Assembly (NCBI GenBank): GCA_017437065.1
Contig: JAFSBX010000034.1
Location: 1 to 37,517, forward strand
Length of the DNA stretch: 37,517 nt
Reading direction: 5' to 3'
From: Lachnospiraceae bacterium
GTDB lineage: Bacteria; Bacillota; Clostridia; Lachnospirales; Lachnospiraceae
Positions 1-37,517 of the stretch are shown piece by piece; within the stretch, counting starts at the first letter, position 1; every line of letters begins with the position of its first letter. The notes below the pieces were generated by a model. The model worked only from the letters and a program-made list of their open reading frames with translations. It ran no database searches and was not told the DNA's origin. Made by a program: the position numbers and the translations under genes.

Positions 1-1
1 A

Positions 2-172
2 AACAAGCCTGTTAATGAACCGATTTATCAGTTCCTTGACAGAAAACGAGCCGAAGGAAAACCTTATCTCGTTTACATGACTGCGGGCGCCAATAAGTTC
101 CTTAGAATCTATTATGGCAAAGTCAAGGAGTGTTTACGCAATCTGGAAAAGGAATCAAACGAAGAGTCCTGA
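2..172 (+). pseudogene. IS110-family transposase, C-terminal fragment cut by the window edge
   Basis: The open frame enters from the left edge and ends in TGA at 170-172, giving 56 residues. It contains the stretch YMTAGANKFLRIYYGKVKE, which I recognise as the conserved C-terminal end of IS110-type (Transposase_20) DEDD transposases. These enzymes move circular intermediates and, in studied members, use a bridge RNA to choose targets. The rest of the gene is outside the window, so I cannot tell whether the element is intact. About 110 bases downstream begins a truncated IS200 transposase on the other strand, suggesting that the IS110 element landed in, or recombined with, an IS200 copy. Typing as the C-terminus of an IS110 protein is fairly secure; calling it a pseudogene is not, because the cut is made by the window. 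Confidence 0.8.
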
Positions 173-275
173 TAGTTATCAAACATACCTTCTCAAAAAC
201 TGGCTATTGAGGCAGTTTATTTCGTGTACCCATTTTTCCCAATAAAACTTTTTTCAATTTATACTTGACTTTTTA

Positions 276-431
276 TTAGTAGGCTTTATATGCACATAGT
301 TGTTTCAAAATATCTCTTATACTCTCTTTGTATTGATTGTAAATAATTTTTCGTCTATACTTTGGAGTGAAGACGATGTGGTACTTACACATCCATTTTG
401 TATATGCTAATGAATTACTTTTGTTAGCCAT
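276..431 (-). pseudogene. tnpA: IS200/IS605-type TnpA transposase, N-terminal remnant
   Basis: A 51-codon reading frame starts at ATG 431 behind a good AAGGAAAGG site. It opens MANKSNSLAYTKWMCKYHIV and continues FTPKYRRKI, the strongly conserved N-terminus of Y1 HUH transposases of the IS200 group. A full TnpA has about 150 residues and carries the HUH motif and catalytic tyrosine further on. Here family similarity stops near residue 49 (codon near 283) and a TAA follows, so HUH and tyrosine are both missing. The copy cannot be active. The break point faces the IS110 transposase tail, so that element or a deletion probably removed the rest. The upstream subterminal hairpin of the element survives at 512-532. 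Confidence 0.85.
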
Positions 432-511
432 TTAATCACCTTTCCTTTCTTTAATAATGGCTTGGACACCTCTATTATACAAGAAAGGTGATTGTGCTTT
501 AAGCACTTATT

Positions 512-532
512 GCACCACCCGCATAGCAGGTG
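512..532 (-). repeat. IS200 left-end imperfect hairpin
   Basis: ACCACC and GGTGGT flank a short centre (CGCATAGCA), giving an imperfect palindrome about 80 bases upstream of the tnpA remnant. Position and sequence match the structured end that IS200-type TnpA recognises as single-stranded DNA; in this family it can also occlude the transposase ribosome binding site. It marks the surviving left end of the element. Confidence 0.65.
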
Positions 533-601
533 GTTTATTGTTTCGCGCATCTCCATTTTTCAATTTAGAAAAACTCCGACGCGCTCAACAGACTAAAGTC
601 C

Positions 602-640
602 ATAAAAATAGCCGTCATTACTGCAATAATGACGGCTGTT
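602..640 (-). terminator. Rho-independent terminator, possibly of a small RNA
   Basis: A perfect 11-bp stem (610-620 with 627-637) and a 6-base loop are followed on the minus strand by ATTTTTAT. It lies downstream of a minus-strand promoter at 704-732 and beyond the gdhA terminator, so it would end a separate short transcript. A second inverted repeat, TGTTACA and TGTAACA around one base (637-651), abuts the stem. Confidence 0.6.
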
Positions 641-697
641 ACATTGTAACACGCTAATGTTATTCGGGTAAGCCACTTCTTTGCTTTCCCTTTTTCT
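603..697 (-). ncRNA. Candidate ~95-nt small RNA or small-peptide unit
   Basis: A promoter-like pair (704-732) and a strong terminator (602-640) bracket about 95 bases with no recognisable gene. One minus-strand frame stays open through the interval and past the terminator to a TAA at about 565. It would encode a hydrophobic peptide (…AVIIAVMTAIFMDF…) but has no ATG, GTG or TTG at a sensible place. The unit could be a free-standing small RNA, a decayed small membrane peptide of the type I toxin kind, or a relic of a mobile element. I do not recognise a family. Confidence 0.3.
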
Positions 698-703
698 ATT
701 ATT

Positions 704-732
704 ACTATATCACTTTTCTATTTCTCTTGCAG
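704..732 (-). promoter_or_regulatory. Putative promoter of the small-RNA unit
   Basis: Minus-strand CTGCAA (727-732), 17 bases, then TATAGT (704-709) preceded by TGA, so the -10 element is of the extended type. Start would be near 697. The -35 match is weak. Confidence 0.4.
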
Positions 733-864
733 GCTTTTTCTACCGCTTATATTTGTTATCTCCCTACGTTATCCGTTTATAACCATTATCTTTTTGTCTC
801 CCACTTGTCGCCCACGATGTTCTGTGACCCCCTTTTAACTTCCTTTTTGTTAATATTCTGACAA
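733..864. other. Intergenic stretch without recognisable gene
   Basis: Together with 432-600 this is the rest of the gene-poor left end. I see no open frame with a ribosome binding site on either strand and no RNA family signature. It probably represents the outer flank of the insertion-sequence debris next to the gdhA terminator. Confidence 0.4.
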
Positions 865-900
865 TAAAAAAATCCCACAAACACTCGGTTTGTGGGTAAT
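865..900 (-). terminator. gdhA rho-independent terminator
   Basis: A 9-bp stem (874-882 with 888-896, CCCACAAAC and GTTTGTGGG) and a 5-base loop, followed on the minus strand by a run of seven T. It lies 12 bases after the gdhA stop codon. Confidence 0.9.
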
Positions 901-911
901 TTTTTTAATTC

Positions 912-2318
<1,407 letters not shown>

Positions 2319-2340
2319 TCAGACTTCCTGTCCATGTATT

Positions 2341-2369
2341 ATTATAAATGCTGTCCTTTAAAATCACAA
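2341..2369 (-). promoter_or_regulatory. gdhA sigma-A promoter
   Basis: Minus-strand TTGTGA (2364-2369), exactly 17 bases, and a perfect TATAAT (2341-2346). The transcript would begin near 2334 and have a leader of about 75 bases before the gdhA start. Confidence 0.75.
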
Positions 2370-2418
2370 GTGCTTTATTACATTAAACTAGAAAAGTTTT
2401 TTTTGTTTTTTTAGGCAT

Positions 2419-2443
2419 ATTGTACAATAATACTTGTATACAA
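2419..2443. promoter_or_regulatory. Twin palindromes upstream of the gdhA promoter
   Basis: Two perfect 10-bp palindromes stand 5 bases apart: ATTGTACAAT (2419-2428) and TTGTATACAA (2434-2443). They share the TTGTA/TACAA half-sites and are centred about 90-105 bases upstream of the predicted gdhA start. They resemble operators for a dimeric helix-turn-helix regulator of the GntR kind. No regulator is encoded nearby. Confidence 0.4.
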
Positions 2444-2444
2444 T

Positions 2445-2876
2445 CTAAAGATAAGACTTAAGACTCTCGACATTTTTTTCCTCAAAATCCATTAATTCCT
2501 TTGCAAACTCAACGGCTTCCCTCCCTGCCATCTTATTCTGATTCACTGACTTCCACATATCCGTAAGCCCACGGTTACTCCCCTGAATCACCAGCTCCGC
2601 AATATGACTTGTACTGGTATTCAAAAATGTACTTGAATGAATCCCCGTAGCCAACAAAATATCCTGTATATAAGTCCCTCTGTACGGATCCGCTTTTTCC
2701 TCCAACAATTTATCCACCGCACGGTTACGCAATTCCGAATATTTCAAGCCCTGCTTTGTCAGCTGCCTTGCCAATTCTACATCATGTACCTTATCCGAAA
2801 TAATATTAATTGCCTTCATCCCCATTTCGGCATTTTTCTGAATATTTCTATAAATAGCTAAATCCTGCTTCTGCAT
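2445..2876 (-). CDS. Small predicted helical-bundle protein of unknown function
   Basis: A 143-residue soluble protein with no signal peptide or membrane segment. The composition predicts four or five amphipathic helices, including IQKNAEMGMKAINIISDKV near the N-terminus and HIAELVIQGSNRGLTDMWKS in the C-terminal half. The layout resembles uncharacterised ferritin-like bundle proteins that I associate with Clostridia, but the typical di-iron pattern of paired E-x-x-H motifs is not visible, so metal binding is doubtful. I start it at the ATG at 2876, about 9 bases after AAGGAG; the upstream TTG overlaps that site. It is separated from the next upstream gene by a strong terminator at 2984-3045 and has no clear terminator before the gdhA control region. 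No function is assigned. Confidence 0.75.
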   Translation of the reverse strand: MQKQDLAIYRNIQKNAEMGMKAINIISDKVHDVELARQLTKQGLKYSELRNRAVDKLLEEKADPYRGTYIQDILLATGIHSSTFLNTSTSHIAELVIQGSNRGLTDMWKSVNQNKMAGREAVEFAKELMDFEEKNVESLKSYL

Positions 2877-2983
2877 CCTATCCAACTCCTTTTCCTATTC
2901 TATATCAGTAGAATTTCCATTATTTTCTTCTTTATACAAAACCTCAATCAAAACACTTTTATAAAAACTCTCAATCTGCCACT

Positions 2984-3045
2984 GACAAAAAAAGAAACTT
3001 TTGCCGGAATCTCAATAATTCCTTACAAAAGTTTCTTTTATTATT
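2984..3045 (-). terminator. Terminator of the Ig-like surface protein gene
   Basis: A 10-bp stem (2994-3003 with 3026-3035) is extended by an inner GGAAT/ATTCC pairing (3006-3010 with 3018-3022). On the minus strand it is followed by seven T. A shorter T run on the other side would allow weak action in both directions. Confidence 0.9.
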
Positions 3046-3056
3046 ACTTTTAAATT

Positions 3057-6000
3057 CTACTGTTCTTTTACCTGTACATTCATTTTAACCCTTACCGGTT
3101 TACCGCTTTCGCTTCCTGTAACCTTCTGTGCACCTTTAAAATACACATCAGCCTGAATGGTATACTGTCCCGGTTTTATCGTATCATCGTTCAGTACAAC
3201 ATACGCGTGACCTTTATCATACTCCACTCCAAATCCTGCCGGAAGCACTCTTGTGACTACTTCCTTGATTTGAATTCCGTCAGGCAGTGTTTCATTCAAA
3301 TCAAAATTCATTACCTTATCTGCTTCTGCTTTATACACTGTCTGCTTTGGAATAGCTTTTAACTTCGGTACACTCTGGGTAAGCTTAAAGCTGATATCTT
3401 TTTCCAGTACCGTTCCATTTTTGAGTGTTACTTCCACTTTACCTTTATATGCCGTTCCTGCCTTCAACTCAGCCGCATTTCTCGCATAAATAGTAATCTT
3501 ATTCTTTTCCCTTACACTATAGAAATTGTTGGTAAACTCAACATCTGTGCCATTTATAAGATGAATATCTGCAATTTCAGCATTTACTCCGCTTACACTT
3601 ACAGTTGCTGTCAATGTGGATGCCTTTCTGTTTAATAAATCCATTTTACCACTGACCTTTACACCGACTGTTGGTTTCTTTCTGTTAATTTTCAGTGTAA
3701 TTTTGGCTGTTTTAACATTTGTATAATCAGCGGTTTCATCAAACACATTTACAAACTGCAAACTATAGCTTGATTTCTTAACCAATCCTGCTTCTACCGC
3801 CTCCGGTTTCAGTCCGATTGTCAGATTCCCATCCTGATATTCTGCCGTGAACATATCTTCGTATTCTGAATTAACAAAATCCCATTTTCCGGTTTTTAAT
3901 GTTACATTGCTCTTATTGGTTTTTGCCGTTAAAGTTGTTACTTCCTCTTTTGCAATCGTATTTAAAGTAACCGTCGTCTTTCCAAAACTTACGACCGGAT
4001 TCACTTTTTCAGGTGAAGCTTTCACTGTAACATCTAATTCAACCGGTGTTCTCCAACCATCCTTATTCACCACTACTTTCTGCTTATAGGTGGCTGCTTT
4101 TTTGATGCTGCTTACACTTTCTACAAGCTTTATTTCCATCTTATCGCTTGCTTTTTCATTAAGAATATTCCACTTCACGTTTTTATCCGACTTCAAAGAA
4201 ACCTGATAATCCGTTAAGTTTTCCTTCTTTGTGTTATTATAAAGAGTAATTTGTGCAGTATCCCCCTGACTTATCAGTACATCAGGAACTGTCAGCTGTT
4301 TCAACGAAGGTTTTGTCACCTTTGCAGTTACTGTTACACTAACCAGTATCGGTTTTTCATAACCTTTCAAGTCTACTCTGAGTCTTCCCTTAATCTTTTT
4401 AGAAGCACAGTCTGCAAACTTTTCTTCTTTAATGGCTATATACCAGCCATCCTGTCTTTCCATAATTTCATAGTAGTCTTCCAGTGCTTCACTTTCCACT
4501 ATCGTCACATTTTCAATCTCTGCTTTTGTATCTATCTTGAGTTTTGTCCATGTGCCACGTTCAAAGCTGTTCACTGTCACATTGGAAATCTTCACACCGG
4601 GCTTACTATCCGCAATTTTAAAGGAAGTTGTAATCTTTTCCCATGCTCCGTCATCACTGAAACTGCTCTCAATCTCCATGTCTGTACGTTTTACGGATAA
4701 AACAATTTCATATGTACCGGCTTTCGTTGTACTCTGTGCCAGTATAGGACTTTCCATTGCCAATTGATACTGCGAATCCTCCAATTTTAATATTCTTAAA
4801 TTCTTTCGTGTAAATCCTAAATCCGCACTGCTGCCGTTACCATCTGCACCCTTCATTCTTACGGAATCAATTGTCACATCCGTAATCTCTGAACCATTGA
4901 CACCTGTCAAAGTAAATATTGTATCACTTAAAACACCTTTTTTGTTTTCTTCTCCATCTACTTCTACAATTTCGCCTGCTTTATTGACAGTTCCAAGTGA
5001 AGCTGTTTCTAAGATCGGCGTTCCCGAATACATTCCGAAAGCAACCTGTCTGCTTACATGCATCTTATCATTTGCCATACAGGTAATTTTAAATTTACCT
5101 GCTTTTTTTACTTTTACAGTTATAATATTGCTCGCTTCATTAGTATCAATAATCTCTGCCATGGAAGTATCGGAAATGCTGAATGACAATTTTTTTCCTG
5201 CCATAACAACATTATCTGCATTATTTGCCAACGCTTTTAATTTAAAAGTACTGCCTTCTTTGAATTCTTCCTCAACCAGATTTGTAATGTCTACCCATTT
5301 TGTCTTTCCGTTTTCTGCTGAATACTGGAACTCAATATTTTTTACCTGCTGCTCCGTCCAGACAGTTACCTTGGTTGTTGCCTTTCTTTTTAACGGATCA
5401 TCTTTTAATGCAGCCGTAATTGTTACTGCTGTATCCTTTGTAACTTTAGTCTTCGGATTCGCATATGCAATTCCTTTTTCATCCACATACACAAGCTCCG
5501 GATTAGAACTTGTAAATGTAAATAATTCCGCATCTAATTTTGACTTTGTACTTTTATTTATAAAATAAAGCTGTACAAAGGCATTCCCATCATTTTTTGC
5601 CTGCTGGATTCCATAATTACCGGAAGCTGCCGCTACCGCCTGTCCTTTTTTTACCGGATAAGCGGCTACCGTACAGGAAACTTCTTTTGCATTATCTGCA
5701 CATAGTGTTACTTTGGCAGTACCATAACCGATTACCGTTACCAATCCATTCTCGTCTACCGTTACAATTTCTTCATCACTGCTTGTCCATGTATACTCTG
5801 TAGTTTCATCAGCTCCCTTTGTGGTAAATTCAATCTGTGCCTGTGTTCCAAGTCCGATAAGCTCCAGACTGGTTTTTTTCAATTTCAGACTGGTCACTTT
5901 TGTCTTTCCAACCCGTACCGTTACTTCCTGAGACACCGGTGTTTCTTCTTTCGCAAACGCCTTGCTTGTACAACGCACCGTAGCTGTTAATCCTTCCGGT

Positions 6001-8861
6001 GCATTTTTTGCCACCGTTACCTTACCTTTTGCATCAATTTTTACCAGATTTTTCTTTTCGCCATCCGTAAACTCATACCCTTCCGGTATCACAATTTCAT
6101 CCACCGGTATTGTCCAGGTTACTGCTTTATTTTTTGTATTCGCCGGAAGCAGGGTGGGTTTCAGTGTCACTGTCCCTTTTGGTGCTACTACAAATTCATC
6201 CCTTGTAAATACAATTTCTTCCGGACGCTGTTCTACAGAAACAGTACAACTGCCGGACACATTGCTGCCATCTACTACACTTACGGTAATCTTTGCTTTT
6301 CCGCCTTTCAGCGCTGTAACATGTCCTTTTTCATCCACGACAGCCACTTCTTCATCAGAACTTTTATACACAACCGCAACATCATTTAATGACTTTTCGT
6401 TTCCGTCCTTATCATAAATTTTTGTTACCAATGCTATCTGATTTCCACTCTTTGCTGCTACAGATGTTTTTCCATTATAGGATAAAGATGCTTTTGCCGT
6501 GGCACTGACGCTGCTAATTGCAACCGCCATTTCAGTCTGCACTTTACCTCTTCCATCGTCATAAGCTGTAGCAACTATCTTTGCCGTTCCTTCGTTTTCT
6601 GCTATAAATACTTTCTGTTCTCCATCGTAAATCAGGCATCCTTTTGGTGAAGCATCTTTTACTTCCCAACGAATGATTTCATCCGTTACCTCTTCCGGTG
6701 CAATTTCTGCCGAAAGTTTCATTTTTGTCCCTACTGCAACTGTGGTTGCCGGCACAGGCAACTTTAATTCTTCTATCAGACGTTTTACGGTAACCGTAAT
6801 GGCATCGCTCTTACCACTTTCCTGATGCACCGCTATAATCTGTGCCGTTCCGGGAGCTACCGCGGTTACATGTCCTTTTTCATCTACCGTTGCTACACTT
6901 TCATCACTGGAACGATAGGTACATGTCAGACTGGAATCCGTCATAATAATATCACATGTATTATCTAATTTTTCACTGAATATCCCCTTATCACCATTGC
7001 AATACAGCGTTATATCATCACCGTTAATTTTAACTTCATCTATATCATTCGAAACAATTATCGTTACTTTATCGTATACACCATTTTCTGCTTTTGCAGT
7101 AATCTGTGCCATACCTTTTCCGGTAGCCGTAATTAATCCTGACTCGGATACGACTGCTACTTTTTCATCCGAAGATGTCCATGTAATTGTTTGGTTGGTA
7201 GCATTTGCCGGTAAGATTTCTGCTGTCAGCTGATACGTTTCTCCGGGTTTTATTTCATCTTTATGCCCAATGGTTCTGTCTTCATCCGATAAGTTAAAAC
7301 TTATTTTTCTTACGGGTACTACTACAGACTCATCATCCTTTATGTTTTCCTCTTCTACAACATTTACCGCCAATTTCGTACTTAATTCATCTACCGTAAT
7401 TTTAACGTTTGTCTTTCCTAACTTCTCTTTTGATGTCAGGATTATCTTTCCATCTTCCACACTGCAATTTACAAGTTCTTTATCTTCCGGTTCTGCCGTA
7501 ATCATACGGTTTGTCGCTTCCAAAGGAAGAATTGTCACTACTACTTCCTTACTGTTTCCGCCTTTTTCAATTTCCAGACTGTCTTTTTCCAGTTCAATCT
7601 TATTCACAGGTACCGTAACCGTTACATTACATTCCGCACTGACTCCTCCTGCGGTTGCAGTAATTACCACTGCACCTGCTTTATGTGCCCTGATAATTCC
7701 GTTATCCACGGATGCGATTTCCGGATCGCTACTTGTCCACACTACCTTTTCATCTGCATCAGATGGTTCCACAAAAGCATCCAAAATTCCTGCAGTACCT
7801 ATACGCAAAGACATTTCATACTTATTCAATATCACCTGCTCTGCCGTAACCGTTACTGACACTGTTGCAGTTACTGTTTTTGTACCTGCCTTTGCCGTAA
7901 TCGTTGTAGAACCTTTTCCTACCGCCGTAACCATACCGTTTTCATCCACTTTGGCAATAGATGTATTACCCGTTGTCCACTCTATATCAGGTCTTGTGGC
8001 ATTTACAGGCTCATATGTAAGGGATAGCTGCTTTGTTTCACCTCTGTTCAGTGCAAATGCCGCAAAATCCTCTTCTCCCCAGCCAATTCCCTGCAACTCA
8101 ATCTCATTGTTTACAATCTCAGAAAATTCGCCTTCTACAGTCTGCGCTTCCACAGTCTGATAAGCACACACTTTATAGTAATATACTTTTCCAATCTCCG
8201 CCAAATCATCTGTAAAAGAGGCTTTCGTCTCATCTACACTCACTCCGCTTTCCATAAGCTGCCACGCTTCACCCTGATTTTCAGATTTGTATACACGATA
8301 ACCTTCTGCATTCGTAATCAATGCCCATTCAAACGATACTTTTCCTTCATCCGAAACTGTCAGATTTTCAATGACCGGAGCTTCCAGACTTTCTTCCTCA
8401 TTTACAGAATCATCTGTTTTTATCCCTACCTCCGCTTCTGTCTCTAATTGTATCTCTGTATATACTTCTGTTTCAGTTTCAAGCTGTATTTCTGTTTCCT
8501 GTTCTGTTTCGTTACTTACACCATCCGGTATTTCTTCTGTACCTTCCGTTTCAGCTTCACTTTCTTTTTCTGCCTCTGAAGTACTTTCTGTCTCAAATTC
8601 ACTTTCTGTCTCTGAAATACTTTCCGTTTCTGTTTCTTCTATCACTTCTGAAGACGTTTCCACTTCCGACTCTGCAACTGTTTCGGAAATTGTCTCCGCC
8701 ACTTCCTCATTCTCTGATTCTACTTCTGTTTCCCCATTTTCAACAACTACCGCTTCCTGTGTTGTTGCATTCTGTGCTGCCGCTGCTGTCATACTACTTT
8801 CTGCCGCCAATATTGCCGCCAAAGCAAAACTGGTCACTCTGCATAAAAACCGACGCTTCAT
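3057..8861 (-). CDS. Very large secreted protein with fibronectin III and repeated Big_2 Ig-like domains
   Basis: The product has 1934 residues. A signal peptide (MKRRFLCRVTSFALAAILAA, with a likely cut near residue 29 after AAAA) is followed by a low-complexity stretch at about 33-157 dominated by Glu, Thr and Ser. One fibronectin type III-like domain spans about 160-255. Then comes a run of bacterial Ig-like group 2 domains to roughly 1270, recognised by recurring W(T)SSDexvaxVdexGxVTAxxxGtAxIta blocks, for example near 293-335, 374-412, 558-600 and 648-690. The remaining 660 residues are beta-rich but match nothing I know. There is no LPXTG motif, terminal membrane helix, SLH or choline-binding repeat, so attachment to the wall is unexplained. 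An adhesin or surface-scaffold role is inferred. AGGGAG precedes the ATG. The gene is monocistronic, with a strong terminator. Confidence 0.88.
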   Translation of the reverse strand: MKRRFLCRVTSFALAAILAAESSMTAAAAQNATTQEAVVVENGETEVESENEEVAETISETVAESEVETSSEVIEETETESISETESEFETESTSEAEKESEAETEGTEEIPDGVSNETEQETEIQLETETEVYTEIQLETEAEVGIKTDDSVNEEESLEAPVIENLTVSDEGKVSFEWALITNAEGYRVYKSENQGEAWQLMESGVSVDETKASFTDDLAEIGKVYYYKVCAYQTVEAQTVEGEFSEIVNNEIELQGIGWGEEDFAAFALNRGETKQLSLTYEPVNATRPDIEWTTGNTSIAKVDENGMVTAVGKGSTTITAKAGTKTVTATVSVTVTAEQVILNKYEMSLRIGTAGILDAFVEPSDADEKVVWTSSDPEIASVDNGIIRAHKAGAVVITATAGGVSAECNVTVTVPVNKIELEKDSLEIEKGGNSKEVVVTILPLEATNRMITAEPEDKELVNCSVEDGKIILTSKEKLGKTNVKITVDELSTKLAVNVVEEENIKDDESVVVPVRKISFNLSDEDRTIGHKDEIKPGETYQLTAEILPANATNQTITWTSSDEKVAVVSESGLITATGKGMAQITAKAENGVYDKVTIIVSNDIDEVKINGDDITLYCNGDKGIFSEKLDNTCDIIMTDSSLTCTYRSSDESVATVDEKGHVTAVAPGTAQIIAVHQESGKSDAITVTVKRLIEELKLPVPATTVAVGTKMKLSAEIAPEEVTDEIIRWEVKDASPKGCLIYDGEQKVFIAENEGTAKIVATAYDDGRGKVQTEMAVAISSVSATAKASLSYNGKTSVAAKSGNQIALVTKIYDKDGNEKSLNDVAVVYKSSDEEVAVVDEKGHVTALKGGKAKITVSVVDGSNVSGSCTVSVEQRPEEIVFTRDEFVVAPKGTVTLKPTLLPANTKNKAVTWTIPVDEIVIPEGYEFTDGEKKNLVKIDAKGKVTVAKNAPEGLTATVRCTSKAFAKEETPVSQEVTVRVGKTKVTSLKLKKTSLELIGLGTQAQIEFTTKGADETTEYTWTSSDEEIVTVDENGLVTVIGYGTAKVTLCADNAKEVSCTVAAYPVKKGQAVAAASGNYGIQQAKNDGNAFVQLYFINKSTKSKLDAELFTFTSSNPELVYVDEKGIAYANPKTKVTKDTAVTITAALKDDPLKRKATTKVTVWTEQQVKNIEFQYSAENGKTKWVDITNLVEEEFKEGSTFKLKALANNADNVVMAGKKLSFSISDTSMAEIIDTNEASNIITVKVKKAGKFKITCMANDKMHVSRQVAFGMYSGTPILETASLGTVNKAGEIVEVDGEENKKGVLSDTIFTLTGVNGSEITDVTIDSVRMKGADGNGSSADLGFTRKNLRILKLEDSQYQLAMESPILAQSTTKAGTYEIVLSVKRTDMEIESSFSDDGAWEKITTSFKIADSKPGVKISNVTVNSFERGTWTKLKIDTKAEIENVTIVESEALEDYYEIMERQDGWYIAIKEEKFADCASKKIKGRLRVDLKGYEKPILVSVTVTAKVTKPSLKQLTVPDVLISQGDTAQITLYNNTKKENLTDYQVSLKSDKNVKWNILNEKASDKMEIKLVESVSSIKKAATYKQKVVVNKDGWRTPVELDVTVKASPEKVNPVVSFGKTTVTLNTIAKEEVTTLTAKTNKSNVTLKTGKWDFVNSEYEDMFTAEYQDGNLTIGLKPEAVEAGLVKKSSYSLQFVNVFDETADYTNVKTAKITLKINRKKPTVGVKVSGKMDLLNRKASTLTATVSVSGVNAEIADIHLINGTDVEFTNNFYSVREKNKITIYARNAAELKAGTAYKGKVEVTLKNGTVLEKDISFKLTQSVPKLKAIPKQTVYKAEADKVMNFDLNETLPDGIQIKEVVTRVLPAGFGVEYDKGHAYVVLNDDTIKPGQYTIQADVYFKGAQKVTGSESGKPVRVKMNVQVKEQ

Positions 8862-9019
8862 TTAACTACACACTCCCTCTATTCTTTCTATCTTTTCACT
8901 ACATAAAAGCAATTTCTAAATAAGCACCTTTTGACACTCGAATCCTAATACTCAAATTATGGCGAAAAATACCACATCCAGTATATTTTACGTCATAAAA
9001 TATGATTAGTAAATTAAAT

Positions 9020-10024
9020 TCAAGAAAAATTAATAATTTTGTTATGCATCCATTTTTCAACCGGAACCAACAGAAAATGTACTAACAGCAACAGTATTAA
9101 CACATACCCCATTCCGATTATCGGATTCGTAAAATCTATGCCAATTCCTAAAAAAGACAACCCACCAATTGCTAACGTTTTTATCAGGAACTCACTTCCA
9201 CACAAATAAAGTGTCTCCTCACCAATTTTTTGTAAAAATCTCCATTTTTGCAAAAGCAAGGCTACTACCAGATTTACCCATATGAGCAGTATAGCTGTTA
9301 CAAACGGATGCATAATTCTTACAACAGGGATTTTCTCCAGTACACTAAGCAGATCCATTCCCACAAACAAAAACCCCGCATAAATTCCGCCTGCAACCCC
9401 CGTTCCCGCCACAACAATACTTTTCTTCTTTCCCTCTTTTTGCAGAAATTCCTGCAATTTCGGAAACACACAATACCCAGTACAATAATATACAAGATAG
9501 TACAATGCACAATCTGCATTATAGGGAATCATCGGCACCATATTGGGTTTATACGGCATAAATCTCGCTGCAAAAACATACAAAATAATTCCTGCAATAA
9601 AAATCAGACTTCTTTTTTTCAGACATTTTATCAACTGAAACAAAATACTCATTACAAAAAGACATGTCAAAAACCAGAGTGAATAAGCAAAAATCTGATT
9701 TCTAAGTCCTCCGTAAACAATTTGCTTTAACATAAGCTTTATCAATTCTATATTACACTTTTCATAAATAATTACCAAAAACATGGAAATCACTGCAAAG
9801 AAAAAAAAGGGTACAAGCACCATCTTCACTTTCTTTTTTGCATAGTCCACAAAAGATGTCTGCTTTTGTAAAGCTTCTGTACAGCCTGATATAAAAAAGA
9901 AAAGAGGTACATGATACCGAAGAATAAATTCATAACTTCTTCCTAACCCTTCTCCCAAATGCCAAAAATAAATGGACACTATCCCCAAAAACTTTAACAC
10001 ATCAATCCATGCAATCCGTTTCAC
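9020..10024 (-). CDS. Acyltransferase-3 family integral membrane protein
   Basis: The protein has 334 residues and about ten hydrophobic segments. The N-terminal block RIAWIDVLKFLGIVSIYFWH, followed by YHVPLFFFISG, is characteristic of acyltransferase family 3 (OafA/WecH-like). In these proteins a conserved histidine near the first membrane segment is needed to move an acetyl or similar acyl group onto an extracytoplasmic sugar. The substrate cannot be read from the sequence; a cell-surface glycan is likely. I place the start at the GTG at 10024, because GGAGGAG sits 6 bases upstream, whereas the ATG at 10039 overlaps that site. A 12-bp hairpin lies just upstream. The gene follows the HD-GYP gene on the same strand by about 100 bases. 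Confidence 0.8.
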   Translation of the reverse strand: MKRIAWIDVLKFLGIVSIYFWHLGEGLGRSYEFILRYHVPLFFFISGCTEALQKQTSFVDYAKKKVKMVLVPFFFFAVISMFLVIIYEKCNIELIKLMLKQIVYGGLRNQIFAYSLWFLTCLFVMSILFQLIKCLKKRSLIFIAGIILYVFAARFMPYKPNMVPMIPYNADCALYYLVYYCTGYCVFPKLQEFLQKEGKKKSIVVAGTGVAGGIYAGFLFVGMDLLSVLEKIPVVRIMHPFVTAILLIWVNLVVALLLQKWRFLQKIGEETLYLCGSEFLIKTLAIGGLSFLGIGIDFTNPIIGMGYVLILLLLVHFLLVPVEKWMHNKIINFS

Positions 10025-10043
10025 ATTCTTCTCCTCCATACCA

Positions 10044-10084
10044 ATTTGAACCGCTCATGTCTTTCTGACAAAAGCGGTTCAAAT
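10044..10084 (-). promoter_or_regulatory. 12-bp stem-loop in the acyltransferase leader
   Basis: ATTTGAACCGCT (10044-10055) pairs perfectly with 10073-10084 across a 17-base loop. On the minus strand no T run follows, so it is not a typical terminator. The ribosome binding site of the acyltransferase gene begins only a few bases after the stem, so it could affect processing, stability or translation of that gene. Confidence 0.4.
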
Positions 10085-10126
10085 GATAATTTATTTTTTA
10101 TATTATAAAATACGTTTTATACTTAA

Positions 10127-11173
10127 CTATTTATGTTCCATCAGATCCACAAATGTGTTATCGCACTGAATCATCGGTCTGGAAAGCTTTTCTTTATTTA
10201 AAAAGACAATTTTTCCTTCCATTCCGTTAGAAAGACGTACTTTGTTCTGTAAGTATGTATTCCCTATATGCTCTAAGAACGGCAACAGGAATTCTACTTC
10301 GTACTTCTGTAATCCTTCCTCCTCAAACTGCTCAATTACCGTAAACGGACAAAACGGACTACGGTATACTCTCGTTGATGTCATTGCCTCATACACATCC
10401 GCGATGGCAACCATCTTGGCATACGGATCAATCTGCTTTCTCTTTAAACCTTGCGGATATCCTGAACCATCACATCGTTCATGATGCTGCATTGCCGTAT
10501 TAACAATATGGAGATTCACATTTTTCATTTTTAATAATCTTGCGCCATCCATAGGATGAGATTTTAAACGCACAAATTCCAGCTCGCTCAACTTCTCCGG
10601 TTTTCTTAAAATTTCTTCCGGCACCATAGTTTTACCTATGTCATGCAGTAATCCACAAAGAATCGCTATTCTTGTTTCCTTTTCGGAAAGTTTAAGCCAT
10701 GAAGAAAATAATGCACATAACATCGCAACATTTATAGAATGCACATAGGTTTCATCATCATATTCCTTCAAATTCTGCAGGGTATCAATCAAACCAATGC
10801 CTGATTTTTTATCACCCATAATATTATAGGTAAAATTCAAAAGCTTTTCTTCATCAATCTTTTTTCCCTTATCAACAATCTGCCCTAATTCTTCCGTAAA
10901 AGCAACTGTTTCTTCATCATACCGCTTTTTAAATGCCTGAAACTCTTCACTTGACCTTAATTTCTCATAATAGGATGGTTCTTTCGCTTTCAGACGAATG
11001 GGACCCTTCTCATCCACAATCATAATGCTTCCGATATCATGAACCATTAATTTGGATATTGCTCTCTCATCCAAATCAGTTCCTTCCTGTACTACCAACA
11101 GGTTGTGTGCATTATAAACATCCTTCGCTACTATCATTCCAGGTGCTAATTCGGTAATTAATACTCTCTTCAT
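10127..11173 (-). CDS. HD-GYP domain protein, probable cyclic di-GMP phosphodiesterase
   Basis: The product has 348 residues. The N-terminal 60 residues (LAPGMIVAKDVYNAHNLLVV…) match the small beta-rich domain often found in front of HD-GYP modules. The HD-GYP domain covers about 135-320, with HSINVA at 145-150, LLHDIGKT (H177-D178), HPMDGA at 206-211, the paired H230-H231 and the GYP signature DGSGYP at 235-240. These metal-binding residues are all present, so hydrolysis of cyclic di-GMP to pGpG or GMP is plausible. There is no membrane segment or receiver domain. AGGAGG lies about 10 bases before the ATG, and a promoter is visible at 11200-11228. It is a likely counterpart to the GGDEF protein at 26303-29632, though the two are not linked in an operon. 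Confidence 0.88.
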   Translation of the reverse strand: MKRVLITELAPGMIVAKDVYNAHNLLVVQEGTDLDERAISKLMVHDIGSIMIVDEKGPIRLKAKEPSYYEKLRSSEEFQAFKKRYDEETVAFTEELGQIVDKGKKIDEEKLLNFTYNIMGDKKSGIGLIDTLQNLKEYDDETYVHSINVAMLCALFSSWLKLSEKETRIAILCGLLHDIGKTMVPEEILRKPEKLSELEFVRLKSHPMDGARLLKMKNVNLHIVNTAMQHHERCDGSGYPQGLKRKQIDPYAKMVAIADVYEAMTSTRVYRSPFCPFTVIEQFEEEGLQKYEVEFLLPFLEHIGNTYLQNKVRLSNGMEGKIVFLNKEKLSRPMIQCDNTFVDLMEHK

Positions 11174-11199
11174 AGTCTGCCCCCCTCCTAGTCAATCTC

Positions 11200-11228
11200 A
11201 TTTTATCACATATGCTAAATATTTCCAA
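11200..11228 (-). promoter_or_regulatory. Promoter of the HD-GYP gene
   Basis: Minus-strand TTGGAA (11223-11228), 17 bases, then TAAAAT (11200-11205) preceded by TGA (extended -10). The predicted start lies about 20 bases before the ribosome binding site region. Confidence 0.55.
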
Positions 11229-11282
11229 GCAAATTGACTATTTTTTGTAACTTTTTCATCATTTTAAGTTTTCTTCCTTACA

Positions 11283-14246
11283 TTAATCGACAGACTTCAA
11301 TGACTCTGCCATATTAATCTTCTCAAGTTTTACAGACATAACCCCATTTACAATAATTGCAAATAAAAAGGTAAACAGGATACTATAAGCATAACTGACC
11401 GGTTTAATTATCTCCGCAAAGGAAACCATATCAATCTTTACCTGACTCATAACAAACCGATGCAAAAGAAATCCCAGTCCTAAGCCGACCACACCACCAA
11501 TTGCGGTAAGCACCATATTTTCACGGAATACATATACCGAAGTTTCCTTTCGATAAAAACCCAGTACCTTAATCGTTGCGATTTCCCGTATTCTCTCTGT
11601 AATATTAATATTCGTCAGATTATACAGCACAATAAACGCAAGCACAGCCGCACAACAAATAATTAAAAGTACCACATAATCCAGACTTCCTATCATACTG
11701 TCAAAGCGCTCCTTCTCATCCTGACTGACTGTTACTGCTGTTACATCCTCCTGTTTCATAAATGCCGCCGCTGCCATATGCTCATCGCTTTCCTCTAAAA
11801 GGTTCAAATAAGCACTCTTGTATTCCGGCTTTTCTCCCAGCCATTCTGCATATGTCTCACTACTCAAATAAACATAACTATATACAAAGTTTTGAGCAAT
11901 ACCGCTTATTTCCAGCTTCATTTCTTTTAAATTATCATCTCGCAGAATAATTTCATCACCAACAAACAAACCATATTCTTCTGACAGACTGTTGGTAATA
12001 ATTACTTCATTTTTTCCCGGATAGGACAGGGGTTCTCCCTTCTCTGTATGCAGGTCTACATACGCTCCCATGTTCTCTTTCTTTTCGGGAATGACCATAT
12101 TTACCGCTTTTACATTTCCGTCTATAACTAAATCCATTGCTTTTTCGCAGACGAATACATAAGAAGCTCCCAATTCCTCTGCCTTATTTTTAAAAGCACT
12201 TTCTGTCGCCTCTGTCTGTGGCTCATCAAAGCTGATACTCATATCAAAAATCTGAATGTTCTCATACTGCATCTTGGCTACATCCGCCACCGAATCCTTT
12301 ATGCCAAATCCCGTAACAAGAAGTGCCGTACATCCACTGATACCAATAACCATCATAAAGAATCGCTTCTTATACCGGACAACATTACGAATGGAAACCT
12401 TCTGCAAAAACTTTAATCTCTTCCAGATAAATGGCAGATATTCCATAAATACCCTTTTTCCTGCTTTTGGTGCCTTTGGACGCATTAATTCTGCTGCTAC
12501 CAAAGCCAGTTCATGATGACAGGTGTACCACGTCACCCCCATGGAACAAAGCATCGCTGCCGCAAGAGAAACCATTGCCAGCTTCCAGTCAAATACAAAA
12601 ATCATATCCTGCATACTGTACATAATTCCATAGGCAACCCAGATTACCTTCGGGAACAGCCAGGTGCCACCGAAATAGCCGCCAATACAGCCTAACGCTG
12701 CCGCACTTCCCGAATAAAACATGTATTTTCCCATAATGGCACCTTCTCCGTATCCCAATGCCTTTAAAATACCTATCTGCGTACGCTGCTCCTCCACCAT
12801 ACGATTCATGGTAGTCATGCAGACCAATGCTGCCACCAAAAAGAAAAACACCGGAAATACATTTGCAATTCCCTCTATAATTGCCGAATCATTTTCAAAA
12901 CAGGCATAACCTACATTGGTTTCCCTTCCCAATACATAGGTATCCGGTTCTTCTATTTTTTCCACTTCCTCTCTCGCATCTGCAATTTCTTTTTCTGCAT
13001 CTGCAATCTGTTCTTCAAAATCTGCTTTGGCTTCCTCATACTCTTCCCAACCGTCAGCCAGTTCCTCTTTTGCATCCGCTAACGTTGTCTCTTCCTCTGC
13101 CAGTGTGTCTTTCCCTTCTTTTATTTGGGTTCTTCCACTTGCTATCTGTGTTCTCGTCTGCTCTAGCTGTGCCCTTGCCGCTTCCAGCTGTTGTCTTGCC
13201 CCAGCTGCCTGTTCTGCCATCTGTGGTGACTGTTCCATCAGTACAATCTGACTCTCTTGTAATGCAAGTTCATCTGCTGCTGCACCTAACTGTGTCTCTG
13301 CCGCATCCAGCTCTTTTTCCTTATCTTCCAGTTCCTTTTTGGCATCCTTCAACTGCGCTTCACCATCCGCAATTTCTGCTTCTGCATCCGTCAGATCCTG
13401 CTTCGCCTCTGCAAGCTCTGCTTCTGCCTCTGCCTTCTTATCGTCAAGCTCTTTCTCTGCATCGGTAAGTTCTTCCTCTGCATCCGTCTTTATTTCCATA
13501 TAACGGTCTGATGCAAGTGCTTCACAAACCGACTCCCAGTCCGCTTCCCTTGCCTCCATATAGTTCTCATATGCTTCACTATAAATCGGATAATCTTCAT
13601 TAAATTTAACAAAAATTTCCGTATAATAATCTACATCAAACCCACCCATCGGAATATACATAAATCCACTTATTTTTCCGTTTCCAATGGAAGTGTTTCC
13701 ACGTTCAAAATTTATATAGTAGGATGAATGAGCCACACCTACAATTGTATATTCCCTGTAAGCAAACTGCTCTAAATCGTCTTCTTCATTATTCTCCGAA
13801 AGCACAATCTTTGTTCCAATCGCTGACTCATCATAAAGATTAGAATCCACCACACATTCATTTGCATTTTCCGGCATTCTTCCGGCAACCATGGAAAGTC
13901 CGTTGATTCCCTCAGTAATGGAATGTACTTTTATAACATTTTCATTTCCTGCTTCATTTATGTAAGCAATATCGGCACTGACTGCCCCTTCCGCACTTCT
14001 CACATCTGCCTGCTCTCTAACCGCTTCTACATCCTCTTCGCGAAAACCCAACGTAGACAACAGTCTGTAATCAAATAACTGCAATCTTTCAAAGTAGTCA
14101 TTTGCCGTAGCATGCATATTGGGCATTGCCATTTTCAGACCTGCAAATAATCCGACTCCTAAAGCTACAATGGCAAATATCGCAAAATATCTTCCAAAGC
14201 TGTTTTTAATTTCCCGTACGGTTGTTTTTCGTATCATTGATTTCAT
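11283..14246 (-). CDS. FtsX/MacB-type ABC transporter permease with a long coiled-coil insert
   Basis: The product has 987 residues. A first membrane segment at about 20-40 (YFAIFAIVALGVGLFAGLKM) is followed by a large extracytoplasmic part. Residues about 250-430 form an Ala/Glu/Asp/Lys-rich coiled coil with recurring DAxxEL and xxELxxA heptads. Three membrane segments follow at about 465-580, the second half begins with another near 645-670, and the last three close the protein, giving two FtsX cores. These permeases do not carry substrate through the membrane; they transmit ATP hydrolysis to extracytoplasmic work such as antibiotic sensing, lipoprotein handling or wall hydrolase control. 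The ATPase gene ends 6 bases upstream, so the two are translated together. No two-component system is adjacent to suggest antibiotic sensing. Confidence 0.88.
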   Translation of the reverse strand: MKSMIRKTTVREIKNSFGRYFAIFAIVALGVGLFAGLKMAMPNMHATANDYFERLQLFDYRLLSTLGFREEDVEAVREQADVRSAEGAVSADIAYINEAGNENVIKVHSITEGINGLSMVAGRMPENANECVVDSNLYDESAIGTKIVLSENNEEDDLEQFAYREYTIVGVAHSSYYINFERGNTSIGNGKISGFMYIPMGGFDVDYYTEIFVKFNEDYPIYSEAYENYMEAREADWESVCEALASDRYMEIKTDAEEELTDAEKELDDKKAEAEAELAEAKQDLTDAEAEIADGEAQLKDAKKELEDKEKELDAAETQLGAAADELALQESQIVLMEQSPQMAEQAAGARQQLEAARAQLEQTRTQIASGRTQIKEGKDTLAEEETTLADAKEELADGWEEYEEAKADFEEQIADAEKEIADAREEVEKIEEPDTYVLGRETNVGYACFENDSAIIEGIANVFPVFFFLVAALVCMTTMNRMVEEQRTQIGILKALGYGEGAIMGKYMFYSGSAAALGCIGGYFGGTWLFPKVIWVAYGIMYSMQDMIFVFDWKLAMVSLAAAMLCSMGVTWYTCHHELALVAAELMRPKAPKAGKRVFMEYLPFIWKRLKFLQKVSIRNVVRYKKRFFMMVIGISGCTALLVTGFGIKDSVADVAKMQYENIQIFDMSISFDEPQTEATESAFKNKAEELGASYVFVCEKAMDLVIDGNVKAVNMVIPEKKENMGAYVDLHTEKGEPLSYPGKNEVIITNSLSEEYGLFVGDEIILRDDNLKEMKLEISGIAQNFVYSYVYLSSETYAEWLGEKPEYKSAYLNLLEESDEHMAAAAFMKQEDVTAVTVSQDEKERFDSMIGSLDYVVLLIICCAAVLAFIVLYNLTNINITERIREIATIKVLGFYRKETSVYVFRENMVLTAIGGVVGLGLGFLLHRFVMSQVKIDMVSFAEIIKPVSYAYSILFTFLFAIIVNGVMSVKLEKINMAESLKSVD

Positions 14247-14252
14247 AAAACA

Positions 14253-14957
14253 TTACCACTCAATCTGTTCCACATCCTGAACATTGTCATTTTTAATCAT
14301 TTTCTGTACTGTACCGTTTTTGACGGTAATAATCCTGTCTGCCATGGCAGTAATTGCCTGATTATGGGTAATCACCACTACTGTCATTCCTGTATTTCTG
14401 CAAGTATCCTGTAAAAGCTTAAGTACTGCCTTTCCGGTATTATAATCCAATGCTCCCGTAGGCTCGTCACACAAAAGCAGTTTCGGATTTTTCGCCAATG
14501 CTCTTGCAATGGCTACTCTCTGCTGCTCTCCACCGGACAACTGTGCAGGGAAATTTGCCATTCGGTCTTTCAATCCTACCTTTTCCAGTACTTCCGCCGC
14601 ATCCAGGGGATTTTTACATATCTGTGCTGCCAGCTCCACATTCTCCAAAGCGGTCAGATTCTGTACCAGATTATAGAACTGGAACACAAATCCTACATCG
14701 TATCGTCTATATGTAGTCAACTGCTTTTTATTAAATCCTGAAATATCCTGCCCATCCAATGTAACCTTACCTTCACTTAAAGTATCCATTCCGCCTAAAA
14801 TATTTAAAATAGTTGTTTTACCGGCACCGGAAGCCCCTACTACTACACAAAATTCTCCCTGTTCAATTTGAAAATTCACATCATGAAGTGCTTCAATCTT
14901 AACTTCTCCGGTATGATAAATCTTTTTTACATTTTGAAACTCTACAAAAGCGCTCAT
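14253..14957 (-). CDS. ABC transporter ATPase of the MacB/LolD type
   Basis: A 234-residue cytoplasmic ATPase that powers the permease gene directly downstream. It carries Walker [10 protein letters not shown], a Q-loop in VFQFYNLV, signature LSGGEQQR, Walker [13 protein letters not shown] and the switch histidine in VVITHNQ. The [20 protein letters not shown] stretch is typical of the LolD/MacB/FtsE class. I use the ATG at 14957, 8 bases after AAGGAGG; the ATG at 14978 lies upstream of that site and close to the predicted transcription start. Its stop codon is 6 bases from the permease start. Confidence 0.92.
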
Positions 14958-14982
14958 TTTAGCTGCCTCCTTTTCCATTATT

Positions 14983-15011
14983 AGATTATCACTATTTAAA
15001 AAAGTTGTAAA
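14983..15011 (-). promoter_or_regulatory. Possible promoter of the ABC exporter operon
   Basis: Minus-strand TTTACA (15006-15011), 17 bases, then TAATCT (14983-14988) preceded by TGA. The -35 is good and the -10 poor. A start near 14976 would leave a short leader and exclude the longer reading of the ATPase. Confidence 0.35.
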
Positions 15012-15080
15012 AGAAAATATTTCTAAACAATCTGAACACTCTAAAAAAACAATTCAACAAACTTCCGATATATTACCCAC

Positions 15081-15117
15081 ACAAAAAATAGAGCAGTTAT
15101 GCTGCTCTATTTTTTGT
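15081..15117. terminator. Strong bidirectional terminator
   Basis: A 16-bp perfect stem (15081-15096 with 15102-15117) and a 5-base loop. The arms carry A6 and T6 runs, so it can end transcription in either direction. It begins 4 bases after the stop codon of the short sigma-D-linked reading frame and insulates the ABC exporter operon. Confidence 0.92.
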
Positions 15118-15120
15118 GGA

Positions 15121-15381
15121 TTAACAATATTCCTTCTGCTGTACCTGATATATAAACGGCTCTGCAAATCTATTATATCCGCTTGTATAACATGTAATGT
15201 TTTGAGGTTTTCTTTCCTGCTTTACCTGTTTCTCACACTCTTTCTCGAAAACCTGCTGGAATGATGTTCCCCCATTTTTCTGTTCCGACAGATACCTTTT
15301 TTCAGCTGTGGCATCTTTCAGCCTCGATAAAACTGCTATCGACTGGACCGTTAAACTACCTTCATATCCGTATGCTTTAAC
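15121..15381 (-). CDS. Short open frame behind a sigma-D promoter, start codon unclear
   Basis: A frame of 82-86 codons ends in TAA at 15121-15123, directly in front of a strong terminator. It reads GYEGSLTVQSIAVLSRLKDA… and ends …IYQVQQKEYC: hydrophilic, with two cysteines in the last third and no membrane segment. No ATG, GTG or TTG occurs in frame near the AAGGAG at about 15385-15390; the codon at the right place is GTT (15379-15381), and an in-frame TGA lies just before it. It may start at a rare codon, have lost its start by mutation, or contain a sequencing error. A near-perfect sigma-D promoter at 15425-15452 fits a motility or chemotaxis accessory role. I do not recognise the family. 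Confidence 0.5.
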   Translation of the reverse strand, partial: VKAYGYEGSLTVQSIAVLSRLKDATAEKRYLSEQKNGGTSFQQVFEKECEKQVKQERKPQNITCYTSGYNRFAEPFIYQVQQKEYC

Positions 15382-15424
15382 TCACTCCTTCATGCATATT
15401 TCAACAGTTTTCTTTCTATTATTT

Positions 15425-15452
15425 ATATCGGTCAAAAGTACTATTTTGTTTA
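15425..15452 (-). promoter_or_regulatory. Sigma-D (sigma-28, flagellar) promoter
   Basis: Minus-strand TAAA (15449-15452), exactly 15 bases, then GACCGATAT (15425-15433). The Firmicutes sigma-D consensus is TAAA, about 15 bases, GCCGATAT, so only one position differs. Transcription would begin near 15417, about 27 bases before AAGGAG. Confidence 0.7.
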
Positions 15453-15472
15453 TATCTTTTTGTTAATTTATT

Positions 15473-15973
15473 TTATTTTCTGATTTTTTTATTCTTTTTA
15501 TCTTTTTTTACAATCCATTCTATTAATTCAAACACCATATACATCAAATATCCTATTATGACTCCCACAGAATTTAACAGCACATCATCCACGTCAAAGG
15601 CACCGAATGCACTGAACAGCTGAAATATCTCAATGCTCAGTGAAAATAGAAAACCTGCCAGAAAAGTATCTGCAAAATTGCGAAATCTGTTCCAGATAGA
15701 TGGCAAAAACATCCCATAAGGAATAAAAACCACAACATTTCCTGCCAGATTTTCAAAGCTGTTGAGCATATACGAATAATCGATATACATATGAATGGTC
15801 TTAAATAATGTAAAATTTGCAGTATCCAATCCTTCCAGCACAACCTCTTTACTCCAGGTATCCATAATCGCACGAAGCTGCTCAAAAGGATATTTAAAAA
15901 TAATTACTTTAATCACAAATAGGAAATATACTGCAAATAATATCTGACGCTTCTGTCTGTCAGTCAACTTCAT
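15473..15973 (-). CDS. VanZ-like membrane protein
   Basis: A 166-residue protein with four hydrophobic segments. It shows the VanZ-family pattern: NLAGNVVVFIPYGMFLP after the first loop, then GFLFSLSIEIFQLFSAFGAFDVDDVLLNSVGVIIGYL, with the conserved acidic residues of SIEIFQ and DVDD. VanZ itself gives low-level teicoplanin resistance, but most relatives have no known role and there are no glycopeptide-resistance genes here, so I make no resistance claim. The gene follows truA by 19 bases and lacks a strong ribosome binding site (GAAAGGG, rather far). It is probably the last gene of the engB-truA transcript. The C-terminus is very lysine-rich (VKKDKKNKKIRK). Confidence 0.8.
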   Translation of the reverse strand: MKLTDRQKRQILFAVYFLFVIKVIIFKYPFEQLRAIMDTWSKEVVLEGLDTANFTLFKTIHMYIDYSYMLNSFENLAGNVVVFIPYGMFLPSIWNRFRNFADTFLAGFLFSLSIEIFQLFSAFGAFDVDDVLLNSVGVIIGYLMYMVFELIEWIVKKDKKNKKIRK

Positions 15974-15992
15974 ATTTTTAAGAAACCCTTTC

Positions 15993-16730
15993 TCAATAAA
16001 AAACTTCCATCAATGCAAGTCCTTTTGCGGGTGCAAGAAAACCTGCTTCCTCTCGTTCTTTTGCTTCAAGTATTCTCGTTATGTCTGTGCAGGAGCGTTT
16101 TCCCTCGCCTACTTCTATTAAAGTTCCGGTTAGTATCCGTACCATATGATACAAAAAACCGTCACCTTTATAAGTAAAACAGATTTCATCTCCATTCTTC
16201 ACAATTTCAATAGCTTCTATTGTACGCACTGTTGATTTTTTTCCTCGTTTTGTTGAAGTAAATGATTTAAAATCATGAGTTCCTATAAGCAGTGCCGCAG
16301 CCTCTTTCATTGCTGCAACATCCAAACTTTCCGGATGCTCATATACAAATTTCCTATCAAATATGTGCGGAACATTTCCTGTCATGACACGATATCGATA
16401 AACTTTTCCTTTGGCATTCAAACGACTATGAAAACGTTCATGTACCTGTTCTACCTGAATCACTCCAATATCCTCCGGCAAATATCGGTTCATGTATTCC
16501 ATAATCTCCTCTGTGGAATATTCCGTATTTCCATGAAAATTTGCCACCTGACCATATGCATGCACGCCTGCATCCGTTCTGCCGCTTCCTTGAATTTCCA
16601 CCGGTTCGCCACACATTTTGGTAAGCAATGCTTCCAATTTTCCCTGAATGGTATTATTCGTACTGTCCTGCCTCTGCCATCCCTGATATTTTGTTCCTTC
16701 ATATTGCAGTATAATTCTGTAGTTTCCCAA
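15993..16730 (-). CDS. truA: tRNA pseudouridine(38-40) synthase
   Basis: TruA isomerises uridines 38-40 of the anticodon stem-loop to pseudouridine. The product has 245 residues, the usual size. The catalytic motif GRTDAGVHAYGQV holds the nucleophilic aspartate D53, and YQGWQRQ near residue 15 and the YRYRV stretch are also family hallmarks. The first codon is TTG at 16728-16730, about 10 bases after GGAGG; no ATG lies in frame near that site. It follows the AI-2E-type permease by 23 bases and precedes the VanZ-like gene, so it belongs to the same transcription unit. Confidence 0.95.
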   Translation of the reverse strand: MGNYRIILQYEGTKYQGWQRQDSTNNTIQGKLEALLTKMCGEPVEIQGSGRTDAGVHAYGQVANFHGNTEYSTEEIMEYMNRYLPEDIGVIQVEQVHERFHSRLNAKGKVYRYRVMTGNVPHIFDRKFVYEHPESLDVAAMKEAAALLIGTHDFKSFTSTKRGKKSTVRTIEAIEIVKNGDEICFTYKGDGFLYHMVRILTGTLIEVGEGKRSCTDITRILEAKEREEAGFLAPAKGLALMEVFY

Positions 16731-16753
16731 TTATGCGTAACCTCCGCTAAAAG

Positions 16754-17956
16754 CTATTCATTATTTTCACTATTTTTTGTGTCTTGTTCTCTTTTTTCTG
16801 TTTCTACCGTAATACAGGCCAAATCATTTTTATCCAGCTTTCGGAACTGATTAATCTGTGCCACCAGAATTCGCAGACTGTTTTTTGTTGTATCAAACAG
16901 CCCTTCTTCATTCATATTTTGCAAAATAAGTCCTACCGGAACTGCTATAATCATTCCAATAACTCCTCCTGCTTTATATCCGATATACAGAAGAAATAAG
17001 GTAGGAATCGGTGCCACGCCTATAGAATCTCCTACGATTTTCGGCTGAATGACCTGACGGAAAAGCTGTCCCGCTCCCCAGATAATGAGTAAGCCGATTG
17101 TCATTTTGTAATCCGAACTTAAAAATTTGATAATTGCCCACGGTATCATAACTGTTCCGGTTCCAAAAAAGGGCAGAACATCCAAAATGGCAATACCAAG
17201 TGCAATTAAAATCGCATAATCTATACCCAGAACAGACAGTCCGATTAACAGCAGTATATATACAAATACTTCAATTTTGAACTGTGCTTTAAAATAGCCT
17301 CCAACAGCCCTTTTTAAAGATCGTATTAACAAAGTCCAACGTTTCTGAAAAGAATATGGCGTGTACTTTCTACAGAAATTATTCAAATAATCTTTTTCTG
17401 CCACAAAAAAGTATGCTGAAAGCAGACACATAATAATCCCAATTAAAGCATTTGGAAGCTGCTTTGCGAAACTTCCTACCGCCGTAATGGTTGGTGTACT
17501 GATTTTCTCTACAATATTTGCCAGAAAACTGTCCATTTTTGAAGTAATTCCATTAAAACTCTGCCGAAAATCCTCAGGCAGACGGCTGATAAAAACATCA
17601 AATTTCTGCCCTATCTGGGCAAAATCTGACTCTGCACTTTTCCACATATCCGGCAAAGACTCTGTCAGTCCTATTAACTGCTCTACCAGCTTTGCACCTA
17701 CCAGATAGATTGCCATAATCACCAGTGCAATTACCGCTACAATAACAAACGCACTTCCCGCTTTTCTTCTGATTTTCAATTTTTCTTCAAAAAACCGTAC
17801 AATCGGACTTGCTATCATGGCTATAAGATAACCAATAAGAAACGGCATAAAATAGACCAATGCCTTCGGCAATAAAAAAACAGTCAACAACAATGTTACT
17901 AAAGCAATTCCTAAATTCATCAGTACTTTCAAATATCTTTTTCTTGACTGACTCAT
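16754..17956 (-). CDS. AI-2E family (PerM/YtvI-like) membrane transporter
   Basis: A 400-residue integral membrane protein. N-terminal hydrophobic segments (LMNLGIALVTLLLTVFLLP, LVYFMPFLIGYLIAMIASPIV) are followed by a soluble, amphipathic middle region and four or five C-terminal segments, including FKAQFKIEVFVYILLLIGLSVLGI, GIAILDVLPFFGTGTVMIPWAI and IPTLFLLYIGYKAGGVIGMIIAVPVGLIL. This is the AI-2E/UPF0118 pattern. Members export autoinducer-2, act as Na+/H+ antiporters or have unknown substrates; the substrate here is not predictable. I use the ATG at 17956 behind AGAGGGGGA rather than the GTG 24 bases earlier, which overlaps the end of engB. The C-terminal tail (about 30 residues) is charged. 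Confidence 0.87.
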   Translation of the reverse strand: MSQSRKRYLKVLMNLGIALVTLLLTVFLLPKALVYFMPFLIGYLIAMIASPIVRFFEEKLKIRRKAGSAFVIVAVIALVIMAIYLVGAKLVEQLIGLTESLPDMWKSAESDFAQIGQKFDVFISRLPEDFRQSFNGITSKMDSFLANIVEKISTPTITAVGSFAKQLPNALIGIIMCLLSAYFFVAEKDYLNNFCRKYTPYSFQKRWTLLIRSLKRAVGGYFKAQFKIEVFVYILLLIGLSVLGIDYAILIALGIAILDVLPFFGTGTVMIPWAIIKFLSSDYKMTIGLLIIWGAGQLFRQVIQPKIVGDSIGVAPIPTLFLLYIGYKAGGVIGMIIAVPVGLILQNMNEEGLFDTTKNSLRILVAQINQFRKLDKNDLACITVETEKREQDTKNSENNE

Positions 17957-17972
17957 AAAATCCCCCTCTTGT

Positions 17973-18560
17973 CTACTCACTTAAAAATCCGTCAATCAGC
18001 TCGTAAATTTCTTCTCTTCCCTGTTTTGTCTGTGCGGAAAAAGGAATCACAATCGTATCCTTTTCCACATTTAACCCATTCTTTAACATCTTGATATGCT
18101 TCTGCACCTGACTACGATTTATTTTGTCCAGCTTTGTTGCAATAATAATCGGTTTATACCCCTGGTACAAAATCCACTCATACATATTTCTATCATTTGC
18201 AGAAGGCTCATGTCTAATGTCAATCAACAAAAAAACAGCTTTCAACATTTGGGATTTATGGAGATAATTTTCTATCATTTTTCCCCACTTTTCTTTTTCT
18301 GCTTCACTGACTTTTGCGTAACCATATCCCGGCAAATCCACAAAATACAACTCATCATTAATATTATAAAAATTGATGGTCTGCGTCTTTCCAGGCTGGG
18401 CACTGGTACGTGCAAGTGATTTTCGGTTCATTAATGCATTTATCAGAGATGATTTTCCTACATTACTCTTCCCTGCAAATGCAATTTCAATATGGGTATT
18501 CTCCGGAATAGTACTGGTAATTCCACATACGGTTTCCAGACTCACATTTTTAATTACCAT
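17973..18560 (-). CDS. engB: Ribosome-biogenesis GTPase EngB/YsxC
   Basis: A small GTPase (195 residues) of the TrmE-Era-EngA-YihA superfamily, required for maturation of the large ribosomal subunit. The P-loop GKSNVGKSSL lies at about 30-39, the switch G3 motif is DLPGYGYAKVS, and G4 is TKLDK. The length matches the family. It starts one base after the lon stop codon, with its ribosome binding site inside the end of lon, so translation is coupled. The lon-engB pair is conserved in Firmicutes. Confidence 0.95.
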   Translation of the reverse strand: MVIKNVSLETVCGITSTIPENTHIEIAFAGKSNVGKSSLINALMNRKSLARTSAQPGKTQTINFYNINDELYFVDLPGYGYAKVSEAEKEKWGKMIENYLHKSQMLKAVFLLIDIRHEPSANDRNMYEWILYQGYKPIIIATKLDKINRSQVQKHIKMLKNGLNVEKDTIVIPFSAQTKQGREEIYELIDGFLSE

Positions 18561-18561
18561 C

Positions 18562-20937
18562 TTAATTCTTTCCTTTTCCCTTTTTTACTAGTGCGTGTTC
18601 CAATACTTCCTTCATTGTTTCCACCGGAATAATTTCCATTCCGGCTTTAATCTCTTTCGAAATCTCGTCTACATCTTTTTCATTTTCTTTCGGTACAAGT
18701 ACTGTTTTTATTCCGGCTGTTTTTGCAGCCAGCATTTTTTCTTTCAATCCGCCGATAGGAAGCACTCTGCCTCGAAGTGTAATTTCTCCTGTCATGGCTA
18801 CATCTGCCCTAACAGGAATTCCTGTTACTACCGATAAAAGCGCCGTCGCCATTGTAATACCTGCACTCGGTCCATCCTTCGGCACAGCACCCTCCGGAAT
18901 ATGAATATGAAAATCATGCTTTTTAAATATCTCTGTTTCCAGTTTATATTCTTCACTGACGGAACGCACATAACTCATTCCCGCCATAGCCGATTCCTTC
19001 ATCACATCACCAAGCTGTCCGGTCAACTCTACATCCCCTTTTCCGGGCATCATGTTAACTTCAATCTGCAAAGTATCTCCGCCTACGCTTGTCCATGCCA
19101 AACCTCGTACAATTCCTACTTCATCTGCTTCATTCGCTTTTTTCAGAGAATATTTTTCTTTCCCTAAATATTTGGTAAGATTGGTTCCTGTCACCCTGAT
19201 GGTCATATCTTTCTTTCCTGTTTTTACAATTTCCCATGCGGCTTTTCTGCATATTTCACCAATTTTACGTTCCAGACCACGCACACCGGCTTCTCTCACA
19301 TAGTATTCTATAATTTTTTTCAATGCACCATCGCTGACAGAAAGCTGTTCTTTTGTAAGTCCGTTTTTCTCAAGCTGCTTCTTTACCAGATATCTGCTTG
19401 CAATATGAAATTTTTCATTTGCAGTATAGCTGTTAACTTCTATTACTTCCATACGATCCAAAAGCGGTTTTGGAATGGTAGATGTACTATTTGCCGTAGC
19501 AATAAATAATACTTCTGACAAATCTACCGGTAACTCCACATAATGATCACGGAACTTATTATTCTGTTCACTGTCAAGTACTTCTAAAAGCGCTGAAGAA
19601 GTATCTCCTTTATGATCACTGCTTACTTTATCAATTTCATCTAAAAGCATTAAAGGATTTTTTACTCCTGCCTGACGTAAACCTGTCACAATTCTTCCCG
19701 GCATTGCACCTACATAAGTTTTTCTATGACCGCGAATTTCCGCTTCATCACGCACACCCCCAAGACATATCCTTACATACTTTTTGTTAAGTGCCTCGGC
19801 AACACTTCTGGCAATAGAAGTCTTCCCTGTACCCGGAGGTCCTACCAGACAAATAATCGGGCTTGCCCCATTCTTATTCAAAGTTCTGACCGCCAAAAAT
19901 TCAAGCACACGCTGTTTTACCTGCTCTAAACCATAGTGCTGTTCTTCCAGAATCTTTTCTGCATAAGTAATATCCAGATTGTCTTTCGAAGCCTTCTCCC
20001 ATGGTAAATCCAAAAGAGTCTCAATATAACCGCGCTCTACAGCACTTTCCGAACTGCTTACAGACAAATTCTTAAAGCGCGCAATTTCCTTTGCAATTTT
20101 TTCTTTTACTTCTTTTCCTGCTTTTAATTTTTTTAATGCCTCTTCAAATTGCTCTGCCTCAGAAATCTCGTCCTTTTCTCCCAACTCCTGCCGGATATAT
20201 CCCAACTGTTCACGCAACAAATACTCTTTCTGATGCTTTTCCACTCTTCCTTTTATTTTCTCGGAAACTTCACTTTTTACTTTTGCAATCTCTATCTCAT
20301 TACCAAGTATTAATGCCAGCGTTTCAAACCGCTGTCTTAAATCATTTTCTGCTAAAACCTTTTGTTTATTTTCGTAAAGTAAAGGAAGATTTGCCGTCAA
20401 CTGGTTCACGCACTCTTCCAGTCCCGACATTTCTGCAAAATGTCTTTCCAATGTTTTTCCGATTTTAGGATGATATGTTCCATATGCTTTAAAAAGCTCT
20501 TTTAATTCACGAAGCATGGCTTCTTCTTCATTATCATTCAGGTCATTTTCCGTAAACAATCTGTTTACTTCGGCTAATAAAAACTCTTCTTCCTGCTCTG
20601 CAAATGCAACAAGTTCTGCACGAAAACTTCCCTCTACAAGCACCCGTACAATCCCGTTCGGAAGCTTGGTTATCTGTTTTACTACAGAAACTGTTCCCAC
20701 CGTATAAACGGAAGAAATATCCGGTTCCTTTTCATTCGGATCTTTCTGTGTTACCAGAAAAAGTCTCTGGTCTCCCATCATTGCCTTTTCTACCGCAAAA
20801 ATAGATTTCTGACGGCTTAAATCAAAATGTATAATCATATCCGGCAGAATGGTAAGACCTCTTAAGGCTACCGCCGGAATCATTGTATTCTCATTTAAAG
20901 TTTCGTTTTGTTTTTCCATGTTCATCTGTTCTTCCAT
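18562..20937 (-). CDS. lon: ATP-dependent protease Lon (LonA)
   Basis: A 791-residue cytoplasmic AAA+ protease that degrades damaged and regulatory proteins. It has the LonA layout: an N-terminal substrate-recognition domain to about 210, a coiled coil, the AAA+ module with Walker A VGPPGTGKTSIA and Walker B PLMLLDEIDK, and the C-terminal protease domain. The catalytic serine sits in PKDGPSAGIT and the lysine in IGGLKEKML, so the Ser-Lys dyad is intact. It follows clpX by about 60 bases with a hairpin between them and is coupled to engB downstream. The start is less certain: ATG codons at 20937, 20925 and 20919 are all possible. Confidence 0.96.
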   Translation of the reverse strand: MEEQMNMEKQNETLNENTMIPAVALRGLTILPDMIIHFDLSRQKSIFAVEKAMMGDQRLFLVTQKDPNEKEPDISSVYTVGTVSVVKQITKLPNGIVRVLVEGSFRAELVAFAEQEEEFLLAEVNRLFTENDLNDNEEEAMLRELKELFKAYGTYHPKIGKTLERHFAEMSGLEECVNQLTANLPLLYENKQKVLAENDLRQRFETLALILGNEIEIAKVKSEVSEKIKGRVEKHQKEYLLREQLGYIRQELGEKDEISEAEQFEEALKKLKAGKEVKEKIAKEIARFKNLSVSSSESAVERGYIETLLDLPWEKASKDNLDITYAEKILEEQHYGLEQVKQRVLEFLAVRTLNKNGASPIICLVGPPGTGKTSIARSVAEALNKKYVRICLGGVRDEAEIRGHRKTYVGAMPGRIVTGLRQAGVKNPLMLLDEIDKVSSDHKGDTSSALLEVLDSEQNNKFRDHYVELPVDLSEVLFIATANSTSTIPKPLLDRMEVIEVNSYTANEKFHIASRYLVKKQLEKNGLTKEQLSVSDGALKKIIEYYVREAGVRGLERKIGEICRKAAWEIVKTGKKDMTIRVTGTNLTKYLGKEKYSLKKANEADEVGIVRGLAWTSVGGDTLQIEVNMMPGKGDVELTGQLGDVMKESAMAGMSYVRSVSEEYKLETEIFKKHDFHIHIPEGAVPKDGPSAGITMATALLSVVTGIPVRADVAMTGEITLRGRVLPIGGLKEKMLAAKTAGIKTVLVPKENEKDVDEISKEIKAGMEIIPVETMKEVLEHALVKKGKGKN

Positions 20938-20954
20938 ACTAAATCCTACACCTT

Positions 20955-20992
20955 ATGAAAACGCCGCCTGATATATAAGGCGGCGTTTATGT
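20955..20992 (-). terminator. Hairpin between clpX and lon
   Basis: A GC-rich 10-bp stem (20959-20968 with 20979-20988, AAACGCCGCC and its complement) with a 10-base AT loop. Only TTTT follows on the minus strand, so it could be a partial terminator or attenuator that lowers lon relative to clpX. Confidence 0.6.
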
Positions 20993-21000
20993 TTCATCTG

Positions 21001-22257
21001 TTATCTGGCTTTGCGTATTACCTCACGATATGACAATAAAGGGTCGCTTAATCCATCTACTGTTTCTTTGGTAATTACACATTTTTCAATTGTATCATCT
21101 GATGGAATACAATACATAACATCCATCAGCACATTTTCCATAATAGAACGCAATCCTCTTGCACCGGTCTTTCTTTCAAAAGCTTTCTCGGCAATCGCTT
21201 CAATTGCATCATCCTCAAATACAAGCTCCACATCATCAAAACCAAAAAGCTTCTGGTACTGTTTTACCAACGCATTTTTCGGCTCTTTTAAAATACGAAC
21301 CAGTGCTTTTTTATCTAAGCCTTCCAGTGTTACCGTAATTGGCACACGACCGACAAATTCCGGTATCAGTCCAAACTTCACCAAATCCTGTGGTGTTACT
21401 TCGCTTAACAATTCACTGATTTCTTTTGTTGACTTATCTGCCACCTCGGCATTAAAACCGATAGATTTACGATCTAATCTGGTTTCTACAATTTTTTCCA
21501 ATCCATCAAAAGCTCCGCCACATATAAATAAAATATTGGACGTATCAATCTGTATCAGCTCCTGATGAGGGTGCTTTCTTCCACCCTGTGGCGGAACACT
21601 TGCAACAGTTCCTTCTACGATTTTCAGAAGTGCCTGCTGTACACCTTCACCGGAAACATCTCTTGTGATGGAAACATTCTCGCTTTTTTTCGTAATCTTA
21701 TCAATTTCATCAATATATACAATACCGTACTGTGCGCGTTCTACATCATAATCTGCCGCCTGAATCAGCTTTAACAGAATATTTTCCACGTCTTCACCTA
21801 CATATCCTGCTTCTGTCAAGGTAGTAGCATCTGCGATTGCAAACGGTACATTGATGATTTTAGCAAGTGTCTGAGCGAGGAAGGTCTTTCCGGAACCGGT
21901 AGGACCTACCATAATAATATTACTTTTTTGAAGTTCCACATCATCTACGGATTTTTCCGCCATAACTCTTTTATAATGATTATATACAGAAACGGCGAGA
22001 ACTTTTTTGGCAGCATCCTGACCAATTACATAATCGTCAAGAAATTCCTTAATCTCTATCGGTTTCAAGAGATTAATTTCCATCGCCTCACTTACCGGCT
22101 CATCCTCATATTCTTCTTCAATAATATCTGCACAAATATCCACACACTCATCACAGATAAAAATTCCTGCCGGTCCGGCAATTAATTTACGAACCTGTTC
22201 CTGAGTCTTATTGCAAAAAGAACATCTAATTTTATCCTCGGAATTCTTTCCTGCCAT
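21001..22257 (-). CDS. clpX: ClpXP protease ATPase subunit ClpX
   Basis: ClpX unfolds substrates and feeds them to the ClpP chamber. The product has 418 residues, typical for the family. The N-terminal zinc-binding domain has C12, C15, C35 and C38. The AAA+ domain shows Walker [15 protein letters not shown], Walker [12 protein letters not shown] and the sensor-2 region [13 protein letters not shown]. The ClpP-docking loop has IGF (in KSIGFNAE), the canonical tripeptide, so it should pair with the ClpP encoded just upstream. It starts behind GAGAGGAAAAAAG, 29 bases after clpP. Confidence 0.96.
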
Positions 22258-22286
22258 CTTTTTTCCTCTCTACTATGCCTTCTACT

Positions 22287-22889
22287 TTATTTTAACTTAT
22301 CAATTTCCCCATGAGTTGTAAAAATATGGTCAATTAATCCATATTCTTTCGCCTCTTCTGCGGTTTTCCAGTTATCTCTTTCTGTATCAGCAGCAATTAC
22401 ATCAATATCTTTTCCACAGTTTTCTGCCAACATACGATTTAACTTTTCTTTTGTTCTCAAAATATGCTTTGCAGCAATTTCGATTTCCGTCGCCTGTCCC
22501 TGTGCTCCGCCAAGTGGCTGGTGAATCATGATTTCTGCATTCGGAAGCGCAAAACGTTTCCCTTTTGCACCACCTGCCAAAAGGAATGCTCCCATACTTG
22601 CTGCCATACCGATACAAATAGTAGACACATCACATTTTACAAATTTCATTGTATCATAAATAGCCATTCCGGCTGTCACGGAACCACCCGGACTGTTAAT
22701 GTATAAATGAATATCCTTTTCCGGATCTTCTGCTTCAAGGAAAAGAAGCTGTGCTACAACAAGACTTGCTGTAACATCATTTACTTCCTCACCTAAAAAA
22801 ATAATTCTTTCTTTTAAAAGTCTTGAATAAATATCGTAGGAGCGTTCTCCCCTACTTGTTTGTTCAATGACATAAGGTACTAAACTCAT
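22287..22889 (-). CDS. clpP: ATP-dependent Clp protease proteolytic subunit
   Basis: A serine peptidase that forms the 14-subunit ClpP chamber. The product has 200 residues counted from the ATG at 22889, 6-8 bases after AAAGGGAG; an ATG 21 bases upstream is less likely. The triad is complete: S98 in [10 protein letters not shown]123 in MIHQPLGG and D172 in TERDNW, matching the standard E. coli positions within one residue. The N-terminal propeptide is short. It lies between tig and clpX in the order common in Clostridia. Confidence 0.96.
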
Positions 22890-22978
22890 ATATTCTCCCT
22901 TTCCGCGCATACTGCAAGTTTACTTGTAATACTGCACTAACATATCGGTTGAAAAAATTTTCTCCCTAATCTTTTTTT

Positions 22979-23002
22979 AACCGCAGCTTTTACACTGCGG
23001 TT
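22979..23002 (-). other. Stem-loop between tig and clpP
   Basis: AACCGCAG (22979-22986) pairs with 22995-23002 across an 8-base loop. On the minus strand the stem is followed by A7, not T, so it is not a normal terminator for tig. A possible promoter pair (TTGCAA at 23028-23033, 17 bases, TAACAT at 23005-23010) sits just upstream and would place the hairpin at the 5' end of the clpP transcript. Confidence 0.35.
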
Positions 23003-23083
23003 TTATGTTATCCCATATTGAACTCTTTTGCAATAAATTGGAAAGTTAATTAAGAATTTTTTTATTAATTACAGTAAAAAATC

Positions 23084-24421
23084 CTATTCTTCTACTGCGT
23101 CTTCTTTATCAGCTTTCTTTTTTGGGCCTCTTTTTGCAGGAGCTTTTGCGTTTTCTACTACAAAGTCAACTGCTTTCTGGATTTCAAGGTCTTTCTTAAT
23201 CTGATCTTTCTGGTAATCGTCTAAAAGTTCTTTTACTTTTTCTACGTCCATCTGATACATTTCGCCCATTCTTGCAAATTCGTCATTTAACTCTTCTTCT
23301 GTTACTTCGAATTTCTCAGCTTCTGCAACAGCTTCTAATACTAATCTGGATTTGATTCTCTTTTCAGCCTGAGGTTTTACCTGTTCTAACATCATCTGAA
23401 CATCCAAACCTGTAAACTGGAAGTACTGTTCAAGAGAAAGTCCCTGCATCTGAAGTCTCTGTGCGAACTCTTCCACCATCTGTCTCTGCTGTGTTTCAAG
23501 CATAGCTTCCGGAATGTCCATTTCAGAATCGTTAATGATTGCATCAATAACTGCTTCTTCTTTTTTATTCTTTGCTTCAGCTTCTTTTCTTTCAGCAAGT
23601 TTTTTCTTTAAGTCTTCTTTGTACTCGTCTAAAGTATCAAATTCAGAAACTTCGCTTGCAAATTCATCATCTAATTCAGGAAGCTCTTTTTCTTTGATTT
23701 CTTTTACAGTACATTTGAATACTGCTGCTTTTCCCTTTAAATCTTCTGCATGATAATCTTCCGGGAAAGTAACATTTACTTCTGTTTCTTTATTTAATTC
23801 AGCACCAACGAGCTGCTCTTCAAATCCTGGAATGAATGCACCTGAACCGATAGTAAGAGGATAGTTTTCTCCTTTACCGCCTTCAAATGCAACACCGTCA
23901 ACAAATCCTTCGAAATCAATAACAGTCATATCTCCGTCTTTCACTGCTCTGTCTTCTACGGAAATTGTTCTTGCATTGTTTTCTCTTTCTTTTTCAAGAG
24001 CTGCTGTTACTTCTTCTTCTGTTACTTCTGTTTCGATTTTTTCTATTTTAACACCTTTGTATTTTCCAAGCTTCACTTCCGGTTTTAAAGCAACTTCTGC
24101 TGTGAATACGAAAGGTTCACCGGCTTCGATTTTTGTTACTTCAATCTTCGGAGAAGAAACGATTTCTTCCTCGCATTCCTTTACGGCATTTTCATATGCA
24201 TCCGGAATTAATTCATTAGCAGCATCTTCATAGAATACTTCTTTTCCATACATCTGCTCAATCATTTTGCGCGGAACTTTACCTTTTCTGAATCCCGGAA
24301 CGCTGATTTTGCTTTTATTTTTCTGATAAGCCTTCTCAATTGCTTTTTCCAGTTCTTCTGCAGGCACTTCAATCGTTAATTTTGCCATATTGTTCTCTAA
24401 TTTTTCCAGTTGTAAACTCAT
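23084..24421 (-). CDS. tig: Trigger factor, ribosome-associated chaperone and prolyl isomerase
   Basis: A 445-residue cytoplasmic chaperone that meets nascent chains at the ribosome exit. The ribosome-binding N-domain carries the signature GFRKGKVPRK near 43-52. The FKBP-type isomerase domain covers about 155-245 (DGDMTVIDFEGFVDG… ENYPLTIGSGAFIPGFEEQLVGA), and the helical chaperone arms fill the rest. The tail is unusually basic then acidic (APAKRGPKKKADKEDAVEE). A GGAGG site lies 9 bases before the ATG. A near-perfect promoter (24517-24545) drives it, so the tig-clpP-clpX-lon block can start here. Confidence 0.96.
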   Translation of the reverse strand: MSLQLEKLENNMAKLTIEVPAEELEKAIEKAYQKNKSKISVPGFRKGKVPRKMIEQMYGKEVFYEDAANELIPDAYENAVKECEEEIVSSPKIEVTKIEAGEPFVFTAEVALKPEVKLGKYKGVKIEKIETEVTEEEVTAALEKERENNARTISVEDRAVKDGDMTVIDFEGFVDGVAFEGGKGENYPLTIGSGAFIPGFEEQLVGAELNKETEVNVTFPEDYHAEDLKGKAAVFKCTVKEIKEKELPELDDEFASEVSEFDTLDEYKEDLKKKLAERKEAEAKNKKEEAVIDAIINDSEMDIPEAMLETQQRQMVEEFAQRLQMQGLSLEQYFQFTGLDVQMMLEQVKPQAEKRIKSRLVLEAVAEAEKFEVTEEELNDEFARMGEMYQMDVEKVKELLDDYQKDQIKKDLEIQKAVDFVVENAKAPAKRGPKKKADKEDAVEE

Positions 24422-24516
24422 GTTACACTTCCTCCTTCAATTACCTCTGTGAAACTGATTTATTTCAATCGGATTCTTCCTTTTCTTAAGGTTTCCATAG
24501 TCACAGTCATTCTACG

Positions 24517-24545
24517 ATTATAGCACAACAAAAAAAAATTGTCTA
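24517..24545 (-). promoter_or_regulatory. Strong tig promoter overlapping the upstream stop codon
   Basis: Minus-strand TAGACA (24540-24545), 17 bases including a T9 run, then TATAAT (24517-24522) preceded by TGC (extended -10). The -35 hexamer contains the TAG stop codon of the TM1266-like gene. The leader would be about 90 bases. Confidence 0.8.
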
Positions 24546-24785
24546 TGGGGCATAAATAACTTTAGAAGATATTCCTTCAATCATTCCAATTTTTCCTGAC
24601 AGGGCACTAATTTTATCCTGTGGTGCATCGACAGCGATACTGATAATGGAAATCCTCTTTTCTCTATAGGGGACACCCATCCTTCCTATAATATACTCCC
24701 CATACTCGTGAAGAATCTCATTTAAGCGTTCCGTATTTTCCCGCTTTTCTACGATAATTCCAATTAAAGCTACTCTTGTCTCCAT
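24543..24785 (-). CDS. TM1266-like putative iron-only hydrogenase system regulator
   Basis: An 80-residue protein with the ferredoxin-like, ACT-type fold expected of the TM1266 family (TIGR03959). The pattern RVALIGIIVEKRE…LNEILHEYGEYIIGRMGVPYRE…ISIISIAVDAP…ISALSGKIGMI is diagnostic. In many fermentative anaerobes this gene lies beside the HydE/F/G maturases of [FeFe]-hydrogenase, and a regulatory role has been proposed from that context. No hydrogenase or maturase gene is in this window, so the usual context is missing. It lies between the fused ABC gene (about 70 bases upstream) and tig, whose promoter overlaps its stop codon. Confidence 0.85.
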   Translation of the reverse strand: METRVALIGIIVEKRENTERLNEILHEYGEYIIGRMGVPYREKRISIISIAVDAPQDKISALSGKIGMIEGISSKVIYAP

Positions 24786-24857
24786 TTTCCTTTATGTCCT
24801 CTCTCCCTCTGTCATGCTACACAAATAAAACAATGCTCCTCTGATACCTTCTTCAAT

Positions 24858-26276
24858 TTAACGTAATATTATCTGTTTTGCACCCAATGCTTCTGCATCA
24901 CTCTCTTGATGAGTTGCAAGCAATAACGTCCTTCCTTTTCTATATTTCAAAATAAAACGTATCATTCTTTCTTTTGTTTTTTCATCCAATCCGGTAAAAG
25001 GTTCATCCATAATCAGCCAGCCCGCATCCGATAAAAAAGCCCTGACAATCGCCACTCTTCGTTTCATTCCTCCGCTAAATTCGCCAACCTTTTTTTCCAA
25101 TTCTTCTTTTGGAAGCACTTCTGCAAGTATATTTTGTATCGTTTCATCCGGAATTTCCTTGTTGCAAACCATACTCACATTTGTAAGTGCATCTTCCTCC
25201 AGACACAATCTGTCTTCCTGAAATACTGCTGCCCCATGCCTTTTTGGCACCTGTATTCTTCCTTTTTGACATTCTTCCAGACCTAAAAGCATACGAAACA
25301 ACGTAGTTTTTCCACCGCCGGAGCGTGCCATAAGACAATAAATTCCACCTTCCAAAAATTGTATGGTAAAATCCGAATACACCTGTTGCTCTCCATAATT
25401 TTTATATATTTTTTCAATGCAAATATCCTGCGTTTCTTTTCCTTGTAAGCCTTTCTCTATATTTTCGTCTTTCCTCCACTTTCTGTCCTCATCACAATTT
25501 CTTCTTTTTAAACGCACAGGTCTTTTTCCTGCCACAGCTGCTTTCTTTAATAAAAAAAGAAATGCTTTTTCAAACAGAATGCTCAGCACAATCACAACAA
25601 ATGTCCATGAAAATAACCCTGCTGTATTTAAATAAATTTTAGACATATAAATTCTTTCCCCGATAGAAAAATCAGGAGTCCCTATTACCTCTGCCGCAAC
25701 ACCTGCTTTCCAGCTCATACCAAGTGCCGCCTTACAACCACTAAGCAGAAAGGGCATTAGCGATGGAATATAAATATACCGGATTTTGTTGGCAAACGGC
25801 ATACCAAATACCTTTGCCATTTCCAAAAGCTCTTTATCTGTATTTTTAATCCCACCTAAAACATTTTGAAACATTATCGGAAGTACCATAAGAAAAGTCA
25901 CGAATACAGACAGTTTCTCCGAACCTGCCCATATAAGAAGAAGCACCACAAAGGATGCTACCGGAACTGCCTTTATAAACTGCATAAGCGGAGCAAAAAA
26001 TTCTTCCAAAAACGAATATTTTGCAGCCACAATTCCCAAAAATGACGCTACAACAAATGCGGCAAAAAATCCTGACAGAATATGTAAAAAAGAGTTACAC
26101 ACTGTTTTCCAAAAATGAATTGTAACAATATTATTTTGCAAATCTGCAAAAACCTCTAACGGACCTGCCAGCAAAATGGAACTATTTAAATATAGGGCAA
26201 GGAACTGCCAGCACACCAGCCAGAAAATAACAATCAATACCATTCTTATTTTCTTATTCCCTGCCCATTTTTTCAT
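24858..26276 (-). CDS. NitT/TauT-type ABC transporter with permease and ATPase fused in one chain
   Basis: A 472-residue fusion. Residues 1-250 form a SsuC/TauC-type permease with about six membrane segments and the cytoplasmic EAA loop (ELLEMAKVFGMPFANKIRYI, from 149). A charged linker (about 251-285) leads to a compact ATPase at 286-472: Walker A ARSGGGKTT (317-325), Q353 in VFQEDR, signature FSGGMKRR (from 400), Walker B LIMDEP and H456 in ATHQ. The ATPase is only about 185 residues, some 60 fewer than usual, so parts of the helical and C-terminal regions are trimmed, but all catalytic motifs remain. Importers of this class carry sulfonates, nitrate, thiamine precursors and others; the substrate is unknown. 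The lipoprotein at 29783-30883 is the obvious partner. AAGGATGG precedes the ATG. Confidence 0.9.
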   Translation of the reverse strand: MKKWAGNKKIRMVLIVIFWLVCWQFLALYLNSSILLAGPLEVFADLQNNIVTIHFWKTVCNSFLHILSGFFAAFVVASFLGIVAAKYSFLEEFFAPLMQFIKAVPVASFVVLLLIWAGSEKLSVFVTFLMVLPIMFQNVLGGIKNTDKELLEMAKVFGMPFANKIRYIYIPSLMPFLLSGCKAALGMSWKAGVAAEVIGTPDFSIGERIYMSKIYLNTAGLFSWTFVVIVLSILFEKAFLFLLKKAAVAGKRPVRLKRRNCDEDRKWRKDENIEKGLQGKETQDICIEKIYKNYGEQQVYSDFTIQFLEGGIYCLMARSGGGKTTLFRMLLGLEECQKGRIQVPKRHGAAVFQEDRLCLEEDALTNVSMVCNKEIPDETIQNILAEVLPKEELEKKVGEFSGGMKRRVAIVRAFLSDAGWLIMDEPFTGLDEKTKERMIRFILKYRKGRTLLLATHQESDAEALGAKQIILR

Positions 26277-26302
26277 TTTAATTTACCATCCTTTTTGTTA
26301 AA

Positions 26303-29300
26303 TTACTCTGAATACTTCACATCACCTTTTGTAGAATGTTTAATCATATAAAGCACGGCATCTGCTTTTTGTATTGCTTCTGCAATTTTTTCTTCCGTAG
26401 TAATATCGGTTACTGCTGCAATACCAATTGAACAGGATAATTCTTTTTCTTTCGGAATTTCTACCATTTTTTCCGTCATATATCCTATAATATCACTAAA
26501 GCCTTTTTGTGCTTTTATTGTGTTCAGAACTGTCCGTCCCAGTGCCATTGCTCTCTCCTTATCCTCAAATGGCAACGTAATAAGGAATTCATCTCCTCCG
26601 AATCTGGTCGGGAAACCACAGTTTGCTGTCTGTTTTCTTAAGATTTCCGCAACTTCCTTCAACATACGGTCACCTACTGCATGACCAAAAGTATCATTAT
26701 AATATTTAAAGTTATCCAAGTCGATATACAAAAACGTAACATCCTTTGTTACCTTTTCTGCAATCCACTGCCTGACTTTCTGGTAAAAGCCATCTCTGTT
26801 ATAAAGATTCGTAAGATAATCCGTAATAGCCGATTTCTCCAACTGAGTGTTAATCTTCTTAATCTGTTCTTCCCGTTCTAATTTTTCTATGGAGTTCTGT
26901 AATTGCAAAAGAACAAGATTGAAGAATTCCATATCACTTTCATCCAGCATAAATTTTGTTCTTGGAGCATTCCAGTTATCCTTCATCAAAATATACATAA
27001 TGAAAATGCTGTCCAATTTCTCATCTATATAATATGGCAGACAAACCATGGAACACACCTGTGTTATTCCAAATACAGAAACTATCCTGTTATATTCTTT
27101 ATAGTTCTTACGTAATTTAGAAGTAACAAAGCCGGATCGGTGATTGGAAAAATATTCCGTAATTACCTCTACCTCATGCTTGGTTAACGGTTCTTCTTTT
27201 GTATCAAAACAAATCTGTGGTTTTCCATCTTTATAACGAATATAGCTCATAACGTCAATATTAAAATTGAGCATAAACGTATTCAACGCATTTTGCACAA
27301 GATCACTAAAATTTCTGTCCGAAATATCAATAATTTTTTGCCACACTGAAATAAATTCCATCTTCTTTTTCAGGGCTTCATAATTTTTAACAGTTCCTGC
27401 CTGCCTTGTAGCTGTCTGAATCTCCAAAAGAGTAACTCCTGACAGTTTCGCTGCTTCTTCATGCTTCTGCACATATGTTTTTCCTTCACCGGCTGCCTGA
27501 AGCATTCCCAGTTTCTCCGAAACCTTACACTTCTCGGCATACTTTAATCCGCTTTCCAATTCCTTCCGGGCATCTTCTTCTCTTCCCATTTTCTTTAAGA
27601 GCTCTGCCATGGAAATCTCATATTGCACCTTACTGAAAAACTGATTTCCTATGGAACGCTCCACATAAACTCTTGCAGTTTCCATATTTTCTAACGCTTT
27701 TTGCAGTTTTCCGTTTTCCATATCCACAAGCGCTTTTACATAATAATATAAGAAAATATCGTCATCACATGCTGTATAAGACAAATCCAGTTTTCGTTTC
27801 TGTATTTCATCCTGCACCGTACGATTTAAAATATGCCCCAAAAACTGAAGTGCATTATCCAGATAAATTCTTGTATTATACCCCATTCCAAGCCGATGGC
27901 TGCAAAGTGCCAGTAATCCGAAAATTTTGGAAATATTACAAACCCGCAGGTCATTTAAATGCATAATATTAATAATACGTATACACGTCAGCAAATAATT
28001 ATAAGCAGCTTCATTCTCACCTGCAAGTATACAGTTAATTGCCATATTGTAAAGTGTTTCACCAACATAATTTATCATTCCGAGCTGATAATAAATAACA
28101 ATCGCTTTATTATAATAACTGTTTGCCTCCTCATACCTTTCCGTAGCACAGCTGCTATAACCAAGTCCATTGTAAATATCCGCCAGTTTCATCGGATCTC
28201 TGTCACCTACAATTTCCATTGACTTGTTATAATAATAATTTGTTACCTCAAACAATCCATGGGACGAAGAAAGCATAATGTTCTTACGGTATGCGGTAAG
28301 AAGCAGATGTTCGTTACCCAGTTTTTCTGCAAGTGCAATTCCTTTTCGGAAATAAGTCAGGTTTTCTCCGATTTCTTTTCCTTCTGCCAAAAGCTTAACT
28401 TCATTATCGTACGCAAATATGTATGTATAGGCAAGATGATTTTCATAACCATACTCTGTTGCTTTTTTTATAAATTCCGGTGCAATGTCTGTATTTGTCT
28501 TACAAAAGAAAATATTGTGCCATCCGGACATTCTTACCATAACTTCCAAAAGACTTGCCTTAAATTTATATTTCTCATTCAACTTTTCTTCTGCAAGCTC
28601 TACGCAGATATCCGCACACTCTTTCGCGGTATTCAGATTACCATTATACATCTGCGCCTGCCCCAAAATATAATAATAGCTGAATTTCTTTTCTACCGAT
28701 TTATCTTTTCGCTGTAAAAGTTGCAATTTATCGCACAAAAGCAATGCATTCGGCACATCCGAATACACCGAAATCATGGCGTAAAGCATAAAGAAATCAA
28801 ACACTGTATTTTCATGTATGGACAATTTCTCTACTTCTATTTTACGATAAATAATTGCCAAATAATATTGTGCCTGTTCAAAATCCAACAGGTAATACAT
28901 ATTATTCAGCTTTACCAGATACTCATAAGTCTCTTCACTTTCAAAATGAAAATAGCTTCCCTCTTCCTCTACTGCAATTTCATCTGCTGCACCACCATCC
29001 ACAATACAGTTGTAATCTTCCAGCTGTTCTACGAATTTTTCCCAAACAGACACCATATGTACAGGCTGGGAGTACAGTTCATTAAATGCCCCATAAACAA
29101 ATATTCCTTCGTCATTTGCTTTCGACAACTCTAACAGTAGCATTATCGTTGACTGAGGTGCCATATTTAAATTATTCAATATGAAAAGGAAAGGATGCTT
29201 TTTGGCCAGCGTAGTCAGAATTGCCACCATAGATTTTCGCATCTGTTCCTTTTCATACTCTAATTCATCCAATAAAATTTCTTCTTTTCTCTTATACAGA

Positions 29301-29632
29301 GTCTCAGTAAGCATTGCTTCAAACACGGAACGCTGAGGAATATACACGGAAAACTGACTGACAAATTCCCGCGGTGTCTTGTCTGCCTCAAACGTTTTAT
29401 AAATATCCTTTATTACGGAAATAAACGGTTCAAATGCCTCAATCATCTTCGAACCATTAAAATGTCTGTAACAGACATATAAATCCGGATTCTCTTCTTT
29501 TAATTTTTTCGCATCCTGTTCTGTAATCTCAAACGTATTATAATGTTTTACAATTGTAAACTTATTTTCTTGTTTTCCTTTTACAAGATTTTCTACAGCC
29601 GGAGCTATGAAACTTTCGTAATATCCCATCAT
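26303..29632 (-). CDS. Large signalling protein: degenerate ATPase, TPR, GAF-like and GGDEF domains
   Basis: The product has 1109 residues and no membrane segment. Residues 1-235 look like the second half of a STAND/AAA-type ATPase (HPFLFILNNLNMAPQSTIMLLLEL resembles Walker B and sensor regions), but no P-loop GxxxxGK[ST] exists and nothing in the 150 bases upstream supplies one. About 240-700 are TPR-like helical repeats (for example YNGLGYSSCATERYEEANSYYNKAI). A GAF-like sensor at about 755-915 leads into the diguanylate cyclase domain (DYLTNLYNRDGF from 938; GGDEF at 1012-1016). The active site is intact, so synthesis of cyclic di-GMP is likely. The inhibitory RxxD site is absent (ANCG at 1003-1006). 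It sits between the genes for an ABC lipoprotein and its fused permease-ATPase. Confidence 0.88.
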   Translation of the reverse strand: MMGYYESFIAPAVENLVKGKQENKFTIVKHYNTFEITEQDAKKLKEENPDLYVCYRHFNGSKMIEAFEPFISVIKDIYKTFEADKTPREFVSQFSVYIPQRSVFEAMLTETLYKRKEEILLDELEYEKEQMRKSMVAILTTLAKKHPFLFILNNLNMAPQSTIMLLLELSKANDEGIFVYGAFNELYSQPVHMVSVWEKFVEQLEDYNCIVDGGAADEIAVEEEGSYFHFESEETYEYLVKLNNMYYLLDFEQAQYYLAIIYRKIEVEKLSIHENTVFDFFMLYAMISVYSDVPNALLLCDKLQLLQRKDKSVEKKFSYYYILGQAQMYNGNLNTAKECADICVELAEEKLNEKYKFKASLLEVMVRMSGWHNIFFCKTNTDIAPEFIKKATEYGYENHLAYTYIFAYDNEVKLLAEGKEIGENLTYFRKGIALAEKLGNEHLLLTAYRKNIMLSSSHGLFEVTNYYYNKSMEIVGDRDPMKLADIYNGLGYSSCATERYEEANSYYNKAIVIYYQLGMINYVGETLYNMAINCILAGENEAAYNYLLTCIRIINIMHLNDLRVCNISKIFGLLALCSHRLGMGYNTRIYLDNALQFLGHILNRTVQDEIQKRKLDLSYTACDDDIFLYYYVKALVDMENGKLQKALENMETARVYVERSIGNQFFSKVQYEISMAELLKKMGREEDARKELESGLKYAEKCKVSEKLGMLQAAGEGKTYVQKHEEAAKLSGVTLLEIQTATRQAGTVKNYEALKKKMEFISVWQKIIDISDRNFSDLVQNALNTFMLNFNIDVMSYIRYKDGKPQICFDTKEEPLTKHEVEVITEYFSNHRSGFVTSKLRKNYKEYNRIVSVFGITQVCSMVCLPYYIDEKLDSIFIMYILMKDNWNAPRTKFMLDESDMEFFNLVLLQLQNSIEKLEREEQIKKINTQLEKSAITDYLTNLYNRDGFYQKVRQWIAEKVTKDVTFLYIDLDNFKYYNDTFGHAVGDRMLKEVAEILRKQTANCGFPTRFGGDEFLITLPFEDKERAMALGRTVLNTIKAQKGFSDIIGYMTEKMVEIPKEKELSCSIGIAAVTDITTEEKIAEAIQKADAVLYMIKHSTKGDVKYSE

Positions 29633-29690
29633 AATAAATCATACCTTTCCTCAAAGACAATGTAACTCCCCAGTTTTTGTCTCTTATTCT

Positions 29691-29719
29691 ATCATATCAC
29701 GAAATTTTCCGAAATTCCA
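29691..29719 (-). promoter_or_regulatory. Possible promoter of the GGDEF gene
   Basis: Minus-strand TATGAT (29691-29696) preceded by TGA (extended -10), with a weak TGGAAT 17 bases away at 29714-29719. A tandem 9-bp repeat, TTTGTAATG twice (29736-29753), lies just upstream and could bind a regulator. This would let the GGDEF gene be expressed apart from the lipoprotein gene. Confidence 0.4.
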
Positions 29720-29782
29720 GCTATACTTACGAAACTTTGTAATGTTTGTAATGAAACATTTTCATATATCTTTAAACATATT

Positions 29783-30883
29783 TTACTGTCCATTATAATA
29801 AAAATCATCTGTCGGCAGACTTCCACCAACACTTTCCGGATTCTGCTCCATTAACACTTCTAAATACCCGGACAATGCCGTTTTCATCTCCTCACCATCA
29901 ATATAAGTAATATTGCAGTTCGGAATTGCTTTCTGTGCAACAGGTGCTTTTTCAATAATTCCCTGTGCTGCCACAAGCTCGGCTGTCTCCTCCACATTCG
30001 TATTGGCAAATTCCGCACTTGCTTTGTGTTCCTCTAAAAATTTCTTTACTGCTGCCGGATTTTCCTGCAAAAATTCATTGCGTACAACCGTTACCCCTGT
30101 CACCAGACGGCTTCCGCTTTCGCCCTGAACTGCATCCCATTCTTTTGTAGTATCAAAAATCACTTTCAGGTTTTCATTCTTTGCACATGCTGCTGTTACG
30201 AAGGGCTGTGGTAAAAGTCCGATACTTTCCGGCTCATTAGCAAGTACTGCTGCCACTTCCGTAGCTTCGGATTTATATTCCAACGTTACATCACCTTCAT
30301 TCAGACCATTCTGCTCTAAAAGATAATGCAATACATAATCCGGTGTTGTTCCTTTTCCGGTAAGGTATATTGTTTTTCCTTTTAAATCAGCAATTGTGGT
30401 AAAGGAATCATCTGCAGACACCATGTAAAGTACGCCCAGCGTATTAATGTCAATCACGGAAACTCCTCCTTCCGTTTTATTGTAAAGCACACTTGCCACA
30501 TTCGCCGGAACAAGGATGATATCCAGTTCTCCCTGAATCATTTTGGGAAGCAGGGCATCTGCTGCTGTTTCCATTGTAAATGTATAGTTGTTTGCTGCTG
30601 TTCCTTCTTCAGCATTTTTCATTAGCTTCATAAGTCCCATGGACGTAGGACCTTTTAAAGAACCCACACGGATATCTGCTGCCGTATATGCTTCTGTCTC
30701 TGTTGTCTGCTCTTGTACAGACTGTACTTCCTCATTCTGCACCTCTGTACTACTTTCCTGCGTTTCCGCGGTCTGTACAGTTTCACCCTGACCATTGTTT
30801 CCTGCACCTGATGCTCCACAGCCTGCTAAGCCCAATACTGCCATTGTCGCTGCCATCAATACTGCCATTGCTTTTCTTTTCAT
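29783..30883 (-). CDS. NitT/TauT-type ABC substrate-binding lipoprotein
   Basis: A 366-residue lipoprotein. The signal peptide ends in the lipobox LAGC with the lipid-bearing C22, followed by a Gly/Ser/Glu/Thr-rich linker to about residue 65. The mature part has the NMT1/SsuA-like two-lobe fold: IRVGSLKGPTSMGLMKLM opens lobe one, LDIILVPANVASVLYNK and DLKGKTIYLTGKGTTPDYVLHYLL are the classic ligand-side segments, and PESIGLLPQPFVTAA follows. It captures the substrate outside the membrane for the fused permease-ATPase downstream. The ligand cannot be told from sequence. A GGAAGAG site precedes the ATG. Its leader of about 100 bases may be structured. Confidence 0.9.
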   Translation of the reverse strand: MKRKAMAVLMAATMAVLGLAGCGASGAGNNGQGETVQTAETQESSTEVQNEEVQSVQEQTTETEAYTAADIRVGSLKGPTSMGLMKLMKNAEEGTAANNYTFTMETAADALLPKMIQGELDIILVPANVASVLYNKTEGGVSVIDINTLGVLYMVSADDSFTTIADLKGKTIYLTGKGTTPDYVLHYLLEQNGLNEGDVTLEYKSEATEVAAVLANEPESIGLLPQPFVTAACAKNENLKVIFDTTKEWDAVQGESGSRLVTGVTVVRNEFLQENPAAVKKFLEEHKASAEFANTNVEETAELVAAQGIIEKAPVAQKAIPNCNITYIDGEEMKTALSGYLEVLMEQNPESVGGSLPTDDFYYNGQ

Positions 30884-30981
30884 TTCTCTTCCTCTTTTCT
30901 TTTTTCTTAGAACGTATCTTTGAAATCAGTCTGTTCTGTATTTTGATTTTCCGTCAGGAGCTCTCACCCTTTCGGATTATC
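30884..30981 (-). promoter_or_regulatory. Structured leader of the lipoprotein gene, possible RNA regulator
   Basis: The ~100-base leader contains a nested stem (UCCG/CGGA enclosing AGG/CCU, with small internal loops) around 30950-30975. Overlapping its 3' side is a competing pairing, GAAAAUCA with UGAUUUC. The two share bases and could be alternatives. I could not match it to TPP, cobalamin, purine, SAM, guanidine, fluoride or xanthine riboswitch consensus features. Confidence 0.3.
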
Positions 30982-30987
30982 GTGAGT

Positions 30988-30999
30988 ATTATAACACAA
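30988..30999 (-). promoter_or_regulatory. Extended -10 promoter of the lipoprotein operon
   Basis: Minus-strand perfect TATAAT (30988-30993) preceded by TGT. At 17 bases only ACTTTT is available as -35, in an A/T run. It is back to back with the plus-strand B12 promoter, 22 bases away. Confidence 0.6.
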
Positions 31000-31015
31000 T
31001 TCTCTTAAAAAAAAG

Positions 31016-31044
31016 TAGACATTTGAAAACAAATATTATATAAT
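31016..31044 (+). promoter_or_regulatory. Promoter of the B12-uptake operon
   Basis: TAGACA (31016-31021), 17 bases, then TATAAT (31039-31044). Transcription would begin near 31051, about 35 bases before the cobalamin riboswitch. Confidence 0.7.
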
Positions 31045-31084
31045 CCGTTTTGTCAAAAGATTAGTTTTCAGCTAATCCATACAT

Positions 31085-31250
31085 TTAAGGTGTCAGGAAA
31101 CATTTTGTGTTTGTCCTGATGAAAAGGGAAACAGGTGCAAATCCTGTACGAACTCGTCACTGTAATTAGGAAGTTTTGGTAATATGCCACTGAATTTTTT
31201 GGGAAGGCTGCCAACGCGTCAGACCTATAAGCCAGGAGACCTGCCTTAAA
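31085..31250 (+). ncRNA. Cobalamin riboswitch
   Basis: The plus strand shows the ordered hallmarks of the adenosylcobalamin aptamer: AAAAGGGAAACAGGTG near 31122, the CGTCACTGTAA region near 31155, TGCCACTG near 31184, GGGAAGG at 31201-31207, CCAACGCG, and the B12 box AGCCAGGAGACCTGCC at 31230-31245. It lies between the promoter at 31016-31044 and a terminator at 31339-31368, so B12 binding should switch off the DUF4430 and ECF genes by premature termination. A smaller hairpin (CTGTCT/AGACAG, 31301-31316, followed by TTTTGTTTT) is either a second terminator or part of the switching element. Gene content (B12 uptake) agrees with the ligand. Confidence 0.93.
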
Positions 31251-31300
31251 TGAGTCATTTCAGCCACGAGTAATTGGTTATGAAACAGCAATTTGGCACT

Positions 31301-31325
31301 CTGTCTTTACAGACAGTTTTGTTTT
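31301..31325 (+). terminator. First hairpin of the riboswitch expression platform
   Basis: A 6-bp stem (31301-31306 with 31311-31316), 4-base loop and TTTTGTTTT. Weak as a terminator alone; it may act together with the next hairpin. Confidence 0.5.
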
Positions 31326-31338
31326 ATTGTTCTTTTTT

Positions 31339-31368
31339 CCATGCTCTTGTGGCATGGATTTTTTTATT
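31339..31368 (+). terminator. Riboswitch-controlled terminator
   Basis: CCATGC (31339-31344) pairs with GCATGG (31352-31357) and is followed by A and T7. It stands about 40 bases before the DUF4430 start codon, where an attenuator is expected. Confidence 0.75.
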
Positions 31369-31408
31369 TACATACTTTATTACGTTTTCAAGAAAGGACA
31401 TTAACACA

Positions 31409-31825
31409 ATGGAACAAAAACAAAAGAACACGAAAAAAATATTGATATCTGCACTACTTCTTGCAGCATGCCTTATATGCTTTGGCGTTTTCTTTGTGCT
31501 GTTTAAACCTGCTGCCACTGCCGGTGAAAAATCTTTTGAAGTTACAGTTATTGATAACAATGGTGCTGAAAAAAATTACAAAGGTCAGACAGATGAAGAA
31601 TATCTTCGCGGTGCTTTAGAAGAACTGGAAGATTTCTCTATAGACGGTCAGGAAAGCGAATATGGACTTATGGTAGAATCCATCAACGGACTCCGTGCCG
31701 TATATGAACTGGATGGTGCTTACTGGAGTTTTAATGTGAATGGTACATACTGTAATTACGGTGTTGACACACAACCTGTAAATGATGGGGACAAGTTTGA
31801 AATTATCTATACCCCGGCGGAATAG
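31409..31825 (+). CDS. Membrane-anchored DUF4430 protein, probable cobalamin-capture component
   Basis: A 138-residue protein with a single N-terminal membrane segment (about 10-33, ILISALLLAACLICFGVFFVLF) and an external domain. The C-terminal part (YWSFNVNGTYCNYGVDTQPVNDGDKFEIIYTPAE) is the DUF4430 signature, a domain related to the C-terminal domain of transcobalamin and intrinsic factor. With the riboswitch upstream and the ECF S component 60 bases downstream, a role in catching corrinoids at the cell surface is likely. The start is the ATG at 31409 behind AAAGGA; a longer frame from 31274 would run back through the terminator. A cysteine at 21 lies inside the hydrophobic segment without a good lipobox, so I favour a helix anchor over a lipoprotein. 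Confidence 0.87.
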   Translation: MEQKQKNTKKILISALLLAACLICFGVFFVLFKPAATAGEKSFEVTVIDNNGAEKNYKGQTDEEYLRGALEELEDFSIDGQESEYGLMVESINGLRAVYELDGAYWSFNVNGTYCNYGVDTQPVNDGDKFEIIYTPAE

Positions 31826-31884
31826 AAGCGTGTCGCCAAACGGCCAACCTATAATAGAATGCATACCGGAGATATAATAAAACT

Positions 31885-32415
31885 ATGAAAAATACTTTGA
31901 AATTAACAGTTTCTGATATTGCCGTAATCGGTATTATGGTCGCCACATTAGTTGGCGGCAAAATGGCATTATCTTTTTTACCAAATGTAGAAGTTGTGAC
32001 TTTATTAATTATTTTATATACATTATGCTTTGGCAAAAAAGTCATCTATGCCATTTTTGCATTTATTTGCATAGAAACATTTCTTTACGGATTTCATTTG
32101 TGGGTAATTATGTATCTCTATACATGGCCGCTATTGGCACTTATTACTTATGTATGCAGAAAAAAGACAGGAACTCTTTTCTGGAGTTTCCTGTCTGCAT
32201 TTTTCGGACTTTTTTATGGTGCTTTCTGCTCAATTCCCTATATTTTTATCAGCGGACTTCCCGGTGCTTTTGCATGGTGGATTGCTGGAATCCCGTTTGA
32301 CATCACACATTGTATATCTAATTTTGCCCTTGCTTTTGTCCTGTTTAAACCATTACACTCTACACTCACCCGACTGTACGGAAAAGTTTCCTCGGGGCAG
32401 ATGTCCAATTACTAA
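31885..32415 (+). CDS. ECF transporter S component, probably for cobalamin
   Basis: A 176-residue membrane protein with about six segments. The first (ISDIAVIGIMVATLVGGKMALSFLP) and the loop motifs GAFCSIPYIFISGLPGAFAWWIAGIPFDITHCISNFALAFVLF are typical of energy-coupling-factor substrate-binding (S) subunits. It would bind vitamin B12 in the membrane and pass it in with a shared energising module (EcfA, EcfA', EcfT). None of these is encoded here, so this is a group II system that borrows them from elsewhere. Ligand assignment rests on the riboswitch and the DUF4430 neighbour; family similarity alone would not separate it from other S components. GGAGA lies about 13 bases before the ATG. It converges with holA. 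Confidence 0.83.
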   Translation: MKNTLKLTVSDIAVIGIMVATLVGGKMALSFLPNVEVVTLLIILYTLCFGKKVIYAIFAFICIETFLYGFHLWVIMYLYTWPLLALITYVCRKKTGTLFWSFLSAFFGLFYGAFCSIPYIFISGLPGAFAWWIAGIPFDITHCISNFALAFVLFKPLHSTLTRLYGKVSSGQMSNY

Positions 32416-32437
32416 AAACTTATTTTTCCCTTGTCTT

Positions 32438-32455
32438 TCGCAGAAGGTTCTGCGA
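32438..32455. other. Stem-loop between converging genes
   Basis: TCGCAGAA and TTCTGCGA (32438-32445, 32448-32455) form an 8-bp inverted repeat with almost no loop. It lies between the S-component stop and the holA stop. No T run follows directly on either strand, so termination is possible but unproven. Confidence 0.35.
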
Positions 32456-32474
32456 TTACCCATAAACTTTTTTA

Positions 32475-33455
32475 TTACATGGCACTATATTTTACAATCA
32501 GCAGTTCCACGCTCATTTTATCGTTCATTCGTCCGGTTTTTACCGCCTCGTCTGCCTCCACACATTCCGTAAGCGCCTGTTTCAAATCCTTAGACTTAAA
32601 CTTTGACGCCTGTGCTGCATATTTTCCTACTGTAAAAGGTGGAATTCCGGCTTTGGAAGCAATGGTTTTATTGTCATATCCCTTCTTCTTCATTTCCTTT
32701 ACCATCAGCAGAATATTAAACTGTCTGCCAATTAGAAATAGGATACGCATTGGTGCTTCCCGCAATGCCAGCAAATCATAGTATAACGAAAGTGCCTTTT
32801 TCTGCTGTCTGTCTGCAATAGCATTTACCATATCAAAAATCTGGTTCGTGACCTTCTGAGTGCAGATTTCTTCAATATCAGCTTCTGTAATTACATCCTT
32901 TTCCAAGCAGTAACAGAACAGCTTTTCCAGCTCTTTATGGATATTTTCCATGTCCGTACCGGTTTTATTCAGTAATAAGTTCATTGCATTTTCTGAAATG
33001 TTTTTACTTTCTCGCTTAATCATACCAAGAATCCAGCGTTTCAGCGTATGCTCATCCTGACTGGAACATTCCACCGATACCCCTTTATTGTGCACGGCTT
33101 TATAGAGCTTGCTTCTTTTATCAAGTTCAGCTTCTACAAATACAAAATTTACCGTTGGTGCAGGATTTGAAAGATATTCTGCCAGTGCTTCTCCTCCCGA
33201 TTTAAACAGTCCTGTATTTTCCAGTACAATGACTCTGCGCTCTGCCAGAAAGGGCATGGTTTCTGCCAGATCAATAATTTCTCCAACGGAAATATCCTTC
33301 CCTTCGTAATAATGGCAGTTCATTGCGTCACCGCCTGCACTGAGGGCATTTTTCAGCTTGTCTTTATACTGCTTCCGCAAATAGGCTTCTTCACCGAAAA
33401 GAAGATATACCTGACTGAATGTGTTGTTTTTTATGTCTTCGTTTATTCGCTGCAT
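32475..33455 (-). CDS. holA: DNA polymerase III subunit delta
   Basis: The 326-residue clamp-loader subunit delta opens the sliding clamp during replication. The N-terminal FSQVYLLFGEEAYLRKQYKDKL, the later TMPFLAERRVIVLENTGLF and the C-terminal RILFLIGRQFNILLMVKEMKKKG…PPFTVGKYAAQASKF match the HolA family throughout. Length is normal. It starts 22 bases after the gusA stop behind a weak site (AAAGG), so it is probably read through from gusA or from a promoter I did not identify. In many Firmicutes holA follows comEC directly; here about 3.4 kb of other material lies between them. Confidence 0.93.
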   Translation of the reverse strand: MQRINEDIKNNTFSQVYLLFGEEAYLRKQYKDKLKNALSAGGDAMNCHYYEGKDISVGEIIDLAETMPFLAERRVIVLENTGLFKSGGEALAEYLSNPAPTVNFVFVEAELDKRSKLYKAVHNKGVSVECSSQDEHTLKRWILGMIKRESKNISENAMNLLLNKTGTDMENIHKELEKLFCYCLEKDVITEADIEEICTQKVTNQIFDMVNAIADRQQKKALSLYYDLLALREAPMRILFLIGRQFNILLMVKEMKKKGYDNKTIASKAGIPPFTVGKYAAQASKFKSKDLKQALTECVEADEAVKTGRMNDKMSVELLIVKYSAM

Positions 33456-33477
33456 TTTAATAACCTATACCTTTGAC

Positions 33478-35304
33478 TTATTTCTCACCTTTGTAATCAA
33501 TCGGCAAGTTGTCCCAACGTTCTTTAAAGTGGAATGCTGCATCTTTCGGTTGACGCTGGCGTGTAAAAATTCCCTTCTTGTTACCATTTGCACGCATGAT
33601 ACCTTCTGTTGTCTGGAAATCTGCAAAATTCCATACTAACTCACCCTGTATCCAGTCATAACTGTCAAATACCCTGTGATTCATATCAAGGTATTCTTTT
33701 TGATATTCCTGACTCCACATTACACTTGGAAGTTTGTGTTCGGACGGCAAGGTATCCGCTCCGTACTCCGTAAAGATAAAAGGACGTTCTCCTCGAATTG
33801 CTCCCCAGCCATCCATTTCCTTACGGAATGCTGCCTCTGCATCAACCATACCATATCCGCCCATGACATACCAGCCGTAGTAACGGTTCAGACTTACAAA
33901 GTCACATACCTGCCAGCATTTACATGTATGCGGTAAACTCATCATAATTACTGCAAATGTACGTGGACGTTTCTGCATATCCAGTTCATGTGCATAATCA
34001 AAAAGATTTTCAAAATAAGGTGTGGCACTTTCATGATTGGTCTCCGGCTCATTGAGGATACTCCATGCGATAACAGAAGCATGATTCTTATCTCGCTTAA
34101 TCATGTCTTTTAATACTTCTCTATGATGTTCAAGTAAAATCGGCGTCGTTTCTTTTTCAAAGAAAGTAACCTTTTTTCCTGTCCCCTGGTTAGCTGCAAG
34201 GAAATTCATCGTACTTTCCATCAGACCGACGGCCGGAGTTTCATCAATCACTAAGAAGCCTTCTTCATCAGCCATATAATACACTTCTTCTGCATACGGA
34301 TAGTGGCTTGTACGGAAACAGTTAGAGCCAATCCATTTCATCAATTCAAAATCACGTTTCACAGTAACCATATCCAGACCACGGCCTCTGATATCCGCAT
34401 CTTCGTGTTTTCCGAAACCTTTCAGGTAAACCGGCTTGCCGTTTAATAAGAAATGACCGCCTTTTACTTCAAAAGTACGGATACCGATTGTATCATAGTA
34501 CTCATCAATTACAGTATCTCCGTCTACAATTTTTACTACGAATTTGTAGAGATATGCGGCATGCACATTCCACAGTTTCACATCTTTTACAACAATCGTA
34601 CCTGTTTTTCCGTTTGCTTCTGCAACCTTATTTCCTTTTTTGTCATAAACCTCAACCAACACATTGTTTTGGCCGGTAGTTTCAACCACATAATCTACTT
34701 CTGCATCACTGCCTGTAATACGATGATTTACCGTGAAATCCGTAATACTTTCTTTTGGTAACATTAACAGTTTCACAGGACGCTGAATACCTGCGTAATT
34801 ATAGAAATCAAAGTATGGCTGGCTGATTTTTTTACCATTAGATAAAGTCGCTGTAGCTCCACATGGAATCATTGTTTCACTCAGTTCATTGTTTGCCTGC
34901 ACACAAAGCTTGTTGTACTGATTGTATTTCACTACATCATTGACACAAACATTGAATGGCAAGAAACCGCCCACATGGCTTCCTACTTCTGTTCCGTTTA
35001 CAAATACGCGGGCTCTGTGTGTTACCGAACCAAAGCGGATAACGATTTCATTGTCTTTCCATTCCCCCGGAACAAAAAAATCCGTTTCGTACCAGAAATC
35101 ACCCGTATACTCTCTGCTGTCTTTGTCTGTAAAAATATCACAGAAGCTTGCCGGAACCGGCATGGAACAGGAATCCGGCAACCCCTTTGTCCAGTTCTCT
35201 TCTACACCTTTACTTGCCGGATCAAACTGAAACTTCCACATACCGTCCAGCGAAATAACACGGCGGGTTTCCGTAACTCTTGGATACAATAGTGATTGAA
35301 TCAT
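33478..35304 (-). CDS. gusA: Beta-glucuronidase, glycoside hydrolase family 2
   Basis: A 608-residue cytoplasmic enzyme that releases glucuronic acid from glucuronides. It has the jelly-roll, Ig-like and TIM-barrel domains of GH2. The acid/base is E419 in SILNEPETNHES and the nucleophile E513 in IFTEYGADT. RANGNKKGIF holds the N575-x-K577 pair that reads the glucuronate carboxylate and separates glucuronidases from galactosidases. The active-site loop after DETPAVGLMEST is long, as in the E. coli (loop 1) class that acts on small drug and steroid glucuronides. AAGGAGG lies about 8 bases before the ATG; a promoter and paired direct repeats lie upstream. No glucuronide transporter or uxu genes are adjacent. 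Confidence 0.95.
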   Translation of the reverse strand: MIQSLLYPRVTETRRVISLDGMWKFQFDPASKGVEENWTKGLPDSCSMPVPASFCDIFTDKDSREYTGDFWYETDFFVPGEWKDNEIVIRFGSVTHRARVFVNGTEVGSHVGGFLPFNVCVNDVVKYNQYNKLCVQANNELSETMIPCGATATLSNGKKISQPYFDFYNYAGIQRPVKLLMLPKESITDFTVNHRITGSDAEVDYVVETTGQNNVLVEVYDKKGNKVAEANGKTGTIVVKDVKLWNVHAAYLYKFVVKIVDGDTVIDEYYDTIGIRTFEVKGGHFLLNGKPVYLKGFGKHEDADIRGRGLDMVTVKRDFELMKWIGSNCFRTSHYPYAEEVYYMADEEGFLVIDETPAVGLMESTMNFLAANQGTGKKVTFFEKETTPILLEHHREVLKDMIKRDKNHASVIAWSILNEPETNHESATPYFENLFDYAHELDMQKRPRTFAVIMMSLPHTCKCWQVCDFVSLNRYYGWYVMGGYGMVDAEAAFRKEMDGWGAIRGERPFIFTEYGADTLPSEHKLPSVMWSQEYQKEYLDMNHRVFDSYDWIQGELVWNFADFQTTEGIMRANGNKKGIFTRQRQPKDAAFHFKERWDNLPIDYKGEK

Positions 35305-35429
35305 GATAAATACCTCCTTCGATTGATTTTATTGAAATTATTGTAATCTTTTATAGATTATTTATTCTTTTTCCCCCTATTTTGTATGTATAAATCTCTT
35401 TGTTTTTCACGTTTTTACCTATATGATAT

Positions 35430-35458
35430 ATATTACGCTCAGGGTTCATAGCAGTCAA
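35430..35458 (-). promoter_or_regulatory. gusA promoter
   Basis: Minus-strand TTGACT (35453-35458), 17 bases, TAATAT (35430-35435). Predicted start near 35423, leaving a leader of about 120 bases. Confidence 0.65.
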
Positions 35459-35468
35459 GAACTTGTGC

Positions 35469-35495
35469 TTTTCCAAACCTCATTTTCCAAACCTC
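35469..35495. promoter_or_regulatory. Paired direct repeat upstream of the gusA promoter
   Basis: TTTTCCAAACCTC occurs twice in direct orientation (35469-35481 and 35483-35495), 14 bases apart. On the minus strand it sits about 10-35 bases upstream of the -35 hexamer, the usual place for an activator such as an AraC-type protein. Confidence 0.5.
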
Positions 35496-35605
35496 CAAAA
35501 CATTTTGAAAACGTCACTTTTCACTCTATACCCGTAACTTAAAAACATTTAGGGATTGCCTCTTCCAATCCTTACTTTGTACAAAAAGCATAATTAATTC
35601 TTTTT

Positions 35606-36409
35606 CTATTCAACGCAAAATAACCTTCTTATTAATCCATCCAATGTTCTTGTATTTAGTGGTTTTTTACTTGTCTCATAAGTAATGAACAAATTAACAC
35701 CAAGATAAATTCCACTTCTTTCATATGAACTTAATTTGAACATCACATTGTCCACATAATTAATATCATCCATCATTCCCAAATGCTCCAAATACACTTC
35801 TTCTCTTGTCGGCATCCGAAGAATTGTAAAGTCCGGATATATTTTAATATTCTCTTCCAACGTAAGTGGATATTCATATCGATATGGTATTCCTAACGCA
35901 TACAATTTGTCAGCAATAATTTTTTCTGATTTAGATCTGACTTTCTCTCCTCTTTCAGTAATTATTTCCTGTGAATCATCTTTAAATACTTTTCCCTCAT
36001 ATTCCACCGCTTGCCACTTTTCTATATATTCATCATCCGGTATTATAGGCGCACAGATTAATTCTCTTCGATATTGATTTGTTTTCTGATATATTTCCTC
36101 TAAGCTTGTTTTTTCATAGTTTTTCAGAAATGTATTGATTGCTTTCACCCTCTCCTCCGCATTTTTAACCACGCAAGCATCATAATCTCTCTGTGCAATC
36201 TCCATGGCAAGTCTGGCTTCACTCTTTTTTATATATTTGCCATTACTATTACTACTGTCATTATTTTTGTAATAATATTCTACACCACCACGCTTTTTCG
36301 TAATACGTAAATTTCCTTTCGGTGCATTTTCAAGCCTTTTCGTGGCTTCATCCACAATTTTTCTGAGTTGATATATTTCTTTTTGAAGTGTATTTTCAAT
36401 TGTTTTCAT
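35606..36409 (-). CDS. PD-(D/E)XK nuclease-like protein with coiled coil and small beta domain
   Basis: A 267-residue soluble protein. Residues 1-30 form a coiled coil. RITKKRGGVEYYYKNN…GKYIKKSE (35-63) resembles the small three-strand DNA-binding domain seen at the front of integrases. Residues 64-115 are helical. The C-terminal half has a PD-(D/E)XK-type pattern: RSKSEKIIADKLYALGIPY (E162), IYPDFTI (D193) and VYLEHLGMM (E208-H209, in place of the more usual E-x-K). I know similar uncharacterised proteins as a multi-copy group in clostridial genomes, but no function. AAGGAGA precedes the ATG. Directly upstream on the minus strand is a 53-bp hairpin array. DNA or RNA cleavage is inference from the motif. 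Confidence 0.75.
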   Translation of the reverse strand: MKTIENTLQKEIYQLRKIVDEATKRLENAPKGNLRITKKRGGVEYYYKNNDSSNSNGKYIKKSEARLAMEIAQRDYDACVVKNAEERVKAINTFLKNYEKTSLEEIYQKTNQYRRELICAPIIPDDEYIEKWQAVEYEGKVFKDDSQEIITERGEKVRSKSEKIIADKLYALGIPYRYEYPLTLEENIKIYPDFTILRMPTREEVYLEHLGMMDDINYVDNVMFKLSSYERSGIYLGVNLFITYETSKKPLNTRTLDGLIRRLFCVE

Positions 36410-36431
36410 TGTAAGTTCTCCTTTCTCTCTC

Positions 36432-36930
36432 CCGGCAACGATTATTCGTTATTATCTTTCTGCCGGATATACTGTTTCTTCCCGACTTAATACTTCTTTT
36501 TCCTATTTAGTCGGGTTTCACAACTACTCCCCTCCGACTAATTACATTTTTTCTTCGTTTAGTCGGTCTACAAGTCCTCCTCCTACCCGACTAATTGCAT
36601 TTTTGGCTCGTTTAGTCGGTCTGCAAATCCTCCTCCTACCCGACTAATTGCAATTTTTGCTCGTTTAGTCGGTCTACACATCTTCCTCCTGACCGATTAA
36701 TTACAATTTTTGCTCGTTTAGTCGGTCTACACGTCTACCTCACGACCGACTAATTGCATTTTTTCTTCGTTTAGTCGGTCTACACGTCTACCTCCTACCC
36801 GACTGATTGCATTTTGAGCTCGTTTAGTCGGTCTACACAATTACCACTTACCCGACCAGTCTCTTTTTTACAATTTAGTCACGCTCTAAATGTCTTCCTC
36901 CGACAAAACATTAACTTTCACCTTTTAGTC
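36432..36930 (+). repeat. Tandem array of ~9 hairpin units with a 53-bp period
   Basis: Left stem arms CCGACTAA (or near variants) begin at 36482, 36534, 36587, 36640, 36693, 36746, 36799, 36852 and 36900, so the steps are 52, then 53 six times, then 48. In units 2-7 each is matched 17 bases later by TTAGTCGG, giving an 8-bp stem; unit 1 has a 7-bp stem. Loops are T-rich (TTGCATTTTTGCTCGT type), and the linker TCTACACGTCTACCTCCTAC is also conserved. Units 8-9 are decayed, and the last overlaps the comEC stop codon. An isolated CCGGCA/TGCCGG hairpin (36432-36466) stands one step before unit 1. The period is not a multiple of three, so the array is not coding. I show it on the plus strand because stem variants pair only in plus-strand RNA. 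Confidence 0.92.
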
Positions 36931-37517
36931 ATGTTTCAGCCAGCCTCGTATCTCCATCTTCTGTCTATATTTCACACTTATTGCCCCATGCTCCGGTGTT
37001 GTCAATATTCTGCTCCCTACAGACTCAAGTCTCTCTAATGTCTCCTCATGAGGATGTCCATAGGAATTATCCTCTCCACAAGATATCACCGCCACTTGTG
37101 GTCTTACTCTCTCCAAAAATTCCTCATCTGTAGAATACATGGAACCATGATGTGCTACCTTTAATACCGTCAATGATTTTCCACGCATCTTCTGCCTCAC
37201 TTTTTCACTTAATATCTGCTCCGGCTCTCCTGTTACATCTCCTGTAAATAGTGCCGAAAATTCTCCATACGTCAAATAAAGCACAATTGATTGTTCATTC
37301 TTATCTTCCGGTTTCAGTACGGCTGCATCCGCTTGTCCTACACTTTTCTCCATATCAGAAACAGGATTTAAACATTCCATCTGCATCTTACCATCAGTTA
37401 TCAAGTCCCCAGACTTTATATAAACAACTTCAATTCCTTGTTGCCGTGCAAGAATCTCCAGCCTGTCACATCCTTCTTTTATTTCTTCCTTTATTTCTTC
37501 TTTTATTTCTTCTTTTA
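36925..37517 (-). CDS. comEC: ComEC DNA-uptake channel protein, C-terminal part (cut by window edge)
   Basis: The frame is open to the right edge; 196 residues are visible. It is the C-terminal metallo-beta-lactamase-like domain of ComEC/Rec2: FSALFTGDVTGEPEQ, VLKVAHHGSMYSTDEEFL and the late GHPHEETLERL are its signature blocks. ComEC forms the membrane channel for single-stranded DNA in transformation, and this domain is thought to degrade the non-transported strand. Near the edge, four 12-base steps encode a KEEI repeat followed by GCDRLEIL, a charged coiled-coil insertion unlike the rest of the domain. The membrane and OB domains lie outside the window, so completeness cannot be judged. 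The stop codon overlaps the decayed last unit of the hairpin array. Confidence 0.88.
   Translation of the reverse strand, partial: KEEIKEEIKEEIKEGCDRLEILARQQGIEVVYIKSGDLITDGKMQMECLNPVSDMEKSVGQADAAVLKPEDKNEQSIVLYLTYGEFSALFTGDVTGEPEQILSEKVRQKMRGKSLTVLKVAHHGSMYSTDEEFLERVRPQVAVISCGEDNSYGHPHEETLERLESVGSRILTTPEHGAISVKYRQKMEIRGWLKHD
37474..37517 (-). repeat. 12-bp coding tandem repeat in comEC
   Basis: AAAGAAGAAATA (with one AAG variant) repeats in tandem on the minus strand, at least 3.5 times up to the window edge, encoding (KEEI)n. In-frame 12-bp units can expand or contract without a frameshift. The full copy number is outside the window. Confidence 0.75.

Follow-up and report, generated by a model that had tools for sequence, protein, structure and literature searches.

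Sites that are repeated in helical phase beside the gene of a presumed binding protein are found at iteron-controlled origins and in phased operator arrays. RAYT proteins (TnpA-REP), in the parts of the two accounts drawn on here, are HUH/tyrosine transposases that act on a GTAG-tagged stem-loop (PMC8049555; PMC8266576). Type III toxin-antitoxin systems (ToxIN, CptIN, and TenpIN), as excerpted from one account, carry tandem repeats upstream of a nuclease gene, and these repeats differ between loci (PMC4627078). We found no description of the arrangement presented below in the open-licence literature, in which few terms were tried. Because the arrays of related genes share geometry and not sequence, and because arrays have spread to many places in some genomes, it appears to be a genetic system of a new kind, made of two parts, and not a repeat of local origin: it is somewhat more likely than not that the array DNA provides the predicted sites for a cognate nuclease, which would act in trans and spread arrays directly or indirectly.

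The window, by which we mean the entire 37,517-bp stretch of Lachnospiraceae DNA that was analysed, contains the following features at and around the array.

31071-31262, plus strand: cobalamin riboswitch (118.9 bits), 5′ of plus-strand sequence
32475-33455, minus strand: holA (DNA polymerase III delta), which in relatives borders the locus on its other side
33478-35304, minus strand: glycoside hydrolase family 2 gene, between the nuclease-like gene and holA
35606-36409, minus strand: unnamed gene for a 267-aa nuclease-like protein, 71 bp 3′ of the array
36410-36480, minus strand: 71-bp leader between the array and the nuclease-like gene; by eye, a GGAG that resembles a ribosome-binding site precedes the ATG
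36481-36950, minus strand: nine-unit array, with seven good units and two degenerate ones (the last two); the units are 36481-36533, 36534-36585, 36586-36638, 36639-36691, 36692-36744, 36745-36797, 36798-36850, 36851-36901, and 36902-36950
36925-37515, minus strand: C-terminal part of ComEC/Rec2, the upstream neighbour; the contig ends inside the gene

The array consists of the arms TTAGTCGG and CCGACTAA in alternating directions. The dyad TTAGTCGG-N20-CCGACTAA is 36 bp across and is separated from the next by a gap of 17 bp; TRF assigns the array a period of 53 and a score of 419. Seven good units with stems CCGACTAA...TTAGTCGG are present as the original prediction described them, in addition to the two degenerate units. 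Its eight steps of 52-53 bp hold for six, as the steps from one 3′ arm to the next are 52 bp, 53 bp (five times), and then 51 and 50 bp for the last two. The copies are alike, the units having expanded in tandem, and the final unit overlaps the end of comEC, running over its stop codon. A 12-bp tandem repeat at 37473-37517, which reaches the contig end, encodes the KEEI repeats of ComEC.

The gene next to the array encodes a protein for which no Pfam or NCBIfam family was found. Its N-terminus (residues 1-118) comprises a coiled coil plus a beta region, and its C-terminal half resembles a PD-(D/E)XK domain in which E162, D193, E208, and H209 are invariant in all 29 aligned relatives. The same relatives match PADLOC models for PDC-S68 (29/29, best 3e-30), PDC-S69 (27/29), and HEAT_CxxC_PD-DEXK (21/29). 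The structure is predicted with a pLDDT of 92 and a pTM of 0.67; the N-terminal 119 residues have a pLDDT of 93.5, and no solved structure or DNA-binding fold matched this region. An AP2-like DNA-binding domain, suspected there by eye, found no fold support and was rejected. Foldseek returned weak matches, the best with an E value of 0.004 and none at or below 0.001, which include Bax1, DrdV, MunI, MspJI, and R2. Because these matches are weak and the N-terminus matches no DNA-binding fold, we call the protein nuclease-like, of the PD-(D/E)XK type, on the basis of its sequence.

Of 100 genomes from the source's taxonomic family, 39 have relatives of this protein, some of these being matches only to the C-terminal domain of longer proteins. 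A scan of named genomes gave at least 567 confirmed stretches, and the best 80 of these were retained; with 29 others they form a set of 109 loci, from which one (L029, with 7 bases upstream) was excluded and of which 102 have sufficient upstream sequence. The set contains seven clusters of the same or nearly the same locus and reduces to 94 clusters at 75% protein identity. An array was counted when it lies within 700 bp 5′ of the gene. By an unbiased 6-mer periodicity test, arrays are present in 61 of the 102 upstream stretches versus 3 of 115 controls 3 kb away (Fisher 2e-22), with no significant array in the other 41; after de-duplication, 54 of the 94 clusters have one. Alternating inverted 7-mer arms occur in 45/102 upstream stretches and 0/122 controls (Fisher 5e-19), and at a lower score in 69/102 and 6/122. 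TRF arrays with a period of 40-120 lie within 500 bp 5′ of the gene in 34 of 71 loci, compared with 0% to 14% in the other nine distance bins, the highest value being that of the adjoining upstream bin. The arrays of relatives differ from that of the window in sequence and share its anatomy. The original prediction is thus partly supported: arrays do occur in other genomes, and the conserved partner gene that it proposed to look for beside them exists as the nuclease-like gene family. The nuclease-like gene and the dispersed copies described below had been missed.

Within the window clade, the periodicity test fails in 5 of 16 loci. Arm-spacing analysis shows arms in two of the five (L049 and L057); another two (L047 and L055) have the appearance of decayed arrays, and in the fifth (L048), a close relative beside comEC, no array was seen by eye. 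In L030, L037, L043, L094, and L122, arrays lie 3′ of the gene or on both sides. The same arms flank the nuclease gene on both sides at L094 5315-7457, L037 1017-2624, L043 1096-3569, and L030 149-2203, where the gene is placed as if inside one array. The methyltransferase partner of a restriction-modification system was not found; among 512 neighbor ORFs of 80 loci, partners from outside the comEC-holA neighborhood recur only in groups of 3-5 loci at scattered positions.

The spacing of the arrays is quantised in helical turns. A length of 53 bp is close to five turns of B-DNA. Among 54 independent arrays, 27 have periods of 51-54 bp, 7 of 62-64, 10 of 73-75, 2 of 84, and 4 of 104-106, some of this last class being doubled 52-53 units; the remaining four have periods of 41, 44, 70, and 113. 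A common divisor of 10.25-10.5 bp fits these periods best (R 0.84). With the 53 and 106 classes removed (n=23), R is 0.76 at 10.5 bp with a maximum of 0.78 at 10.2 bp, and none of 5000 random sets reaches as high. Within an array, one arm spacing is fixed and the other varies by whole helical turns, giving periods of about 53, 63, 74, 84, and 105 bp; spacings a turn apart also occur inside single arrays (64/42/31 in L117 and 63/62/51/52 in L073). Protein sites along one DNA face would be expected to show whole-turn spacing, for which an RNA offers no obvious cause; this lends support to the helix phasing and probable one-face sites first proposed for the window.

Arm sequences appear to be private to each gene. 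Across 55 arrays, arm sequence tracks protein similarity (Mantel r 0.38, with 0 of 2000 permutations as high), a correlation to which common descent can contribute. One genome (G073) has seven paralogues with seven different arms, one set irregularly spaced. In other multicopy genomes, 5′ arms were found for two of three copies in G009 (the third has 200 bp upstream), two of three in G041, none of two in G017, one of three in G043 (irregular; two of the three have clear 3′ arrays), and one of two in G081 (the other has them 3′).

The window clade comprises 16 tree rows with support of 100/99. It adjoins comEC in all 12 loci with enough upstream sequence, and holA is within reach in 13 of 15. 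Two genomes of the same genus carry neither array nor nuclease there: no gene separates comEC from holA in G031, and two other genes do so in G299. On account of these two genomes, we rejected the idea that the array is an ancestral, fixed part of the comEC-holA interval. From this placement and these exceptions, we infer that the module has kept the same position across many genera, its arms drifting meanwhile, and that elsewhere it was lost or never gained. The glycoside hydrolase family 2 gene is likewise missing from the interval in both genomes. The interval of G299 (L149 4555-5758) contains, besides its two other genes, a 33-bp match to the cobalamin riboswitch region of the window; the comEC-holA interval thus takes up cargo that differs between species. 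At L087, L095, and L109, the nuclease belongs to another clade and comes immediately after a pair of ribosomal protein genes, which by eye are rplM-rpsI. The tree also holds six Spirochaetota rows and one Fibrobacterota row; the periodicity test is significant in two of the six and not in the Fibrobacter row, and arms are also present in L072 and L117. An origin from phages or plasmids was rejected because relatives are few in such sequence sets: one among 26 candidate stretches from viral contigs, four partial matches in 72,556 plasmid records with none covering 80% of the protein, and three matches in 50,697 phage records, one of them near-full and in a 4.2-kb unannotated faecal record.

Copies of the array also occur away from the gene. 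In the genome of the window, TTAGTCGG-N20-CCGACTAA with up to three mismatches has 52 matches versus 25 for a control pattern, so many of the three-mismatch matches are due to chance. The exact pattern AGTCGG-N20-28-CCGACT has 39 matches versus 3 for its control; all 39 have a spacing of N20, and they are spread over 11 contigs. The dyad AGTCGG-N20-CCGACT is present in at least ten other intergenic arrays of this genome, in which one nuclease-family gene was found. Thirteen further regions that we retrieved all contain intergenic arrays with a period of 52-54 bp, where "intergenic" sets aside ORFs that lie mostly inside an array. Since two contigs (C70 and C115) end and one (C117) begins inside arrays with shared units, these may be parts of fewer loci. 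In L176, L179, L180, and L259, contigs end or begin inside arrays. Because contigs stop in this way, dispersed arrays probably break assemblies and are under-counted.

The dispersed dyads co-occur with the nuclease. Among 397 genomes of the taxonomic family, four (G000, G064, G200, and G221) encode a closely related nuclease (E <= 1e-70). The exact dyad TAGTCGG-N18-20-CCGACTA is found in three of the 397 (G000, G200, and G221), all with the nuclease, and in none of the other 394 (Fisher 4e-7, assuming that both searches drew the same 397 genomes). Dyads are present in G221 and in six of the seven genomes to which nuclease loci led, with 3 to 31 dyads in each; G200 is probably the same genome as that of L053, so the two are not independent. 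In the form searched for, the dyad is absent from the seventh (G313), from the nuclease-bearing G064, and from G006, which has a distantly related nuclease; G064 is 61% complete, and both G064 and G313 have changed arms. It is also absent from the nuclease-lacking G031, G299, and G003, and G010 has one isolated match with a different spacing. In a second clade (TACGGTT-N-AACCGTA), dyads occur in five of six nuclease genomes and in one of 16 others (a single match). In one member (G028) they are spread over nine contigs, at about eleven places in all, and two (G413 and G414) have them at one place each. In a third clade (G044), all five dyads are in the linked array and none were found in 16 controls; G070 has no dyads. 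Spreading is therefore not universal, as dyads are confined to the nuclease locus in G044, G413, and G414 and are missing from G070.

Dyads of the same genome are of nearly constant length, and from one genome to another this length changes by about 1 bp. By relaxed matching, 76/89 dyads are 34 bp long in G000, 27/29 are 33 bp in G221, 21/22 are 33 bp in G312, 15/19 are 33 bp in G310, and 11/11 are 34 bp in G308; all 14 clustered dyads of G200 are 34 bp long, and in G028 24 of 29 are 37 bp. The genes that flank dispersed arrays differ between genomes, save for the nuclease locus and three single-protein matches, and these unshared neighbors do not suggest a fixed regulon.

Together, the two parts of the proposed system would be a nuclease-like protein of the PD-(D/E)XK type, chromosomally encoded and about 270 aa long, and an array of inverted dyads, each about 33-41 bp across, with whole-turn spacing and usually directly 5′ of the gene. 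The protein may bind the dyads as an oligomer, cooperatively and along one face of the DNA, in which case the linked array could be the operator or landing pad of the protein. Breaks at dyads or close to them, followed by repair, would both expand the units and seed new intergenic sites, and the dispersed arrays would be non-autonomous copies arising through the action of the protein in trans. We suggest more tentatively, as a possibility somewhat short of probable, that there are families of such nucleases with private, helically phased addresses, which amplify and seed their arrays by site-specific breakage and repair, such that orthogonal systems coexist within a genome.

A reading in terms of DNA architecture or regulation, which we consider somewhat unlikely, would make the protein an array-binding organizer or repressor, similar to an iteron-binding initiator or a partition protein, with its nuclease fold idle or otherwise used and the dispersed arrays selected for a regulatory or architectural role rather than spread by the protein. 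The helical phasing, the uniform dyad geometry, and the intergenic position of the arrays all fit such a role; however, it does not account for putative catalytic residues that are invariant in 29/29 relatives, nor for dispersed arrays whose neighbors differ from genome to genome except at the nuclease locus and in a few single-protein matches. That the array is an ordinary minisatellite beside the gene by chance is very improbable: tandem expansion of units and the likeness of copies within an array are what it predicts, but the same anatomy with a different sequence recurs beside homologous genes, the controls already contradict a chance placement, and the dispersed copies are tied to the nuclease.

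Alternatively, transcription of the array could yield a repeat RNA by which the nuclease is bound and kept in check, in the manner of a type III toxin-antitoxin system. The tandem repeats directly 5′ of a nuclease-like gene and the many orthogonal copies per genome are consistent with such an RNA. Mismatches between arms in gene orientation number 35 GU, 25 AC, and 69 other in the 45 linked arrays (31, 22, and 74 by an alternative pairing) and 67, 48, and 59 in 29 arrays with flanking genes in one direction (67, 45, and 72), for which p is 0.09 and 0.047 on non-independent cells. The excess of GU over AC, which favors the RNA, is a weak lean toward the sense strand, opposite to the strand originally proposed, and such wobble counts support an RNA at most weakly, as non-wobble mismatches are as frequent as GU. 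The two stem substitutions said to keep U-G or G-U pairing on the plus strand do so, yet two-sided changes are seen in none of the eight stem pairs of the window array; the plus strand is moreover antisense to both the partner gene and comEC, and neither the mismatch counts nor the stem changes support a structured plus-strand RNA. Both strands fold better than 100 of 100 dinucleotide shuffles (z -6.65 plus, -4.92 minus), which is what any inverted repeat gives. In 27 of 29 cases, the strand that carries the flanking genes is rich in purines within the array; this sign of transcription was discarded because 46 of 48 control intergenic stretches share the skew, often less strongly. Known RNA families found in the window are limited to the cobalamin riboswitch, away from the array, and 20 array loci gave two tRNAs and no array family in Rfam. 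On the strand of the nuclease gene, nothing in the 71-bp leader resembled a promoter or a terminator, and no terminator-like site was found in 36300-37050; at the window locus, array and gene thus lack such a site between them. Spacing quantised in helical turns, solo arrays lacking the gene, and the absence of a ToxN/CptN/TenpN-type Pfam match also argue against this reading, which we regard as improbable.

If the two-part system proposed here is correct, it would represent a second, unrelated class of enzyme that maintains populations of dispersed repeats in bacterial genomes. Its many natural pairs of enzyme and address, with matching geometry, would allow the coevolution of nucleases and their sites to be studied and offer a way to follow the expansion and spread of tandem arrays in bacteria, and they may be a source of orthogonal site-specific nucleases. 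It would also give a reason why some contigs from gut and rumen end inside such arrays, as in several loci here.

Each of the known systems shares some of these features. Iteron origins likewise place helix-phased sites near the gene of a presumed binding protein; here the sites are inverted dyads with a period of 5 to 10 turns that are dispersed on the chromosome, and Pfam and NCBIfam scans found no replication-initiator family. The candidate defence proteins PDC-S68, PDC-S69, and HEAT_CxxC_PD-DEXK in PADLOC have the same C-terminal domain, but the PDC-S68 models are about 1200 aa long, whereas the protein described here is small, with an N-terminal region of its own and an accompanying array. 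The array is not a CRISPR, as originally recognized: the spacers are as conserved as the units, Pfam scans of six window proteins gave no cas gene, and there is no cas-like partner among the recurrent neighbors of related loci, which belong to the comEC region. With type III toxin-antitoxin systems, as far as the cited excerpt describes them, the locus shares tandem repeats that lie directly 5′ of a nuclease or nuclease-like gene and are very different between loci, whereas it differs in its protein family (Pfam and NCBIfam scans gave no ToxN/CptN/TenpN-type match), longer units, whole-turn spacing, solo arrays, and absence of evidence for an RNA pseudoknot (PMC4627078).

By analogy, the closest way of working appears to be that of RAYT and REPIN, of which two defining features are not found here: none of 29 family members has a Pfam match to an HUH/tyrosine (Y1) transposase, and a GTAG beside the stem is not shared among the unit consensuses of 32 arrays. 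Compared with the REPtron (a RAYT with its REP, BIME, or REPIN sequences), to the extent that the cited portions cover it, the protein at this locus is PD-(D/E)XK-like, an invariant GTAG is missing, and the repeats form tandem arrays in helical phase (PMC8049555; PMC8266576). It resembles the REPtron in that a chromosomal gene is kept vertically at one place, as in the window clade, and that matching inverted, non-autonomous repeats are scattered in intergenic DNA and co-occur with the gene (PMC8049555; PMC8266576).
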